Below are positions 1 to 64,000 of a stretch of 64,000 nucleotides of DNA, one piece after another. This DNA comes from Bacteroidota bacterium (GTDB lineage: Bacteria > Bacteroidota > Bacteroidia > B-17B0 > Aurantibacillaceae). The position numbers were made by a program, and so were the translations under genes. The first letter of the stretch is position 1, and each line of letters opens with the position of its first letter. Below the pieces are notes generated by a model. The model saw nothing but the letters and a program-made list of their open reading frames with translations, was not told the DNA's origin and did no database searches. Location of the stretch: contig CAUJCR010000047.1 in NCBI GenBank assembly GCA_963169355.1, positions 1-64,000 on the forward strand. The letters are read 5' to 3'.

Positions 1-213
1 TAGAAAAAAAGATAAAATCTGTTTCATGAGCGTAATTTTAAATGTTAAAAAAACAAGAATGCTAATTTATAAAAAATAAATGTTAGTTTTTAAATTATTT
101 TGTCATATTAAAAAGTCAATCATCAATATCTAATTATTTAATAACAATCAATACTTTTAATAATCACCTACCATTTGATAATTGAATGGAAAATAGGTAT
201 TTTTAAAAACTTT

Positions 214-1023
214 ATGAAAGCAATTGTTTCCCATGATATAGACCATTTAACTATTTCTGCTCATTATTTAAAGGACTTAATTGTTCCAAAATATTTTATT
301 AGAAGTTATATCGAGTTTTTTATTGGGAAAATCTCTTTTACCGAATTATTTCTTCGTTTTACCGATTTATTTAAAAATCAATGGCAACATATAGAAGAGT
401 TACATCAATTTAACACTCAACATCAAGTACCTGCTACATTTTTTATTGCGGTTAATAACGGATTAGGACTTTGCTATAATTTAAAACAAGCTGAATTTTG
501 GATTCATAAAATGTCGCAAATGGGCTGTAGAATTGGGATACACGGAATTGAATTTGAAACCTTTGAAAAAATCAATCAAGAGTTTTTATTATTTCAACAA
601 CTATCCAAACAGTCACATTTTGGCATCAGAATGCATTACATCCGTAAAAACGAACATACGTTCACAAATATGGCAAAAGCGGGATATTTATTTGATACTA
701 GTGAAATGAGTTATAACCCACCCTACAAAATAGGAAATATGTGGATGTTTCCTTTTCAAATTATGGATGGATATATCATTGAAAAACCTAAACAATGGCA
801 AAGTAAAAACTTAAAACAATGTTGTGATGAAACAAAAATTATAATAGACAAAGCTTTTGATGCAAACTTGCCATATTTGGGAATTGATTTCCATGACCGT
901 TATTTCTCAAATGCACATAAAACATGGAAAAACTGGTATATTTGGTTAATAGAATATTTACAAAGTCAGAAAATTGAGTTTGTTGATTTTAATCAAGCAA
1001 TAAAAGAATTAGAAAATAAATGA
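214..1023 (+). CDS. polysaccharide deacetylase-like (NodB-type) protein
   Basis: Likely a carbohydrate-esterase-4/NodB-fold protein acting on cell-surface or exopolysaccharide precursors. The protein begins KAIVSHDIDHL, with the paired Asp of the NodB metal site (HDID), and a central GIHGIEFET segment plus GIDFHDRYF near the C-terminus resemble the remaining metal and catalytic motifs. There is no signal peptide or membrane segment, so it would act in the cytoplasm. The open frame reaches back to a TTG at 175, but the ATG at 214 starts directly before the conserved first strand and is preferred. Its TGA stop overlaps the next gene's ATG by four bases, tying it to the polysaccharide operon. 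The substrate cannot be told, and activity is not assured because the motifs are imperfect. Confidence 0.65.
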   Translation: MKAIVSHDIDHLTISAHYLKDLIVPKYFIRSYIEFFIGKISFTELFLRFTDLFKNQWQHIEELHQFNTQHQVPATFFIAVNNGLGLCYNLKQAEFWIHKMSQMGCRIGIHGIEFETFEKINQEFLLFQQLSKQSHFGIRMHYIRKNEHTFTNMAKAGYLFDTSEMSYNPPYKIGNMWMFPFQIMDGYIIEKPKQWQSKNLKQCCDETKIIIDKAFDANLPYLGIDFHDRYFSNAHKTWKNWYIWLIEYLQSQKIEFVDFNQAIKELENK

Positions 1024-2240
1024 AATTATTAATTCTTACACAATATTTTCCTCCCGAAGTAGGTGCTCCGCAAAATCGACTTTATGAATTGGCTGTGCGA
1101 TTATCACACCTAGGCATAGATGTTACTATCTTAACTGCTATGCCAAATTATCCACAAATGAAAATTTATAAGGGTTATGAAGGCAAGAAATATCATTTCG
1201 AAGAAAAAGATGGTTTAAAGATTCATCGTTCATCCATCTCTTTACCCAAAAATAAGGGCATTATTCAACGATTATTGAATTATTTTTCATTTGTTTACTC
1301 TTCGGCCATTGTAGGTAAAAATAAAATTGAATCTATAGATGTTATCATGTGCGAGTCTCCTCCCTTATTTTTAGGGTACTCGGCTATGTATCTAGCCCGC
1401 AAGAAAAAAGCTAAACTCATTTTTAATGTTTCCGATTTGTGGCCAGAAAGTGCTGAAAAATTAGGCGTTGTTACCAATAAATGGATGCTCAAGTTAGCTT
1501 ATAACTTAGAAGAAAAAATATATCGAAAATCCATTATAGTTACCGGACAAACTCAAGGTATTTGTAAAAACATTCAACATCGATTTAATGATGTAAAAAC
1601 ATATTGGTTGCCAAACGGCGTGGATGTTAGTTTTTATAATCCTCATGAAGTACAAAGTCAATGGCGAGAGAATAATGGCTTTGCACAATCAGACATTCTA
1701 TTTCTTTATGCAGGCATTATTGGCTTAGCACAAGGATTAGAAATTATATTACAAGCTGCAGAAAAATTAATATCACAACCTCATCTAAAATTTATTTTGC
1801 TAGGCAGTGGCCCGGAAAAAGAAAAACTTCAAAGCTTACAAAAAGAGAAACACCTCTCAAATGTATATTTTTATGATGCAGTATCTAAAGCACAAATGCC
1901 TCAAATAGTAAAAGCAGCCGATGTATCGCTAATTCCTTTAAAAAAATTAGAATTGTTTTTAGGCGCTATCCCTTCTAAAATTTTCGAGAATCTTGCGATG
2001 GAAAAAGCAGTTATTCTTTCAGTAGATGGAGAGGCACGTGAATTATTTGTAAATCAAGGGCAATGCGCTCTCTTTTCGGAGCCAGAAAACGTAAATGACC
2101 TTGTAAAAAATATTGAATTACTGGTAAGCAATCCCGAACTTCGTTATCAACTTGGTAAAAAAGGTAGAGCGTATGTAAATGAACATTTTAATAGAGACAC
2201 TATTGCTAAAAAATTCTATCAATGTTTAGTATCATTGTAG
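1020..2240 (+). CDS. glycosyltransferase family 4 (WbuB-like)
   Basis: A 406-residue GT-B fold glycosyltransferase that would transfer a sugar from a nucleotide donor onto a lipid-linked surface-polysaccharide intermediate at the cytoplasmic face. The N-terminal domain starts LLILTQYFPPEVGAPQNR, typical of WbuB-type GT4 enzymes that act on N-acetyl-fucosamine-like sugars. The C-terminal domain contains the donor-site stretch PSKIFENLAMEKAVILSVDG, including the E-x7-E-type pattern of retaining GT4 enzymes. It starts by a four-base overlap (ATGA) with the deacetylase-like gene and is followed after 47 bases by a polymerase/ligase gene. The specific sugar is an inference from resemblance only. 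Confidence 0.88.
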   Translation: MKLLILTQYFPPEVGAPQNRLYELAVRLSHLGIDVTILTAMPNYPQMKIYKGYEGKKYHFEEKDGLKIHRSSISLPKNKGIIQRLLNYFSFVYSSAIVGKNKIESIDVIMCESPPLFLGYSAMYLARKKKAKLIFNVSDLWPESAEKLGVVTNKWMLKLAYNLEEKIYRKSIIVTGQTQGICKNIQHRFNDVKTYWLPNGVDVSFYNPHEVQSQWRENNGFAQSDILFLYAGIIGLAQGLEIILQAAEKLISQPHLKFILLGSGPEKEKLQSLQKEKHLSNVYFYDAVSKAQMPQIVKAADVSLIPLKKLELFLGAIPSKIFENLAMEKAVILSVDGEARELFVNQGQCALFSEPENVNDLVKNIELLVSNPELRYQLGKKGRAYVNEHFNRDTIAKKFYQCLVSL

Positions 2241-2287
2241 TAAGTTTAATTAAAATAAGATTGTATTAATATCGTAATATTTCCTAA

Positions 2288-3535
2288 ATGCAAAGTATAA
2301 AGCAGATATATCAAAAATTTGGCGCTTATATCCCTTTGCTCATTGCGTTTTTACTACCATTTGGTTTAAACCTAAGTATTTTAATTATTACATGGAGCAT
2401 TTTATTTGTTTTTTGTGACGACATAAAAAACGCTTGGCATCAACTTAAAAAAAACAATTGGTTTTACATTTTAATTTTGTTTTTCATAGTGCATGTGTTG
2501 GGTTATTGGTTTGCTGACAATAAACACGATGCTTTAAATGCCATTGAGATTAAACTTGGATTTTTAGCCTTTCCTATTTTAATATTTTCAATAAATTATT
2601 CAGAACTTGAAATAAAAAAAATCATTACCTCATTTGTTTCTGGCAATTTATTAGCAGCCTTCTTTTGCTTATTTAGAGCCACCTATTTATATCTCTTTGA
2701 AGACATGAATGCTTTTTTCTATTCAGAATTTTCGTTTTTTATGCATCCAAGTTATTTTGCCATGTATTTAATATTTGGGCAATTAATTGTTATGCTATAT
2801 TATCCTAAATGGCTTACGCATCTTTCTCAGCTTTATCTTAAAATTAGTTTTATATCTTTAACTTTTCTAATCACTATTTTCTTATGCTCCTCTAAAATGG
2901 GCTTAATTACAGCCTTTATATTATTACCTAGTGTATTTATTTATTTATTGTTTCAATCAGGCTATAAAAAGGCTATTGTGCTAGTCTTGTCAGTGTTTGT
3001 TTTAGGAATAGTAATTGCCTATAAATTATTTCCAACACCTTTTGAACGTTTAAAATATGCCCTTAAAGTATCAGAGTCTATTTCTACAATAGATAAAACA
3101 GATGGCGAAAGCACCGCCGTTCGGGTGTTAATTTGGCAAGAAAGTGTAAAAATTATTAAGCAGCATTTTCTTTTTGGAACAAGTGCTGGAGATGCAAATG
3201 ACAAACTCGTGCAAGCCTATGAAAAAGAAGGAATGACGGGTGCTTTACGTAAAAAATTAAATGCACACAATCAATTTCTTCAAACTTTTATAGGCACAGG
3301 TTTGATTGGTTTTGTGTTATTACTTCTCATAACTATTGGTGTTTTAGTTTTTTCTATCTTTACTAAAAACACTCTCTTAATGCTATTTAGTGCGCTCACT
3401 ACTCTTAACTTTTTGGTTGAGTCTATGCTTCAGGCACAAGCAGGGTTTATCTTTTTTATATTCTTTTTGTGTTTCCTATTAAAATATAATGTTTCTAATT
3501 TTAAAACTAATTCTATTACTCCTAAACCTATATGA
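2288..3535 (+). CDS. O-antigen ligase / polymerase family membrane protein
   Basis: A polytopic inner-membrane protein of 415 residues with about ten to twelve hydrophobic segments and a large periplasmic loop at roughly residues 255-335. The loop contains VRVLIWQESVKIIKQHFLFGTSAGD and NAHNQFLQTFIGTGLIG, the layout of the Wzy_C (O-antigen ligase/Wzy polymerase) family with its conserved H-N-x-F/Y-L motif. Such proteins join or polymerise undecaprenyl-linked glycans in the periplasm. The gene ends in an ATGA overlap with the DegT aminotransferase gene, so the two are translationally coupled. Ligase (WaaL) and polymerase (Wzy) cannot be separated from sequence alone. Confidence 0.85.
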   Translation: MQSIKQIYQKFGAYIPLLIAFLLPFGLNLSILIITWSILFVFCDDIKNAWHQLKKNNWFYILILFFIVHVLGYWFADNKHDALNAIEIKLGFLAFPILIFSINYSELEIKKIITSFVSGNLLAAFFCLFRATYLYLFEDMNAFFYSEFSFFMHPSYFAMYLIFGQLIVMLYYPKWLTHLSQLYLKISFISLTFLITIFLCSSKMGLITAFILLPSVFIYLLFQSGYKKAIVLVLSVFVLGIVIAYKLFPTPFERLKYALKVSESISTIDKTDGESTAVRVLIWQESVKIIKQHFLFGTSAGDANDKLVQAYEKEGMTGALRKKLNAHNQFLQTFIGTGLIGFVLLLLITIGVLVFSIFTKNTLLMLFSALTTLNFLVESMLQAQAGFIFFIFFLCFLLKYNVSNFKTNSITPKPI

Positions 3536-4740
3536 TACCTTTTTCGCCACCACACATAGATGATAAAATTATTGCAGAAGTTACTGCGGCGCTTAAATCA
3601 GGCTGGATAACAACTGGCCCACGCACTAAAACTTTCGAAAAACAAATCACAAGTTATTGTGGTAATCAAGCTACTTTATGTTTAAATTCTGCAACAGCAG
3701 GACTAGAAATTATGTTACGCTGGTTTGGTGTTGGCGAAGGCGACGAAGTAATTCTACCAGCATACACCTACTCTGCTACCGCTAATGTTATTATACACTG
3801 CGGAGCAAAACCTGTATTTGTAGATGTAAATGCACACGATTTTAATGTTAATGTAACAGAAATCGAGAAAGCAATTAACGAAAAAACAAAAGTCATTATG
3901 CCTGTTGATTTTGCTGGTTATCCCTGCGATTACGATGAAATTAACGCATTGACAGTAAAACATAAAAACAAATTTAAACCACACTCCAAAAATCAAGAGT
4001 TGTTAGGACGAATTATGGTACTTTCAGATTCGGCACATTCTTTTGGAGCTAATTATAAAGGTAAAAAATGTGGAGCACTCACCGATGTTTCTGTTTTTTC
4101 ATTTCATGCTGTGAAAAATTTAACTACTGCCGAAGGTGGCGCCATTGCCTTAAACTTCCCTGCCCCATTTGATAATGAAGAAATTTATAAATACTTATGT
4201 ATCTATACACTTCACGGTCAAAACAAAGATGCGCTGGCAAAAACACAGAAAGGAAATTGGAAGTATGACATTATAGAAGCCGGTTATAAGTGCAATATGA
4301 CTGATTTAGCGGCTGCCATTGGCTTAATAGAATTGAACAGATACGATGATGACACTCAAGTAAAACGTAAGCAAATTTTTGAAGCATACCATCAAGCGTT
4401 TAGTAACCACACTAGATTTCAATTACCTGAATATTCAACAACAAACAAAGAAGGTTGTTATCACTTATACCCATTAAGAATTAAAGACATAACCGAACAA
4501 CAACGCGACGAAATTATAAAAGAAATTTTTGATTGTGATGTTTCTGTAAATGTTCATTTTATTCCTGTGCCTGCCATGTCCTATTATAAAAACTTAGGTT
4601 ATGACATAAAAAATTATCCTGTAACGTATGATAATTATAGCCGAGAAATATCCTTACCTGTGTATTATGATTTAACATTAGAACAAGTAAAAACTGTTAT
4701 TGCTGCTGTTTTAAAATCGGTCGATAAAGTATTATGTTAA
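3532..4740 (+). CDS. DegT/DnrJ/EryC1/StrS family sugar aminotransferase
   Basis: A PLP-dependent nucleotide-sugar aminotransferase of 402 residues. It places an amino group on a keto-sugar nucleotide for surface-glycan synthesis. The N-terminus IPFSPPHIDDKIIAEVTAALKSGWITTGP is typical. The SDSAHSFGA segment gives the PLP-contacting Asp, and K195 in SFHAVKNLTTAEGG is the Schiff-base lysine. The length matches the family. It overlaps the preceding ligase/polymerase gene and the following sugar transferase gene by a few bases. Next to a small PglC-type phosphoglycosyl transferase, it fits a route in which the first sugar is an amino- or acetamido-deoxy sugar, as in bacillosamine-like pathways. 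The exact product is inferred. Confidence 0.92.
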   Translation: MIPFSPPHIDDKIIAEVTAALKSGWITTGPRTKTFEKQITSYCGNQATLCLNSATAGLEIMLRWFGVGEGDEVILPAYTYSATANVIIHCGAKPVFVDVNAHDFNVNVTEIEKAINEKTKVIMPVDFAGYPCDYDEINALTVKHKNKFKPHSKNQELLGRIMVLSDSAHSFGANYKGKKCGALTDVSVFSFHAVKNLTTAEGGAIALNFPAPFDNEEIYKYLCIYTLHGQNKDALAKTQKGNWKYDIIEAGYKCNMTDLAAAIGLIELNRYDDDTQVKRKQIFEAYHQAFSNHTRFQLPEYSTTNKEGCYHLYPLRIKDITEQQRDEIIKEIFDCDVSVNVHFIPVPAMSYYKNLGYDIKNYPVTYDNYSREISLPVYYDLTLEQVKTVIAAVLKSVDKVLC

Positions 4741-5321
4741 AACGATTGTTTGATATTATTGCATCATTATGCGGCTTATTAATTTTAAGTCCCTTATTAA
4801 TTCTCATTGCACTTTTTATTGTTTTAGGAAGCGGTTTTCCCGTTTTTTATTTACAAAACAGAGTGGGAAAAAATAACCAAGATTTTAAATTATTTAAGTT
4901 TAGAACTATGCGAAAAGACTCTGATAAAAAAGGACTATTAACCGTGGGTGGGCGCGATCCTCGAGTAACAGGTATTGGTTATTATTTGCGTAAATATAAA
5001 CTTGATGAACTCCCTCAATTATTAAATGTATTATTTGGAACCATGAGTCTTGTTGGTCCACGCCCAGAGGTGCGAAAATATGTAAACCTTTATACTACCG
5101 AACAACAAAAAGTTTTACAAGCAAAACCTGGTATAACTGATTATGCTTCGATTGAATACTTTAGCGAAAATGAACTATTAGCTCAATCAGACAACCCTGA
5201 AAAAACATATATTGAAGAAATTATGCCCGCTAAACTGAAACTCAATCAGCGATACATTAGTGAACAGGGTATCTTAACCGATATTAAGATTATCTTTAAA
5301 ACAATTGCTAAAATTATTTAA
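4734..5321 (+). CDS. initiating sugar-phosphate transferase (PglC/WcaJ C-terminal type)
   Basis: A monotopic phosphoglycosyl transferase of 195 residues that moves a sugar phosphate from its nucleotide to undecaprenyl phosphate and so starts glycan assembly. One N-terminal hydrophobic helix (about residues 8-33) is followed by NRVGKNNQDFKLFKFRTMR, then DELPQLLNVLFGTMSLVGPRPE, both hallmarks of the bacterial sugar transferase family. Only the catalytic domain is present. The multi-helix N-terminal part of WcaJ/WbaP is absent, as in PglC. It overlaps the aminotransferase gene by seven bases and is the last gene of the cluster; the next gene faces the other way. Confidence 0.93.
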   Translation: MLKRLFDIIASLCGLLILSPLLILIALFIVLGSGFPVFYLQNRVGKNNQDFKLFKFRTMRKDSDKKGLLTVGGRDPRVTGIGYYLRKYKLDELPQLLNVLFGTMSLVGPRPEVRKYVNLYTTEQQKVLQAKPGITDYASIEYFSENELLAQSDNPEKTYIEEIMPAKLKLNQRYISEQGILTDIKIIFKTIAKII

Positions 5322-5357
5322 CGTATCATTAAGAAACCTCAACAACAGGGTTTATGA

Positions 5358-5798
5358 TTATCCCAACATTTGTTTTACCAAAGCCGATAACACTTTACCA
5401 TCAGCTCTACCAGCCACTACTTTATTAGCAGCACCCATTACTTTTCCCATATCGGCAGCGCTACTTGCGCCTACCTCGGCAATGGCATTTTTAATAATAG
5501 TTTTTAGTTCGTCTTCTGATAATGGTTTTGGTAAATAATCTTCCATCACTTTAGCTTGGGCAAGTTCCACATCTGCTAAATCCTGACGGTTTTGTTGAAT
5601 GTAAATATCAGCAGTTTCTTTACGTTTTTTATACTCTTTTTGAATAGCTTTTAAAGCGCTCTCTTCAGTTAATCCCTCGGGCGATGTTTTTAATAATAAT
5701 ATCACCGATTTTAAAGCTCTCACAGCTTCTAAGCGTTGCGAATCTTTAGCCAACATCGATGCTTTAACATCTGCATTTATTTTTTCTTCTATTCCCAT
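5358..5798 (-). CDS. yqeY: GatB/YqeY domain-containing protein
   Basis: A 146-residue protein matching the GatB/YqeY family throughout. It begins GIEEKINADVKASMLAKDSQRLEAVRALKSVI, has KEYKKRKETADIYIQQNRQDLADVELAQ in the middle, and ends with the small helical domain GKVMGAANKVVAGRADGKVLSALVKQML that resembles the tail of the GatB amidotransferase subunit. The family is thought to bind tRNA-related substrates, but its role is not settled. It is transcribed on the minus strand, back to back with tag and converging on the polysaccharide cluster. Confidence 0.92.
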   Translation of the reverse strand: MGIEEKINADVKASMLAKDSQRLEAVRALKSVILLLKTSPEGLTEESALKAIQKEYKKRKETADIYIQQNRQDLADVELAQAKVMEDYLPKPLSEDELKTIIKNAIAEVGASSAADMGKVMGAANKVVAGRADGKVLSALVKQMLG

Positions 5799-5872
5799 AA
5801 TATTCAGTTTTAAACCGCTAAGTTATAAAAGTAAATATTAATTTTATAGTTTTAAACCATAAATAATACACT

Positions 5873-6439
5873 ATGCAATGTACTTGGCCAGGAAATGATG
5901 AGCAAATGCTCCACTATCACGACCACGAATGGGGAACACCCGTACACGATGACTTAAAACATTTTGAATTTTTATTACTCGATTGTTTTCAGGCAGGACT
6001 TAGTTGGAAAACCATTTTACATCGTCGTAAAAATTTTAAAAAAGCCTTTGCTAATTTTAATTACAAAAAAATAGCTCAATTTAATGACGACGATGTAAAA
6101 CGTTTGATGAATGATGCAGGTATAATTCGTAATAAGTTAAAAATTACAGGAACTATTAAAAATGCCAAAGCTTTTATCGAGGTACAAAAAGAATTTGGTT
6201 CTTTTGATGCCTTTATTTGGCAGTTTACAGAACATAAACAAATTGTTACTAAGGTAAAAACACCTGCCGAAATTAGAGCCACAAGCCCCGAATCGGATGC
6301 GATGAGCAAAGCACTAAAAAAAAGAGGGTTTACATTTGTGGGTTCTACCATTTGTTATGCTTACATGCAGGCTGCTGGCATGATTAACGACCACTTAGTA
6401 AGTTGTAAAAGATATAAAGAAGTTCAAATCAAAAAATAA
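5873..6439 (+). CDS. tag: DNA-3-methyladenine glycosylase I
   Basis: Base-excision repair glycosylase that removes 3-methyladenine from alkylated DNA. The 188-residue length is normal. The Tag zinc site can be traced: Cys3 and a His in HYHDHEWG near the N-terminus, and the His and Cys of NDHLVSCKRY near the C-terminus. The FLLLDCFQAGLSWKTIL and AGIIRNKLKI segments are typical of the helix-hairpin-helix family core. The gene diverges from yqeY across a 74-base gap that carries an 11-base direct repeat, and lies seven bases before the Nif3-like gene, suggesting cotranscription. Confidence 0.95.
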   Translation: MQCTWPGNDEQMLHYHDHEWGTPVHDDLKHFEFLLLDCFQAGLSWKTILHRRKNFKKAFANFNYKKIAQFNDDDVKRLMNDAGIIRNKLKITGTIKNAKAFIEVQKEFGSFDAFIWQFTEHKQIVTKVKTPAEIRATSPESDAMSKALKKRGFTFVGSTICYAYMQAAGMINDHLVSCKRYKEVQIKK

Positions 6440-6446
6440 TAAACAC

Positions 6447-7544
6447 ATGCCTTTACTCCATCAAATTATTCACGAACTCGAAACATTTGCGCCTTTACCT
6501 TATCAAGAACATTATGACAATAGCGGCTTACTAACAGGTAATCCATCTATGGAAATTACAGGTGCTATTTTAACATTAGATTGTATAGAAGCAAGCATTG
6601 ACGAAGCCATTGCCAAAAACTGTAACTTAATAATAGCGCATCATCCTATTATTTTTAGTGGTTTAAAACGATTAACAGGTAAAACATATATTGAACGCAC
6701 CATTATAAAAGCCATACAACATCAAATTGCCATTTATGCTTGCCATACTAATTTAGATAATGTACGTGCAGGTGTAAATAAAAAAATAGCCGATAAAATT
6801 GGCTTAGTTAACACTTCCATTCTATCTCCTAAAAAATCGTTACTAAAAAAAATAGTAACCTTTGTGCCATCATCACATGCCGAGCAGGTACGACACCAAC
6901 TTTGTGAAGCAGGAGCTGGACACATTGGCAATTACGATCATTGCAGTTTTACGCTTGAAGGAACAGGAACATTTAGAGGTAATGAAAATACAAATCCTTA
7001 TTTGGGAGAGAAAGGCAAACTCAGTTATGAAAAAGAACAGCGATTAGAACTTATTTACGAAACCATACACGAACATCAAATTTTAAACGCCCTTAAGCAA
7101 ACACATCCTTACGAAGAAGTTGCCTACGATATTTATAACTTAGATAATCAATATCAAAATGTGGGTTCGGGAATGATAGGCGAACTTAAAAATCCCATGT
7201 CGGAAATGGCATTTTTAACCCATTTAAAAGCCATTTTTAACTTAAAAATGATAAAACACACCCCTTTTTTAAATAAAACCATAAAAAAAGTGGCACTTTG
7301 TGGTGGCAGCGGTAGCTTTCTTTTAAAACAAGCAATAAGTTCAAAATCAGACATTTACATTAGTTCCGATTTTAAATATCACGAATATTTTGATGCAGAA
7401 AAACACCTTTTAATAGCCGATATTGGTCATTATGAAAGTGAGCAATTTACCCCCGAAATTTTTTATGAAATTATATCAAAAAAATTTCCTACTTTTGCAA
7501 CCTATTTAACGGAAATACAAACAAACCCGGTAAACTATTTTTAA
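6447..7544 (+). CDS. Nif3-like dinuclear metal centre protein
   Basis: A 365-residue Nif3/YbgI/YqfO family protein. The N-terminal part carries the two-metal ligands in IIAHHPIIFSGLKR and CHTNLDN, and the C-terminal part ends with SSDFKYHEYFDAEKHLLIADIGHYESE, which supplies the remaining ligands. The middle, about residues 130-235, is the PII/CutA-like insert found in longer members (VRHQLCEAGAGHIGNYDHCSF; THPYEEVAYDIY). The family is often annotated as a GTP cyclohydrolase I type 2 homolog, but its function is unclear. It is tightly spaced after tag and three bases before the zinc-ribbon coiled-coil gene, an arrangement suggesting a shared transcript. Confidence 0.93.
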   Translation: MPLLHQIIHELETFAPLPYQEHYDNSGLLTGNPSMEITGAILTLDCIEASIDEAIAKNCNLIIAHHPIIFSGLKRLTGKTYIERTIIKAIQHQIAIYACHTNLDNVRAGVNKKIADKIGLVNTSILSPKKSLLKKIVTFVPSSHAEQVRHQLCEAGAGHIGNYDHCSFTLEGTGTFRGNENTNPYLGEKGKLSYEKEQRLELIYETIHEHQILNALKQTHPYEEVAYDIYNLDNQYQNVGSGMIGELKNPMSEMAFLTHLKAIFNLKMIKHTPFLNKTIKKVALCGGSGSFLLKQAISSKSDIYISSDFKYHEYFDAEKHLLIADIGHYESEQFTPEIFYEIISKKFPTFATYLTEIQTNPVNYF

Positions 7545-7547
7545 ACT

Positions 7548-8309
7548 ATGTGTGCTAAGATAAAAGAAAAAATTGATGCTTCTATTGAAGGAAAGTTACG
7601 TTCATTATACGAATTACAAACTATTGATTCAAAAATTGACCGTATTCGTACGGTGCGTGGTGAATTACCTTTAGAAGTTCAAGACTTAGAAGATAGCGTA
7701 GCGGGCTTAGAAACGCGTGTAAACAATTTAACTGAAGAGTTAGATGGATTAAAAAATCAAGTAGCTGAAAAAACACAAGCTATTAAAGATTTTAACTCAA
7801 ACATTAAAAAATACGAAGCTCAACAAAACAAGGTTAGAAATAACCGTGAGTACGATGCGATTACTAAAGAAATTGAATTTCAAAAATTAGAAATTCAATT
7901 AGCTGAAAAGCGTTTAAAAGAAGCTAAGTTTGCTATTGAGCAAAAATCAGAGATTGTTGAATCATCTCAACAAGATTTTACTGATCGTAAAAAAGATTTA
8001 AAAGCTAAAAAAGCAGAGTTAGATGAAATTATTGCAGAAACTGAAAAAGAAGAAAAGGAGTTATTAAAACTGTCTGAAAAAGCAGCAGAAGCTATCGAAG
8101 ATAGATTATTAAATGCTTACAAGCGTATTCGTTCAAACACACGCAATGGTTTAGCCGTAGTTCGTGTTGAGCGTGATGCTTGCGGTGGATGTTTCAACAA
8201 AATCCCACCTCAAAAACAATTAGACATCCGTATGAATAAAAAGATTTTAGTGTGCGAACACTGCGGACGTATTATGGTTGATGAAAATTTAGTTGCAAAA
8301 GAATCGTAA
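7548..8309 (+). CDS. C4-type zinc-ribbon coiled-coil protein
   Basis: A 253-residue protein with a long coiled coil at about residues 30-180, rich in Glu, Lys and heptads, and a C-terminal zinc ribbon made of CGGC and CEHC pairs (VERDACGGCFNKIPP ... KILVCEHCGRIMV). This architecture matches the C4-type zinc-ribbon family (zf-RING_7) that commonly follows a Nif3-like gene. A role in nucleic-acid binding or transcription has been suggested for the family but not shown here. It starts three bases after the Nif3-like stop and is followed by a clear rho-independent terminator. Confidence 0.93.
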   Translation: MCAKIKEKIDASIEGKLRSLYELQTIDSKIDRIRTVRGELPLEVQDLEDSVAGLETRVNNLTEELDGLKNQVAEKTQAIKDFNSNIKKYEAQQNKVRNNREYDAITKEIEFQKLEIQLAEKRLKEAKFAIEQKSEIVESSQQDFTDRKKDLKAKKAELDEIIAETEKEEKELLKLSEKAAEAIEDRLLNAYKRIRSNTRNGLAVVRVERDACGGCFNKIPPQKQLDIRMNKKILVCEHCGRIMVDENLVAKES

Positions 8310-8332
8310 GATTTTATGTAAAACATAATATT

Positions 8333-8362
8333 AAAAAGCTACCTAATTAGGGTAGCTTTTTT
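8333..8362 (+). terminator. rho-independent terminator after the zinc-ribbon gene
   Basis: The arms AAAAAGCTACC and GGTAGCTTTTTT enclose a seven-base loop (TAATTAG) and the right arm runs into a T tract. It lies 24 bases past the stop and would end the tag - Nif3 - zinc-ribbon transcript. Confidence 0.88.
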
Positions 8363-8426
8363 AGTATTAATAAACTCTACCTTTTCCTTAATTTTTCATA
8401 AAAATCAACATTGTGCTTGTTTTTTG

Positions 8427-8435
8427 TAACTTTGC
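8427..8435 (+). promoter_or_regulatory. Bacteroidota -7 promoter element
   Basis: TAACTTTGC matches the TAnnTTTG consensus, 24 bases before the ATG at 8460 of the MORN-like gene and just after a terminator. No convincing TTG element was found at the usual distance. Confidence 0.6.
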
Positions 8436-8459
8436 CATAATTTTTGATTATAAAATATC

Positions 8460-9293
8460 ATGATGAAATTTACAACCATATACATTTTTTGCTGTCTAAT
8501 ATTTTCGTTAACTGCATTTTCTCAAACTGTAACCGATGCTCAGGGCTTAAAACAAGGTTATTGGAAAAAGAAAGATGAAAAATCAGGCAAATTAATCTAC
8601 GAAGGATTTTTTAAAGACAATAAACCACAAGGTATTTTTAAATATTACTATCCTTTTGATACCATTAAAGCCATTATGAATTTTAAAGATGATGGAAAAA
8701 TAGCTTACTCAACCATGTTTCACCCTAATGGCAAAAAAATGGCTTATGGTAAATATATTGGCGAAAACAAAGATTCTGTTTGGACTTACTATGATGAAAA
8801 CATGGTTCTAATTTCAAAAGAAAGTTTTGTAAATGGTAAAAAACATGGAATGGAGTACGTGTATTTTCCTGATGGTGTGATAAGTGAAGAGCGCTCGTAT
8901 AAAAATGGCGAACAAGATGGACCTTATAAATTATATTACGAAAAAGATTTAATAAAAACAGAAGGTAGCTATAGTAAAGGAAAAATAGATGGCAAAAACG
9001 CCTATTACTTTCCTAATAAAGTTACTGCTGCAGTAGGTTATTATAAAAATGGTGTAAAAGTAGGCCCTTGGATTTATAGAGAAAAAGACGGGAAAGTAAA
9101 AGAAAAAGAATTGTTTAAACAAAACGGACAGCAAGCCTCTAAAAAAGAAACCGATGAGTTTTTTAGCAAAAATAAAACTAGTGATGAAAAACCTGTAGAT
9201 TCTACCAATCAAAAAGCACAACAAAAAACTACCACTCCACAAAAAACAACCAATAGCAAACCTGTTCAAACAAAACCCAAAAGCACTAAGTAA
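8460..9293 (+). CDS. MORN-repeat/YwqK-like exported protein
   Basis: A 277-residue protein with a signal peptide (MMKFTTIYIFCCLIFSLTAFSQ, cleavage before Q) and a central tandem array of MORN-like repeats of the type Y-x-x-G-x-x-x-G-x-W/Y-x-x-Y, for example KNGEQDGPYKLYYEKD and YYKNGVKVGPWIYREKDG. The last about 45 residues are low-complexity Lys/Thr/Gln/Pro. Such proteins are annotated as YwqK-family antitoxins, but in Bacteroidota they are usually secreted or periplasmic repeat proteins of unknown role, and no toxin gene is beside it. Two bases separate it from mnmA, so the two are probably cotranscribed from the promoter at 8427. Confidence 0.82.
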   Translation: MMKFTTIYIFCCLIFSLTAFSQTVTDAQGLKQGYWKKKDEKSGKLIYEGFFKDNKPQGIFKYYYPFDTIKAIMNFKDDGKIAYSTMFHPNGKKMAYGKYIGENKDSVWTYYDENMVLISKESFVNGKKHGMEYVYFPDGVISEERSYKNGEQDGPYKLYYEKDLIKTEGSYSKGKIDGKNAYYFPNKVTAAVGYYKNGVKVGPWIYREKDGKVKEKELFKQNGQQASKKETDEFFSKNKTSDEKPVDSTNQKAQQKTTTPQKTTNSKPVQTKPKSTK

Positions 9294-9295
9294 TT

Positions 9296-10399
9296 ATGAG
9301 TAAGCACGGAAAAGTATTAGTAGCCATGAGTGGCGGAATTGATAGTTCGGTGGCTGCTATGATGTTGCATGAACAAGGCTATGAGGTAATTGGTATAACC
9401 ATGAAAACATGGGATTATGCCTCATCAGGTAGTAGTAAGCGAGAAACAGGCTGTTGTAGTTTAGATAGCATTAATGATGCGCGCTCAATGGCCGTTTCAT
9501 TTGGTTTCCCGCATTACATTTTAGATATAAGAGAAGAATTTGGCACACGCATTATTGATAATTTTGTAGATGAATACTTAGCTGGCAGAACTCCTAATCC
9601 TTGCGTTTTATGCAACACGCACATTAAATGGGAATCGTTGCTTAAACGTGCCGATATGCTCGATTGCGAATTTATTGCCACTGGACATTATGCTCAAATT
9701 CGTAAAGAAAACAACCGAATGGTGGTATCTAAAGGCGTAGATGAAACCAAAGATCAAACCTATGTATTGTGGGGCTTAACTCAAGAAAGTTTAAGGAGGA
9801 CAATTTTCCCATTAGGTACTTATAAAAAACCCGAGATAAGACAAATAGCCCTAGAATCTGGTTTTGCAGATTTAGCTAAAAAAAGTGAGAGCTACGATAT
9901 TTGTTTTATACCCGATAATGATTATCGTGCCTTTTTAAAACATCGTTTACCCAATTTAGAAGCAAAAGTAGAGGGCGGCGATTATGTGTTTAAAGGAAAA
10001 AAAGTAGGTTCTCATCGAGGCTACCCTTTTTATACAATTGGACAAAGAAAAGGCTTAGATATAGCCATTGGCGAACCTGTTTTTGTAAAAGAAATTATTC
10101 CAGAAACAAACACTGTTATATTAGGTGATTTAGAAGATTTAAAAGAAATGGGTATTTATGTGCGCGATTTTAATTTAATAAAATACGCCTCGCTACCACA
10201 AGATTATGTGGCGCTTACAAAAATTAGATATAAAGATCCAGGTCGTTTAAGTACGATTAATGAAATAGATAATAAATTAAACATTGTGTTTCATGACGCT
10301 GCCACAGGTATTGCACCAGGACAAAGCGCCGTTATATACGAAGGTAACGATGTAGTTGGCGGTGGTTTTATTGATAGAAAACCTTTGAAGAAATTGTAA
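9296..10399 (+). CDS. mnmA: tRNA-specific 2-thiouridylase MnmA
   Basis: Catalyses the 2-thiolation of the wobble uridine U34 in tRNA-Lys, -Glu and -Gln using a relayed sulfur and ATP. The PP-loop VLVAMSGGIDSSVAAMML is at the N-terminus. The nucleophile and sulfur-carrying cysteines lie in NPCVLCNTHIKW and SYDICFIPD, and ATGHYAQI and YTIGQRKGL are further signature stretches. The 367-residue length is normal and the C-terminal beta-barrel domain is complete (GQSAVIYEGNDVVGGGFI). It directly follows the MORN-like gene and converges on the thiolase gene. Confidence 0.97.
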   Translation: MSKHGKVLVAMSGGIDSSVAAMMLHEQGYEVIGITMKTWDYASSGSSKRETGCCSLDSINDARSMAVSFGFPHYILDIREEFGTRIIDNFVDEYLAGRTPNPCVLCNTHIKWESLLKRADMLDCEFIATGHYAQIRKENNRMVVSKGVDETKDQTYVLWGLTQESLRRTIFPLGTYKKPEIRQIALESGFADLAKKSESYDICFIPDNDYRAFLKHRLPNLEAKVEGGDYVFKGKKVGSHRGYPFYTIGQRKGLDIAIGEPVFVKEIIPETNTVILGDLEDLKEMGIYVRDFNLIKYASLPQDYVALTKIRYKDPGRLSTINEIDNKLNIVFHDAATGIAPGQSAVIYEGNDVVGGGFIDRKPLKKL

Positions 10400-10419
10400 G
10401 AATTATTTTACTTACCTTT

Positions 10420-11628
10420 TTAAACTTTCTCAATTATAGCAGCATAACCCTGCCCTACTCCAATACACATAGTAGCTAGCGCATATTTTTTATTCTGTAA
10501 CTGTAATTCAATGGCTGCTGTATTTAATATACGAGTTCCGCTCATACCCAAGGGATGTCCTAAAGCAATTGCTCCACCATTAGGATTAATTCTTGGATCT
10601 TTATCGTCTAATTTCCATTGACGTGTACATCCTAAGGCCTGTGCGGCAAAAGCTTCATTTAACTCAATAATATCTATCTCATTCCAAGTGAGACCTGCTT
10701 TTTTTAATGCTAAGTTAGCCGCTTCTACTGGTCCTAAGCCCATTATGCGAGGTTCAACTCCTACCACTGCACTACTTACTATTCGAGCAATTGGCTTTAA
10801 ATTATATGTTTTAATAGCTTTTTCGCTTGCCAATAATATAGCCGCAGCACCATCATTTAATCCAGAAGCATTACCTGCTGTAACTGTTCCCTCTTTTTTG
10901 AATGCAGGTTTTAATTTCTGTAACCCTTCTATTGTAGTATTAGGCTTAGAAAACTCATCGGTTTTAAAAGTAATAGGATCTCCCTTTTTTTGAGGAATAA
11001 TTACAGGAATAATTTCTTTTTCATAGCGTCCACTCGCTACGGCCTTTGCAGCCTTTTGCTGACTCCATAAGGCAAATGAATCTTGATCTTCTCGGCTTAT
11101 TTTATGTAACTCTGCAACATTTTCGGCTGTTTCACCCATGGCATCTACTCCATACATTTCTTTCATTTTTGGATTAATGAAACGCCATCCAAAACTTGTA
11201 TCAAACAACTGTTGGTCGCGGCCAAAAGGAGCACTAGCTTTACTCATCACCCAAGGGCCACGAGTCATATTCTCTACCCCACCCGATATCATCAAATCAG
11301 CCTCATTTAATTGAATATAACGTGTTGCATCAATGGTGGCACTCAATCCAGAGGCACATAATCTATTAACTGTTTGCCCTGGAACTGTGATTGGTAAGCC
11401 AGCCATTAATGAAGCCATTCGAGCTACGTTTCGATTATCTTCACCAGCTTGGTTGGCACAGCCCAAAATAACATCAACTACTTGAGAAAAATCAACAGAA
11501 GGATTTCTCAACATTAATTCTTTTAAAACAATAGTGGCTAAATCATCTGTTCTAACAGTAGATAAAGTACCTCCAAAATTACCAATAGCGGTGCGAACTC
11601 CGTTTATAATATAAGCTTGTTGCATCAT
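10420..11628 (-). CDS. acetyl-CoA acyltransferase (thiolase)
   Basis: A 402-residue thiolase that cleaves 3-oxoacyl-CoA in beta-oxidation, or makes acetoacetyl-CoA in reverse. The acyl-accepting cysteine is in VNRLCASGLSATIDA, the catalytic histidine in NGGAIALGHPLGMSG, and the second cysteine in ATMCIGVGQGYA. The N-terminus AYIINGVRTAIGNFGGTL is typical of the FadA/PcaF branch. It stands alone on the minus strand. A promoter-like TATTTTTG on the minus strand at 11648-11655 lies about 20 bases before its ATG. Sequence cannot separate a fatty-acid from an aromatic-degradation role. Confidence 0.95.
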   Translation of the reverse strand: MMQQAYIINGVRTAIGNFGGTLSTVRTDDLATIVLKELMLRNPSVDFSQVVDVILGCANQAGEDNRNVARMASLMAGLPITVPGQTVNRLCASGLSATIDATRYIQLNEADLMISGGVENMTRGPWVMSKASAPFGRDQQLFDTSFGWRFINPKMKEMYGVDAMGETAENVAELHKISREDQDSFALWSQQKAAKAVASGRYEKEIIPVIIPQKKGDPITFKTDEFSKPNTTIEGLQKLKPAFKKEGTVTAGNASGLNDGAAAILLASEKAIKTYNLKPIARIVSSAVVGVEPRIMGLGPVEAANLALKKAGLTWNEIDIIELNEAFAAQALGCTRQWKLDDKDPRINPNGGAIALGHPLGMSGTRILNTAAIELQLQNKKYALATMCIGVGQGYAAIIEKV

Positions 11629-11647
11629 ATAATTTAAATTAATAGCA

Positions 11648-11655
11648 CAAAAATA
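11648..11655 (-). promoter_or_regulatory. -7 element for the thiolase gene
   Basis: Read on the minus strand this is TATTTTTG, a full TAnnTTTG match, 19 bases before the thiolase ATG. Confidence 0.5.
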
Positions 11656-11800
11656 TTCTTTTTATTGTTTTTACTCACTAAAAAGTGCTTTTTAATAAAT
11701 TAAGTTTATTTCACACACTAAAAACAAGCATTTTTCGTTAATTTGTAGTGTAAAAACAAGCATTACTCTGTTAAAACTAAAACATATTTTATCCTTCATA

Positions 11801-13801
11801 ATGGTGGGCTTTATACTATTTAAAGCCAATGCACAATTAAATCCTCCTCAATTAAGATGTGTTTCTGTTGCTGGAACTAATAGCGTAACGCTTAATTGGG
11901 TAATTCCACCCGATCCATCGGGTATATTTACCGCCTATCAGATATGGGTTTCGCCTTTTGCGGCTAGTGGATATACCTTAGCTGGAACAATCAATAGCTA
12001 TACCCAATCATCGTTTACACAATCGCCTGCAAATGGCAACTCGCAAGCCCAATATTATTATATGACTACAATTAGTAGTGCTGGAACCAACACCTCAGTA
12101 CCTTCTGATACTTTAAGATCACTTTTTGTAAATGTATCGGGTGGTGCTATTAATGGGGTTTCAAATATAAATTGGAATGTGATGCACACACCACTCTTAC
12201 CAAGTGCAGCTCCAAGTTATACCTTATCACGTGAGTACCCTACTGGAACTTGGACAACCATTTATACAGGTAATAAACAGAATTATAAGGACACCATTTA
12301 TTTATGTAAAGTATTTTATAACTATAAAGTAGAAATGGCGGATGCCCTAGGTTGTATATCTACCTCCAATATTAAAGGTGATACTTGCAAAAACATTCAA
12401 GCTCCACCTATCCCAATCTTAGACTCCGTATCGGTAAATGCCAGCGGACAAGTAGTGATGGGTTGGTCTCCATCGTCGGCTAGTGATGTTACTTGCTATG
12501 TAACCTATAGTGTAAATGGAGGTTTTTTAACAGGCATTGATACTTTATGCGGCAATGGCAACACTACTTTTATAGTTCCTAATACCAATCCAGGAAATGC
12601 TTCGGAAAGTTATTGTATAGCTGCAAAAGATAGTTGCGGAAACTATAGTATTCCAAGTGTCACACACAATTCAATTTTTTTAAGCGACCCTACTTATGAT
12701 TTATGTTCTCGCACAAGTCAGTTAAACTGGACAGCTTACTCTAATTTAAAAGGTGGTGTTTTACGTTACGACGTTTACTGCTCAATAAATGGCGGTACAT
12801 TTTCATTAATTGGAAACACAACTGGTACTACGTTTTCACATCCTAACCTAACACCAGGTGCTAATTATTGTTACTATGTTAGAGTATGGAATATACCTCA
12901 AACTATAAGCGCAAGTTCAAACAGAAAATGCTTTGTCGCTACGGGGTTACCTGCTCCAGCTTATGTTTACATTAACGCCGTAAATGTTATCCCACAAAGC
13001 AAACAAGTTGAAGTAACATATAGTGTTGATAATACAATTTCTTATAAGGGATGTAATATCTATAAATCGAGTGATAATGGACAATCATTTACCAAAATTG
13101 GTTTCGTTAACTCAAGTACTAATCCTGTAGTTTTTACAGATACAGATGTAAAAGTAAATGACAAGAATTACTATTATAAAATACAAGTTTTAGATAGTTG
13201 CAATAATCCTAGCGTATGGAGTGATAGCTCTAAGACCATTTTACTTCATGTTACACATAACAAAGAAAACAAGTTTTACAATACCCTTTCATGGGATGAT
13301 TATTCACTGTGGAATGCGGGTGTAGAGTCTTATAACGTGTATCGCGCTATTGATGGAAATTATGATCCAACTCCTGTTACCAATATTCCATTTGGAACAC
13401 GTTTTTTTGTAGATTATATTGGCGATTTCACTCCTAATCAAGGCAAGTTTTCTTATTATATAGAAGCTATTGAAAACAATGGTAATGTTTATGGTTTTAA
13501 AGATAAAGCCACTTCAAATGAAGCTGATGCTTATGTAGAAGCTGATATTTTTGTTCCTAACGCATTTTCACCAAAAGGAAAAAATAATATTTGGTTACCT
13601 ATTACTCAGTATGTTGAAAAAACAGACTATAAGGTAAGTGTATTTAACCGCTGGGGAGAAAAAGTATTTGAAACAAACAGCGACACAGAAGGCTGGACAG
13701 GCAATAATGCCACAGACGAAGTGTATATTTACATTATTGAGTATAAAAATGCCCGCGGAGAATATATTCAACTTAAAGGACATCTTACCTTATTAAAATA
13801 G
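11801..13801 (+). CDS. T9SS type-B (gliding-motility C-terminal domain) secreted FN3 protein
   Basis: A secreted protein made of about five fibronectin-III-like or related beta-sandwich units, with repeated W/Y-rich and S-x-N-x-G motifs. It ends in the CHU_C sorting domain: VFVPNAFSPKGKNNIW, then VFNRWGEKVFETN, then GWTGN. Such domains direct export and surface attachment by the type IX system. The first ATG gives only MVGFILFKANAQ, too short for a signal peptide. The frame stays open upstream, and a CTG at 11768 would add a normal n-region and hydrophobic core, so the real start is probably upstream of 11801 at a non-ATG codon. A 14-base direct repeat lies in the promoter region. Confidence 0.85.
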   Translation: MVGFILFKANAQLNPPQLRCVSVAGTNSVTLNWVIPPDPSGIFTAYQIWVSPFAASGYTLAGTINSYTQSSFTQSPANGNSQAQYYYMTTISSAGTNTSVPSDTLRSLFVNVSGGAINGVSNINWNVMHTPLLPSAAPSYTLSREYPTGTWTTIYTGNKQNYKDTIYLCKVFYNYKVEMADALGCISTSNIKGDTCKNIQAPPIPILDSVSVNASGQVVMGWSPSSASDVTCYVTYSVNGGFLTGIDTLCGNGNTTFIVPNTNPGNASESYCIAAKDSCGNYSIPSVTHNSIFLSDPTYDLCSRTSQLNWTAYSNLKGGVLRYDVYCSINGGTFSLIGNTTGTTFSHPNLTPGANYCYYVRVWNIPQTISASSNRKCFVATGLPAPAYVYINAVNVIPQSKQVEVTYSVDNTISYKGCNIYKSSDNGQSFTKIGFVNSSTNPVVFTDTDVKVNDKNYYYKIQVLDSCNNPSVWSDSSKTILLHVTHNKENKFYNTLSWDDYSLWNAGVESYNVYRAIDGNYDPTPVTNIPFGTRFFVDYIGDFTPNQGKFSYYIEAIENNGNVYGFKDKATSNEADAYVEADIFVPNAFSPKGKNNIWLPITQYVEKTDYKVSVFNRWGEKVFETNSDTEGWTGNNATDEVYIYIIEYKNARGEYIQLKGHLTLLK

Positions 13802-13915
13802 TTTATTCCAAACAGAACTATAATTTGGCATTATTTCTTTTTCAAAATTCTCAAACTGCATGATTAAAATCATTCATTAGAAAATAAAAACGATATATGT
13901 TTGTTTTTTAAAAAA

Positions 13916-13941
13916 TAAATAGGACAAAATTGTCCTATTTA
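13916..13941. promoter_or_regulatory. palindromic candidate operator overlapping a -33 element
   Basis: Two perfect 12-base arms, TAAATAGGACAA and TTGTCCTATTTA, are separated by two bases. The TTG at 13930-13932 lies 20 bases before the TATATTTG at 13953-13960, so the palindrome sits on the -33 region of the acyl-CoA synthetase promoter. No T tract follows it, which argues against a terminator for the upstream gene. Confidence 0.55.
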
Positions 13942-13952
13942 CTTAATGTAAG

Positions 13953-13960
13953 TATATTTG
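13953..13960 (+). promoter_or_regulatory. -7 element for the acyl-CoA synthetase gene
   Basis: TATATTTG, with TTG 20 bases upstream and the ATG 28 bases downstream, matches the Bacteroidota promoter layout. Confidence 0.65.
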
Positions 13961-13988
13961 TTTTAATTCAATCTTTTGAAATATAAAT

Positions 13989-16052
13989 ATGGTAACACAA
14001 CAATTAATAAATCCTAAAAGCATCGCTGTAATTGGTGCATCAGAAAACACTAGCAAGCCTGGAGGGAAAGTAATACAAAATTTAATAGACGGAAAATATA
14101 AAGGCATATTATATGCCGTAAATAACAAGCCTGTGAATTTTAAGGGTGTGCAATATGTTTCAAATATCGATCAAATAGAAAGCTTAGATTTAGCTATTAT
14201 TTCAATTCCTGCTAATCAATGTTTAGATACCGTAAAACGATTAATTGCAAAAGGTACTAAGGCGTTCATCATATATTCAGCAGGATTTTCGGAAGCGGGA
14301 GAAAATGGGAAAGATTTAGAACAACAATTAGTAGCCATGATTAATAAAGCAAATGCTACCCTAATTGGACCAAACTGTATTGGTGTTATCCATGAAGCCT
14401 ACAAAGGTGTATTTACCACGCCAGTTCCTCAATACGATAAATTAGGTTGCGAGCTTATCTCAAGTTCTGGAGCAACAGCTGTATTTATTATGGAATCGGC
14501 ATTACTCACTGGCTTAAAATTTTCAAATATTTATTCTATTGGTAATGCTTCGCAAACTGGTGTTGAGGAAATTCTAGAATATATGGACGTACATTTTGAT
14601 GCTAAAACAAGTCCAAAGGTAAAACTACTATATTTAGAAAACATTAAAAATCCGTTTAAGTTTATAAAGCACACCATCTCATTACGAAAAAAAGGTTGTC
14701 GAATTGCTGCTATTAAATCTGGGTATTCTGAGGCTGGAGGAAGAGCTGCCTCGTCGCACACAGGCGCATTAGCCACCTCAGATACAGTTATAAGAGCACT
14801 ATTTAAAAAGTGTGGCATTGTATATTGCAGTAGCAGAGACGAATTAGTAGCTGTAGCTAGTGTCTTTCAATCCAAAGAATTAGACGGAAAAAATGTAGCT
14901 ATTATCACTCATGCTGGTGGTTCGGCAGTTATGCTTACCGATGCGTTAACTAGTAATGGTATGAATGTTCCACCTTTTAATCCTAAAGACACAAAAGATT
15001 TATTAAAAAAATTAAACCCTGGCTCATCAGTAAGTAATCCTATAGATTTTTTAGCAACTGGCACTGCCGAACAACTAGGAGAGATTATAGATTTTTGTGA
15101 AACATATAATGCCGTAGATGCTATGGTTGTTGTATTTGGTAGCCCAGGATTATTTAATGTAAAAGATGTATATGAGGTGTTAGATACTAAAATGAACACT
15201 TGCAAAAAACCAATATTTCCTGTATTACCATCTTTAATTAATGCTGAAAAAGAAATAAAACAATTCTTAGCAAAAGGGAGAGTTAATTTTCCAGATGAAG
15301 TAAATTTAGGAAAAGCCTTAGCTCATGTTTTTAAAGCCAATGAAATATTATTTGAGAAAGCTTCACTCCCAGAAATGGATTTAATTACTATTCGCGAAAT
15401 TATTAATACTTCTTCAAATGGTTTCTTAAGCCCAGAAGTATGTAGAGAATTATTAGAAGCTGCTGGTATTGACATTGCTCAACAAAAAAACATGACCGAA
15501 GACAAACAAATTACCAGCATTAAAAAAACAATGCGTTTTCCAATCGTTATGAAAGTAACGGGGCCTGTTCATAAAACAGAGGTTGGAGGTGTAATACTAA
15601 ATATTGCCGACGAAAAACAAGCCCTTGATGCCTTTTATCGTTTAATGAAAATTCCAGGAGCCAAAGGCGTATTAGTACAAGAAATGGTAAAAGGCGAAGA
15701 GCTTTATTGTGGAGCCGTTAAACAAGGTGATTTTGGACATGTTGTGTTATGCGGCTTAGGAGGCATCTTTTTGGAGTTACTAAATGACACATCTTCGGCT
15801 TTAGCACCTATATCTTACAAAGAAGCAACAGCTATGGTTGAATCCTTAAAAGGATATCCTCTCATAGAGGGCTATAGAAATAGAAAAGGATTGAATAAAT
15901 CAAAATTTATAGATATTGTGATGCGTGTGGGAGCGCTAGTACATATTGCTCCTGAGATTGTGGAATTAGACTTAAATCCCATACTAGCGGATGATAAACA
16001 AACGATAGCGGTTGATGTTAGAATTAAAATAGATAAAAACAAACACGACTAA
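13989..16052 (+). CDS. acetate/acyl-CoA ligase, ADP-forming
   Basis: A 687-residue single-chain nucleoside-diphosphate-forming acyl-CoA synthetase (ACD). It interconverts acyl-CoA, ADP and phosphate with the acid, CoA and ATP. The order is a CoA-binding Rossmann domain (IAVIGASENTSKPGGKV), a ligase-CoA/flavodoxin-like domain with the phospho-accepting His257 in ASSHTGALATSD, and a C-terminal ATP-grasp domain starting near residue 460 (FPIVMKVTGPVHKTEVGGV; LVQEMVKGEELYCG; ELDLNPILAD). In this fused form it can save energy from acetyl-CoA or handle amino-acid-derived acyl-CoAs. It is transcribed alone from a promoter with a palindrome on its -33 region. Confidence 0.94.
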   Translation: MVTQQLINPKSIAVIGASENTSKPGGKVIQNLIDGKYKGILYAVNNKPVNFKGVQYVSNIDQIESLDLAIISIPANQCLDTVKRLIAKGTKAFIIYSAGFSEAGENGKDLEQQLVAMINKANATLIGPNCIGVIHEAYKGVFTTPVPQYDKLGCELISSSGATAVFIMESALLTGLKFSNIYSIGNASQTGVEEILEYMDVHFDAKTSPKVKLLYLENIKNPFKFIKHTISLRKKGCRIAAIKSGYSEAGGRAASSHTGALATSDTVIRALFKKCGIVYCSSRDELVAVASVFQSKELDGKNVAIITHAGGSAVMLTDALTSNGMNVPPFNPKDTKDLLKKLNPGSSVSNPIDFLATGTAEQLGEIIDFCETYNAVDAMVVVFGSPGLFNVKDVYEVLDTKMNTCKKPIFPVLPSLINAEKEIKQFLAKGRVNFPDEVNLGKALAHVFKANEILFEKASLPEMDLITIREIINTSSNGFLSPEVCRELLEAAGIDIAQQKNMTEDKQITSIKKTMRFPIVMKVTGPVHKTEVGGVILNIADEKQALDAFYRLMKIPGAKGVLVQEMVKGEELYCGAVKQGDFGHVVLCGLGGIFLELLNDTSSALAPISYKEATAMVESLKGYPLIEGYRNRKGLNKSKFIDIVMRVGALVHIAPEIVELDLNPILADDKQTIAVDVRIKIDKNKHD

Positions 16053-16064
16053 TTAATCAAAATG

Positions 16065-17141
16065 TTATGACTGTAACTTGTCATAAAAACGTTTCACATC
16101 AACCTCTGGATGTAAATTTTGATTTTGTAAGAGATGCTGTGTAAATTGTTTTGCAAAATAAGGTGCTAACATAACTGCTTTAGTTCCAAAACCATTAAAC
16201 ACCAAAAGATTTGTATAGATTGGATGACGACCTATAACAGGTCTTCTATCTATAACTGATGGTCTAACGCCAGCCTGATGTTCAATAATTTGATATGGTA
16301 GCTTGATTACTTCTTCAAACTTCTCAATCAAGAATTGTTTTCCTTTTTCGCTTGGTATATCATTCAAATTTTCCCAGTCGTAGGTTGCACCAATTTTGTA
16401 CGTGTGATGACCAAGTGGCAACATAAAAAATCCAGTAGTTAAAATATCACGCTCAAGATTAATTCCCTCACAATAAATAGTTAATGTTTCGCCTTTTACA
16501 GGCTTCATAGGAACGAAATTAAAATAAGGTTGTTGGCTAATCAAATGGCCATCACAAAAAATAATTTGCGAAGCATTCAACGATTCATAAGCAATCTCTA
16601 ATTCGTGAATTTTTAAATGATGATAATTAAATGTATGCTGAGTGTAAGCATTATTTTGTATTAAGTATTGCTTAGTTAAATCTAAAAAGAGTGGGATATT
16701 GATATTTCCTGCTTGTAACACTTTAGAATATGATGCTACAGTGTAGTGATGATTTAACGGATATTGCTTATAAATAGTATTATCAAGATATTGATTTCCT
16801 TCGATTGCTTTTTTTAACCAAAGGCGTTCTTCTTGTTCTTCGGTAAACGATTTAATAATGGAACGTTGATGTACAAACGATGATTTAAATTGTTCTTCCC
16901 AGTATGTATAAAATAAATTTAGCTCAGGCAATAACTCATCTGCCAACCAACTTTTAGTTAATCGTTTAAATACAATTGGATTCCAAGCACCACCAGCCAC
17001 ACGAGAGCATTGTGATAGTTTTGGGTTATCAATTACCATAACCGAACAACCCGTTTGCATAAGAGATAGCGCTAAAACAGAACCTGCTAAGCCTTGTCCA
17101 ACAATTAAATACTGATATGATTTATTTTCTTGAGGGTGCAA
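16065..17141 (-). CDS. FAD-dependent oxidoreductase (DAO family)
   Basis: A 358-residue flavoprotein of the D-amino-acid-oxidase/glycine-oxidase fold. The FAD dinucleotide motif YLIVGQGLAGSVLALSLMQTG is at residues 11-31. A second FAD contact region GVRPSVIDRRPVIGRHPIYTNLLVFNGFGTKAVMLAPYFA lies near the C-terminus, and the usual central substrate domain (PVKGETLTIYCEG) is present. The substrate, probably an amine or amino acid, is not predictable. The start overlaps the end of the upstream OMP gene by 20 bases, so the two are likely cotranscribed. It converges with the acyl-CoA synthetase gene. Confidence 0.88.
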   Translation of the reverse strand: MHPQENKSYQYLIVGQGLAGSVLALSLMQTGCSVMVIDNPKLSQCSRVAGGAWNPIVFKRLTKSWLADELLPELNLFYTYWEEQFKSSFVHQRSIIKSFTEEQEERLWLKKAIEGNQYLDNTIYKQYPLNHHYTVASYSKVLQAGNINIPLFLDLTKQYLIQNNAYTQHTFNYHHLKIHELEIAYESLNASQIIFCDGHLISQQPYFNFVPMKPVKGETLTIYCEGINLERDILTTGFFMLPLGHHTYKIGATYDWENLNDIPSEKGKQFLIEKFEEVIKLPYQIIEHQAGVRPSVIDRRPVIGRHPIYTNLLVFNGFGTKAVMLAPYFAKQFTQHLLQNQNLHPEVDVKRFYDKLQS

Positions 17142-17724
17142 TGTATCCTACTTTCATACCTCGGTAGGCACTCGAAAAGTACAAAATTAATCGAACTCCG
17201 TACACCATTTGCACCTGATTATAATCACAAAATATTTGACCACCAATCCCTATATCGTACTTAAGTTTATATATTGCTTCTAACACAGCATACCCACCTA
17301 CTTCGCTATATACTAAACTCAAGTTATAATGCGTAGAGTCTTTCAATGGTCTTCTAAAATAAGACAAAGAAGGTCCTGCAAATGCAGATAAATTAAACTT
17401 ATTGGCTTCTTTACGTAAACCATAACCTAAATGGAAACTATAATTATTGGCGGCGGTATAATCTCTTCCACTTAAAAAACCTCCTACACGCCAATAGTGC
17501 TTCTTGATATGAAAACTAAAATCAACCCCAATATTTTTCTCATCTTTTGGCCACTTGCTATTATAACTTGCTCCTGCTCCTATACTTAACCAATTATTAT
17601 ATACTCTATATCTTTTATCATCATACACTATTTCTTTTTTAGGATCATAAGCGCTCGTATCTTTTTGAGCAAAACCTAATTTTAAAAGTGTAGTTAAAAA
17701 AACAAGTATGTAGATGTGTTTCAA
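17122..17724 (-). CDS. putative outer-membrane beta-barrel protein
   Basis: A roughly 200-residue protein with a signal peptide (KHIYILVFLTTLLKLGFAQ) and alternating amphipathic strands such as WLSIGAGASYN, WRVGGFLSGRDY, YSFHLGYGLR, FNLSAFAGPSLSYF and YGVRLILYFSSAYRGM, as in small outer-membrane barrels. The frame is open to a TTG at 17745, but the TTG at 17724 puts the lysine directly before the hydrophobic core and is preferred. No family was recognised. It sits upstream of, and overlaps, the FAD oxidoreductase gene, without an obvious functional link. Confidence 0.7.
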   Translation of the reverse strand: MKHIYILVFLTTLLKLGFAQKDTSAYDPKKEIVYDDKRYRVYNNWLSIGAGASYNSKWPKDEKNIGVDFSFHIKKHYWRVGGFLSGRDYTAANNYSFHLGYGLRKEANKFNLSAFAGPSLSYFRRPLKDSTHYNLSLVYSEVGGYAVLEAIYKLKYDIGIGGQIFCDYNQVQMVYGVRLILYFSSAYRGMKVGYIAPSRK

Positions 17725-17830
17725 GGCAACGAATATACTAAACAATTATATAATAGTTGAACTCAAAATATACTTTAGCAATTCTATAACAAGCTAAAAT
17801 CCTTTCAAAATATGAAACTTCAACAAAATA

Positions 17831-18898
17831 TTATTGAGCCATAATCCAAGCATTTGGATAATCTGCCTTTACTGTAGTTAACATGGAGTTGGCATCTTCT
17901 TTAGAGTCAAAACCTCCACAGCTTACAACGTGTAATCCCTTTTGGTTTACACCACTTATGCCTGCACGAATTTGTTTTTTATTGAGTTCTTTTACTAATC
18001 TTCTAGCATTACTCTCTACACCAAAACACCCCATCACAACTTGATATTTTCCTACAAAACTTTTCGGAGAATGCTCCACAACGTTGTTAGTTTTCATACT
18101 AGTAGATGTTTCATTAGTATTTGCAATTATCACTTTACCTGTTTCTACTAATTTAAAAGTAGCATATCCATTGGCATCTACAATTAAACCTTCAGGTTTT
18201 AATTCATTAATAAAAACTAAACTTTCTTGTTTTATATTATGAGGAATATAAGTTTTTTCTGGCGAATAAAATGGATTGACTGAGGACTCAACAATTGGCT
18301 TAAGAGGTTGCAACTGCACTGCTACAAAGAAAAACAAAAGAAAAAATGGTATTGCTAAAGTTAAGGCTACCATTTTTGTATATGATTTTTTACGAACGGT
18401 TACAGCAGGTTCGGCTACAGGCTTTCTATCTTCAAATTGTGGAGTTACAATTGGTTTTTCGGGTTCTATAACAAGTTCGCTTGTCATTACTGGCTCCAAA
18501 CCAAAGGTGTCTAATAAAAAATTAATATTTGCCTTTGCCTCAAAACGTAAATTAGATTCTGCATCAATATATAATAAGCCTATATTTTCCAATTCAAAGC
18601 GTTTTTTAGCTTGAAGCAATGATTGTATATAGTTTTTATAATCTTGTATTTGTTTATCGGCTTCCGAAACGGTAAGTTGATTTTTTTCCATTAAAGCCGT
18701 ACTTAATAAACCGTCATTATGAACGAGGTTTTTATTAAATAAAACATGCTTATTAGGCGGGTACAATAAATTATTTCCTTTACTAAAACCCGCACTATAT
18801 TGCCTAGCAACAAAACCTCCAAAATTTGGAATAATCACACAGTCGTGTTTATACAACAACTCGGCAACTAATTGGGTTATTTGAGTAAAATACAACAT
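17831..18898 (-). CDS. HU-CCDC81 and SPOR domain membrane protein
   Basis: A 355-residue protein typical of Bacteroidota. The N-terminal 130 residues match the two bacterial HU-CCDC81 domains (LVAELLYKHDCVIIPNFGGFVA; ENIGLLYIDAESNLRFE). A single membrane helix at about residues 173-195 (MVALTLAIPFFLLFFFVAV) follows. The C-terminal about 75 residues form a SPOR peptidoglycan-binding domain (KYQVVMGCFGVESNARRLVKEL ... VVSCGGFDSKEDANSML). This layout places the HU-like part in the cytoplasm and SPOR in the periplasm, bound to denuded septal glycan. It may link the nucleoid or cytoplasm to the division site; that is inference from domain content. Confidence 0.9.
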   Translation of the reverse strand: MLYFTQITQLVAELLYKHDCVIIPNFGGFVARQYSAGFSKGNNLLYPPNKHVLFNKNLVHNDGLLSTALMEKNQLTVSEADKQIQDYKNYIQSLLQAKKRFELENIGLLYIDAESNLRFEAKANINFLLDTFGLEPVMTSELVIEPEKPIVTPQFEDRKPVAEPAVTVRKKSYTKMVALTLAIPFFLLFFFVAVQLQPLKPIVESSVNPFYSPEKTYIPHNIKQESLVFINELKPEGLIVDANGYATFKLVETGKVIIANTNETSTSMKTNNVVEHSPKSFVGKYQVVMGCFGVESNARRLVKELNKKQIRAGISGVNQKGLHVVSCGGFDSKEDANSMLTTVKADYPNAWIMAQ

Positions 18899-19062
18899 TT
18901 TTAAGCCTTTAAATGTACTAGTTTTTTAACGGTTTACGTAGCATAAAAATAATAAAAACACCCTTAAAACACTAATTATTTAAGAATCAATTATTTAAAA
19001 GAAATCAACAAAAGTTATGGTTTATACTAGATGAATCGTAAAATATGGCTTTAAAAAATTGA

Positions 19063-19092
19063 TTGGAATAATTAAAGATTAGTTACTTTTGC
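19063..19092 (+). promoter_or_regulatory. promoter abutting the DUF1571 gene start
   Basis: TTG at 19063-19065, an 18-base spacer and TACTTTTGC at 19084-19092. The ATG at 19098 lies six bases past the G of TTTG, so transcription would begin at or next to the start codon. Confidence 0.62.
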
Positions 19093-19097
19093 GCTCC

Positions 19098-19958
19098 ATG
19101 TTAAAACTTATTCATTTTACATATATTGCTTTAACAAGTTTTCTATTTATAGGGATTCAACCAGCTTTTTCACAAAAAGATGAACCCGAAGCAAAAGAAC
19201 TCATCACTAAAATGATTAAATCCATTCGTGATGTAGAGCGCCTAAAATACAGTTTAAAAATAATTGAACGTGGAAAGAAAGGATTTAATCACTACGAATC
19301 TTCTGTAAAATTAAACCGAAAGCCTCGCAAAGTTTATTTATATATTAAAGGGATAGAGGTGCTATGGGTTGATGGCTGGAATAACAATAAAGCTTACGTT
19401 AATCCCAATTCCTTTCCGTATATGAACTTAAGTTTAGATCCGCTAGGTTCATTAATGAGGCAAGACCAACATCACACATTATATGAGATGGGTGTAGATT
19501 ATTTTGCTAGTATTATCGAATATATCTCTTTGAAATACAATAGTAGGTTTAATGAAATTTTTAAATACGAAGGCGAAGAACGTATCAACAACCGACCTTG
19601 CTATAAAATTACCATAGATAACCAAGATTTTACTTATGAAAATTATACTGTAGGCGACAACGAAAGTATTACCTCGATAGCCCGAAAACTACATGTAAGC
19701 GAATACATGATTGTAGAAAAAAACACGAAGCTGAAAGATTATTTTGATATTTTAAAGAAAGGACAAGTGTTAAAAGTACCATCGGCATACGCTAAACATG
19801 TTACACTATATATCGACCAATTGTACTTTTTACCAATTAGTGTAAAGATAAACGACGATAAAGGGTTATTTGAACAGTATGATTATTTCTTTATGCAAGT
19901 AAATCCAAAGATTGATGATGCTGAATTTACGAAGGATTATAAAGGTTATAAATTTTAA
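19098..19958 (+). CDS. DUF1571 exported protein with an embedded LysM domain
   Basis: A 286-residue exported protein with signal peptide LKLIHFTYIALTSFLFIGIQPAFS. Its main body matches the DUF1571 family (LKYSLKIIERGKKGFNHYESSVKLNRKPRKVYLYIKG; FPYMNLSLDPLGSLMR), which has the look of an LolA-like lipoprotein-carrier fold. About residues 190-240 form a LysM-type module (YTVGDNESITSIARKLHVSEYMIVEKNTK ... KKGQVLKVPSAY), suggesting peptidoglycan contact. The open frame reaches a TTG at 19089, but that TTG is part of the -7 promoter element, so the ATG at 19098 is chosen. Its function is unknown. Confidence 0.82.
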   Translation: MLKLIHFTYIALTSFLFIGIQPAFSQKDEPEAKELITKMIKSIRDVERLKYSLKIIERGKKGFNHYESSVKLNRKPRKVYLYIKGIEVLWVDGWNNNKAYVNPNSFPYMNLSLDPLGSLMRQDQHHTLYEMGVDYFASIIEYISLKYNSRFNEIFKYEGEERINNRPCYKITIDNQDFTYENYTVGDNESITSIARKLHVSEYMIVEKNTKLKDYFDILKKGQVLKVPSAYAKHVTLYIDQLYFLPISVKINDDKGLFEQYDYFFMQVNPKIDDAEFTKDYKGYKF

Positions 19959-19964
19959 AACTAG

Positions 19965-19973
19965 TATATTTGC
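19965..19973 (+). promoter_or_regulatory. -7 element for the DUF59 gene
   Basis: TATATTTGC, a perfect TAnnTTTG match, lies 12 bases before a GTG at 19986 and 48 before the ATG at 20022. This favours the ATG as start, as it leaves a normal leader. Confidence 0.6.
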
Positions 19974-20021
19974 AAAAAAATTATTGTGTCGGCAGTTATT
20001 ATTACAAATAATTTAATTCTC

Positions 20022-20315
20022 ATGCAACGGGTTATTGACGAAATAAAAACCTGTTACGACCCCGAGATACCTGTAGATATTTGGGAATTGGGCTTAATAT
20101 ACGAACTCGATTTGAACGACGATAATGAACTAAAGGTTACAATGACATTAACCTCGCCAAACTGCCCAGTTGCCGAAACTTTACCTGCCGAAGTAGAAAA
20201 CAAGCTTAAACTTTTACCTGAAATAAAATCAGCCGAGCTAAAACTCACCTTTGAACCAACTTGGACCAAAGACATGATGAGTGAAGTAGCCCAACTCGAA
20301 CTTGGCTTTATGTAA
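20022..20315 (+). CDS. DUF59/MIP18 family Fe-S assembly protein (SufT-like)
   Basis: A 97-residue DUF59 protein thought to help mature iron-sulfur proteins. It shows the whole family signature: IKTCYDPEIPVDIWELGLIYELDLN, the conserved Cys in TLTSPNCPVAETLP, and a C-terminal FEPTWTKDMMSEVAQLELGF. A GTG at 19986 would add 12 residues that the family does not need, so the ATG is chosen. No suf genes are in the window, and it is followed after 65 bases by an unrelated barrel gene. Confidence 0.9.
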   Translation: MQRVIDEIKTCYDPEIPVDIWELGLIYELDLNDDNELKVTMTLTSPNCPVAETLPAEVENKLKLLPEIKSAELKLTFEPTWTKDMMSEVAQLELGFM

Positions 20316-20380
20316 TTGTAAATTACTTTTTTTGACAAACAACTTTATCTTATTTTTTTATTAATTGTATATTTATAGCA

Positions 20381-21136
20381 TTGATAAAATTTTTGAGATA
20401 TTTATTTTGTGCTGTTTTAATTGCGTCGTGTTTTGTTTCTGTAGCTCAAGAAGATGGAGGAAAACAGTTGCGTGTACGCCGAAAAAATCCACGTGTTAAA
20501 ACACGTGTAGGTATTTCGCCTGTTGTGGGTCTTTATTTTGCCAATAAAAATCACACTTCTTCTCCAAAACCTAAAATGGCTTTTAATATTTCATTAAAAG
20601 AAGAGATTAGATTAAACTCAAAAAACACTGATTTTTTAATGCTCGGTATTGAGTACATGTACCACGGTGTTAGTTTTAACTCTTATTATTTTTATAGTGA
20701 TAGTTTGCAACTATATACCAAAAACAGAATGCGCTATAAATATCACCTCAATATTCAAGAACTAAATTTTCCGATATTACTGAAACACTCTTTTCAAAAA
20801 GAAACAAATACCCTTGTCTCGTCTTATATATTTACTGGATATAGTTACCGAAGATTATTATCCTGTAATTTAAAAGTAGATGAAGACGGCAATATAATAG
20901 AACAAAAGCCTGAACGTTTGGTGTTTAAAAACCCAGGGCTTAGCAAAGTAAATAACTCTTTTTTATTGGCAGGTATCGGAATTCAAAAAAACACATTGCT
21001 CCGCCACAATGCTATTTATGGCGAACTCCAATTCCGATATAGCCTTTCTCCTTTTTATTTTTCAGAACCCTTTACAGCTAGTAGCTTATATATAAACGGG
21101 CATTTTGTTTTTGTAACCATTGGCTTTAAGTTTTAA
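20381..21136 (+). CDS. outer-membrane beta-barrel protein (PorT-like)
   Basis: A 251-residue protein starting at TTG, with a signal peptide ending at VSVAQ and then a basic stretch (KQLRVRRKNPRVKTR). Alternating barrel strands follow: VGISPVVGLYFANK, FLMLGIEYMYHGVSFNSYYFY, LNIQELNFPILLKHSF and the terminal strand GHFVFVTIGFKF. The pattern of a small barrel whose third strand reads ELNFPILLK resembles PorT/OMP_b-brl_2 proteins of Bacteroidota, some of which serve T9SS assembly. That link is only by resemblance. A second TTG at 20393 is also a possible start. It abuts aroA (its last base is the first of aroA), so they are coupled. Confidence 0.75.
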   Translation: MIKFLRYLFCAVLIASCFVSVAQEDGGKQLRVRRKNPRVKTRVGISPVVGLYFANKNHTSSPKPKMAFNISLKEEIRLNSKNTDFLMLGIEYMYHGVSFNSYYFYSDSLQLYTKNRMRYKYHLNIQELNFPILLKHSFQKETNTLVSSYIFTGYSYRRLLSCNLKVDEDGNIIEQKPERLVFKNPGLSKVNNSFLLAGIGIQKNTLLRHNAIYGELQFRYSLSPFYFSEPFTASSLYINGHFVFVTIGFKF

Positions 21137-22377
21137 TGAATATTGCCTTACATAAAACTATAACTAGCATACAAGGAGCTATAACATTGCCTGGCTCTAA
21201 AAGTATAAGCAACCGTGTGTTGATGATAAAGGCATTATCTGGATTAGACTTTAATATTGAGAATTTATCAAACTCAGATGATACACATTTACTTCAAGAG
21301 GCACTCCATTCTTATCCGCACAATTCAGTTATAAATATTGGCCATGCTGGTACCGATATGCGTTTCTTAACCGCATTTTTAGCATTAAAAGCAACCTCTA
21401 TACAATTAACAGGCTCCGAACGAATGCTGCAACGCCCAATTAAACCATTAGTGAGTGCTTTACAATTACTTGGTGCCGACATTTCCTATACAAATATAGA
21501 AGGATACCCACCTTTATTAATTAAAGGGAGAAGCATAAAGGGTGGGTATATATCTGTACAAAGTGATATAAGCAGTCAATTTATTTCTGCATTATTATTA
21601 GTAGCGCCTTATTTTGAAAACGGTCTTCAACTAGAACTTAAAGGCAACATTGTTTCAAAACCTTATATAAATATGACCATTGAGATAATGAAACAATTTG
21701 GAGCACAAGTAACTTGGCAAGATCATCTCATAAAGGTTGAAGCCAAAGCATATTCTTATCCTCATAAAACTTACACTATTGAAAGTGATTGGAGCGCTGC
21801 TTCCTATTATTATAGCATTGTAGCGCTATCTAAAATTGGAACACAATTAACATTAAAATATTTAAGCAAAAACTCATTACAGGCAGATGCAGCATCTGAT
21901 AGCCTATTTTTAAAATTTGGAGTAACAACTAAGTACCTAAATAATTATGAAATTGTACTTGAAAAAACGGCAGACCAACACACGGCTTATTTTCAATATG
22001 ATTTTACCGATGCTCCTGATATTGCACAAACCATCGTATGTACCTGTATTGCACTCAATATCCCTTTTAAAATTAATGGGCTTCAAACCTTAAATATTAA
22101 AGAAACAAACAGAATAGATGCTTTAAGAAACGAATGGCTAAAAGCTGATATACAATTAGATGCAACATTAAACTCAATGGAGTTCAATAAGCACATTTCT
22201 CCTATTCAATTTGTTGCCAACCTTAAAACCTATAACGATCACCGCATGGCTATGAGCTTTGCACCTTTAGCCTTAATAACAAACCTTGTGATAGAACATG
22301 CCGATGTGGTTTCAAAATCATATCCTCAATTTTGGGAGCATTTACATTACATTGGAATTAAACATCAAACAATATGA
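21136..22377 (+). CDS. aroA: 3-phosphoshikimate 1-carboxyvinyltransferase (EPSP synthase)
   Basis: Joins phosphoenolpyruvate to shikimate 3-phosphate in the sixth step of the shikimate pathway to aromatic amino acids. Signatures: ITLPGSKSISNRVLMIKAL near the N-terminus (substrate-binding Lys, Ser and Arg), NIGHAGTDMRFLTAFLALKA, RPIKPLVSALQLLGADI, and the C-terminal NDHRMAMSFAPLAL. The 413-residue length is normal for the branch. Other aro genes are absent from the window. It overlaps the next small membrane-protein gene by four bases. Confidence 0.96.
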   Translation: MNIALHKTITSIQGAITLPGSKSISNRVLMIKALSGLDFNIENLSNSDDTHLLQEALHSYPHNSVINIGHAGTDMRFLTAFLALKATSIQLTGSERMLQRPIKPLVSALQLLGADISYTNIEGYPPLLIKGRSIKGGYISVQSDISSQFISALLLVAPYFENGLQLELKGNIVSKPYINMTIEIMKQFGAQVTWQDHLIKVEAKAYSYPHKTYTIESDWSAASYYYSIVALSKIGTQLTLKYLSKNSLQADAASDSLFLKFGVTTKYLNNYEIVLEKTADQHTAYFQYDFTDAPDIAQTIVCTCIALNIPFKINGLQTLNIKETNRIDALRNEWLKADIQLDATLNSMEFNKHISPIQFVANLKTYNDHRMAMSFAPLALITNLVIEHADVVSKSYPQFWEHLHYIGIKHQTI

Positions 22378-22610
22378 GTTTTACAGATATTATTAGCACG
22401 ATTGGCGTTTCGCTGATTCTTTTAGCCTTTTTCTTAAATACATTTAGTTATTTATCAGCAACACACAAATGGTATTTTATTCTCAATATACTTGGTGGAG
22501 CCTTTGCTTGTTATGGAAGTTATTTATTACAATCTATTCCATTTATAATACTAGAAGCTACCTGGACCATCGTAGCTATTTTAGGATTAATTAAAACCAT
22601 AAAATCATAA
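22374..22610 (+). CDS. small CBU_0592-like membrane protein
   Basis: A 78-residue integral membrane protein with three hydrophobic segments, at about residues 4-24, 33-50 and 54-74, and the pattern GVSLILLAFFLNTF ... NILGGAFACYGSYLL ... ILEATWTIVAILGL. This matches the CBU_0592-type family of small inner-membrane proteins, whose function is unknown. It is translationally coupled to aroA by an ATGA overlap. Confidence 0.8.
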   Translation: MSFTDIISTIGVSLILLAFFLNTFSYLSATHKWYFILNILGGAFACYGSYLLQSIPFIILEATWTIVAILGLIKTIKS

Positions 22611-22667
22611 ACAATAACATGTTTAAAAATATAATACGTTTAGCTCATACAATTATGAGGTAAATTG

Positions 22668-22675
22668 TATATTTG
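22668..22675 (+). promoter_or_regulatory. -7 element for fabI
   Basis: TATATTTG, a full consensus match, 28 bases before the fabI ATG at 22704. Confidence 0.6.
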
Positions 22676-22703
22676 TTTTACATAAAATAAAAAAATAAAC
22701 ACA

Positions 22704-23516
22704 ATGGCTTACAATTTATTAAAAGGAAAACGTGGAATTATTACTGGTGCATTAGACGAAAACTCTATTGCTTGGAAAGTGGCACAAAAATGCCATGAAG
22801 AAGGCGCCACTTTTACATTAACCAATGCGCCAATTGCAATGCGCATGGGAGAAATCAACAAATTAGCTGAGCAAACTGGGTCAAAAATTATTCCAGCTGA
22901 TGCTACCAATATGGAAGAATTGGAAAAACTTTACACCGAATCGATGCAAGTACTTGGTGGAAAAATTGATTTTGTATTACACTCTATTGGTATGAGCGTA
23001 AATATTCGTAAAAACATTCCTTATACCGAATTAAATTACGACTTTTTTCAAAAAGGGATTGACGTATCTGCTTTATCATTTCATAAAATGCTAGCAGCAG
23101 CGCATAAATTAGATGCTTTAAACGAACACGCATCTGTTGTTGCCTTGTCGTATATTGCAGCACAAGAAACATATCCTTTCTATACCGATATGGCCGATAT
23201 TAAATCTATGTTAGAAAGTATTGCCCGTACATTTGGCTACCATTACGGCAAACAAAAGAAAGTGCGTATTAATACCGTTTCTCAATCTCCTACCAAAACT
23301 ACCGCAGGAAATGGCATTAAAGGGTTTGAAGATTTCTTCACATTTGCAGATTTACAATCGCCATTGGGCAATGCTAGTGCCGATGATTGTGCTAACTACT
23401 GTGTTACTCTTTTCTCCGACCTTACACGCATGGTAACTATGCAAAATTTATATCATGACGGAGGATATAGTTACACTGGTATTAGTACCGAGGTAATTAA
23501 CCGTTTCTCAGAATAA
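22704..23516 (+). CDS. fabI: enoyl-[acyl-carrier-protein] reductase
   Basis: NADH-dependent reduction of trans-2-enoyl-ACP, the last step of each fatty-acid elongation cycle in the cytoplasm. A 270-residue member of the divergent SDR group. The glycine-rich region is GIITGALDENSIAWKVAQ. The catalytic pair follows the FabI Y-x6-K spacing in ETYPFYTDMADIKSMLES, preceded by a further Tyr in VVALSYIAAQ. INTVSQSPTKTTAGNGIKGF is the substrate-loop region. It has its own promoter. It is followed by the IPExxxVDY gene, whose leader carries a long stem. Confidence 0.94.
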   Translation: MAYNLLKGKRGIITGALDENSIAWKVAQKCHEEGATFTLTNAPIAMRMGEINKLAEQTGSKIIPADATNMEELEKLYTESMQVLGGKIDFVLHSIGMSVNIRKNIPYTELNYDFFQKGIDVSALSFHKMLAAAHKLDALNEHASVVALSYIAAQETYPFYTDMADIKSMLESIARTFGYHYGKQKKVRINTVSQSPTKTTAGNGIKGFEDFFTFADLQSPLGNASADDCANYCVTLFSDLTRMVTMQNLYHDGGYSYTGISTEVINRFSE

Positions 23517-23528
23517 TACAACCTTTTT

Positions 23529-23604
23529 AAATCAAAATGCTCTTTGGGTAATACTACATGAAAACATATAGTTTAAATATTAGCCCCGAAGAGCATTTTG
23601 ATTT
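23529..23604 (+). promoter_or_regulatory. 20-bp stem enclosing the start codon of the IPExxxVDY gene
   Basis: Bases 23529-23548 pair with 23585-23604: 19 Watson-Crick pairs and one G-U at 23545/23588. The 36-base loop holds the ATG at 23558. The 3' arm is codons 10-16 of the gene. The 5' arm includes a five-codon reading frame (ATG CTC TTT GGG TAA, 23537-23551). No T tract follows, so it is not a simple terminator. It looks like a translation-control hairpin. Confidence 0.7.
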
Positions 23605-24052
23605 TGACACCTTCTCTATCACCAGTACCGAAAGTGTTTTTAAAGTCATTCATGAACTAAATGAGGAACTAAACATCAAATTAGAACTTTGTGAACTATT
23701 AGAATTTACACATAAAGAAGGTGAGGAATTTTACTTCCCACTCTACTCTTTTTACCACGAAGATTTGAATATTGAGTTTAATATTCTTCCAAACCAAACC
23801 TCATTTCAACCCCAATCAGCTAAAGAAAAAGCCAATACTGACTTATTTTCTGGCAACATTGAGCATACCACCAAACTCATTCCCGAATTAGAAAAAACGG
23901 ATTACTTTTTAATTATTAAAGGAGATAACCGCTACATGTACAATCATCAAATTTTTGAGGCTATCAAACTTAATCCGTCATTTATCTTGGTAAGCGAAAT
24001 CCATTTTGAACATCTAAAAGATAAAAAGGCAAAATATAATTTATTGTTCTAG
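23558..24052 (+). CDS. IPExxxVDY family protein
   Basis: A 164-residue protein of a family found in Bacteroidota and named for the motif seen here as IPELEKTDYFLIIKG at about residues 110-124. The N-terminus (KTYSLNISPEEHFDFDTFSITS), the middle FYFPLYSFYHEDLNIEFNILPNQ and the C-terminus (NPSFILVSEIHFEHLKDKKAKYNLLF) fit the family. Its function is unknown. It often lies near fatty-acid or glycolytic genes, and here it follows fabI by 41 bases. Its start codon lies in the loop of a 20-bp stem formed by the leader and codons 10-16, so its translation is likely to be controlled. Confidence 0.82.
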   Translation: MKTYSLNISPEEHFDFDTFSITSTESVFKVIHELNEELNIKLELCELLEFTHKEGEEFYFPLYSFYHEDLNIEFNILPNQTSFQPQSAKEKANTDLFSGNIEHTTKLIPELEKTDYFLIIKGDNRYMYNHQIFEAIKLNPSFILVSEIHFEHLKDKKAKYNLLF

Positions 24053-24053
24053 C

Positions 24054-24497
24054 CTATCTTCTTTTAGACCTAAAAAACTGTGTTACAATCTCCGAACATT
24101 CTTGTTCTAACACCCCCGAAACTACCGTAGTTTTAGGATGCAAAACAGCCTGTTGTAACATGGAATAACCTCGTTTTTTATCGCTTGCACCGTACACAAT
24201 TTTTGTAATTTGACTCCAAGCCAATGCTCCGGCACACATCACACAAGGTTCTAATGTAACATAAAGCGTACACTCGGTAAGGTATTTGCCCCCCAAGGCG
24301 TTAGCAGCTATGGTTATAGCTTGCATCTCGGCATGAGCCGTAACGTCGTTCAAATGTTCAGTATAATTATGAGTCCTTGCTATAATTTTATTATCTGCTA
24401 CCACTATTGCACCCACAGGCACTTCATCAAGCACCAAAGCTTTTTGAGCTTCCTTTAATGCTTCACGCATAAAATATTCGTCGGTATAGGGTTGCAT
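24054..24497 (-). CDS. tadA: tRNA-specific adenosine deaminase
   Basis: Deaminates A34 to inosine in tRNA-Arg(ACG). A 147-residue zinc-dependent deaminase. The zinc ligand His and proton-shuttle Glu are in DVTAHAEMQAITIAA, and the other ligands in TLEPCVMCAGALAWSQ. It starts MRE-type (YFMREALKEAQKALVLDEVPVGAIVV). It converges on the IPExxxVDY gene with a one-base gap and lies downstream of argS on the same strand, 36 bases apart. Confidence 0.95.
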   Translation of the reverse strand: MQPYTDEYFMREALKEAQKALVLDEVPVGAIVVADNKIIARTHNYTEHLNDVTAHAEMQAITIAANALGGKYLTECTLYVTLEPCVMCAGALAWSQITKIVYGASDKKRGYSMLQQAVLHPKTTVVSGVLEQECSEIVTQFFRSKRR

Positions 24498-24533
24498 TTT
24501 ACTAAGCCATCAATAAAACCACATTTACTAACA

Positions 24534-26324
24534 TTACATTCTTTCAGGAACTTTAATTCCCAAACATTTCATACCACTATTTATAATTTGAGCCGTAGTT
24601 TCCGAAAGTTTGATACGCAACTGTTTTACTGGTTCGTGTTCTTCTTTTAATATCGGGCACTCGGTATAAAACTGATTGAAGAGTTTTGTTAAATCATACA
24701 CATAGTTAGCAACTACAGCTGGGTTATACGTTTCGGCCGCGTCTTCTAATGTTTTTGAGAAATTATAAATCATCTTTATAATTTCTCTTTCTTTTTCATG
24801 TAACTCAAGACTATTATCAATAACAATAGCTTGAGTATCTTGATTGTATTTTCTTAAAATTGATTTTATTCGGGCATGTGTGTATTGAATAAAAGGTCCT
24901 GTATGACCATTAAAATCAATACTTTCTTTAGGGTCGAATAACATTTTCTTTTTAGGATCCACTTTTAAAATAAAATATTTTAAAGCCCCTAAACCTATCG
25001 TTTGATACAAATCTTCTAGCTCAGCTTCTGTAAAACCTTCTACCTTCCCCAACTCTGTTGTTGTTTCTTTGGCCGTTACAATCATTTCGTGCATTAAATC
25101 ATCGGCATCAACAACGGTTCCCTCTCTACTCTTCATTTTTCCTTCTGGTAACTCTACCATGCCGTAGCTAAGATGATAACATTCTTTAGCCCAGTTGTGT
25201 CCTAATTTCTCCAAAATTTTAAATAAAACTTTGAAATGGTAGTCTTGTTCATTCCCAACTGTATAAATCATTTGTGAGATACCTGGAAACTCTTTGTAAC
25301 GTTCGATAGCGGTACCAATATCTTGTGTGATATATACCGATGTGCCATCGCTCCGTAATATTATTTTCTCATCTAGTTTATCGGCTGTTAAATCAATAGC
25401 CACACTTCCGTTTTCTTTTTTATAAAAAACGCCCTTATTCAGCCCTTCTTGCACAACTTCTTTCCCTAATAAATAGGTGTTACTTTCATAATACGTTTTA
25501 TCAAACTCAACCCCCAACTGTTTATATGAAATTGCAAATCCATCATACACCCAACCATTCATTGTTTTCCATAATTCTAGAGTATCTTTATCTCCAGCCT
25601 CCCATAGGCGTAATAAATCCTGTGTTTGTTGCATAATGGGCGCTTGTTTTTCTGCCTCCTCTTTACTTACTCCTTTTTCAATTAGCGCTTGCACTTGTTG
25701 TTTATAGGCTTTGTCAAACTCCACATAATATTTTCCAACTAAATGGTCGCCTTTTATCCCCGATGATTGAGGCGTTTCTCCATTGCCAAATAATTTCCAC
25801 GCAATCATACTTTTGCAAATATGAATACCACGATCGTTTACTAAATTTACTTTAATTACTTCGTGGCCTTGCGTTTGAATAATATTAGCTACCGAATAAC
25901 CTAATAAATTATTGCGTATGTGTCCTAAATGCAATGGTTTATTTGTATTAGGCGACGAGTACTCTAGCATGATGCGCTTGCCAGTGCTAAGTGGTGCTTT
26001 AAAACCATATTGTGGGCTGTGAGTAATTATTTGCAGTTGCTTAAGCCAAAACGAGGAAGTGAACGATAAATTTAAAAAACCTTTTACAACATTAAAAGTT
26101 GCCAAATCGGTATTAGTTTGCAATAATTCTTGCCCAATCATTTCGCCTGTTTTTTCAGGGCTAGCCTTTGCTGCTTTAATATATGGGAAAGTAACTAAGG
26201 TAAAATCACCTTCAAACTCTTTTTTAGTTTTTTGTAACACAACTTCACTTACCTGTATATTTAAACCAAAAAGTTTATTTACAGTTTGTGCAATACTTTG
26301 TGATAAGTACAATTCAATATTCAT
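24534..26324 (-). CDS. argS: arginyl-tRNA synthetase
   Basis: A class I aminoacyl-tRNA synthetase that charges tRNA-Arg. At 596 residues it is full length: an Arg_tRNA_synt_N domain at the start, the HIGH-type motif in SSPNTNKPLHLGHIRNN (about residues 125-140), a KMSK-like KMKSREG, the conserved GHTGPFIQYTHARIKSI, and the DALR anticodon-binding domain at the end. The start is the only sensible ATG. A perfect -7 element (TACTTTTGC, minus strand, 26328-26336) ends three bases before it, implying a leaderless or nearly leaderless message. It diverges from mazG across a region with TAATTTAG repeats. Confidence 0.97.
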   Translation of the reverse strand: MNIELYLSQSIAQTVNKLFGLNIQVSEVVLQKTKKEFEGDFTLVTFPYIKAAKASPEKTGEMIGQELLQTNTDLATFNVVKGFLNLSFTSSFWLKQLQIITHSPQYGFKAPLSTGKRIMLEYSSPNTNKPLHLGHIRNNLLGYSVANIIQTQGHEVIKVNLVNDRGIHICKSMIAWKLFGNGETPQSSGIKGDHLVGKYYVEFDKAYKQQVQALIEKGVSKEEAEKQAPIMQQTQDLLRLWEAGDKDTLELWKTMNGWVYDGFAISYKQLGVEFDKTYYESNTYLLGKEVVQEGLNKGVFYKKENGSVAIDLTADKLDEKIILRSDGTSVYITQDIGTAIERYKEFPGISQMIYTVGNEQDYHFKVLFKILEKLGHNWAKECYHLSYGMVELPEGKMKSREGTVVDADDLMHEMIVTAKETTTELGKVEGFTEAELEDLYQTIGLGALKYFILKVDPKKKMLFDPKESIDFNGHTGPFIQYTHARIKSILRKYNQDTQAIVIDNSLELHEKEREIIKMIYNFSKTLEDAAETYNPAVVANYVYDLTKLFNQFYTECPILKEEHEPVKQLRIKLSETTAQIINSGMKCLGIKVPERM

Positions 26325-26327
26325 ACA

Positions 26328-26336
26328 GCAAAAGTA
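26328..26336 (-). promoter_or_regulatory. -7 element touching the argS start codon
   Basis: On the minus strand this reads TACTTTTGC, followed by TGT and then the argS ATG. The spacing puts the expected transcription start at about the A of the ATG. Confidence 0.6.
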
Positions 26337-26340
26337 AGTA

Positions 26341-26392
26341 TAATTTAGCTTTTACAAGTCATTTATCCGCTAATTTAGTTGAACCTAAATTA
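26341..26392. repeat. TAATTTAG repeats between argS and mazG
   Basis: Three copies of one octamer: TAATTTAG at 26341-26348 and 26371-26378 (30 bases apart) and its reverse complement CTAAATTA at 26385-26392. The last two form a hairpin-like pair with a six-base spacer. They lie between the two divergent promoters. Confidence 0.5.
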
Positions 26393-26428
26393 CGCATGAG
26401 CAATTTTATGACGAGCCAAAATAAACCG

Positions 26429-26436
26429 TAAATTTG
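26429..26436 (+). promoter_or_regulatory. -7 element for mazG
   Basis: TAAATTTG matches TAnnTTTG, 20 bases before the mazG ATG at 26457. Confidence 0.5.
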
Positions 26437-26456
26437 TTTAACTTATTATAAAAAAG

Positions 26457-27230
26457 ATGAAAGAGAAACTACTTGCCTTTGAACGACTACTAAATATCAT
26501 GGATGACTTGCGTGCCAAATGCCCTTGGGATATTAAACAAACCATGGAATCATTAAGACATCTTACAATTGAAGAAACATACGAGTTAAGCGATGCTATT
26601 TTAAAAAATGATAAAAACGAAATAAAAAAAGAATTAGGCGACTTGATGTTACATTTAGTTTTTTACTCGAAAATAGCGAGCGAAACTAACGACTTTAACA
26701 TTGCAGATGTGATTAACTCACTTTGCGAAAAAATGATTTTTAGACATCCTCATATTTATGGCGACACCAAAGTTTCTGATGCAGACGAAGTTACACGTAA
26801 CTGGGAAAAATTAAAGCAAAAAGAAGGCGACAAAGGTGCCTTATCGGGTGTACCCAACAGTATGCCCTCTTTACTTAAAGCCTTACGCATACAAGATAAA
26901 GCCAGAGCCATTGGATTTGACTGGGAAAAACCTGAACAAGTGTGGGATAAAGTACAAGAAGAATTACAAGAATTTAAAACCGAAGTTGACCACGGCAATA
27001 AAGAAAAACTAGAAGCCGAATTTGGAGATGTATTATTTTCATTAATCAACTATGCTCGTTTTCATCACATTAATCCTGAAGACGCTTTAGAAAAAACCAA
27101 TCAAAAATTTATTTATCGTTTTAACTATATGGAAAAAAAGATAAAAGAACAAGGTAAAACGTTAGCGCAATCATCGCTTGATGAAATGGATGTGTATTGG
27201 AACGAAGCCAAAAAACACGAACATTTATAA
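26457..27230 (+). CDS. mazG: nucleoside triphosphate pyrophosphohydrolase
   Basis: Hydrolyses non-canonical or excess NTPs to NMP and pyrophosphate. The 257-residue length and two tandem MazG domains match the E. coli type. Domain one has CPWDIKQTMESLRHLTIEETYELSDAI with the EExxE metal motif and KKELGDLMLHLVFY (ExxD). Domain two has VQEELQEFKTEV and EAEFGDVLFSLINYARF. It diverges from argS and precedes the cation transporter by 49 bases. Confidence 0.95.
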   Translation: MKEKLLAFERLLNIMDDLRAKCPWDIKQTMESLRHLTIEETYELSDAILKNDKNEIKKELGDLMLHLVFYSKIASETNDFNIADVINSLCEKMIFRHPHIYGDTKVSDADEVTRNWEKLKQKEGDKGALSGVPNSMPSLLKALRIQDKARAIGFDWEKPEQVWDKVQEELQEFKTEVDHGNKEKLEAEFGDVLFSLINYARFHHINPEDALEKTNQKFIYRFNYMEKKIKEQGKTLAQSSLDEMDVYWNEAKKHEHL

Positions 27231-27279
27231 ACACTCGTTTAAGAAATAAAATAGTTATAAACCCCATAAACAAGTTGCA

Positions 27280-28263
27280 TTGAACAATCATCAGCTAAAA
27301 ATAAAAACCATGAAAATGGTACTACTTGTTGGGGTTTTACTCATGGGCATAAAATTTTTAGCCTATTTTATTACACACTCAAGCGCCATTTTAACAGATG
27401 CTTTAGAATCTGTCGTAAATGTATTGGCAGGTGTGTTAGCATTATATAGTTTATACTACGCCGCTAAGCCTAAAGACGAAGATCATCCTTACGGGCACGG
27501 AAAAATTGAATTCATATCAGCTGGTGTAGAAGGTGGCATGATTACACTCACTGGTATTATCATGTGCGTAAATGGTATTATGTCTTTCTTTTATCCTCAT
27601 AGCCTCACCTATGTGGACATTGGTTTTTATCTTACCCTTTTATCGGGTATCATCAACTATATTTTAGCAAAAATTTTAATTCGTCAAGGTACACGCCTTC
27701 ACTCCTCAACGCTTGTTGCCGATGGTAAACATTTGCTGACAGATACTTGGAGTAGCCTAGCTTTGGTAATAGGCTTAGTGATTATTTATTTTACCCAATG
27801 GTTTTGGTTAGATTATGTCATCACTATTTTACTTGGTTGCTTAATTATGTACACAGGAGTTCAACTTATTAAGGAATCTATTTTTAATTTATTAGATAAA
27901 ATAGATTATACCAAAATAGAAAAACTAATCAGTATTTTAAACAACAGCCGCCGAGAAGCTTGGATTGACATTCATAATTTACGGATATTGAAATATGGTT
28001 CCGTAATTCATGTAGATGCACACCTTACATTACCTTGGTATTTTTCATTAGAAGAAGCGCATAAAGAAGTAGATGATTTAGATAAAATTGTGAAACAAGC
28101 CTTGAATCAAGAAATAGAATTTTTTATTCATACCGACCCTTGTATTAGCAACTCATGTACGATTTGCTTAATTAAAGATTGCAAAGTAAGAAAACAAGCA
28201 TTTGTAAAGAAACTAGACTGGAATATGCAGAACATTTTACCCGATCATAAACATAAGGCTTAG
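27280..28263 (+). CDS. cation diffusion facilitator transporter
   Basis: A 327-residue inner-membrane exporter of divalent cations (zinc, iron or cobalt type) with about six membrane helices in the first 200 residues and a cytoplasmic metal-binding domain after. The transport-site aspartates are in AILTDALESVVN and DGKHLLTDTWSSLALV. The loop DEDHPYGHGKIEFISAG has the usual HPYGHGK motif. The tail HTDPCISNSCTICLIKDC is unusually cysteine-rich and may bind metal. The start used is TTG at 27280; an ATG at 27310 is also possible. It is the last core gene before the five-gene helicase/AAA island. Confidence 0.92.
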   Translation: MNNHQLKIKTMKMVLLVGVLLMGIKFLAYFITHSSAILTDALESVVNVLAGVLALYSLYYAAKPKDEDHPYGHGKIEFISAGVEGGMITLTGIIMCVNGIMSFFYPHSLTYVDIGFYLTLLSGIINYILAKILIRQGTRLHSSTLVADGKHLLTDTWSSLALVIGLVIIYFTQWFWLDYVITILLGCLIMYTGVQLIKESIFNLLDKIDYTKIEKLISILNNSRREAWIDIHNLRILKYGSVIHVDAHLTLPWYFSLEEAHKEVDDLDKIVKQALNQEIEFFIHTDPCISNSCTICLIKDCKVRKQAFVKKLDWNMQNILPDHKHKA

Positions 28264-28398
28264 TAGGTAAAGAATGCTGTAAGTACCGCTATTTTTTTTT
28301 GGGGGATGATTGGTTACAATTACACTCCATTTAACTGCATTCTAAACTCCCTTAGTAATACCTTAATGTAAAAAAAAATTATAAAACATGACTCCCCC

Positions 28399-28430
28399 TT
28401 TTGATACATTTTGATAAAATAGTATATTTG
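28399..28430 (+). promoter_or_regulatory. promoter of the helicase-AAA-radical SAM operon
   Basis: TTTG at 28400-28403, a 19-base spacer and TATATTTG at 28423-28430 form a near-ideal Bacteroidota promoter. TTTTGATA occurs twice, at 28399-28406 and 28409-28416, one helical turn apart, over and just after the -33 box, a possible operator. The leader is about 60 bases. Confidence 0.65.
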
Positions 28431-28499
28431 AAAAACAAAAGATAACTCCACAGTTTCATTCTTAAATAGGCCCTTTAACCCTCTAATCATGAAATGTAA

Positions 28500-31400
28500 A
28501 TGGCATACATAAGATTTAATTTCGGCTCAGATAGAAATGATATTTCAAGCAAGATTGCAAATGAGCTTGAAGACAAAATAGATAGTCTATTGTCAAAGTT
28601 TGAATTAGCCTACGATGACTTTTTTAAAATAATAATGGAAAAAGTTATCGGATTTAGTATTTCAAGTTCCAATATGGATAGGGAGCCAGAAAAAAGAGAA
28701 AATCTCATTACAGGTAAAACGTCATATCGAATCTCAAACTTCTTCTTTCGACTTGACTTGGACAATCATGGGCGGTCATTCCTTAAAGGGAATTCAATCA
28801 TCTTGAAAGGGAATCTAAACTTTCGGAAAGACAATCTAGGCTACGATTTTAATGATGTAGATATTAGCGATTTTTATCTTACAACTGATACAGATACACA
28901 ATCATACGAAATCTATCTAAACGGAACTGCTGATTACAAAAACAAGAATAAGGCACAATATTATCAATCGAACGGAGCCAATTTGATTACGCTTGATTTG
29001 GCAACAAATGTTCCATTCATAGTCAATCCAACCAAGTTCAAAAATTTTGCAAGTAATTGGCGAGATTATCTAGAATTTGAAAAAGCAGCGACTGTAAATA
29101 ACATAAAATACTTCCCTATTAGTAGTGAGATAAAATATTCATCTGTTTGCGAAGTGTCGGACAATGCTACTAACCGAGAAACTTTTGAAAAAGATATCAT
29201 TCAGGCAAGCAATGGAAACCTTTATATTGAAAGTTCAAATGAAAAATTATTCGGTAATGAAACTCCATACATATTATTGACAGTAAAGGTTAAAAAAGAA
29301 GACTTTGAAAAGGTTAGATTTAATGAATCTAAAATCAAACAATTCACAAAACAGCAATTACACATCATTGGCAAAAGAGACATCACTAAGTTAAAAGAAA
29401 TGCTTGATGAATTAAAAAAGACTGATGAAGAACGTAAACAAAGTGGAAAAGTATTACCAGAGATAAAAGGATTTGAAATTGACGAAAACCTTCCACCCAA
29501 AATTTCAAATAATGATGTTACATTATATTTTCTCGTAGCAGATGAAACAAGTTATAAAAAGAATGCAGATGTAAAGGAAGAGATTGACAGAATGGGGCAA
29601 GAACTATTTGTTGCACACATTGCTTCAGGTGATATAGCCCTTTATACAAGAGGGAAAACAGCTCTTGACAAATTAGAAAGTGGTGATGTAAAAAATCCAT
29701 ACTTAGCAGGATTGCTGATAGAACCACAGAGATTTGAAAACAAGATTGAGTATTACAATGAAACAAATGTTGATTTTGCATTGAAAAAACTCAATCCAAG
29801 TCAAAAACAAGCAATTATCAAATGTTTGAATAGTAACAGTATTTTTTGCTTGCAAGGGCCTCCAGGAACTGGGAAAACCCAAACAATTACAGAACTTGTT
29901 TATCAATACAATAAAATGGGAAAGAAAGTATTGCTTTCCTCTCAAACGCATATTGCAATCGATAATGTTATTGAGCGTTTACCAAAAGAGCTAAACATTT
30001 TACCCTTACGTCTTGTGCGAGACAGGAGTAAGGCAAATGCTCAATATTTACCCGAAAAACTTTTGGATAATCTCTATGATGCTGCTTATACTAAATATAA
30101 GGGCAAGATTGACGATTACCACGCCTATGAAAAAAACATCAATGAATTATTAAGAACTTTTGAAGATAACAGAACAAGGTATGAGAATATTGGGAAACGC
30201 CTAGATTCTGTAAAAAAGTCGGAAGTAGAACTCAATTATCTTACTCAACAATTATCAAAACTCCGTTCTGATGAAAACACATTAAACTCTGAATTAAAAG
30301 GTTTAAAAAATCAGAGGGAGCTCTTCTCTGAATATTTCAGAACAAGGCTCCCATTTGAAGCTGTTTTGCCTGAATTTGTTTACGAACCGATTCTACCCGA
30401 ATTAAACAAACTGGCAAATAAATACAGACTTGAACTACAAAACGATTTATATAATTATGCAATTTCATTTAAGAGAATTGCCGGAAAATCAAGAATAGAG
30501 CATTTAAATAAATTACTACAAGGTAAAGAAAAGCCGAAAGAAGTTGAAGAAATAGAAAGTGAAATTGCAGAAATAAATTCAGCAATTCAAACAATGGAGA
30601 AGCTAAAACAGGACACCACGGCATTACGAAGCGAAATATCTAAAAAACTACAACGGAAAAAGGACTTAGATCGTAAACAAGAAGATTCTGGAGTAACCAC
30701 CCTTAATCTTAATAATGAGAAATTTTATTTTGCGTCAAGTCAAACGACTAATCCTAAGCAAAAAATTCAACAGGAATTAAATGCGATTGAAAACTTCTTA
30801 AAAGAATGGAACGAAATACTAGCAATGACATTCAGTAAAGGTTTTTATGACAAATTGATAGATAAGAGTGACGAATGTCAAACAAAAATTAACAAAATAG
30901 AAGATGAGATAAAACGAATGAGTGCAAGCTCATTACTATTAAAAGTGAAAATTGATGAACAGAACGATCCTATTGGTTCAGAAAGAAAAAAACTATCAGA
31001 ATACTTTAATGAATTCTATTTGAATAAGCTAAATGGAGCATCCTTGCCAGAATCAGAACAAGAAAAGTTTATTGAAATCAAAAAATTCATAGAAACTGAG
31101 AAATCAAAGTTTGAAGAATTCAAAACAAGGTTTAAAAAACTGCAACCCATTTACGAATCATTGTCAAAATTCTTAGAGAAGCGTGAAGAATTTACCAAAC
31201 AACAAAGACCAAAATTTACTGAAACACTGCTCAAAAACAACGCTAATGTTTACGGCATAACCTGCACTTCAAGCCCATATTTCAAAAGTTCAACAATAGT
31301 TGGTACAGACGATAATCGAAAAAAAGAAAAAAATAACCAAGAAAATATAGAAGTTGGAGATGTAGATATTCGAAGAATTGATTTTGATGTTGTTATTATT

Positions 31401-32453
31401 GATGAAGTTTCTAAAGCAACTCCCATAGAAATGCTAATACCAATAATTTACGGAAAATCAGTAATTCTTGTTGGCGACCAACGACAACTGCCCCCCATCT
31501 TCAAATATCGTGAATCAATGTTTGATGGATTTGATGAACAAAGCAAAAAAAGAATACTGCGTGGAAAATCATTGAATGATTACAAAGTGATGGTAGAGCA
31601 CAGTTTGTTTGAAGAAATTTATAACAAATTAAAACATAACAAAGCGATGTTAACGCAACAATATCGTTTCAATGAGGACATAATGAATTGTGTTAATGTA
31701 TTTTATGATAATAAATTGCAGCTCGGTGCTGGAAAAGAGCAGAATAATAAAAAACGACACTATCTTGATGTAAGTATCACTAATCACAAAGGAGGGCAAA
31801 CACCTTTATTTGTTCGAAATAATAACACCTATTGGTTTGACAGCCATCTTTGGCCCGACCGTTCTATTGCATATGCTGAAATTAAAGAAGGTGAAACATC
31901 TTATAGAAACCCGCTTGAAGTTAAAATTACTGTCGAATTGTTGTTGCTACTTGAAAAAGGATATGGCGAATTAAAAAAGAATAATCCGGAAGAATACAAG
32001 ATGGCTTCGGGCGAAGGCGATAAACCAAGTGTTGCGATTATTTCTATGTATGGAAAACATATTGCAAGCATAAGGCAAGAATTGCAAGCTAGAAAAATGA
32101 AAATCAAATCTTTCGAGAATATCTCGCTTGATATTTCTACTGTAGATAACTACCAAGGAAAGGAACAGGATATTGTAATTGTCAACATGGTTGCCAACAA
32201 TAAAGGAGGAAAACCCGGTGAGTTTTTGCAAAAATTCAATCGTATCAATGTGGCCATTTCACGCTCGCGGACCATGTTGATAATGGTGGGCAGTAGCAAT
32301 TTTTATAATGGAGTTTCAATAAATGTCCCAAAAATGGATGATGGAAAACAAAACATGATGAATGCCTACTATCGAATCTATGAGAAATGTCAATCTAAAT
32401 GGCAGCCGGCATCTGATATTCTAAAAATTAGCAAAGGAACTGATAAGCAATGA
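28500..32453 (+). CDS. SF1 (UPF1/Dna2-like) helicase with long coiled-coil insertion
   Basis: A 1317-residue ATP-dependent helicase. The first about 420 residues match no domain I know. The motor follows: a Q-motif-like LNPSQKQAIIKCL, Walker A GPPGTGKT (residues 453-460), Walker B VVIIDEVSK (D968, E969), motif III GDQRQLPP (992-999), LTQQYRF, motif V STVDNYQGKEQDIVIV (from S1213) and motif VI RINVAISRSR (1248-1257). Between motif Ia and Walker B lie about 450 residues of mostly coiled coil, much longer than in housekeeping relatives. It is the first gene of a five-gene operon and overlaps the next by four bases. UPF1-like helicases are frequent in phage-defence loci; that role is inferred here. 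Confidence 0.88.
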   Translation: MAYIRFNFGSDRNDISSKIANELEDKIDSLLSKFELAYDDFFKIIMEKVIGFSISSSNMDREPEKRENLITGKTSYRISNFFFRLDLDNHGRSFLKGNSIILKGNLNFRKDNLGYDFNDVDISDFYLTTDTDTQSYEIYLNGTADYKNKNKAQYYQSNGANLITLDLATNVPFIVNPTKFKNFASNWRDYLEFEKAATVNNIKYFPISSEIKYSSVCEVSDNATNRETFEKDIIQASNGNLYIESSNEKLFGNETPYILLTVKVKKEDFEKVRFNESKIKQFTKQQLHIIGKRDITKLKEMLDELKKTDEERKQSGKVLPEIKGFEIDENLPPKISNNDVTLYFLVADETSYKKNADVKEEIDRMGQELFVAHIASGDIALYTRGKTALDKLESGDVKNPYLAGLLIEPQRFENKIEYYNETNVDFALKKLNPSQKQAIIKCLNSNSIFCLQGPPGTGKTQTITELVYQYNKMGKKVLLSSQTHIAIDNVIERLPKELNILPLRLVRDRSKANAQYLPEKLLDNLYDAAYTKYKGKIDDYHAYEKNINELLRTFEDNRTRYENIGKRLDSVKKSEVELNYLTQQLSKLRSDENTLNSELKGLKNQRELFSEYFRTRLPFEAVLPEFVYEPILPELNKLANKYRLELQNDLYNYAISFKRIAGKSRIEHLNKLLQGKEKPKEVEEIESEIAEINSAIQTMEKLKQDTTALRSEISKKLQRKKDLDRKQEDSGVTTLNLNNEKFYFASSQTTNPKQKIQQELNAIENFLKEWNEILAMTFSKGFYDKLIDKSDECQTKINKIEDEIKRMSASSLLLKVKIDEQNDPIGSERKKLSEYFNEFYLNKLNGASLPESEQEKFIEIKKFIETEKSKFEEFKTRFKKLQPIYESLSKFLEKREEFTKQQRPKFTETLLKNNANVYGITCTSSPYFKSSTIVGTDDNRKKEKNNQENIEVGDVDIRRIDFDVVIIDEVSKATPIEMLIPIIYGKSVILVGDQRQLPPIFKYRESMFDGFDEQSKKRILRGKSLNDYKVMVEHSLFEEIYNKLKHNKAMLTQQYRFNEDIMNCVNVFYDNKLQLGAGKEQNNKKRHYLDVSITNHKGGQTPLFVRNNNTYWFDSHLWPDRSIAYAEIKEGETSYRNPLEVKITVELLLLLEKGYGELKKNNPEEYKMASGEGDKPSVAIISMYGKHIASIRQELQARKMKIKSFENISLDISTVDNYQGKEQDIVIVNMVANNKGGKPGEFLQKFNRINVAISRSRTMLIMVGSSNFYNGVSINVPKMDDGKQNMMNAYYRIYEKCQSKWQPASDILKISKGTDKQ

Positions 32454-34426
32454 GAAAACTGGGGAATATACGCCTTGCTTTGGCAAGCGATAAATATCAA
32501 ATACAATTTCAATATGCAACGCCTTTGAAGATTGATTTTTTTGCGTTGGCGTTGATGGAAATCATTCAAAGGAAACGACAATTCACAAATAAAACTTTCG
32601 CTGATGTATTATTGATGTTAGAAATTCCAGCCGATTTACACAATATATTTGAGGATAGATTAAATACATTAATAACTGAATATCCTGAAATGGTTTCAAC
32701 CGAAAATGAGGAGGAATATTACTTGTACTACAAAGTATCTTACTTGCACTGCGAAGTATCTTACTTTGATTTAACTGATATAGGAGTGGAAACCTATCTG
32801 TCAAAAGAAATTATTGAGGAAACAAAATCATTTTCGGATGAATTTATTTATGAGCATAGTAATAATTTGCTCACGAAAATTCAAAGTGCAAGTTTTCAAA
32901 ATGAAAACGAAGCTGTAATTATTGATACTAGAAAAGACGAAGCTGACGACATTCTAATTGAAAAATTCACTAAAATAATAAGCAATCAAATCACTAAATT
33001 CATAGCTACTGCGAATATTAAAACGAGAATATTCGATATGCAGATAACTCCCACAAATGCCGTTTACTTGAGGGATAATATTGAAGTGATATTTGAAAAT
33101 AACATAGTGAACTTTAGTCATAAATCTCCAAGCATTCTTCATGCCTTCATTAAACAGCAAAAAACAGAAAAGCAGAAAATTCGTTCAAAAATGTTTCTGT
33201 ATTTCGATGTGCCACACAACCCAATTAATTTGGAAATGGCAACTATTGCTACCAAACGCAGTCAGCCCCTAAAAATGAAAGTCATTTTTGGTAACGAAAA
33301 AATCTTGACAAAAGAAATTTATGAGAAGGGAGTATATGAACGGAATGATTCAACCTTGGTTTATGACATTCCGAATGAAGAAAAGTTTGTGTTTGCTGGT
33401 ATTACTGAAAATGGTCGTACACTTGTTTATAAATATTCTGAGATAGAAATAGAAGGATATACAATTCCGTTGCTGGACGAAGATTACACATATAACAACT
33501 ACCTAAAAGTGTTCTATGATACTTATGAGCAACACAAGGAATTACTGACTGATAAAGAAATAGTAAAATTCATCTTAAACATCTCCCCAAGAGATAAATA
33601 CAAAGAAATAATTAAATCTGTTGCAGAACAAAATAAGAACTCAGATGAGATAGTAAACCTACTATTATCTATAAATGAGAGCACAACAATTGAAACACTT
33701 GAGTTAAACAAACTTTATAATAAACTATTAGAGGAGGGACAAGTAAACTCAATCTTACACAAGTCAAACTTATATGCCTTATATTCTGACTACAGCAAGC
33801 AATTGAATAACCTTAAAGACTTAGGTCTTGAAAATTACTACTCATATAAACCAAAAGATTGGGATGGCTTCATTAAGGAAGCTCGATTGCTAAAAACCTT
33901 TTATGAAAAACTGAGAGAAAAACTAACACCAGAGTATAAAAAGTCTGTAGATGATTTCTTTGCAAGGATAGAAGATGATTACTTCGACTTAGCTCCTATA
34001 AATGAAAGAGTCACTAAAGAACTTGCCATAGGTGATAATTGGCAAAGCGACATTAGTAAAGTACTCAACAAAGCAAAACCAAATTATCTTGCAATTGCAG
34101 CAACTATCAGAAATAAATATGCTGAACAACTAAGAAAATTAGAGAAGCAACTAGATGTCAATTCGGGTAATTTGAGACAAGGTAGAAAACTGATTGAATA
34201 TGTAATTAAGGATAATGATAAAAGCAATAGAGTCTATTCTGCTTGGAGAAACCTTTGCGTACTTGTTCATCCCGAAACAAGTTCAGAGCATAAGTTGATA
34301 AAGGGTTCAGATAATGACAAGAAATCAGCATTAACCAATGCTTTAAGTGTATATAAACTAACTTTTGAAGATAAAAAAGAAAAGCCAAATGATGGTATTA
34401 ACAAATCAAACAACAAAAAGGAATGA
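32450..34426 (+). CDS. unrecognised protein, helicase-operon gene 2
   Basis: A 658-residue soluble protein that I do not recognise. The first about 130 residues are helical (FALALMEIIQRKRQFTNKTF ... LHNIFEDRLNTLITEYPEMV), possibly a winged-helix-like region. The middle (about 150-330) is beta-rich, and the last 300 residues are helical and charged. Near the C-terminus, W599-R600-N601-LCVLV-H607-P608 forms an R-N-x5-H pattern like the catalytic motif of HEPN ribonucleases, but the same stretch also vaguely resembles a J-domain HPD region. The tail is a Lys/Asn-rich disordered end. It is coupled to both neighbours by four-base overlaps, so it probably works in a complex with the helicase and ATPase. 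Confidence 0.8.
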   Translation: MRKLGNIRLALASDKYQIQFQYATPLKIDFFALALMEIIQRKRQFTNKTFADVLLMLEIPADLHNIFEDRLNTLITEYPEMVSTENEEEYYLYYKVSYLHCEVSYFDLTDIGVETYLSKEIIEETKSFSDEFIYEHSNNLLTKIQSASFQNENEAVIIDTRKDEADDILIEKFTKIISNQITKFIATANIKTRIFDMQITPTNAVYLRDNIEVIFENNIVNFSHKSPSILHAFIKQQKTEKQKIRSKMFLYFDVPHNPINLEMATIATKRSQPLKMKVIFGNEKILTKEIYEKGVYERNDSTLVYDIPNEEKFVFAGITENGRTLVYKYSEIEIEGYTIPLLDEDYTYNNYLKVFYDTYEQHKELLTDKEIVKFILNISPRDKYKEIIKSVAEQNKNSDEIVNLLLSINESTTIETLELNKLYNKLLEEGQVNSILHKSNLYALYSDYSKQLNNLKDLGLENYYSYKPKDWDGFIKEARLLKTFYEKLREKLTPEYKKSVDDFFARIEDDYFDLAPINERVTKELAIGDNWQSDISKVLNKAKPNYLAIAATIRNKYAEQLRKLEKQLDVNSGNLRQGRKLIEYVIKDNDKSNRVYSAWRNLCVLVHPETSSEHKLIKGSDNDKKSALTNALSVYKLTFEDKKEKPNDGINKSNNKKE

Positions 34427-35379
34427 GCCATTTAAGTCAAGCACGATTTAATGCTGCACGAATTCAGGCAGAGGAAATCGTGAAAAACGTTCAAAATAGA
34501 ATTGAAAAACTGAACTTGCGTGAAGAAGCTATGCAAAAAATAATACAAAGGCTAAACATTCAGCAATTACAAACTGAGCTTTCATTAGTCAATATTTCAA
34601 TGGACTATCAAGCTTTAGAAAGATTTCAAGAAATTGCCAATAGAGCTAATTCATTTCTATCGGCAATTGATTCTCACATAGCATACAACTTTAACCTTGA
34701 AATCACTGACTATCAAACTGCCTTAAGTCAAATGGGTGAATATATTATTGGTAGTTCCGATAAGATTGTTTCTGAGGCTTTATCAAAAACAGAGGATGAA
34801 CTTTTGAAAACTTACATTATGTCTATCTCTAGATCTGAAAAATATTCTGATAGCGAATCTTTGTTGGAGGCAGCTAGGATCAAAATGAAAAACAGCAAAC
34901 TTTATCAGAAGAATGCTGCAAAGAACACTTTGAAAATTCTTAAAGAGAAGGGTATAAAAGCAGAGGTAACTGAAAGTAAAGATATTTCTAAAACCATTGA
35001 ATCGGCAAATCAGGAGCACTACAATAATTTGGTTACTAAAGAAGTTCGCAATCGAGTTTTAATATCGGTAATTAAAATAGTAAAGGAGCAAGGCTTTATA
35101 GTCAAAAAAGAAAATGTTGAAGAATGTGGTGACCACGCTAAAATTTCTGCTGTAAAACCAAATGGAGAGCAAGTAAATTTCGCAGTTTATTTAGATGGCA
35201 GGTTTATCTATAAATTTCACGAATATGAAGGGCTTTCTTGTGAAAAGGACATTAAGGATTTTGAAAATAAATTTGAAAGCATTTACGGTGTGAAAATTGA
35301 AAACAAAAAAACTATTTGGTCTAATCCAGATAGATTAGGTAAACAAGGATTTCAAAACATAAATAAAAAAGAAAAATGA
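34423..35379 (+). CDS. unrecognised coiled-coil protein, helicase-operon gene 3
   Basis: A 318-residue soluble protein. The first about 200 residues are helical, with a coiled coil early (ARIQAEEIVKNVQNRIEKLNLREEAMQKI). The last about 110 residues are a mixed alpha/beta domain: VRNRVLISVIKIVKEQGFIV, then AVKPNGEQVNFAVYLDGRFIYKFHEYEGLSCEKDIKDFENKF. The pattern of hydrophobic strands followed by Y-E-G-x-S-C and a helix recalls the small DUF2997 domain that accompanies Ycf46-like ATPases; this is by eye only. It is coupled to genes 2 and 4 by four-base overlaps. It could be an adaptor or substrate selector for the AAA+ protein. Confidence 0.8.
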   Translation: MSHLSQARFNAARIQAEEIVKNVQNRIEKLNLREEAMQKIIQRLNIQQLQTELSLVNISMDYQALERFQEIANRANSFLSAIDSHIAYNFNLEITDYQTALSQMGEYIIGSSDKIVSEALSKTEDELLKTYIMSISRSEKYSDSESLLEAARIKMKNSKLYQKNAAKNTLKILKEKGIKAEVTESKDISKTIESANQEHYNNLVTKEVRNRVLISVIKIVKEQGFIVKKENVEECGDHAKISAVKPNGEQVNFAVYLDGRFIYKFHEYEGLSCEKDIKDFENKFESIYGVKIENKKTIWSNPDRLGKQGFQNINKKEK

Positions 35380-37166
35380 GTATAGCCAGTTCAATTGATA
35401 AGTTAAAAAGAGAAATAACGTATAAAAAAATGCTGTTTATTGACGGAAACGTTCAAGATGTTTATTTACACGATGGACAATTTCAGAAACTAAACAATTT
35501 TTTAGTTCAACAATTAAAAGAAAACCAGCAGTTTGAAGAAATTTTTGTTTGGGACAGAATTGAAGGTTTAATTGAAGGTGATCCTATAAAATTAGAAACA
35601 CCCAAAGCAAAAAGTGTTTCTAAGGAGAAGCAAATTGAAGGTTTAGATGTTGATTTTGCCGATGAACAACAACAAGGCGGACAATTCAAACGCCCTACCG
35701 ATTTTTATTCTATTGTATACAAGAACTTATTAAACGACAAACGCAAAGTATGCTTCATTATTAACTATTCAAATTATCTTTTTGGTGGGGAGCAAGGACT
35801 TGCAGATTGCGACCGTGAAGATTTGACAAAACTTGCAAGAGGTGTTCGTGAACAAACCGTTCAAATTAGCAACGGAGGAAGTGCAATAGTATTTGTAACA
35901 ACAAATATTTCTCACATTCCTGTTTCAATCTATCAAAAAAATCCAGACAGCAAGTTAATTACTCTTGGAAATCCAGATAGAGAAGAGCGAAAAGCAATAG
36001 TTGAAAATATTTCTGCTCACTTCAAATTGAGAACAGATTTGGATGCAGATGAACAAAGTAAAATTGACCTGATAGATGGGATGGATAATTTTACTGCTAA
36101 AGAAATAATTCAGGTTGCACAACTTTCCAAAACAACCGATGATATTACTGTTGAAAAACTTCTCTCGTTATATAAGTATGGTAAAAAAGATAGTCCTTGG
36201 GAGCAACTTGAACCAAAGAAAATTCGAAAAATTAGTGAAATTTTAGGTAAACGAGTAAAAGGACAAGATTCGGCAATTGCGAAAGTACGTGAAGTAGTTA
36301 TCAGAGCTAAAACAGGATTAAGTGGCTTACAACATAGTAAGTCTAAGAGTAAACCTAAAGGAGTTTTATTTTTTGCAGGTCCTACCGGAGTTGGTAAAAC
36401 AGAACTTGCCAAATCACTTGCAGAATTTCTTTTCAATGATGAAGGTGCATGCATTCGTTTTGATATGAGCGAATATAATCACGAACACAGTGACCAAAAA
36501 CTGATTGGTGCACCTCCCGGCTATGTTGGATATGAAGCAGGAGGACAATTAACAAACCTCATTAAAGAAAGACCGTTTTGTGTATTGCTATTTGACGAAA
36601 TTGAAAAAGCACATCCAAAAATTCTCGATAAGTTTCTTCAAATTTTGGAAGATGGTCGTTTAACTGACAGTAAAGGTGAAACAGTTTATTTCTCTGAGTG
36701 TATAATCGTATTTACATCAAACATCGGTGCTAACAAGGTTAGAAATAATATGTGCTTTGATGAAATACAAAAGACAATTTTTGAGTCCATTAAGGATAAG
36801 TTTGAAAACGAAATCAATCGTCCAGAACTCCTCGGAAGAATAGGATACAGCAATATTGTAACCTTCAATTTTATTAAAGACCCTGATATTCAAAAGGCAA
36901 TAGCAAGTAGCAAAATCAACCCTATTATTGAATACTTAAAAGAAAGCAAACTCATCAATCTGGAATTCACAAACAAAGATGAGTTCTTAGAATTTGTTCT
37001 TTCTAAAACAGATGCCACTAAAGGCGGGCGTGATATTTTAAACAAATTGGAAGACATCCTCGTTTCGCAGCTTGCAGATTACATTTTCGACAATGACGGT
37101 TACATTTATCCCAATTCAACTGTAAAAGCAACATTCAATAAAGACAAGATTAGTTTTGAGCATTAA
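35376..37166 (+). CDS. two-module AAA+ ATPase: Ycf46-like degenerate module plus ClpB-type module
   Basis: A 596-residue protein. Residues 1-270 look like an AAA module without a P-loop; LFIDGNVQDVYL, IFVWDRIEGL, VCFIINYSNYLFGG and SAIVFVTTNISHIP recall the N-terminal half of Ycf46. Residues 290-596 are a complete Clp/HSP100 module: GKRVKGQDSAI, Walker A GPTGVGKT (335-342), pore loop PGYVGYEAGG, Walker B LLFDEIEKAHP (D407, E408), sensor 1 IIVFTSNIG and a C-terminal D2-small domain with KGGRD. It lacks the Clp N-domain and the ClpB M-domain, and no protease is encoded nearby. It is likely a protein-remodelling unfoldase of the operon. Confidence 0.88.
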   Translation: MSIASSIDKLKREITYKKMLFIDGNVQDVYLHDGQFQKLNNFLVQQLKENQQFEEIFVWDRIEGLIEGDPIKLETPKAKSVSKEKQIEGLDVDFADEQQQGGQFKRPTDFYSIVYKNLLNDKRKVCFIINYSNYLFGGEQGLADCDREDLTKLARGVREQTVQISNGGSAIVFVTTNISHIPVSIYQKNPDSKLITLGNPDREERKAIVENISAHFKLRTDLDADEQSKIDLIDGMDNFTAKEIIQVAQLSKTTDDITVEKLLSLYKYGKKDSPWEQLEPKKIRKISEILGKRVKGQDSAIAKVREVVIRAKTGLSGLQHSKSKSKPKGVLFFAGPTGVGKTELAKSLAEFLFNDEGACIRFDMSEYNHEHSDQKLIGAPPGYVGYEAGGQLTNLIKERPFCVLLFDEIEKAHPKILDKFLQILEDGRLTDSKGETVYFSECIIVFTSNIGANKVRNNMCFDEIQKTIFESIKDKFENEINRPELLGRIGYSNIVTFNFIKDPDIQKAIASSKINPIIEYLKESKLINLEFTNKDEFLEFVLSKTDATKGGRDILNKLEDILVSQLADYIFDNDGYIYPNSTVKATFNKDKISFEH

Positions 37167-37704
37167 TTTCAATATAGCTACTATTAATCAGTGCACTGAA
37201 GCCGAGGGACCAAATAAACGACTTGCCATTTGGTTTCAAGGATGTAACATTCAATGTGCGGAATGTTGCAACCCTAAATTATTTTCACTGAATAAAGCAA
37301 ATATTGTTTCATTAGATGAACTTATTGATATTATTAAAAATGCCAACCGCAATTTTGAAATTGAAGGGGTCACATTTCTTGGCGGTGAACCTACTATGCA
37401 AAAAGGATTATCTGAATTGTCAAAATCAATTCAGAAATTAGGTTTGGGGGTTTTACTATTTACAGGTAGAGTTATAGAGGAATTACCTGAAGAATTAGTA
37501 AAAAGTGTTGATTTAATCATTGACGGCCAGTTTGAAAAAGACAATATTGAAAAGGAACGTAACCTAATTGGATCTAAAAATCAAAGATTGATTTGTATTT
37601 CTGATAGATACAAGAATTCATTAGACTGGTTTTATTCTATAAGATCAAAGAAAGTGGAATTGAATGTTTCCGAAACAATACATATGACAGGGGATGTTTT
37701 GTAA
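37156..37704 (+). CDS. radical SAM 4Fe-4S activase-like protein
   Basis: A 182-residue radical SAM protein of the short NrdG/activase type. The cluster cysteines are C30, C34 and C37 (GCNIQCAEC, CxxxCxxC), with an extra C38 next to them, and the SAM-contact GGE motif is G76-G77-E78 in FLGGEPTMQ. It starts at TTG, 11 bases inside the end of the ATPase gene. Members usually install a glycyl radical on a partner enzyme, but no glycyl-radical protein or ribonucleotide reductase is in the window, so its target may be a protein of this operon or a nucleotide. It is the last gene of the operon and precedes a perfect hairpin. Confidence 0.88.
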   Translation: MSINFNIATINQCTEAEGPNKRLAIWFQGCNIQCAECCNPKLFSLNKANIVSLDELIDIIKNANRNFEIEGVTFLGGEPTMQKGLSELSKSIQKLGLGVLLFTGRVIEELPEELVKSVDLIIDGQFEKDNIEKERNLIGSKNQRLICISDRYKNSLDWFYSIRSKKVELNVSETIHMTGDVL

Positions 37705-37721
37705 CTTAACAATAGTTCTAA

Positions 37722-37747
37722 TTTTTGGATTCTTACAAATCCAAAAA
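37722..37747. terminator. hairpin closing the helicase-AAA-radical SAM operon
   Basis: Perfect 10-base arms, TTTTTGGATT and AATCCAAAAA, around a six-base loop (CTTACA). The arm ends are T- and A-rich, so it could act as a terminator in both directions, though only a loose T run follows. It lies 17 bases past the radical SAM stop. Confidence 0.65.
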
Positions 37748-37814
37748 CAGCAATTTTTTACATTCTACAAAATATAGCAAGAAGGCAAGGTTAAAATACC
37801 GATATTTACCTTAA

Positions 37815-37822
37815 TAAGTTTG
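37815..37822 (+). promoter_or_regulatory. -7 element touching the recN start codon
   Basis: TAAGTTTG is followed by four bases and the recN ATG at 37827, the same geometry as at argS. No clear TTG was found at the usual upstream distance. Confidence 0.5.
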
Positions 37823-37826
37823 TGTT

Positions 37827-39482
37827 ATGTTAAACTATCTTCGTATTCAAAATTTTGCATTAATTGAGCAAACAGACATTGTGTTTAATAATGGTCTAAC
37901 GGTTATTACAGGCGAAACAGGTGCCGGAAAATCAATTATCTTAGGAGCTTTGCACATAGCGCTTGGTGCTAGAGCCGAAACTAATTTGCTGAATGATAAA
38001 AACAAAAAATGTATCATCGAAGCACAGTTTAATATTCAATCTTATCAACTTAAACCTTTTTTTGATTTACACGAACTCGATTTTGAGGAACTAACCACCC
38101 TGCGTAGAGAAATTACACCCGAAGGAAAATCAAGAGCCTTTGTAAACGATACGCCCGTTAATGTATCGGTGCTTAAACAATTAGGTGAGTTTTTAATTGA
38201 TATCCATTCTCAACACGAAACGCTTTTACTAAAAGAAACTGGGTTTCAGTTTGAGTTACTCGACCATTACGCCCAGTGCAGCGATTTATTTTCTAACTAC
38301 AAAAAACAATATCAGTTATTATTACACTTAAAAAAACAACTCGAATTGCTGAGCCAACAAGAGTTACAAGCCAAAAAAGAATTAGATTATTTACAGTTTC
38401 AGTATAACGAACTAGAAGAAGCCAACCTTAAAACGGGCGAACTCCAAAGTTTAGAAGAGGAAAGTAAAACGCTTGAAAATGCAGAAATTATTAAAAACAC
38501 ACTGCATAAAACCTCCCAAATCATTAATAACGGCGATGATACTATTTTAACAGCCATAGCGCAAGCCAAACAACAACTGCAAAGTATTTCAAAATACGGC
38601 AAGCAGTTTCAAGAATTATATGAGCGCTTAAACTCGGTAAGTATTGAATTAAAAGAACTAGCCAACGATGTAGAAAATAGCGCAGACGCTGTGGTGTTTA
38701 ACAATGAACGCTTAGAAGTTGTAAATAATCAATTAGATAAAATAAATCGTTTACTAAAAAAACATCACGTTAATTCCGAAGATGAGTTGTTACAAATAAA
38801 ACAAGACATTGAACAATCGTTACAGCAATTTTCTTCATTAGAATCGAACATTGAGAAGATAAATAAAGACATTATAACAACCGAAAAACAATGTCAAGCC
38901 TTAGCTACTGAGTTATCTACTAAAAGAAAAAAATCCATCAGCAACATTGAGCAACAAATAAAAACCATGTTGGGTAATTTATCCATGCCTAATGCTCAGT
39001 TTAAAATTGAACTTGTACAAAACAAGGAATTAAGTATAAATGGCTTAGATAGTATTACCTTTTTATTTACCGCTAATAAAGGCATGGAATTTAAAGCGCT
39101 ACACAAAACGGCTTCGGGCGGAGAGTTATCAAGGCTCATGCTTTGTCTTAAAGCTTTGTTGGCAGAACGTAAGGCCTTACCTACTATTATCTTTGATGAA
39201 ATAGACACCGGCGTAAGTGGCGATGTGGCAGATAAAATAGGGCAAATTATGTTGAGCATGGGCAAGCAAATGCAAGTAATGGTTATTACGCATTTACCTC
39301 AAATGGCTAGTAAAGGCAACAACCACCTTTATGTATATAAAACCGATACACATCAAAAAACCGTTACCAGTATTAAACCACTTAACGAGCAAGAACGCAT
39401 TGCCGAAATAGCTAAAATGTTGAGCACGGGTTCGCCAAGCGAGATAGCTGTAAAAAATGCTAAAGAGTTATTAAATGCTTAA
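37827..39482 (+). CDS. recN: DNA repair protein RecN
   Basis: An SMC-like ATPase that acts early in double-strand break repair. At 551 residues it is full length. The Walker A region TVITGETGAGKSIILGAL is near residue 30. Two long coiled coils fill about residues 160-370, and the C-terminal half has the ABC signature ASGGELSRLMLCLKAL, Walker B PTIIFDEIDTGVSGDVAD and a D-loop, ending with VITHLPQMAS. It overlaps the following sulfatase gene by eight bases. It borders the novel operon, but recN itself is a core gene. Confidence 0.97.
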   Translation: MLNYLRIQNFALIEQTDIVFNNGLTVITGETGAGKSIILGALHIALGARAETNLLNDKNKKCIIEAQFNIQSYQLKPFFDLHELDFEELTTLRREITPEGKSRAFVNDTPVNVSVLKQLGEFLIDIHSQHETLLLKETGFQFELLDHYAQCSDLFSNYKKQYQLLLHLKKQLELLSQQELQAKKELDYLQFQYNELEEANLKTGELQSLEEESKTLENAEIIKNTLHKTSQIINNGDDTILTAIAQAKQQLQSISKYGKQFQELYERLNSVSIELKELANDVENSADAVVFNNERLEVVNNQLDKINRLLKKHHVNSEDELLQIKQDIEQSLQQFSSLESNIEKINKDIITTEKQCQALATELSTKRKKSISNIEQQIKTMLGNLSMPNAQFKIELVQNKELSINGLDSITFLFTANKGMEFKALHKTASGGELSRLMLCLKALLAERKALPTIIFDEIDTGVSGDVADKIGQIMLSMGKQMQVMVITHLPQMASKGNNHLYVYKTDTHQKTVTSIKPLNEQERIAEIAKMLSTGSPSEIAVKNAKELLNA

Positions 39483-41415
39483 CCGATTTCGGCAACATAT
39501 TCCAGCCTATATACCATTTTTTGTAAAACTGTATTTACTAAATGTGTTGTTGTTTTTTATAGAGCGGGTGTTGTTTTATTTCTACAATCAATCGGTTGAT
39601 GTTGGTGCTGTTAATTTATCGGATAAACTGATGGCTTTTAAAACCAGTTGGGAGTTTGACACCACTATTATATGCTGGATATTTTTAATACCATTTTTAG
39701 CATTTGGTGTTTTAGAAATAACAAAGCAAATTCAGTACACAAGGTTTGTGTATTGGTTTTGCCTATTTTGTTTGGCAGTAGCGCATTTTGTATCTATTGC
39801 CAACATTCCTTTCTTTCATCAATTTGGCACACACTTAAACCGAACTGCGTTTTTATGGAGCGAAAATACAAGCTTTGCCATCGGCGTTATTTTTGGTAGC
39901 TTCATGTATTGGGGTTTTATTTTAGTGTATCTACCCATTTTAGTTTTACTCATTTATGTTTCAAATCGTTTTTACCGAAGTTATCAAGCCAACGTTTCAC
40001 ACATCAAATGGTATAAGCAAAGTGTAGTAGCATTATTTGGTATTGCTTTTTTATTATTAGGAATGAGGGGTCGTATTTTTGATCGTTCGGGGCTAGATGA
40101 AGGAGTTGCTATTGTTTCAGAAAATGGTTTTATTAATCAGTTAGCCATCAATGCCAATTTTACGTTTTGGAAAAGTGTGGCATCAAAACCAAGCACGCAA
40201 AGCTATCAAGTGCCTAACAACATTAATGAGAGCATTGCCTTTACACAACATTATTTGGGTATTAACAAGCCCGTAGGTCAATCTATTAGTCGGCAAGAAA
40301 ACATCCACTCCGATACCATACATCCTTATAATGTTGTTATTGTTGTAATGGAAAGCATGTGCTTATTTAAAATGGGATATTACAACGGGAAAAACTTAAC
40401 GCCTCATCTTGATGAACTCAATAAAGAATCCATTTTTTGTAATCAGTTTTTTTCATCAGGCATTCACACCTTTAATGGATTATTTTCTACCAGCACTGGT
40501 TTTCCAAGTATTTATGAAGAACAAGGCTTAAAACAATATGTAAAAAAGCCCTTTGATGGTTTGGGAACGCTTTTAAAGCAACAAGGCTACGAAAATTATT
40601 TTTACACCACGCACGATGCACACTTTGATAACATGCAAGGTTTTTTTCGGTTTAATAAATTTGAGCATATTATCAGCGAATACGATTTTAAGTATTCACA
40701 ACGCATAAGTTCACTAGGTGTTCCAGACCATGTATTACTCGACAAATTAATTGAAACAACCAATGCTCGAAAAAACAACAAACCATTTTTAGCCGTAGCC
40801 ATGACCGCCTCCGACCATGGCCCATGGAAAATTCCTGACAACATTCCTTTTAAACCCAATGGCGAAACCCCACAAGACAACTGTACATTGTACGCCGATT
40901 GGGCTATTGGAGAGTTTATGAAAAAAGCCAAACAACAAACATGGTATAACAATACCGTGTTTATATTTTTAGGCGACCATGGTTTATCAATGGGGCACAC
41001 CTACGAAATGCCTTTAAGTTATCATCACATACCGTGTATTATTCATCAACCGCAATTATTCTCACCCGACACAATATCATCGCCTTGCTACCAACCCGAT
41101 ATTACAGCCACCGTGATGGGCATTATTGGTGCGTCATACACCAACAACACATTTGGCATTAACATTTTAAAAGAAAAACATCCTTTTGTTGTTTTTTCGG
41201 CGGATAATAAAATAGGTTGTGTAGATGATAAAGGCAATTATTTTTTTACAACACTCTACAATAAAAAAACGTACTTAAAAAAATATCAAAATTTAAACCC
41301 ACATAACTTTGTAAACGAGTTACCACAAAAAGCAGATAGCCTACACAAAGGCATGATGCACATTTACAACACCGCTCAATATTTTATTCAAAAAGAATAT
41401 TTGTTGTATCCTTAA
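39475..41415 (+). CDS. LTA synthase family sulfatase (membrane phosphoethanolamine/glycerol-phosphate transferase type)
   Basis: A 646-residue protein with about five N-terminal membrane helices (residues 12-215) and a periplasmic alkaline-phosphatase-fold domain. The catalytic metal region starts NVVIVVMESMCLFKMGYYNGKNLTPHLDEL, the nucleophile region is HTFNGLFSTSTGFPSIYE, and the second metal site is TVFIFLGDHGLSMG with later HHIPCII. The fold is shared by lipoteichoic-acid synthases and phosphoethanolamine transferases. In a Gram-negative it more likely modifies lipid A, glycan or lipid head groups. It overlaps recN by eight bases and converges with the permease gene with overlapping stops. 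Confidence 0.87.
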   Translation: MLNRFRQHIPAYIPFFVKLYLLNVLLFFIERVLFYFYNQSVDVGAVNLSDKLMAFKTSWEFDTTIICWIFLIPFLAFGVLEITKQIQYTRFVYWFCLFCLAVAHFVSIANIPFFHQFGTHLNRTAFLWSENTSFAIGVIFGSFMYWGFILVYLPILVLLIYVSNRFYRSYQANVSHIKWYKQSVVALFGIAFLLLGMRGRIFDRSGLDEGVAIVSENGFINQLAINANFTFWKSVASKPSTQSYQVPNNINESIAFTQHYLGINKPVGQSISRQENIHSDTIHPYNVVIVVMESMCLFKMGYYNGKNLTPHLDELNKESIFCNQFFSSGIHTFNGLFSTSTGFPSIYEEQGLKQYVKKPFDGLGTLLKQQGYENYFYTTHDAHFDNMQGFFRFNKFEHIISEYDFKYSQRISSLGVPDHVLLDKLIETTNARKNNKPFLAVAMTASDHGPWKIPDNIPFKPNGETPQDNCTLYADWAIGEFMKKAKQQTWYNNTVFIFLGDHGLSMGHTYEMPLSYHHIPCIIHQPQLFSPDTISSPCYQPDITATVMGIIGASYTNNTFGINILKEKHPFVVFSADNKIGCVDDKGNYFFTTLYNKKTYLKKYQNLNPHNFVNELPQKADSLHKGMMHIYNTAQYFIQKEYLLYP

Positions 41416-43034
41416 CTCAAGGTTAGTTTACTTTTCTTATAACCGTATAAGAAATAAACCACTAAACCTATTATTAGCCACACAAAAAAGAGCAACCAGT
41501 TTGTCCAACCCATGCCAGTAAGCAAATAACAACAAGAAATTAAGCCTAACACTGGTATTAAGGAATAATTTTTAATAAACGTAAGCACCGAAATAATAAC
41601 CCAAAACACGTAAAATAAAATCATTGGATAATGCCAGGTACCATCTTCATTTTTAATCATGCTGATGTCGTAATAAAAAATTAAAAACAAAGTAATGGCA
41701 CTCAGTATCGGAACAATAAATTTAGCATTGATGTAAGGCAACTTAAATTTACCCTTTTCGCGCTCGCTATTATCTCTTGGCAAAATTAAAACACCACCAC
41801 ATACCAACACAAAGGCAAACAAAGTACCAATACTGGTAAAATCAAGTACAAATTTTTCGTCGGTAAAAAGAATAGGAATACCTACCACTAAACCCGTTAC
41901 AATGGTTGAAAAACCTGGTGTTTTATATTTAGGATGAATCTCCGAAAACTTTTTAGGCAACAAGCCATCTCTACTCATGCTCATCCAAATGCGTGGTTGC
42001 CCCATTTGAAATACTAATAACACACTCGTCATGGCAATAACAGCCGCAATAGACACAATAAAAAGCATCCATTTAATTTCTTTTAACTTAAATATCTCTG
42101 CCAAAGGATCGCTTACACCTAATAATTTATACGACACCATGCCCGTAAGCACTAATGCAAGAATAATATAAGTTACGGTGCAAATGACTAAAGAATAAAT
42201 CATCCCTCGCGGTAAATCTCTTTGCGGATTTTTACTTTCCTCGGCTAATGTAGATACAGCATCAAAACCAATATAAGCAAAAAACACCGCCGATGCACCC
42301 GCCATCACACCACCAAAACTATTGGGCATAAAAGGTGTCCAGTTATCAATATCCACATGAAAAGCACCTACAATAATTATTAAAACAATAATTAATAATT
42401 TCAACATCACCATTAAATTACTAATATTCTTACTTTCTTTAGTACCAACAAATACCAAAGCGGTAATAACTACATTAATAACTAAAGCCGGTAAATCTAA
42501 AATAATTTTAAAGCCACCCAACTCGGGAGCGCTAAGCCAAGCTGTAAGTTCCTCTCCTGTTCTGTTTTCTAAAAAAGCAGCATGAGCAGCGGTGTAATTT
42601 GTAGTTAGCCACTCAGGAATACCAGTTACTAAATTTGTAAAATAACCACTCCACGAAAAAGCAATATAAATATTACCAATAGAATATTCCATTAAAAGAG
42701 CCCAACCAATAATCCAAGCAAACACTTCGCCAAACGACACATAAGCATAAGAATAAGCACTCCCCGAAACTGGAACACGGGCTGCAAACTCTGCATAACA
42801 CATGGCAGTAAAACCACAGGCAATACCACAAATAACATATAACAAAATGACAGCTGGGCCACCAGCATAACACGCATTACCTATGGCGCTAAATGTGCCA
42901 CCGCCAATAATGGCAGCGATACCAAAGAAAGTTAAATCTTTTACAGTAAGCACTCTATGTAATCCATGGTCTTCACCATCATTTACATTTAATACCGATT
43001 TTTTTCGGGTGATATTTTTAAAAAAATGACTCAT
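41412..43034 (-). CDS. amino acid permease (APC superfamily)
   Basis: A 540-residue inner-membrane amino-acid transporter with about 13-14 hydrophobic segments. The first helix contains the unwound glycine motif FFGIAAIIGGGTFSAIGNA, the signature of APC substrate binding. VPVSGSAYSYAYVSFGEVFAWIIGW and FFAYIGFDAVSTLAEESKNPQRDLP are further marks of the cationic-amino-acid-transporter-like branch. The substrate is not determinable. It stands alone on the minus strand, and its stop overlaps that of the opposing sulfatase gene. Confidence 0.93.
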   Translation of the reverse strand: MSHFFKNITRKKSVLNVNDGEDHGLHRVLTVKDLTFFGIAAIIGGGTFSAIGNACYAGGPAVILLYVICGIACGFTAMCYAEFAARVPVSGSAYSYAYVSFGEVFAWIIGWALLMEYSIGNIYIAFSWSGYFTNLVTGIPEWLTTNYTAAHAAFLENRTGEELTAWLSAPELGGFKIILDLPALVINVVITALVFVGTKESKNISNLMVMLKLLIIVLIIIVGAFHVDIDNWTPFMPNSFGGVMAGASAVFFAYIGFDAVSTLAEESKNPQRDLPRGMIYSLVICTVTYIILALVLTGMVSYKLLGVSDPLAEIFKLKEIKWMLFIVSIAAVIAMTSVLLVFQMGQPRIWMSMSRDGLLPKKFSEIHPKYKTPGFSTIVTGLVVGIPILFTDEKFVLDFTSIGTLFAFVLVCGGVLILPRDNSEREKGKFKLPYINAKFIVPILSAITLFLIFYYDISMIKNEDGTWHYPMILFYVFWVIISVLTFIKNYSLIPVLGLISCCYLLTGMGWTNWLLFFVWLIIGLVVYFLYGYKKSKLTLS

Positions 43035-43063
43035 ATCTTTTATTTAAACAAATATATCATTTA

Positions 43064-44596
43064 TTACATCAAAAATCTTTTTACAAAAGGATTGTTTTTA
43101 ATTACGTTAATATCCAAATACAACAAAGGAATCATTAATAAGAAAGGAATAAACGGAATTTTATACCGCACAATAGCGCCTAATACTGTGGTTGTTAAGC
43201 CTACTAGCATAAAGGAACTCAATACGATAAATAAACACATCCATACTAAATTAATATCTACACTATTTTTTTGACGATAATAAATAGCAACAAAAAACAA
43301 CAGTACAAAGCATAAATTTTCAATGGAAGCCAAGAGTTCTAATATAGAATGTGCATCAAAAAATAGTGGTCGTAAAAGCACATTGAGCAATGCAATAGGC
43401 ATTAATTTTACAAATGAAGAAAAAGAATAGGTTATGCGTGGCACAAAAATAGCAGAGCCAGAAGGCGCACAGGTACTAATAAACTGAAAAGATGATGTAT
43501 CTGCATTATCCTTCTCAAAAATAGTATCATTTAAAGCATGTGGGTTCCAATACATATATTGCGCATGTGGTTTTATCTTATAGGTTTTCTGCACCGTATC
43601 CGACATATAATATTGACTAGTATCGCCATACTCAAAACGAACATATTTTTGTGTATTCAATAAAAAAGTACCACCTCTACTCAAATTAATAAAATCGTTT
43701 TGACGCACCACAATGGTTTCAATCACATCTTTATGAAACACAAATTTTAAAACAACAAGTAATGAACTACCGATAACAACATACGTTGCTATGTAAATGA
43801 TGAAAACACGTAGTCCTGATTTAATCTTAAAATAAGAAAGTGTTACAAATAAAATAAATGGCAGTAATATTAATAAGAGTATGTAAGGTTTTAGTACTAA
43901 AAATAATAAAGTTGTGATGAACGCACCTAACACATAGGATAACTTAAATTGAAAATCGCGAAAAAGTTTCATAAAACAATAAGTAAACACACCCATAAGC
44001 GCAAATGCTAGAGGTTCTTTTAACACACCCGATGTCCAAAACAGAATAGAAGGTGTAATAAAAATAACCAGTGCTAATAAAATTTCTTTTTGTTTAAAAT
44101 ACATTTTAAAAGCTTTATAAAATGCCAACTGCCCAACAAATGAAATAAACAGCATAAACAAAGCATGTACGCTATAATGTCCAAAAGAAATAATTCTAAT
44201 AACAGCATTTATCCGAATGGGTGTGCGATTATCATTTAAGAAAAAATTAGAACTCACATCTGCCCTACCCCATTTTTCAATCTGTTTAAAATATGGTTCA
44301 TATAATGGATCTAAGTCTGATTCGGAATGTAAGCCAAAAATCATCTTAAAAAAATCGGCAGGATGATCTTGTAAGGCGCTATACATTACTTCGGCATCTT
44401 TTAGTGTAGAAACGCTATCGCCATTAAAACCCTTTGGATAATAACAAAAATAAATCCAATAGTAAACAAAACAAGCCAAGGTTTTACAAGCAATAATAAA
44501 AAACAAAAAACGGCGAGTTAATACCTCATCTTTAAAAAAAGAGTGTCGGTAAATAAGCCAACACATCAATGCAAAATATATACTTGCTACAATCAA
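43064..44596 (-). CDS. unrecognised polytopic membrane protein
   Basis: A 510-residue integral membrane protein with about ten hydrophobic segments and two larger loops, near residues 55-130 and 300-385. The first loop has DGDSVSTLKDAEVMYSALQDHPADF-like content with acidic residues soon after the second helix, a place where GT-C glycosyltransferases and related lipid-linked enzymes keep their catalytic Asp; the resemblance is weak. The start is a TTG at 44596, which keeps the first membrane helix whole. It lies 16 bases downstream of the PD40 gene in a minus-strand group with PAP2, suggesting an envelope-lipid role. Confidence 0.72.
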   Translation of the reverse strand: MIVASIYFALMCWLIYRHSFFKDEVLTRRFLFFIIACKTLACFVYYWIYFCYYPKGFNGDSVSTLKDAEVMYSALQDHPADFFKMIFGLHSESDLDPLYEPYFKQIEKWGRADVSSNFFLNDNRTPIRINAVIRIISFGHYSVHALFMLFISFVGQLAFYKAFKMYFKQKEILLALVIFITPSILFWTSGVLKEPLAFALMGVFTYCFMKLFRDFQFKLSYVLGAFITTLLFLVLKPYILLLILLPFILFVTLSYFKIKSGLRVFIIYIATYVVIGSSLLVVLKFVFHKDVIETIVVRQNDFINLSRGGTFLLNTQKYVRFEYGDTSQYYMSDTVQKTYKIKPHAQYMYWNPHALNDTIFEKDNADTSSFQFISTCAPSGSAIFVPRITYSFSSFVKLMPIALLNVLLRPLFFDAHSILELLASIENLCFVLLFFVAIYYRQKNSVDINLVWMCLFIVLSSFMLVGLTTTVLGAIVRYKIPFIPFLLMIPLLYLDINVIKNNPFVKRFLM

Positions 44597-44612
44597 TTTT
44601 TTTCTTTAAAAT

Positions 44613-45467
44613 TTACAGATGACTAACCACTACTAATTGCTTGGTTTTAGAGTCAAAGTTAAATCTTGTAATCTTTGTTATTCCAAAGGAAGCTAACGAA
44701 AATAAGACCTCCCAGTTTTGTGTTTTTTCATTGTAGCGTTTCAGCTCTGCTTCATCTGATACGACTAAGCCAAAAACTGGATGCCATAAAAAATCTTCAT
44801 AGGTGGCATTTGCCACACAATACCATTTACTTTCTCTTAATGTTGGATTATAAATTCTGAACTCCGTATTGGTGGCGTTTTTTACAGCATACACAAATAA
44901 AGAGTAATTTACTTTTTTAAACGCTCTTGTAGGGTTATTGCACAACCATTTGTCTGTTTGATTTTTTAAATCTAACACTCTTAAACTATGAGGATTGGTT
45001 AATTTATAATACAATAACGAATCTTGATTTAACCAAGTATAATATCCAACCGAATCGGTTGCTTCGTTTAATATAGATTGAAAAGTACCATCTAATCCAT
45101 ATTTCCAAATACGCTGTGTAGAGTCTTTTTCAACTACTACACAAGTAAATGACTTTCCATCAGGCGAAATGTTGGGCGAATATTCAGATACTTCTGTTTT
45201 TGTGAGATAAGTGGTTTGTTTCTTCGAAATTTGATATTGCATCACATCTGCTTGTTGTGTAGAATCAATTCGCACATATAAAATAGATTTGTTATCGCTG
45301 TTAAATATAGGTTGGTTATCGTAACCTTTTCTATGGCTTATGTTTAAAGGATTTTTTAAAACATACACGCTATCTTTTTTTTCAACCTTAAACAAAAAAA
45401 TATCTGTTTCGGGCAATTGGGCAAAAGCCATTGAAGAAATGAATATACTACAAAGCCAAATCCTCAT
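44613..45467 (-). CDS. exported PD40/TolB-like beta-propeller protein
   Basis: A 284-residue protein with signal peptide RIWLCSIFISSMAFAQ and repeated WD40-like beta-propeller (PD40) blades, for example YDNQPIFNSDNKSILYVRI, EYSPNISPDGKSFTCVVV and YYTWLNQDSLLYYKL. Periplasmic propellers of this kind bind proteins or glycans and have no catalytic residues. It overlaps the end of the PAP2 gene by 20 bases and is followed closely by the membrane-protein gene, so the three form one unit. Its role is not known. Confidence 0.8.
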   Translation of the reverse strand: MRIWLCSIFISSMAFAQLPETDIFLFKVEKKDSVYVLKNPLNISHRKGYDNQPIFNSDNKSILYVRIDSTQQADVMQYQISKKQTTYLTKTEVSEYSPNISPDGKSFTCVVVEKDSTQRIWKYGLDGTFQSILNEATDSVGYYTWLNQDSLLYYKLTNPHSLRVLDLKNQTDKWLCNNPTRAFKKVNYSLFVYAVKNATNTEFRIYNPTLRESKWYCVANATYEDFLWHPVFGLVVSDEAELKRYNEKTQNWEVLFSLASFGITKITRFNFDSKTKQLVVVSHL

Positions 45468-46032
45468 TTAGTTTAGTTTTAAAAATATAGTACGCTAATT
45501 GATAGATGCAAAATCCTAGCAACAATCCTAACAAAAAGCCTGTAAAAATATCGGAAGGATAGTGCACGCCTAAGTAAATACGCGAATACGCAACTACTGC
45601 AGCCCAAATAAAAAATTGACTTCTGAATAACAAAGAACGTTTACTAAATACTAAAAATAAAAACATAGCAACACCAAACGTATTACTAGAGTGCCCAGAA
45701 AAAAAACCGTACTGCCCTCCTCTATAATCATTAACGGTGTGTACTTGTGCTCCAATTTCGGTGTTATGTGTTGGGCGATAACGCTTAACTGCATGCTTTA
45801 CCCTATTGGTAGTTTGATCGGTAACGGCAACTAAAAACCCAATGCAAGCCAATAAAATCAATAATTTTTTTAGACCATACTTTTTAAAAATTAAAAAAAT
45901 CCAATAAAAAAATAAAGGAAAAAATACCCATACTTTTGAAACATTAAACATCACTACATCTAGCCAAGGAGTATAATGGCTATTTAAGGATAAAAATAAT
46001 GTTGTATCAAAATCTTTTAAGGTTTCAAACAT
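45448..46032 (-). CDS. PAP2 family phosphatase
   Basis: A 194-residue membrane phosphatase of the type-2 phosphatidic acid phosphatase family, acting on lipid phosphates such as undecaprenyl pyrophosphate or phosphatidylglycerol phosphate. All three active-site motifs are present: KHAVKRYRP (Kx6RP), SGHSSNTFG (SGH) and SRIYLGVHYPSDI (SRx5Hx3D). Five to six membrane helices are visible. It heads a minus-strand unit with the propeller and the unrecognised membrane protein, and diverges from purH. Confidence 0.93.
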   Translation of the reverse strand: MFETLKDFDTTLFLSLNSHYTPWLDVVMFNVSKVWVFFPLFFYWIFLIFKKYGLKKLLILLACIGFLVAVTDQTTNRVKHAVKRYRPTHNTEIGAQVHTVNDYRGGQYGFFSGHSSNTFGVAMFLFLVFSKRSLLFRSQFFIWAAVVAYSRIYLGVHYPSDIFTGFLLGLLLGFCIYQLAYYIFKTKLNEDLAL

Positions 46033-46097
46033 CTTTTAAAAATAACTAAAAGTATGTAAACGAACACAAAAATTAATTGAAAATTCATATTGTTAAA

Positions 46098-46152
46098 AAC
46101 TTGTTATTAAGTGTAGAGCGTTGAATTATCAACACTTTTCAACAAACAAGTT
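46098..46152. repeat. nested inverted repeats between PAP2 and purH
   Basis: Outer arms AACTTGTT (46098-46105) and AACAAGTT (46145-46152), middle arms AAGTGT (46109-46114) and ACACTT (46132-46137), inner arms TTGA (46121-46124) and TCAA (46129-46132, sharing one base with the middle arm). They lie 19 bases before the purH -7 element. Confidence 0.45.
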
Positions 46153-46170
46153 ATATCCTAATTCAAGCCT

Positions 46171-46179
46171 TATCTTTGC
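46171..46179 (+). promoter_or_regulatory. -7 element for purH
   Basis: TATCTTTGC matches TAnnTTTG and lies 16 bases before the purH ATG at 46196. Confidence 0.6.
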
Positions 46180-46195
46180 AATTTAAGTTGAATTT

Positions 46196-47725
46196 ATGAA
46201 TCAGTCAAGGAAAATCAATAGCGCATTAATCTCTGTTTATTACAAAGATAACTTAGAACCTATTATTAAAAAATTAAACGAACTAGGTGTTACAATTTAT
46301 AGTACTGGAGGCACTCAATCTTTTATCGAAAATCTTGGAGTAGCGGTAAAATCAGTAGAAGGCTTAACTTCTTTTCCAGAAATATTAGGAGGAAGAGTAA
46401 AAACATTACACCCAAAAATATTTGGTGGCATACTTGGCCGACGTGAGTTAGATAGCGATGTGGCTCAAATGGAAAAACACGAGATACCAAATATTGATTT
46501 AGTGATTGTAGATTTATATCCTTTTGAAGAAACCCTAGCAAGCGGTGCGTCGGAAGCAGATATTATTGAGAAAATTGACATTGGAGGTATATCATTAATT
46601 AGGGCAGCTGCCAAAAATTTTAAAGATGTTATCATTGTTTCCTCTCGTAATGATTATGGTGCTTTACAAACTTTGCTAAACGAAAAAAATGGTTCATCTG
46701 ATATCAACGATCGTAAACATTTTGCAGCAAAAGCATTTGCCATGAGTAGCCATTACGACACTGCCATTTTTAATTATTTTAATCAAACCGAACAAATTCC
46801 AGTTTTAAAAAATAGCATCGCCCAAGCTAACACGCTTCGTTATGGCGAAAACCCTCATCAACAAGGCATTTTCTTTGGTAACCTCGATGCGATGTTTGAT
46901 AAACTAAATGGGAAAGAATTATCCTATAATAATTTATTAGATGTAGATGCCGCTGTTAATTTAATAGCCGATTTTAAAACAGAACCAACATTTGCCATTT
47001 TAAAACACAATAACGCTTGCGGTGTTGCAAGTCGCCCAAAATTAATTGATGCGTGGAAAGACGCATTGGCAGGCGACCCAGTTTCGGCATTTGGTGGCAT
47101 CTTAATCACCAATACAAGCATTGACACCGAAACAGCCACCGAAATTAATAAACTATTTTGCGAAGTGGTAATTGCCCCAGGTTACGAACCTTCGGCATTA
47201 GACATTTTAAAATCAAAAGCTAACCGCATTATCTTAGTTCAAAAACAAGTGGAGTTGCCTAAAAAACAAATTCGCACTTTATTAAACGGAGTTATTGAGC
47301 AAGACAAAGACTTAGTAGTTGAAACCGAAAAAAATTTAACATCTGTTACTAAAGAAAAACCAACACCTGCTCAAATAAATGATTTATTGTTTGCTAATAA
47401 ATTAGTTAAACACACTAAATCCAACACCATTGTAATAGCTAAAAACAACCAACTATTAGCAAGTGGCACAGGACAAACCTCGCGAGTAGATGCACTTAAA
47501 CAAGCCATTACCAAAGCATTAAGTTTTGGATTTGATTTAAAAGGTGCCGTAATGGCAAGTGATGCCTTTTTCCCATTTGCCGATTGTGTAGAAATTGCAC
47601 ACAAAGCAGGGATTGACACCGTTATTCAACCAGGAGGTTCTATAAAAGACAAAGACAGTATTGAGTATTGCGATGCTAATGGCATGAGCATGGTATTTAC
47701 AGGAACCCGACACTTTAAACATTAA
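46196..47725 (+). CDS. purH: bifunctional AICAR formyltransferase / IMP cyclohydrolase
   Basis: Catalyses the last two steps of de novo IMP synthesis. The N-terminal IMP cyclohydrolase (MGS-like) domain shows STGGTQSFIENLG, EILGGRVKTLHPKIFGGIL and DIGGISLIRAAAKNF. The C-terminal AICAR transformylase domain shows LRYGENPHQQ, the catalytic Lys-His in AILKHNNACGVAS, PVSAFGGILI and the closing SDAFFPFADCVEIA and QPGGSIKDKDSIEY. The 509-residue length is normal. Other pur genes are not in the window. Nested inverted repeats upstream might be a control site. Confidence 0.97.
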   Translation: MNQSRKINSALISVYYKDNLEPIIKKLNELGVTIYSTGGTQSFIENLGVAVKSVEGLTSFPEILGGRVKTLHPKIFGGILGRRELDSDVAQMEKHEIPNIDLVIVDLYPFEETLASGASEADIIEKIDIGGISLIRAAAKNFKDVIIVSSRNDYGALQTLLNEKNGSSDINDRKHFAAKAFAMSSHYDTAIFNYFNQTEQIPVLKNSIAQANTLRYGENPHQQGIFFGNLDAMFDKLNGKELSYNNLLDVDAAVNLIADFKTEPTFAILKHNNACGVASRPKLIDAWKDALAGDPVSAFGGILITNTSIDTETATEINKLFCEVVIAPGYEPSALDILKSKANRIILVQKQVELPKKQIRTLLNGVIEQDKDLVVETEKNLTSVTKEKPTPAQINDLLFANKLVKHTKSNTIVIAKNNQLLASGTGQTSRVDALKQAITKALSFGFDLKGAVMASDAFFPFADCVEIAHKAGIDTVIQPGGSIKDKDSIEYCDANGMSMVFTGTRHFKH

Positions 47726-47776
47726 TACAAAGAAAATTATTTTAAACAACCATTATAACAAAAAAGAAATTACAAT

Positions 47777-48799
47777 ATGGCAGCATTTGATTTTTTAACA
47801 CAAGATATTGCAATTGACCTAGGAACCGCTAACACCATTATCATTCACAATGGTAAAGTAGTAGTGGATCAACCAAGTATTGTTGCAGTAGATAGAACAA
47901 CTGGAAAAGTAATAGCCGTGGGAAAACAAGCGCAAATGATGCATGGTAAAACACATGAAAATATCAAAACCATTCGTCCGTTGCGTGATGGAGTAATTGC
48001 CGATTTTCAAGCCGCCGAAGAAATGATAAAAGGGATGATAAAAATGATTAACACGGGTAATCGTTTTTTCAAGCCATCATTACGCATGGTAGTATGTATT
48101 CCAAGCGGTATTACCGAGGTAGAGAAACGTGCTGTAAGAGATAGTGCAGAACACGCAGGTGCTAAAGAAGTATATATGATTCATGAACCAATGGCAGCAG
48201 CTATTGGTATGGGCATAGATGTAGAAGCCCCAATGGGAAATATGATTATTGATATCGGTGGCGGTACATCAGAAATTGCCGTAATTGCATTAGGCGGTAT
48301 TGTGTGCGATAAATCTACCCGTATTGCAGGTGATGAGTTTAACTCAAGTATTGAAGAGTACATGCGTCGCCAACATAACATCTTAATTGGTGAACGAAGT
48401 GCCGAACAAGTTAAAATAGAAGTTGGAGCCGCCATGACTGAAATAGACAACCCTCCTGCCGACTTTGCAGTGCAAGGTAGAGATTTAATGAGTGGTATTC
48501 CAAAAGAAGTATTTGTAAGCTATGTAGAAATTGCACATTGTTTAGATAAATCAATTTCTAAAATTGAAGAAGCTATTTTAAATGCTTTAGAGATGACACC
48601 ACCAGAATTAGCTGCCGATATTTATCGCACTGGTATTTATATGGCTGGCGGTGGTTCGCTACTTCGCGGGTTAGACAAACGTATCTCTTTAAAAACAAAA
48701 TTAACCGTTCATGTTTGCGAAGACCCATTGCGAGCTGTAGCAAGAGGAACAGGTACCGCATTAGAAAACATCAACAAATTCCCTTTCTTAATAAAATAA
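47777..48799 (+). CDS. mreB: rod shape-determining protein MreB
   Basis: The bacterial actin homolog that guides lateral wall synthesis from the cytoplasmic face of the inner membrane. The 340-residue protein has the actin ATPase motifs IAIDLGTANTIIIHNGKVV, RPLRDGVIADFQAAEEMIK, MIHEPMAAAIGMG, MIIDIGGGTSEIAVIALGG and MAGGGSLLRGLDKRI. It is the first gene of the shape cluster mreB - OMP - mreC - mreD - mrdA - rodA, all on the plus strand. Confidence 0.98.
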   Translation: MAAFDFLTQDIAIDLGTANTIIIHNGKVVVDQPSIVAVDRTTGKVIAVGKQAQMMHGKTHENIKTIRPLRDGVIADFQAAEEMIKGMIKMINTGNRFFKPSLRMVVCIPSGITEVEKRAVRDSAEHAGAKEVYMIHEPMAAAIGMGIDVEAPMGNMIIDIGGGTSEIAVIALGGIVCDKSTRIAGDEFNSSIEEYMRRQHNILIGERSAEQVKIEVGAAMTEIDNPPADFAVQGRDLMSGIPKEVFVSYVEIAHCLDKSISKIEEAILNALEMTPPELAADIYRTGIYMAGGGSLLRGLDKRISLKTKLTVHVCEDPLRAVARGTGTALENINKFPFLIK

Positions 48800-48832
48800 T
48801 AAAAACAAACAAACATCAATATAAAGAACACC

Positions 48833-49468
48833 ATGAACAAAGTAAAAATTCTAATAGTAGCAAGTGTATTAGCTTTACTAACATTCGAATCAAAAGCACA
48901 AGACGGCGCGTACGACAAAGGTACCACAGTAATAACTGCTGGGTATGGCATTCCTGAAATTTACAGACTAGGTTTACGTGCTGTTTATTCGGGATACAAC
49001 TCAGTTAGCGTAAGAGGATTTGGTCCTATTCTTTTAAAAGGAGATTACGGTATTATGAAATTTAACTGGGGACACAAAGTTGGGGCAGGTATTGTATTAG
49101 GTTATAGCGGGACATCTGTAACATATAGTTATTATGAAACTAATTCGTATGCTTACAATGCTTTATATACAGAAAAGAATAAATATAATACATTTCTTCT
49201 AGGTGCTAGAGGTACTTATCACTACTTCACCACAGATAAATTAGATTGTTATGCTAGTATTGGATTGGGTTTTAACATCAACACATACTCTTATACAACT
49301 AATAACCCAAGAGGCGCTGCTTATAGAACTGCGTCTAATAGATCATTTCTCTATAATAGTTTTACAGCAGGTATAAGATATTACTTTACACCAAATATTG
49401 GAGTGTATGCAGAGGCTGGATGGGACGCTTCGGCTCCTTTACAAGGTGGTTTAGCAGTTAAATTTTAA
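48833..49468 (+). CDS. outer-membrane beta-barrel protein within the mre cluster
   Basis: A 211-residue protein with signal peptide NKVKILIVASVLALLTFESKA and eight or so barrel strands: TVITAGYGIPEIYRLGL, YGIMKFNWGHKVGAGIVLGYS, NTFLLGARGTYHYF, CYASIGLGFNINTY and the terminal YVYAEAGW-like and GGLAVKF strands. Such small barrels are common in Bacteroidota, but it lies between mreB (33 bases away) and mreC (27 bases away), where an unrelated gene is unusual. It may be cotranscribed with the shape genes. Its function is unknown. Confidence 0.85.
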   Translation: MNKVKILIVASVLALLTFESKAQDGAYDKGTTVITAGYGIPEIYRLGLRAVYSGYNSVSVRGFGPILLKGDYGIMKFNWGHKVGAGIVLGYSGTSVTYSYYETNSYAYNALYTEKNKYNTFLLGARGTYHYFTTDKLDCYASIGLGFNINTYSYTTNNPRGAAYRTASNRSFLYNSFTAGIRYYFTPNIGVYAEAGWDASAPLQGGLAVKF

Positions 49469-49495
49469 CAGATAATCCCAGTACGTAATTGATAA

Positions 49496-50335
49496 ATGAG
49501 AAACCTTTTAATCTTTTTAAGCAGAAATAACTTCTTTTTCTTATTTCTATTTCTCGAGATTATTTGTGGATACTTGTTAATTAAAAATAATGGATTTCAG
49601 GGTTCTAGTTTATTAAATTCTTCTAATAAAATCAGCGCAAATATTTATAAAGCTGAGGCAAATGCAAAAGAATACCTTTTACTTAAGGAGGAAAATGAAC
49701 GCTTAGCCCAAATGAATACCTTTCTTTTAAACCGAATAAAATTAGGTTATGGAGCTGTACCACTGAAAAATTATACGGTAAAAGATACTTTGTATAGGAA
49801 AGAGTATGAATTTATGAATGGAAAAGTAATAAATAGTAGCGTAAATAGACGAAACAACTATCTAACCCTCAACATTGGTCAAAATCAAGGAATTGATAAA
49901 GATATGGGTGTAATAACTAGTAATGGCATCATCGGTGTTATCAAAGATGTGTCTCCCAATTTCTCATCGGCTATGTCAATACTTCATAAAGATGTTAGGA
50001 TTAATTGTCAACTCAAAAAAGACGGCACCTACGGTCCTCTAATGTGGGATGGGTTAGATTATCAGTATATGAACCTCACAGATATTCCAACACATTGCAA
50101 GCTAAAAAAAGGAGATACCATTATTACGAGCTCTTTATCTGGCATTTTTCCTGAAGGAATTATCGTAGGTTTTGTTGAAAGCTACGAACAACGCACTAAT
50201 GAATCTTTTTACACAGTAAAAGTAAAATTAAGTGCTGATTTAAAAAAAGTAAATCACGTATCAGTTATTAAATATCATTATAAATCTGAGAGAGATACTC
50301 TAGAAACTAAATCACAAACCCAAAATGATAAATAA
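49496..50335 (+). CDS. mreC: rod shape-determining protein MreC
   Basis: A 279-residue periplasmic scaffold of the elongation machinery, anchored by one N-terminal helix (FFFLFLFLEIICGYLLI). A coiled coil follows at about residues 55-75 (AEANAKEYLLLKEENERLAQMN), then the two-barrel MreC core with GKVINSSVNRRNNYLTLNIGQNQGIDKDMGVIT and KKGDTIITSSLSGIFPEGIIVGFV. Its end overlaps mreD by 11 bases. Confidence 0.96.
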   Translation: MRNLLIFLSRNNFFFLFLFLEIICGYLLIKNNGFQGSSLLNSSNKISANIYKAEANAKEYLLLKEENERLAQMNTFLLNRIKLGYGAVPLKNYTVKDTLYRKEYEFMNGKVINSSVNRRNNYLTLNIGQNQGIDKDMGVITSNGIIGVIKDVSPNFSSAMSILHKDVRINCQLKKDGTYGPLMWDGLDYQYMNLTDIPTHCKLKKGDTIITSSLSGIFPEGIIVGFVESYEQRTNESFYTVKVKLSADLKKVNHVSVIKYHYKSERDTLETKSQTQNDK

Positions 50336-50843
50336 TATTCTGAAACATAGTTTACACTTTATCATTTTAATACTCTTGCAAGTATTAATTGTTAGAAATA
50401 TCTATCTAGGTTCTTTTATTATCTTATTTCCTTACATCTTATTCATTTTATTTTTACCTATTGAATTACCCAAACACCTTGTACTCCTATTTAGTTTCTT
50501 TACAGGAGTGGTAATAGATTTATTTTATGATACAGCTGGGCTACATGCTGCCACCTGCACACTAATAGGTTATTTAAGACATCTAGTATTAAAATTCTTA
50601 TCGCCTCGCGATGGGTATGAAGATGGCAAAACACTCAACTCTGACAATATGGGAACCGTTTGGTTTATTACTTACTCAGGCATCTTAATTTTTATTCATC
50701 ACTTATGTTTCTTTTATTTAGAAATCTTTAGGATTCATGAATTTTTCACTACACTACTTAGAGTGATACTCAGTTCAATTGGAACTTTTGGTTTTGTTTA
50801 TATATTACAATTTTTATTTTTTAAATCTGGTAAGCAATCGTAA
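50325..50843 (+). CDS. mreD: rod shape-determining protein MreD
   Basis: A 172-residue integral membrane protein with about five helices that partners MreC and PBP2 in lateral wall growth. Sequence identity to model MreD proteins is low, as always, but the size, the SFFTGVVIDLFYDTAGLHAATCTLIGYLRHLVL segment (Asp after helix two, then the AA-containing helix) and the place between mreC and mrdA settle it. It overlaps mreC by 11 bases, and its stop shares one base with the mrdA ATG (TAATG). Confidence 0.9.
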   Translation: MINNILKHSLHFIILILLQVLIVRNIYLGSFIILFPYILFILFLPIELPKHLVLLFSFFTGVVIDLFYDTAGLHAATCTLIGYLRHLVLKFLSPRDGYEDGKTLNSDNMGTVWFITYSGILIFIHHLCFFYLEIFRIHEFFTTLLRVILSSIGTFGFVYILQFLFFKSGKQS

Positions 50844-52702
50844 TGATAACGAGTTCTCATTTATCTGACAGAAAATATGTAATTAGTATTTTTTTCATAC
50901 TCGTTGTCATCATTTATATATGTCGTTTATTTTACTTACAAATAATTGACGAAAAATACAAGTTAGATGCCAGAAACAACACCTTTAGAATTAAAACTGA
51001 GTACGCTCTAAGAGGTTACATTTATGATAGAAATGGGCGATTATTAGTTCAAAACGCCCTCTCTTACGATTTATTAGTTACTCCTAAAATGGTAAAAGAT
51101 TGTGATACAATGGCACTTTGTGAAATACTTCAAATTACCAAAAAAGAGTTTATTAAGAAAATGAGAAAGGCTTGTCAAGCTCCCAATTCTCCTAGAAAAG
51201 AAAGTATATTTGAGAAACAGTTATCCAATAAAACGTACGCAATCTTACAAGAAAAGCTATATCGTTTCAAAGGATTTGATGTACAATCTAGAACTGTCAG
51301 AAAATATCCACGCCCCGTTGCTGCACACTTATTGGGTTATGTTGGCGAAGTAAATAAAGATAAAGTAGCTCAAGATCCCTACTATGTTGAAGGCGATTAT
51401 ATAGGAAAAAGTGGAATTGAACGTTCTTATGAAACAGAGTTAAGAGGAAAGAAAGGTAAACAAATTGTGATGGTAGATGTTCATAATAAAACAAAAGGCA
51501 GTTATATGAATGGATTATACGATACAGCTGCAATTCCTGGAAAGCCTTTATTTAGTAGTATTGATGTTGAATTACAAGAATATGGCGAAAAACTTTTAAG
51601 AGGTAAAAAAGGAGCTATTGTTGCTATTGAGCCATCTACTGGTGAAATTTTATGCCTCATTTCTAGCCCTTCTTACGATCCAAACTTGCTTGTAGGTGGT
51701 AGAGAACGTTCCAGAAATTTCGCTCGACTTTTTTATGATTCTATAAATGTTCCTTTATTTAACAGAGCGCTCCAAGCCATGTACCCTCCTGGTTCTACAT
51801 TTAAGCTAATTGATGCGCTCATTGCTCAAAAAGATGGATTAATAGATAGAAGTACTGTATTTCCATGCCATGGTGGTTATCCACCAATGGGAGGAAAACC
51901 TAAATGTCATCCTCATGCCTCTGCCGACCTGCCTGGTTCTATTGCTACATCTTGTAACTCATATTATAGTTATGTGTTTTGTAAAATAGTTGATCAGAAA
52001 AATTTCCCAAATTTTGTTGACGGTTATAATCATTGGCGTGATGCCGTAAAATCTTTTGGACCTGGCACAAAATTAGGCACCGATTTACCATTTGATAAAC
52101 CAGGAAATGTACCTTCTGTAGAATACTACAATAAAATTTTTGGTAAAAACAGGTGGAGAAGCAACACCATCGTTTCCTTGGGTATAGGACAAGCGGAACT
52201 TACCCTAGTACCACTTCAAATGGCTAATGTGGTAGCATCAATAGCTAACAAAGGATTTTATTACACCCCACATTGTATAAAAGGTGTTGGAATTGAACGA
52301 TATTTAGATCCAAAATTCAAAGAAAAACACTATACTTATGTACAAGGAGAAACTTATTATCAAAATGTACATGACGGTATGCAAAAATGTTTTGATGCAG
52401 GAACGGCTACTGCTTCAAAAATACCAGGCATAGTTGCCTGTGGAAAAACAGGCACCGCCGAAAACCCTCACGGAAAAGACCATGCTGTTTTTTTAGCATT
52501 TGCACCAAGAGATAAACCCAAAATAGCAATGGTTTGTTTTATTGAAAATGCCGGTTTTGGGGGAACTTGGAGCGCACCTATTGTAAGTTTAATGATAGAA
52601 AAATATTTAACAGGAAAAGTTACTCGACCCGAAATGGAAAAACGTTTGATGGAAGCAGATTTAATTAATGGAAAAAATTTATTAGGCAAAAGCCATCATT
52701 AA
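50843..52702 (+). CDS. mrdA: penicillin-binding protein 2
   Basis: The transpeptidase of rod elongation, 619 residues, anchored by one N-terminal helix. It has the pedestal domain (NNTFRIKTEYALRGYIYDRNGRLLVQN) and the penicillin-binding domain with S318 and K321 in PPGSTFKLID, the SCNSYY (SxN) motif and GKTGTAENPHGKDHA (KTG). FVDGY- and SLGIGQAELTLVPLQMANVVA are typical of class B PBP2. It works with RodA, whose gene follows after two bases. Confidence 0.97.
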   Translation: MITSSHLSDRKYVISIFFILVVIIYICRLFYLQIIDEKYKLDARNNTFRIKTEYALRGYIYDRNGRLLVQNALSYDLLVTPKMVKDCDTMALCEILQITKKEFIKKMRKACQAPNSPRKESIFEKQLSNKTYAILQEKLYRFKGFDVQSRTVRKYPRPVAAHLLGYVGEVNKDKVAQDPYYVEGDYIGKSGIERSYETELRGKKGKQIVMVDVHNKTKGSYMNGLYDTAAIPGKPLFSSIDVELQEYGEKLLRGKKGAIVAIEPSTGEILCLISSPSYDPNLLVGGRERSRNFARLFYDSINVPLFNRALQAMYPPGSTFKLIDALIAQKDGLIDRSTVFPCHGGYPPMGGKPKCHPHASADLPGSIATSCNSYYSYVFCKIVDQKNFPNFVDGYNHWRDAVKSFGPGTKLGTDLPFDKPGNVPSVEYYNKIFGKNRWRSNTIVSLGIGQAELTLVPLQMANVVASIANKGFYYTPHCIKGVGIERYLDPKFKEKHYTYVQGETYYQNVHDGMQKCFDAGTATASKIPGIVACGKTGTAENPHGKDHAVFLAFAPRDKPKIAMVCFIENAGFGGTWSAPIVSLMIEKYLTGKVTRPEMEKRLMEADLINGKNLLGKSHH

Positions 52703-52704
52703 GC

Positions 52705-54009
52705 ATGAGACAAAACGAACATAATTTATTTTATGGAGTTGATAAATTAGTCATACTTATATATACCGTATTGGTATTTATGGGATGGCTTAATATTTAT
52801 GCGGCCGTTTATAACGAGGATCACCAAAACATCTTTGATATTTCTCAAAAATATGGTATGCAGCTCGTATGGATAGGTAGCGCATTTTTTATAGCATTTT
52901 TTATTTTAATAATTGATGCTGGGTTTTATACTGTTTTTGCTTATTTATTTTACTTTGTTGTTTTGCTATTATGTATTCTTGTACCCTATTTAGGTAAAGA
53001 AATTAAAGGCAGTCGCTCGTGGTTTAGAATTGGTTCTTTTGGTATTCAACCGGCTGAGTTTATGAAATTTGCCACTAACCTTGCTTTAGCCAAATATCTA
53101 AGTAACGTAAATATTGAAGTAGTTAATAGGCAACGTAGCCGCTTGGGAGATTTAATTAAAAATTACAAAAACACATTAATTGCTGTTTTAATATTAGGTT
53201 TACCTTTAGTTATCATTAAAGTATTACAGGATGAAACAGGATTAGCTATCGTTTTTATTGCCTTTATCATCACGTTATATCGCGAAGGCTTATCAGTAAA
53301 TTTCCTAATCTTTGGTTTACTTTCTGTGTTATTATTTGTTTTATCACTCGTCATCGCTTCCAAATCATTAATCATTGCTTTAGCTATTATTGCCGCACTT
53401 TCATTTGTATTTATAAAACGAAATAGAAAAAACTTCCTTATAGTTTCATTTGTTTTTTTAGCTACAAGTGGGGTTGTATTAGGTACAAATTACGTGTATG
53501 AACACTTGGCACCGCATCAAAAAACGCGTATTGATGTATTGTTAGGAAGAGGTGAAGTTGATTTAAAAAAAGAAGGTTATAATGTCAATCAAGCAAAAAT
53601 TGCGATTGGTTCTGGTGGTTTTTGGGGAAAGGGATATTTACAAGGCACTCAAACAAAATATGATTTTGTTCCCGAACAAGACACCGATTTTATTTTTTGT
53701 ACTGTGGGAGAAGAATGGGGTTTTGTGGGAAGCAGTGTAGTCATCATCTTGGAATTATTACTTATATTAAGAGTTATTTTTATGGCAGAAAGGCAACGTT
53801 CGGCTTTTAGCCGTATTTATGGTTATGGTGTTGCATCAATATTATTTTTTCATCTAGCTATCAACGTAGGTATGACCATCGGTCTTATGCCTGTTATTGG
53901 TATTCCTCTACCTTTCTTCAGTTACGGTGGCTCGTCATTATGGTCGTTCACTATCCTACTATTCATTTTTATAAAATTAGACGCCAATCGTTTGTTAATT
54001 TTAAGATAA
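52705..54009 (+). CDS. rodA: rod-shape SEDS glycosyltransferase RodA
   Basis: A peptidoglycan polymerase of the SEDS family, 434 residues with ten membrane helices. Hallmarks are GSRSWFRIGSFGIQPAEFMKFATNLALAKYL near helix three to four, LQDETGLAIVFIAF, the loop QAKIAIGSGGFWGKGYLQGTQTKYDFVPEQDTDFIFCTVGEEWGF with the catalytic acidic residue, and VIGIPLPFFSYGGSSLWSF near the end. A long helix pair at about residues 210-255 is larger than in E. coli RodA. It is the last gene of the shape cluster. Confidence 0.96.
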   Translation: MRQNEHNLFYGVDKLVILIYTVLVFMGWLNIYAAVYNEDHQNIFDISQKYGMQLVWIGSAFFIAFFILIIDAGFYTVFAYLFYFVVLLLCILVPYLGKEIKGSRSWFRIGSFGIQPAEFMKFATNLALAKYLSNVNIEVVNRQRSRLGDLIKNYKNTLIAVLILGLPLVIIKVLQDETGLAIVFIAFIITLYREGLSVNFLIFGLLSVLLFVLSLVIASKSLIIALAIIAALSFVFIKRNRKNFLIVSFVFLATSGVVLGTNYVYEHLAPHQKTRIDVLLGRGEVDLKKEGYNVNQAKIAIGSGGFWGKGYLQGTQTKYDFVPEQDTDFIFCTVGEEWGFVGSSVVIILELLLILRVIFMAERQRSAFSRIYGYGVASILFFHLAINVGMTIGLMPVIGIPLPFFSYGGSSLWSFTILLFIFIKLDANRLLILR

Positions 54010-54064
54010 TACATCTATATCCAAAATATTTCGTACATTAGTGTAACGAAAACTTAATTGTAAA

Positions 54065-54412
54065 ATGAGTTCACTCAAACAAAAAATAGAAGAAATCCTT
54101 AAAAGAGAAAAATATTCCTTTGCCCAACTAGCTGATTATCTCAATATTTCAGAAAAAAAACTTGAAGAAGGTTTAGAAAACAAAACCCTTGAGCTTAGAC
54201 ACCTAGAAGAAATCTCGAAAAATCTAAAAGTTCCATTATATAGTTTCTTTAGAGATGCTAATAGCCAAATTGATTATAGTGAACGACCTCATTTTATTAA
54301 TAAATTATGGACTAATCAGGATTCAGACACACAAAATCTAAGTTCTGAGATTGAGCTATTAAAACAAGTTATTGCTCAAAAGGAGGCCGAGTTAGCAAAC
54401 AAACTCAAATAA
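54065..54412 (+). CDS. small XRE-like helix-turn-helix protein
   Basis: A 115-residue protein. Residues about 5-58 fit a Cro/XRE helix-turn-helix (SLKQKIEEILKREKYSFAQLADYLNISEKKLEEGLENKTLELRHLEEISKNLKVPLYSFF). The last about 30 residues form a coiled coil (LSSEIELLKQVIAQKEAELANKL) that probably makes dimers. No inducer domain is present. It lies between rodA and the CBS-domain gene; targets are unknown. Confidence 0.82.
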   Translation: MSSLKQKIEEILKREKYSFAQLADYLNISEKKLEEGLENKTLELRHLEEISKNLKVPLYSFFRDANSQIDYSERPHFINKLWTNQDSDTQNLSSEIELLKQVIAQKEAELANKLK

Positions 54413-54428
54413 TACCATGCAATATTAC

Positions 54429-54437
54429 TATATTTGC
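54429..54437 (+). promoter_or_regulatory. -7 element close to the CNNM/CBS gene start
   Basis: TATATTTGC matches the consensus. The ATG at 54446 lies nine bases past the G of TTTG, leaving a leader of only a few bases. The TTG inside this element is the upstream candidate start of the same frame and is therefore rejected as start. Confidence 0.6.
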
Positions 54438-54445
54438 TTATTATT

Positions 54446-55744
54446 ATGTTAAACGACCTCATTCTTACCCTTGTATTAGTACTCATTAACGGTTTTTTTG
54501 TAGCTGCTGAATTTGCACTTGTTAAAGTAAGGGTTTCGCAGTTAGATGTAAAGATTCAAAAAGGAAGTAGCCGAGCTAAATTCACCAAAAAATTACTTGA
54601 TAAACTAGATGCTTATCTATCGGCCTCTCAATTAGGAATTACATTAGCTTCTTTAGCCCTTGGGGCAATTGGCGAAGAAGTCATCTCAAAAATTGTTATT
54701 AATATCTTTGAAAAATATAACTTAGGCGTAAGTAATCTTACAGTGCACAGCATTTCTTTACCAATAGCATTATCTTTACTTACTTTTTTTCATGTAACAA
54801 TTGGTGAGCAAATTCCTAAAATGATAGGTATAAAATATTCAATGGCCACTGCCCTATTTGTTTCATGGCCTATGAGAATCTTTTATATTATTTTCAGCCC
54901 TTTTATTTGGCTTTTAAACGCTACCTCTAATTTATGTTTACGAATTATTGGAATTAAGCAAGTAGGAGACGAAGAAGTACATACAGAAGAAGAATTAAGA
55001 ATTATTCTAACCGAAAGTGAAGAAAGTGGAGCCATCAAACCAAGTGAAAACGAATTAATTCAAAATGTTTTTGACTTTGATGACCGTATTGTAAAACAAA
55101 TTATGGTTCCTCAAAATAGAGTAACAGCAATTGATATTGAAGCATTAAATACAGAAGGGGTTATTAAAAAAATTTCCGACGAAGGTTTTTCACGTTATCC
55201 AATTTTTATTGGCGATATTGATAATATTATTGGCGTGGTGTATGCTAAAGATTTATTTAAAGAAATAATCTCTAAAAAATTCAAAACAATTAAAGAGATC
55301 ATGCGCCCTGCACATTTTATTCCTGAAACCATGAAAATTAACGACTTATTACGTGATTTTCAACGTTTACATATTCAAATTGCTATTGTAACAAATGAGT
55401 TTGGCGCAACAGCCGGAATAGTTACTATGGAGGATATTATTGAGGAATTAGTTGGCGAAATACAAGACGAACATGATGAAGAAAAACCAATTGTAGAAAA
55501 GAAAAGTGAAACTGAATATATTGTTAATGCTCAAAGTAGCATAAGCGATGTTAATGAATTATTACCAATGTCTTTTCCAGAAGATGAAAAATATGAAACA
55601 GTTTCAGGACTTATAAATTTTATCTGGGGAAGAATTCCTGGCCTAAATGAGAAAAGAAAATACAACGGTTATGAAATAACTATCCTACAACGAAAAAAAC
55701 AAACCGTTGAATCTGTACGCTTAAAAGTTATCGACACAGAATAA
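54446..55744 (+). CDS. CNNM/CorC-type hemolysin family protein with CBS domains
   Basis: A 432-residue inner-membrane protein of the HlyC/CorC (CNNM) family, linked to magnesium or other divalent-ion transport. The DUF21 membrane domain (residues 1-190: NGFFVAAEFALVKVRVSQLD; ASQLGITLASLALGAIGEE; TIGEQIPKMIGI) is followed by a pair of CBS domains (about 205-325: IMVPQNRVTAID; YPIFIGDIDNIIGVVYAKDL; IVTNEFGATAGIVTMEDIIEELVGEI) and a C-terminal CorC_HlyC domain (YIVNAQSSISDVNELLPMSFP ... YETVSGLINFIWGRIPG). The start follows from the promoter just upstream. Confidence 0.94.
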   Translation: MLNDLILTLVLVLINGFFVAAEFALVKVRVSQLDVKIQKGSSRAKFTKKLLDKLDAYLSASQLGITLASLALGAIGEEVISKIVINIFEKYNLGVSNLTVHSISLPIALSLLTFFHVTIGEQIPKMIGIKYSMATALFVSWPMRIFYIIFSPFIWLLNATSNLCLRIIGIKQVGDEEVHTEEELRIILTESEESGAIKPSENELIQNVFDFDDRIVKQIMVPQNRVTAIDIEALNTEGVIKKISDEGFSRYPIFIGDIDNIIGVVYAKDLFKEIISKKFKTIKEIMRPAHFIPETMKINDLLRDFQRLHIQIAIVTNEFGATAGIVTMEDIIEELVGEIQDEHDEEKPIVEKKSETEYIVNAQSSISDVNELLPMSFPEDEKYETVSGLINFIWGRIPGLNEKRKYNGYEITILQRKKQTVESVRLKVIDTE

Positions 55745-55780
55745 TTAACACCTTTATACAGAATTGATACCAATATCCAT

Positions 55781-55810
55781 TTGGAAATATTTACTTATTA
55801 ATTAATTTTG
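55781..55810 (+). promoter_or_regulatory. promoter for the STAS-like gene
   Basis: TTG at 55781-55783, a 19-base spacer and TAATTTTG at 55803-55810. The -7 box lies inside an AT-rich inverted repeat with 12-base arms (55797-55808 and 55817-55828). Confidence 0.6.
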
Positions 55811-55843
55811 TATAATAAATTAATTAATTTATCTTAACAATCA

Positions 55844-56230
55844 ATGAATTCATCTAAAGCAAAAATATTTGATGATTTTGAAATTGAACTTATAAATGAT
55901 TGTTATTATAAAATTACCCTTCATGACGACTGTATTTTTAGTTACAATGAACTTAATCTATTAATTGAAACCCAAATAGCATGGGGCGAAAAAAAACGCC
56001 CCGTGATGATTATTTGTGGAGAATACAGCAATACGGATACGGAATTTTTAAAACACTTAGGCAAAAACGTAAATGACCCTTACTCAATAGCCGATGCCTT
56101 TGTTTTAAAATCTTTATCGCAACGTTTTTTAGCAAAATTTTATTTTAAGTTTGTAAAACCAGAACGGCCAACCGAATTCTTTAAAAAAGAAGAAGATGCC
56201 TTGAATTGGTTACAACAATTTATCCGTTAA
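55844..56230 (+). CDS. STAS/SpoIIAA-like (DUF7793-like) protein
   Basis: A 128-residue soluble protein with the layout of SpoIIAA/STAS-like folds: beta-rich start (FEIELINDCYYKITLHDDCIFSYNELNLLIE), a central strand RPVMIICGEYSNTDTEFLKHLG, then ADAFVLKSLSQRFLAKFYFKFVKPERPTEFFKKEEDALNWLQQF. The ending P-T-x-F-F-x-x-E-x-x-A-x-x-W-L is typical of a small group in Bacteroidota. No conserved phosphorylatable serine is clear, so it may be a ligand-binding rather than a partner-switch protein. It has its own promoter. Confidence 0.75.
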   Translation: MNSSKAKIFDDFEIELINDCYYKITLHDDCIFSYNELNLLIETQIAWGEKKRPVMIICGEYSNTDTEFLKHLGKNVNDPYSIADAFVLKSLSQRFLAKFYFKFVKPERPTEFFKKEEDALNWLQQFIR

Positions 56231-56235
56231 AATTT

Positions 56236-56244
56236 TATCTTTGC
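56236..56244 (+). promoter_or_regulatory. -7 element before the OMP gene
   Basis: TATCTTTGC matches TAnnTTTG. It includes the TTG at 56241 that begins the longest open frame, so the TTG at 56262 is the more likely start, leaving a leader of about 12 bases. Confidence 0.55.
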
Positions 56245-56261
56245 TTTCTAATTTTTTTACT

Positions 56262-56918
56262 TTGAAGCAATTTATTCTCATATTTCTGAGCATACCATTT
56301 TTTTTACAATCACAAGAAAATGATAATAGATTTAATTTATTAGTTATGGCTGGCGTTTCACCTGCTCAAATTCATGGTGATTCTTATAGCGGATTTAATA
56401 AATTAGGAGGCATTGGTGGCATTGGGATTGAAACACAATTTAATCAAAAAACGAGTATGAATGTTGCTTTTCAATTTATACAAAAAGGAGCGCGTAAAAA
56501 TCAAAACCCGCAAAAAAACGATTATGCCTTTTATTACCTTAATTTGAATTATCTGGAGGTGCCCATAAATTTTGCTTACACACAAAAAAAAATTATTGTG
56601 GACATTGGAGTATCTGCTGCTTATTTAATTGATTATTATGAAGGTTCTGATGTAGGTAATTTAACAGGCTTATACCCTTTTAATACATTTGATTATTCTG
56701 TTAAAGTAGGTCTTGGATATAATATAAATCCAAAATGGTTTGTGAATGTAAGAAGTAGTAATTCTTTTATGACTATAAGACCTAACAGAGTTAAGCAAGC
56801 TATTTATTATAATAATATAATTGCTCGAACATTTAATAAAGGCTACTACAACAACATCTTAGAGATAACATTAGGATATCGAATTAAACCTAAAAAAAGT
56901 AAAAGTGAATCAAAATAA
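56262..56918 (+). CDS. outer-membrane beta-barrel (PorT-family-like) protein
   Basis: A roughly 218-residue exported protein with signal peptide KQFILIFLSIPFFLQSQ and barrel strands NLLVMAGVSPAQIHGD, GGIGIETQFNQKTSMNVAFQFIQKGAR, YYLNLNYLEVPINFAY, VDIGVSAAYLIDYYEG, YSVKVGLGYNINPKWFVNV and the last ILEITLGYRI. The pattern G-x-E-x-x-F and YLEVPINFAY is that of PorT/OMP_b-brl_2 barrels. It overlaps the ubiX start by 14 bases. Its role is unknown. Confidence 0.82.
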   Translation: MKQFILIFLSIPFFLQSQENDNRFNLLVMAGVSPAQIHGDSYSGFNKLGGIGGIGIETQFNQKTSMNVAFQFIQKGARKNQNPQKNDYAFYYLNLNYLEVPINFAYTQKKIIVDIGVSAAYLIDYYEGSDVGNLTGLYPFNTFDYSVKVGLGYNINPKWFVNVRSSNSFMTIRPNRVKQAIYYNNIIARTFNKGYYNNILEITLGYRIKPKKSKSESK

Positions 56919-57477
56919 ACGTAAAATTATAGTAGCCATTACTGGAGCAAGTGGAAGTATTTATGCCAAAGTTTTACTTGACAAATTATTAAATCTTAGC
57001 TCACACATTGAAACCGTTGGCATTGTAATGAGTGATAATGCTAAAACTGTATGGCAACAAGAATTAGGAAATGAAGATTTTAATAAATACTCTACATTTA
57101 CTTTTTACGAAAAACATAATTTTTTTGCACCTTTTGCATCTGGTTCTGCTAAATACGACACAATGATAATTTGCCCATGTAGTATGGGTACCTTAGCTCG
57201 CATTGCTGCGGGTATTAGCAACGATTTAACAACTCGAGCAGCCGATGTTATCTTAAAAGAAAGAAGAAAATTGATATTAATGATACGTGAAACCCCGTAT
57301 AGTTCCATTCATCTTAATAATATGCAAACAATAACACATGCTGGGGGAATTATTTGCCCAGCTTCGCCTTCTTTTTACTCTAATCCAACTAATTTTGAAG
57401 AACTTGCTAGTACTGTGATTGATAGAGTTTTAGATTTGAGCAACTTGCCCATCCAAACCAAACGCTGGCAACAATAA
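56905..57477 (+). CDS. ubiX: flavin prenyltransferase UbiX
   Basis: Makes the prenylated FMN cofactor used by UbiD-type decarboxylases, from FMN and dimethylallyl phosphate. The 190-residue protein has VAITGASGSIYAKVLLDKLL at the start, MIICPCSMGTLARIAAGISNDLTTRAADVILKE in the middle and LMIRETPYSSIHLNNM then GGIICPASPSFY near the end, all typical of UbiX. It starts at GTG inside the end of the OMP gene. No ubiD gene is in the window. A weak AT-rich terminator follows. Confidence 0.95.
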   Translation: MNQNKRKIIVAITGASGSIYAKVLLDKLLNLSSHIETVGIVMSDNAKTVWQQELGNEDFNKYSTFTFYEKHNFFAPFASGSAKYDTMIICPCSMGTLARIAAGISNDLTTRAADVILKERRKLILMIRETPYSSIHLNNMQTITHAGGIICPASPSFYSNPTNFEELASTVIDRVLDLSNLPIQTKRWQQ

Positions 57478-57489
57478 AACTAGCTATAT

Positions 57490-57530
57490 AATTGTTTTTT
57501 AACATTTTACAAACAATTTTTATTTTTTTT
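57490..57530 (+). terminator. weak AT-rich terminator after ubiX
   Basis: The arms AATTGTTT (57490-57497) and AAACAATT (57511-57518) enclose 13 bases, followed by a T run. The stem has few G-C pairs, so strength is doubtful. Confidence 0.45.
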
Positions 57531-57553
57531 GTATCAAATTTAAAAAAAAAAAC

Positions 57554-57561
57554 TAATTTTG
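57554..57561 (+). promoter_or_regulatory. -7 element for the T9SS type-A protein gene
   Basis: TAATTTTG, with TTG about 22 bases upstream and the ATG 27 bases downstream. Confidence 0.5.
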
Positions 57562-57588
57562 GTATATTATTTTTAAATCTAATCTATT

Positions 57589-60500
57589 ATGAAAAGAATC
57601 TTATCCTTATTTTTTATTGTTCTATCTAATTATATGCTGGCTCAAACAATCTCTACGCCATCTTATCAAGCATATAATGTAACCCTAACTAATATTTCAA
57701 CAACCTCTATGAAAGTAGACTGGACTTCAGGTGCTGGTGCATATGAAATTGTAATTATTAGACCCGCAATAAGTACAAGAGTAGCTCCTGATAATTCGGA
57801 TATGGGAACTTATTCTGCAAACACAGTTTATGGAAGTGGTACAAACTTAGGTTCTAGTAATTATGTAGTTTATAAAGGATCTGGTAACTCGGTAACCGTA
57901 ACTGGACTTATTCCTGATGTAAACTACGAGGTCGTTGTATATAGCTACAACTATGGATGCATTTCATATTTTTCTGGCTGTTTAGCTTACGGCTATAAAG
58001 TTCATCTAGGATATACTACTTCTAATTATGAACAACATTTTACATTAGATAATTCTCCAAGCGCTTATCCAACAATCAATGTAATAGGTACGCCAGGTGC
58101 AACAACTGCCACCTTAAGTGTTACTGGTTCAGGATTTGACCGCACCTTAATCAGTGTGAGAGAATATACAACTACTGGTTACGCACCTGTTGATGGCACT
58201 TATTATACTCCATCTACATCATACGGAAGCGGTAGCCAAGTAGGTGGAACTGGAACAAATAATTTTTGTACTTATTTTACTAGTCCAAGTGGGACTAACA
58301 ATTTAACAAATCTAAAACCCGCAACCACCTATTGGGCAAGAGCTTATTCGTGTAATGGTCAGGGTTCTTCTACAAATAATAGCTTTAATTATTATAGCTA
58401 CAACGCCATCTCATTCTCTACATACAATACTCCACCAACCATTAATTCAATTTCAAATTATACACTCTGCCAAGATGCACCTACTACTACGGTTTCTTTA
58501 TCGGGTATAGGTGATGGAAGTGCTGCTGAAACCCAAACATTAACTTTAAGTGCTTATTCTAGCAACACTGCTTTAATTCCTAACCCATCTGTTACATATA
58601 CAAGTCCTAATAGTACTGGAACACTTACCTTTAAACCAAATGCTGGACAATCTGGTACAGCTATTATCTCAGTGTATGTAGATGATGGAGGACCAAATAA
58701 TAGCCAAACTATTAAAACTTTTACAGTAACTGTAAAAGGTATTCCTTATGCTGCTGGAGCTATAAGTACAGCTACAACAACACTTTGTAAAGTAAAGAAT
58801 GGTGTTGTATTCTCTGTTCCAACTATTTCAAATACAACTACCTATAATTGGTCTTTACCACCAAATGCTACTATAACTGCAGGTGCTAACACCAATTCAA
58901 TTACAGTTAACTTTAACACTACCGCTAATTCATCTTATATTTCAGTGTATGGAAGTAACTCCAATGGCTGTGGCAATGGCTCATCATCTTATCTTTTACT
59001 AAATTTTGATAATGTTCCTACAACCTCAAATGCTGGACCAAACCAATCAATATGTAACAATATTACTGCAATGGCTGCTAATACCCCATCTATAGGTAAT
59101 GGCGCATGGACCTATTGTTCAACTGGCCTAGGAAATTTATCTTCTACTGTTACTCCAAATGCTAATTTATCAGTTGCCAATAATCAAACTGTAACCGCTG
59201 TATGGACAGTTACAAATGGCGTTTGCCCTGCTAGTAGTTCAACTGTAGTGGTTACTAATATTTTTGGTTCACCTAGTTGCTCACCAAAAGCAGAATTTGT
59301 TGTAAGCAATACCCAACCTTGCGTTGGAACAGCTGTAACATTTACAAATTCATCTATTCAAGCACCAGGCCCTAATACTTATACTTGGACTTTTGGCGCA
59401 GGAGCTACACCAGCTACTTCTACTTCAACAGCATCTGCAATAACAGTTACATATACAACCGCAGGTGCCAAAACTGTTACGTTATCAATGAATGCAGGTG
59501 GAGGTGATTTAACTATGGTAAAAACAAATTACATTAATGTTATTACAACACCTGCATCACCAAGTACTATATTTGGTAATAGTACTGTTTGCCAAGGGCA
59601 AACAGGTGAGTCTTTCTTTGTAAATACAGTTACTGATGCTACAAGTTATAACTGGACATTCCCAAGTGGTGTTTCATTAAATACAGGTAGTAATACCAAT
59701 GCCATAACTGCTAACTTTTCTACTACCGCAACCAGTGGAAATATCGGTGTATCGGCCGTAAATGTTTGTGGTAGCAGCGCACCAACTACAAAAAGTGTTA
59801 CTGTAAATCCTTTACCAACACTTGCCTCTGCTATCACGGGTAGCTCTACAGTATGCCAAGGTCAAAATGCTATTGTATATGTTGCAAACAACTTAAATAA
59901 TGGTTTATCATATACATGGGCTACTCCAAATGGTTGTAATATTATAGCAGGATTAAATACACGTACAATCACTGTTAGTTATGATAATTCATCTACATCA
60001 GGTACAATGAGTGTTTATGGAACAAATGGATGTGGAGATGGAGCAATGCGTAATAAAGCCATTACTGTAAATCCTTTACCTGGTGCTGCAGGCGCTATTT
60101 CTGGTTCAGCTAACAATGCTCTTTGTCCTTTACCTACTAATATTAACTATTCTATTTCTCCGGTTAGTAACGCCACTAGCTATACTTGGATTTATCCAAA
60201 CGGTTATAACGTTGTGAGTGGTTTAAATACTAACTCATTATTTTTAGACGCTACCTTAAATGCTAATAGTGGTGGAATAAAAGTAGTAGCTAATAATGCT
60301 TGTGGAAGTGGTGATACATCAAGCGTACTTATGGTAAATGTAAAGCAATTACCTACTCAACAACTTTGTGTAGTAACAGTTGATACAACCTCTAATTACA
60401 ATGAAATATTTTGGCAAAAGGGTGGTGCATCTGATGTAGATAGCTTTAGAGTATATAGAATGTTATCTGCATCTTTAGATACACTAATTGGTACTGTTGA

Positions 60501-61206
60501 TTTTGCTGACCTAGGAAGATTGGTGGATAGTACCGCAAATCCAAATGTAACAAGCTATACCTACAAGATTTCAGCTGTTGATAGTTGTGGGCATGAAGGA
60601 CCAAAGAGTGCCATTCATCAAAGCATCCACCTTCAAAGTATTTACAGTCCAGCTCCTCAAAAAATGGATTTAAGTTGGAACTTATACGTTGGAGCACCCG
60701 TTGATAATTACCGTGTAATGCGAGACACTAACAATTCTGGTAATTGGATTGTTTTAGCAAATAATTTAGCTCCTAACGCTACTAGTTTTACTGATTATGG
60801 AATACCAGCAGGAGCTAACTCAGTACAGTATCGTGTTGATGTTGTGTGGTTAAATACATGCGATCCAACAGCTAAAGTGGCTCAAAGTATTATTAATACT
60901 ACCAAATCAAATACAAAAGATTTTGTAATTGGTACACCTACGAGCTTAAGTAAACAAACTGACCTTTTAAATTCAGTAAGTTTATTCCCAAATCCTACGA
61001 AAGATTATTTTGAGATTAAATTAAACTCAGGAGTTGAAAATCTAAACATTAAAATTTTAAACCAACTAGGTAGCATTGTAAAAACTATACCTGCTGGTGC
61101 AACAGATCATGTTTCGGTAAATATTAATGATTTAAGTTCTGGAGTTTATTATATCGTTGTAAAAACACCATTTGGTTCAGTAACCAAACGCTTGAGTAAA
61201 ATGTAA
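57589..61206 (+). CDS. large T9SS type-A secreted protein with FN3 and PKD-like domains
   Basis: A 1205-residue secreted protein, Ser/Thr/Asn-rich with few charged residues. The signal peptide is KRILSLFFIVLSNYMLAQ. Two FN3-like units open the protein (about 25-275), followed by Ig/PKD-like units. A true PKD domain is at about 565-645 (YTWTFGAGATPATST). Tandem PKD-like repeats at about 655-925 each carry S-x-x-V/A-C-x-x-Q or L, Y-x-W and C-G-S motifs. Another FN3 pair is at about 930-1110. The last about 75 residues are the type A sorting domain (SVSLFPNPTKDYFEIKL ... LSSGVYYIVVKTPFGSVTKRLSK). It is probably a surface-bound adhesin or matrix protein. Confidence 0.92.
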   Translation: MKRILSLFFIVLSNYMLAQTISTPSYQAYNVTLTNISTTSMKVDWTSGAGAYEIVIIRPAISTRVAPDNSDMGTYSANTVYGSGTNLGSSNYVVYKGSGNSVTVTGLIPDVNYEVVVYSYNYGCISYFSGCLAYGYKVHLGYTTSNYEQHFTLDNSPSAYPTINVIGTPGATTATLSVTGSGFDRTLISVREYTTTGYAPVDGTYYTPSTSYGSGSQVGGTGTNNFCTYFTSPSGTNNLTNLKPATTYWARAYSCNGQGSSTNNSFNYYSYNAISFSTYNTPPTINSISNYTLCQDAPTTTVSLSGIGDGSAAETQTLTLSAYSSNTALIPNPSVTYTSPNSTGTLTFKPNAGQSGTAIISVYVDDGGPNNSQTIKTFTVTVKGIPYAAGAISTATTTLCKVKNGVVFSVPTISNTTTYNWSLPPNATITAGANTNSITVNFNTTANSSYISVYGSNSNGCGNGSSSYLLLNFDNVPTTSNAGPNQSICNNITAMAANTPSIGNGAWTYCSTGLGNLSSTVTPNANLSVANNQTVTAVWTVTNGVCPASSSTVVVTNIFGSPSCSPKAEFVVSNTQPCVGTAVTFTNSSIQAPGPNTYTWTFGAGATPATSTSTASAITVTYTTAGAKTVTLSMNAGGGDLTMVKTNYINVITTPASPSTIFGNSTVCQGQTGESFFVNTVTDATSYNWTFPSGVSLNTGSNTNAITANFSTTATSGNIGVSAVNVCGSSAPTTKSVTVNPLPTLASAITGSSTVCQGQNAIVYVANNLNNGLSYTWATPNGCNIIAGLNTRTITVSYDNSSTSGTMSVYGTNGCGDGAMRNKAITVNPLPGAAGAISGSANNALCPLPTNINYSISPVSNATSYTWIYPNGYNVVSGLNTNSLFLDATLNANSGGIKVVANNACGSGDTSSVLMVNVKQLPTQQLCVVTVDTTSNYNEIFWQKGGASDVDSFRVYRMLSASLDTLIGTVDFADLGRLVDSTANPNVTSYTYKISAVDSCGHEGPKSAIHQSIHLQSIYSPAPQKMDLSWNLYVGAPVDNYRVMRDTNNSGNWIVLANNLAPNATSFTDYGIPAGANSVQYRVDVVWLNTCDPTAKVAQSIINTTKSNTKDFVIGTPTSLSKQTDLLNSVSLFPNPTKDYFEIKLNSGVENLNIKILNQLGSIVKTIPAGATDHVSVNINDLSSGVYYIVVKTPFGSVTKRLSKM

Positions 61207-61225
61207 TAAAATACTTTATTCTTAT

Positions 61226-61260
61226 AAAAAAGGCTGTTCTTGTAAGACAGCCTTTTTTTT
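61226..61260 (+). terminator. rho-independent terminator after the T9SS type-A gene
   Basis: The arms AAAAAAGGCTGT and ACAGCCTTTTTT enclose a nine-base loop, followed by more Ts. It is the strongest terminator in the window and isolates the next gene. Confidence 0.92.
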
Positions 61261-61284
61261 ATTACATTTATTCGCCCTTTAAAA

Positions 61285-64000
61285 ATGTTTAAAAAAATAA
61301 GTTATATATTTTTCTTCTTATGCTTTGGAATTCATTTTACAAAGGCTCAGGATTTTAACTTTAAGAACTATAGTCAAAAACAGGGTCTAGTTAATCCCAG
61401 TGTAAAATGCATCTTTCAAGACAGCTATGGTTATATTTGGTTTGCGACACAAGGTGGAGGCATCAGCAGATTTGATGGTAATACCTTTACAAATTATGAT
61501 AAACAAGACGGACTTATAGGCAACGATGTCGTTTGCATTACCGAAGATTCTGAAAAAAATATATGGATTGGAACTGTAGATGGTGTTTCTAAATTTAATA
61601 GAAAAACATTTACGAATTATTCTACTAAAAATGGATTAAAAGAAAATAGGGTATTTCATATTCTATGTGACGGAACAAAAACTTGGATTTCTACTTTTGG
61701 TGGAGGCATTGCTATTCTTGAAAATAAAACGTTTACGTATTTAACTACCGAAAATGGGCTCAGCTCCGATAAAGTATTTAGTGTTTATAAAGACAAAGGC
61801 GGAAAATACTGGATAGGAACCAGTAAAGGTGGAATCAATATTTATAACGGAAAATCGTTTACCGTTATTAAAGAATCTAAAAATTTCAATTCTGCATCTG
61901 CATTTTGTTTTTTAGAAGCTACTGATGGAAAATTGTGGATAGGTACCCCCGGAAAAGGTATCTTTTACATCGAAAATAATACATTTAATCAATTTGACAT
62001 CCCACTTATCAATACCGACTACATCTCTGGGATTATTCAAGATAAGCAAAGAAACATTTGGTGTGCTACCGAACATGGCGTACTAAAAATTAGCCCTAAT
62101 AAAAAATATAAATTCTTTAATACAGAAAATGGTTTAGCTGGAACCGACATTTCCTCTATTATGTGCGACTATGAGGGCGAAGTTTGGTTATCCTGTTTTG
62201 GAACAGGCGTGTATAAACTTACCAATGAAGCACTATCTGTTTTTACTAAGCAACATGGTTTAAATGAAAATAGAGTGTTATCACTATGTCAAAAAGGCGA
62301 AGGATTTTATTTAAGCACAACCCAAGGGATTAATTACTTTAATAACGGGAGTATTGAAAGTGTTAATCTCCCTGATAAATTACAAGGCAATTTGATTACT
62401 TCTATGTTCCAAGAGAACAATACATTATATGTTGGTACTGAAAGCAAAGGCTTATTTATTTTATCAATTAAATCCAACACTACATTGCAGTTAATAAAAC
62501 ACATTGATAAAATTGACACATTCCCAATAAAAACAATAATATCAAATATTCAAAAAGAGAATGACCATATTTGGTTAAGTTTATATGGGGGTGGCATCAT
62601 TAAATTAAACAATACTACTTTCGAGTTATTTAATACCGAAAATAATTTGCTTCCAACCAATGACATATCATGTATTCACTTATTCAACAATAACTTATGG
62701 ATAGGAACTATTGGAGAAGGTTTACTTAAATTAAACACCTTTACTAAAGAACTTACAAAATATAACTCCGAACAAAATTTTACCAGTAAGAATATCTTTT
62801 CAATTAACCATATCAATCAAGATATTGTTGTAGGTACAATAGATGAAGGATTATTTATTCAGAAAGACAACCAGTTTTTAAATTTTAGTAAAAAATCAGG
62901 AATACTCAGTAACTCAATTAACTCTATTCAGACACAAAACAATAATACTATATGGATTGGAACCGACCAAGGAATTAACAAGCTAGTACTAAACAATGAT
63001 TACTCAATTAAAACGATAAAATCTTACACCGATGAAGATGGTCTTAAATCAACAGCTATAGAACAAAATGCAAGCCTTATACATAACGGATTGGTATATT
63101 TTGGTACAAATGAAGGTTTGGTTTCATATAATGCTAAAGAAGATATTGTATCTAACGAGAAACCAAAAATAGTCATCAGTAGAATTTTATTAAAACATGC
63201 CGACATAGATTCTACAAAAGTTCAGTATAATTCCATTTCAAAATTAGGTTTACTTTTAAATCCAATATTTAATTACAAACAAAATGACTTAACTTTTAAG
63301 TTTAAAGCATTATCAACACAAACTTATAATTATCAGTTTTTACTTGATGGTTACGATAAAGATTGGTCGCCGCTACAAACCAACACCGAAGCCATTTTTA
63401 CAAATCTTTCGCCAGGAAAATACACCTTCAAACTAAAAGCCATTAATAAATACAACATTGAAAGTGATGTGTTAGAATACGATTTTGAGATTACACCTCC
63501 ATTTTATATGCGTTGGTGGTTTTTTGTTTTATCTTTTATAGTTCTTATTTCATCCATCGTTTTATTTATTAAGTATCGTACTCAGAAGCTTTTACACGAG
63601 AAACAAATACTTGAAACTAAAGTAGCCGAAAGAACATCGGAGCTTAAAAGCGCTAACACCAACTTAAACATTGCCATAGAAGAAATAAAAGATAGCATCA
63701 ATTATGCCGAACGTATTCAAAGTTCTATCCTTCCTGATAAGTCTGTAATTAAAGACTATTTACCAAATCATTTTATTTTATTTAAACCAAGAGATGTTGT
63801 AAGTGGTGACTTCTATTGGTTTAATCAACTAGAAGATAAATTGTTTTTTGCCTGTGTAGATTGTACTGGACACGGCGTTCCTGGGGCATTTATGAGTATG
63901 ATTGGCAACTCATTATTAAATGAGATTATACTTACTAAAAAAATAACAAGCCCATCAGCTATTTTATCTAGTTTAAATAGAAGTATTTTTAAGGTGCTAA
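61285..64000 (+). CDS. propeller sensor with Y_Y_Y domain and SpoIIE-type phosphatase (3' end cut by window)
   Basis: At least 905 residues are visible and the frame is still open at the window end. After signal peptide FKKISYIFFFLCFGIHFTKAQ, repeats of two-component-regulator propeller type fill about residues 25-650 (GYIWFATQGGGISRFDG; KNIWIGTVDGVSKFN). A Y_Y_Y domain follows at about 680-740 (YNYQFLLDGYDKDWSP), then one membrane helix (about 743-765), a short coiled coil (QILETKVAERTSELKSANTNL) and a cytoplasmic SpoIIE/PP2C domain beginning near 800 (YAERIQSSILPDKSV; RDVVSGDFYWF; VDCTGHGVPGAFMSMIG). It would sense a periplasmic signal and dephosphorylate a partner protein. Confidence 0.92.
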   Translation, partial: MFKKISYIFFFLCFGIHFTKAQDFNFKNYSQKQGLVNPSVKCIFQDSYGYIWFATQGGGISRFDGNTFTNYDKQDGLIGNDVVCITEDSEKNIWIGTVDGVSKFNRKTFTNYSTKNGLKENRVFHILCDGTKTWISTFGGGIAILENKTFTYLTTENGLSSDKVFSVYKDKGGKYWIGTSKGGINIYNGKSFTVIKESKNFNSASAFCFLEATDGKLWIGTPGKGIFYIENNTFNQFDIPLINTDYISGIIQDKQRNIWCATEHGVLKISPNKKYKFFNTENGLAGTDISSIMCDYEGEVWLSCFGTGVYKLTNEALSVFTKQHGLNENRVLSLCQKGEGFYLSTTQGINYFNNGSIESVNLPDKLQGNLITSMFQENNTLYVGTESKGLFILSIKSNTTLQLIKHIDKIDTFPIKTIISNIQKENDHIWLSLYGGGIIKLNNTTFELFNTENNLLPTNDISCIHLFNNNLWIGTIGEGLLKLNTFTKELTKYNSEQNFTSKNIFSINHINQDIVVGTIDEGLFIQKDNQFLNFSKKSGILSNSINSIQTQNNNTIWIGTDQGINKLVLNNDYSIKTIKSYTDEDGLKSTAIEQNASLIHNGLVYFGTNEGLVSYNAKEDIVSNEKPKIVISRILLKHADIDSTKVQYNSISKLGLLLNPIFNYKQNDLTFKFKALSTQTYNYQFLLDGYDKDWSPLQTNTEAIFTNLSPGKYTFKLKAINKYNIESDVLEYDFEITPPFYMRWWFFVLSFIVLISSIVLFIKYRTQKLLHEKQILETKVAERTSELKSANTNLNIAIEEIKDSINYAERIQSSILPDKSVIKDYLPNHFILFKPRDVVSGDFYWFNQLEDKLFFACVDCTGHGVPGAFMSMIGNSLLNEIILTKKITSPSAILSSLNRSIFKVL

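Follow-up and report, generated by a model that had tools for sequence, protein, structure and literature searches.

The described systems nearest in kind to the locus analysed here are the AAA+-centred conflict systems with exchangeable effectors. A kinase domain is a feature of the Mokosh systems. Their definition also includes a PLD or NERD domain (PMC10952713). The FtsH ternary conflict systems (vWA-MoxR subsystem 3) combine a dead and then an active AAA domain with a radical SAM partner (Kaur et al. 2020, PMC7159879), and in Hachiman (HamAB) a sensor helicase controls an effector nuclease (PMC12278908). It has also been proposed that eukaryotic nonsense-mediated decay grew from a bacterial RNA-cutting conflict system (PMC5031192).

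The window, which is the whole stretch of 64,000 nucleotides that was analysed, contains five plus-strand ORFs whose consecutive overlaps are 4, 4, 4 and 11 bases (Table 1). The sequence-only reading had described five one-strand genes with these overlaps between a cation transporter and recN, and the ORF coordinates and flanking genes bear this out. The neighbours are a cation-diffusion transporter and recN; the window copy is surrounded by housekeeping genes and by no defence island. The promoter that had been placed before gene 1 is an exact match to the Bacteroidota -33/-7 consensus TTTG-N19-TAnnTTTG, although chance alone would give about one such match in 64 kb. The perfect hairpin noticed after gene 5, TTTTTGGATT-CTTACA-AATCCAAAAA, was also located exactly; its pattern occurs in 0 of 100 shuffles, and it is a probable terminator.

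Table 1. Positions in the window of the five genes, their domains and the signals and genes around them.
Feature	Position	Strand	Remarks
Cation-diffusion transporter	27280-28263		5' flank of operon
Acquired block including operon	28263..37750	+	homology break against closest relative (G018)
Bacteroidota-type promoter match, TTTG-N19-TAnnTTTG	28400..28430	+	consensus match
Gene 1, SF1 UPF1/SMUBP2/DNA2-like helicase, 1317 aa	28500..32453	+	residues 1-429 outside domain call
Gene 2, 658 aa	32450..34426	+	winged-helix-like N-terminal part, helical middle, C-terminal RNase-type domain (predicted)
Gene 2, HEPN-like domain, residues 529-645	34034..34384	+	AlphaFold model, structure comparison
Gene 2, motif R600-x6-H607	34247-34270	+	
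Gene 3, 318 aa	34423..35379	+	coiled-coil N part
Gene 3, C-terminal alpha-beta4-alpha domain, residues 205-307	35035..35343	+	like spermine synthase N-domain/AdoMetDC and KA1 folds
Gene 4	35376..37166	+	
Gene 4, N-domain, degenerate AAA+	35376..36200	+	no Walker A
Gene 4, C part, ClpB-D2-like AAA+	36201..37166	+	Walker A/B, GYVG pore loop, sensor 1, R-finger region
Gene 5, radical SAM protein of NrdG/PFL-activase type, 182 aa	37156..37704	+	CxxxCxxC at 37243-37266, GGEP, GSxNQ
Perfect 10-bp hairpin 3' of operon	37722..37747	+	within acquired block
recN	37827-39482		3' flank of operon

Gene 1 retains every SF1 helicase core motif. Its PDB relatives are DNA2, SMUBP2, SEN1 and UPF1, and profile matches support the original call of a UPF1-like SF1 helicase. 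The best PADLOC match is the Mokosh protein MkoA (PDLC03920, 312 bits), a likeness that covers the helicase half only (residues 268-1278 against 479-1082 of 1112). Mokosh type I/II (MkoA/MkoC) was rejected, as no kinase, PLD or NERD domain is found by Pfam in any of the five proteins. Hachiman may share, by analogy, the working principle of a sensor helicase with an effector nuclease, but it was rejected as well, because it has a helicase of another family and a DNase effector and is without AAA+ or radical SAM proteins.

The assignments of gene 4 to the Clp-type ATPases and of gene 5 to the radical SAM proteins agree with the profile matches. The C part of gene 4 matches the D2 domain of ClpB/ClpC (258-301 bits), with Walker A/B and GYVG intact, and the N part has a VCP-like AAA match in a profile search (E 1e-7). 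Gene 4 is, by these matches, a double AAA+ protein, with a predicted dead first domain and a predicted active, ClpB-type threading second domain. It was rejected as a ClpB disaggregase, since it lacks the combination of Clp_N, active D1 and middle domain and aligns by D2 alone, with 258 bits against a cut-off of 1232. The N-domain is homologous to one that precedes another AAA domain in an AAA+ protein of FtsH-ternary-like architecture (locus L010; hhalign 98.5%). With the FtsH ternary systems the locus has in common a dead N-terminal and an active second AAA domain, a radical SAM enzyme and exchangeable effectors. Unlike in those systems, the second AAA domain is of the ClpB-D2 type (258-301 bits) and not FtsH, and a UPF1-like helicase and a PIN or HEPN domain are present. 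Membership was rejected because the second AAA domain is not FtsH and Pfam finds neither a vWA match nor a MoxR-type protein among the five.

Gene 5 begins with a TTG start codon, which agrees with the alignment to its relatives, and the CxxxCxxC and GGEP motifs are invariant among these. The closest models are NrdG (86 bits) and PFL activase (66 bits), both below cut-off; the TIGR02491 score is 85.9 bits against a curated cut-off of 126.1, and the CxxxCxxC cluster motif is present. A weak 34-bit match to prokaryotic viperin models raises the idea that gene 5 produces a modified nucleotide by which phage transcription is halted, with the helicase and the AAA+ protein as regulators. This is extremely improbable, because the NrdG and PFL-activase models score far higher and the protein has just 182 aa and the NrdG-type GSxNQ signature. 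Viperin itself was rejected at 24.6 bits for NF038283 against a cut-off of 180.

Adjacent genes for a radical SAM protein and a dead-AAA/ClpB-type AAA protein, with a coiled-coil protein nearby, also occur in kinase/FHA/PP2C loci of Firmicutes (L017, L059 and L063). These loci differ in that phospho-signalling genes replace the helicase and PIN genes and the order of genes 5 and 4 is reversed. The radical SAM-AAA pair is accompanied there (L063:2551-12276, L017:7582-18996 and L059) by FHA, PP2C, a Ser/Thr kinase and an MSGPK coiled-coil protein. HH-comparison of gene 3 with the coiled-coil proteins of these loci was not significant, though in L017 the best-matching stretch is in register. The kinase-type loci may represent a second class that shares this core.

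The gene 2 proteins are less uniform. A C-terminal PIN_4 domain was found by profile search in 29 of 35 of them; its acidic site, D/E/D/D, is seen in the displayed sequences and is degenerate in one copy (L040). In the PDB the family profile matches the PIN domains of EST1A/SMG6 best (E 1e-8). The gene 2 protein of the window has no PIN domain, and two others (L022 and L049) are without any nuclease domain. In the AlphaFold model of the window protein the mean pLDDT is 77 and is mostly above 85 in the C-domain. Residues 529-644 align with 1wwp (Z 8.2, rmsd 3.4, 106 residues aligned), a Z that is modest for a helical bundle and could be chance. Csm6/Csx1 follow among the structure matches, and HEPN proteins make up 6 of the 13 top rows. 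No match to Pfam HEPN was obtained in the C-domain, and Foldseek with the whole protein returned noise only (E above 0.4). HEPN domains are defined by an Rx4-6H motif, with a polar residue after the R, at the end of helix 3 (PMC3710099). The WRNLCVLVH stretch of gene 2 has this arrangement (R600-x6-H607, N after the R, end of helix 3). The R-x6-H motif is kept in the nearest relative (L020) and is K-x6-H in L021. The latter protein, from a Bacteroidetes MAG (L021:4951-8244), continues past the HEPN-like domain with a fused Ppx/GppA phosphatase domain.

Taken from sequence and model, these comparisons suggest that an RNase-type domain has been swapped at the same C-terminal place, with PIN in most members and a HEPN-like domain in a Bacteroidota clade. 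In the gene 4 tree the three Bacteroidota form one clade (support 99/98), which fits one effector swap. Gene 2 is most likely the effector, a predicted PIN or HEPN RNase. At the domain level only, a UPF1-like helicase beside a PIN domain with EST1A/SMG6 as its best match resembles the UPF1-SMG6 pair of nonsense-mediated decay; unlike that pair, the window copy carries a HEPN-like domain in place of PIN.

Gene 3 has a C-domain similar to the N-domain of spermine synthase (Z 10.4, rmsd 2.6, 90 residues aligned; Foldseek probability 1.00, E 0.04), and shows weaker likeness to KA1, to RnlA domains and to AdoMetDC. Y268, G270, C273 and D276 are invariant in 31 gene 3 sequences. No RVxGY-like glycyl-radical motif is found in gene 3; the invariant Y-x-G-x-x-C is present. 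Gene 3 is most likely an adaptor and perhaps the substrate of gene 5. Genes 2 and 3 had been put forward jointly as scaffold, effector or adaptor, and this can be narrowed to a likely effector and a likely adaptor, respectively.

The sequence-only reading had asked whether the operon is patchily distributed among close relatives and lies near defence genes, or is instead inherited vertically at the same place in related genomes. None of 19 genus mates and none of 86 family mates has the operon. The single occurrence of gene 3 among 87 family genomes is the window's own, as are those of gene 2 among 20 genus genomes and among 296 phylum genomes. With the gene 4 N-domain as query, the operon was found in 0 of 294 other genomes of the class, where the one match is a distantly related AAA+ protein of another type. 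An empty site exists in the closest relative (G018), whose RecN is 91% identical to that of the window, with the transporter and recN separated by 185 bp on a single contig. Given this empty site and the absence from the genus and family relatives searched, a conserved housekeeping operon was rejected. Homology between the window and this genome ends at the transporter stop codon (28262) and restarts at ~37750. These borders indicate an acquired block that consists of the operon, its promoter and its hairpin, without a recombinase. The five-gene cassette is, by sequence comparison, an acquired block of ~9.5 kb. GC content gives no transfer signal (32.5% in the insert and 33.2% in the flanks).

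All five genes, in an unchanged order, are found at a further 33 genome loci and at 5 loci on plasmids, and an arrangement kept in 38 further loci exceeds chance. The genome scan, which used the gene 4 family motif A[YFK]TGLSGLQ, returned 44 loci: 33 with five genes in order, including two (L033 and L060) with the helicase in two reading frames, 9 truncated by contig ends or decayed, and 2 of the kinase type (L059 and L063). The cassette occurs in at least six phyla, although single phylum assignments may be wrong because some loci are MAG contigs. Five-gene loci are from Bacteroidota, Synergistota, Pseudomonadota, Actinomycetota and Lentisphaerota; Campylobacterota are represented by a decayed copy, and partial loci are present in three more phyla, Verrucomicrobiota, Myxococcota and Planctomycetota. 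The Helicobacter suis copy (L040:1621-11637) has decayed, with a helicase split into several pieces and a degenerate PIN domain. Gene 4 also has a more remote relative (~34% identity) on Rhizobium plasmids, without an annotated helicase or radical SAM neighbour (L104:11989-13812). A minus-strand cluster of four genes (359, 235, 279 and 343 aa) lies 3' of the operon in Pseudoalteromonas (L033:11743-15375) and Colwellia (L038:11475-15107). E. coli genomes contained only ordinary ClpB and other Clp ATPases, and the cassette had no match in phage records or viral contigs. Scans with single proteins were also without a match for gene 3 in genome contigs and for gene 1 in viral contigs.

Compared with its nearest relative, from Paludibacteraceae (L020), the window operon is 86% identical in gene 4, 74% in gene 1, 73% in gene 3, 65% in gene 5 and 57% in gene 2, while identity between the two genomes is 70% for the housekeeping ClpB and 44% for RecN. 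Identities of genes 4 and 1 above those of ClpB and RecN, together with flanks unrelated to those of the window, point to transfer. By these sequence comparisons the five-gene cassette moves between distantly related bacteria.

Plasmids with the cassette are from Acinetobacter, Photobacterium, Polaromonas, Leisingera and Moellerella, and their gene order, helicase, PIN protein, unknown, AAA and 4Fe-4S protein, matches the window. Copies on conjugative plasmids, a predicted RNase effector and a tight operon of overlapping genes would suit a plasmid or island maintenance (addiction) system, in which an RNase toxin is restrained by the other four products. This is quite improbable, given that known addiction modules are far smaller than this operon of ~9 kb with its three ATPase or radical enzymes and that many copies are chromosomal. 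On an Acinetobacter plasmid a DarT-like gene is located upstream, and a second cluster, encoding a small AAA protein, a radical SAM protein and an unknown, lies 3' of the operon (L012:16718-18700).

Beyond these plasmid copies, relatives of the operon are situated beside defence genes. Their flanks include a type I REase (L050), type III CRISPR Cas7/Csm3 (L030) and a PDC-S31 candidate (L020), with single matches to Cas6, Csx1, DrmD and mad8 and two to SoFic. The PADLOC control was one region, with 2 matches in 46 genes of the window, and as it is a single small region the difference is suggestive and not a tested enrichment. Next to the nearest relative's operon (L020:1-1601) the PDC-S31 candidate is accompanied by a small protein with a RNICAH (HEPN-like) motif. 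Together with the absence from all genus and family relatives searched, the empty site and the plasmid copies, these neighbours put the outcome of the check set by the sequence-only reading on the side of defence.

The locus is quite probably some form of horizontally mobile conflict system. The specific reading preferred here, a mobile five-gene conflict system that is most likely anti-phage or anti-plasmid and whose mechanism can be given in outline, is assigned a probability of roughly 0.55; the role in phage defence is predicted from gene content and distribution. Against a conflict function stand the position of the window copy among housekeeping genes, the HEPN likeness without a match at sequence level, the K in place of R in the L021 motif, the gene 2 proteins with no nuclease domain (L022 and L049) or a degenerate PIN (L040), and the absence from phage and viral collections. 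The first and last of these also favour a mobile stress-response or RNA-surveillance operon, a bacterial UPF1 with PIN/HEPN whose task, during radical or oxidative stress, would be to clear aberrant host RNA and not to fight mobile elements. The UPF1-like helicase with an EST1A/SMG6-type PIN, the O2 sensitivity of the radical SAM enzyme and the adjacent recN would fit such an operon. Conflict explains the extreme patchiness, the carriage on plasmids, the swapped effector and the neighbouring defence genes better than surveillance does, and the stress-response operon is considered unlikely.

For the preferred conflict system, a possible course of action can be outlined. By analogy with Hachiman (PMC12278908), gene 1 would be the sensor and would detect foreign or aberrant RNA, R-loops or ssDNA. 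Gene 3 would bridge genes 1 and 2 to the core of genes 4 and 5, and gene 4 would remodel the complex. Gene 5 could place or renew a radical-made modification on a partner (gene 3 or gene 2) that either holds the RNase off or arms it. After triggering, the RNase would cut RNA, and phage growth or the cell would be halted.

The combination had not been recognised as a named system in the sequence-only reading, and the libraries searched agree: NCBIfam (June 2026), PADLOC 2023, Pfam and PHROGs hold no name for the five-gene set. No paper with the set was found in the open literature, a coverage that leaves out subscription papers and most preprints. As far as searched, the five-gene system appears to be undescribed. 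Two of its features are not reported together in the systems found: the PIN-to-HEPN RNase swap on a constant chassis, and the dead/active AAA+ protein with an enzyme of the glycyl-radical-activase type.

If the conflict reading is true, bacterial immunity gains a widespread, unnamed five-gene system. A UPF1-like helicase and an SMG6-type PIN in one operon also make the older proposal on the origin of nonsense-mediated decay (PMC5031192) testable. A bolder and quite improbable version is RNA-surveillance immunity, in which the UPF1-like helicase would recruit an SMG6-like PIN RNase or a HEPN RNase to foreign transcripts, gated by a protein modification made by the radical SAM enzyme and renewed via the ClpB-like unfoldase. 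Were this so, eukaryotic nonsense-mediated decay would have a candidate forerunner, or a parallel, in this system, and immunity its first switch based on radical chemistry.
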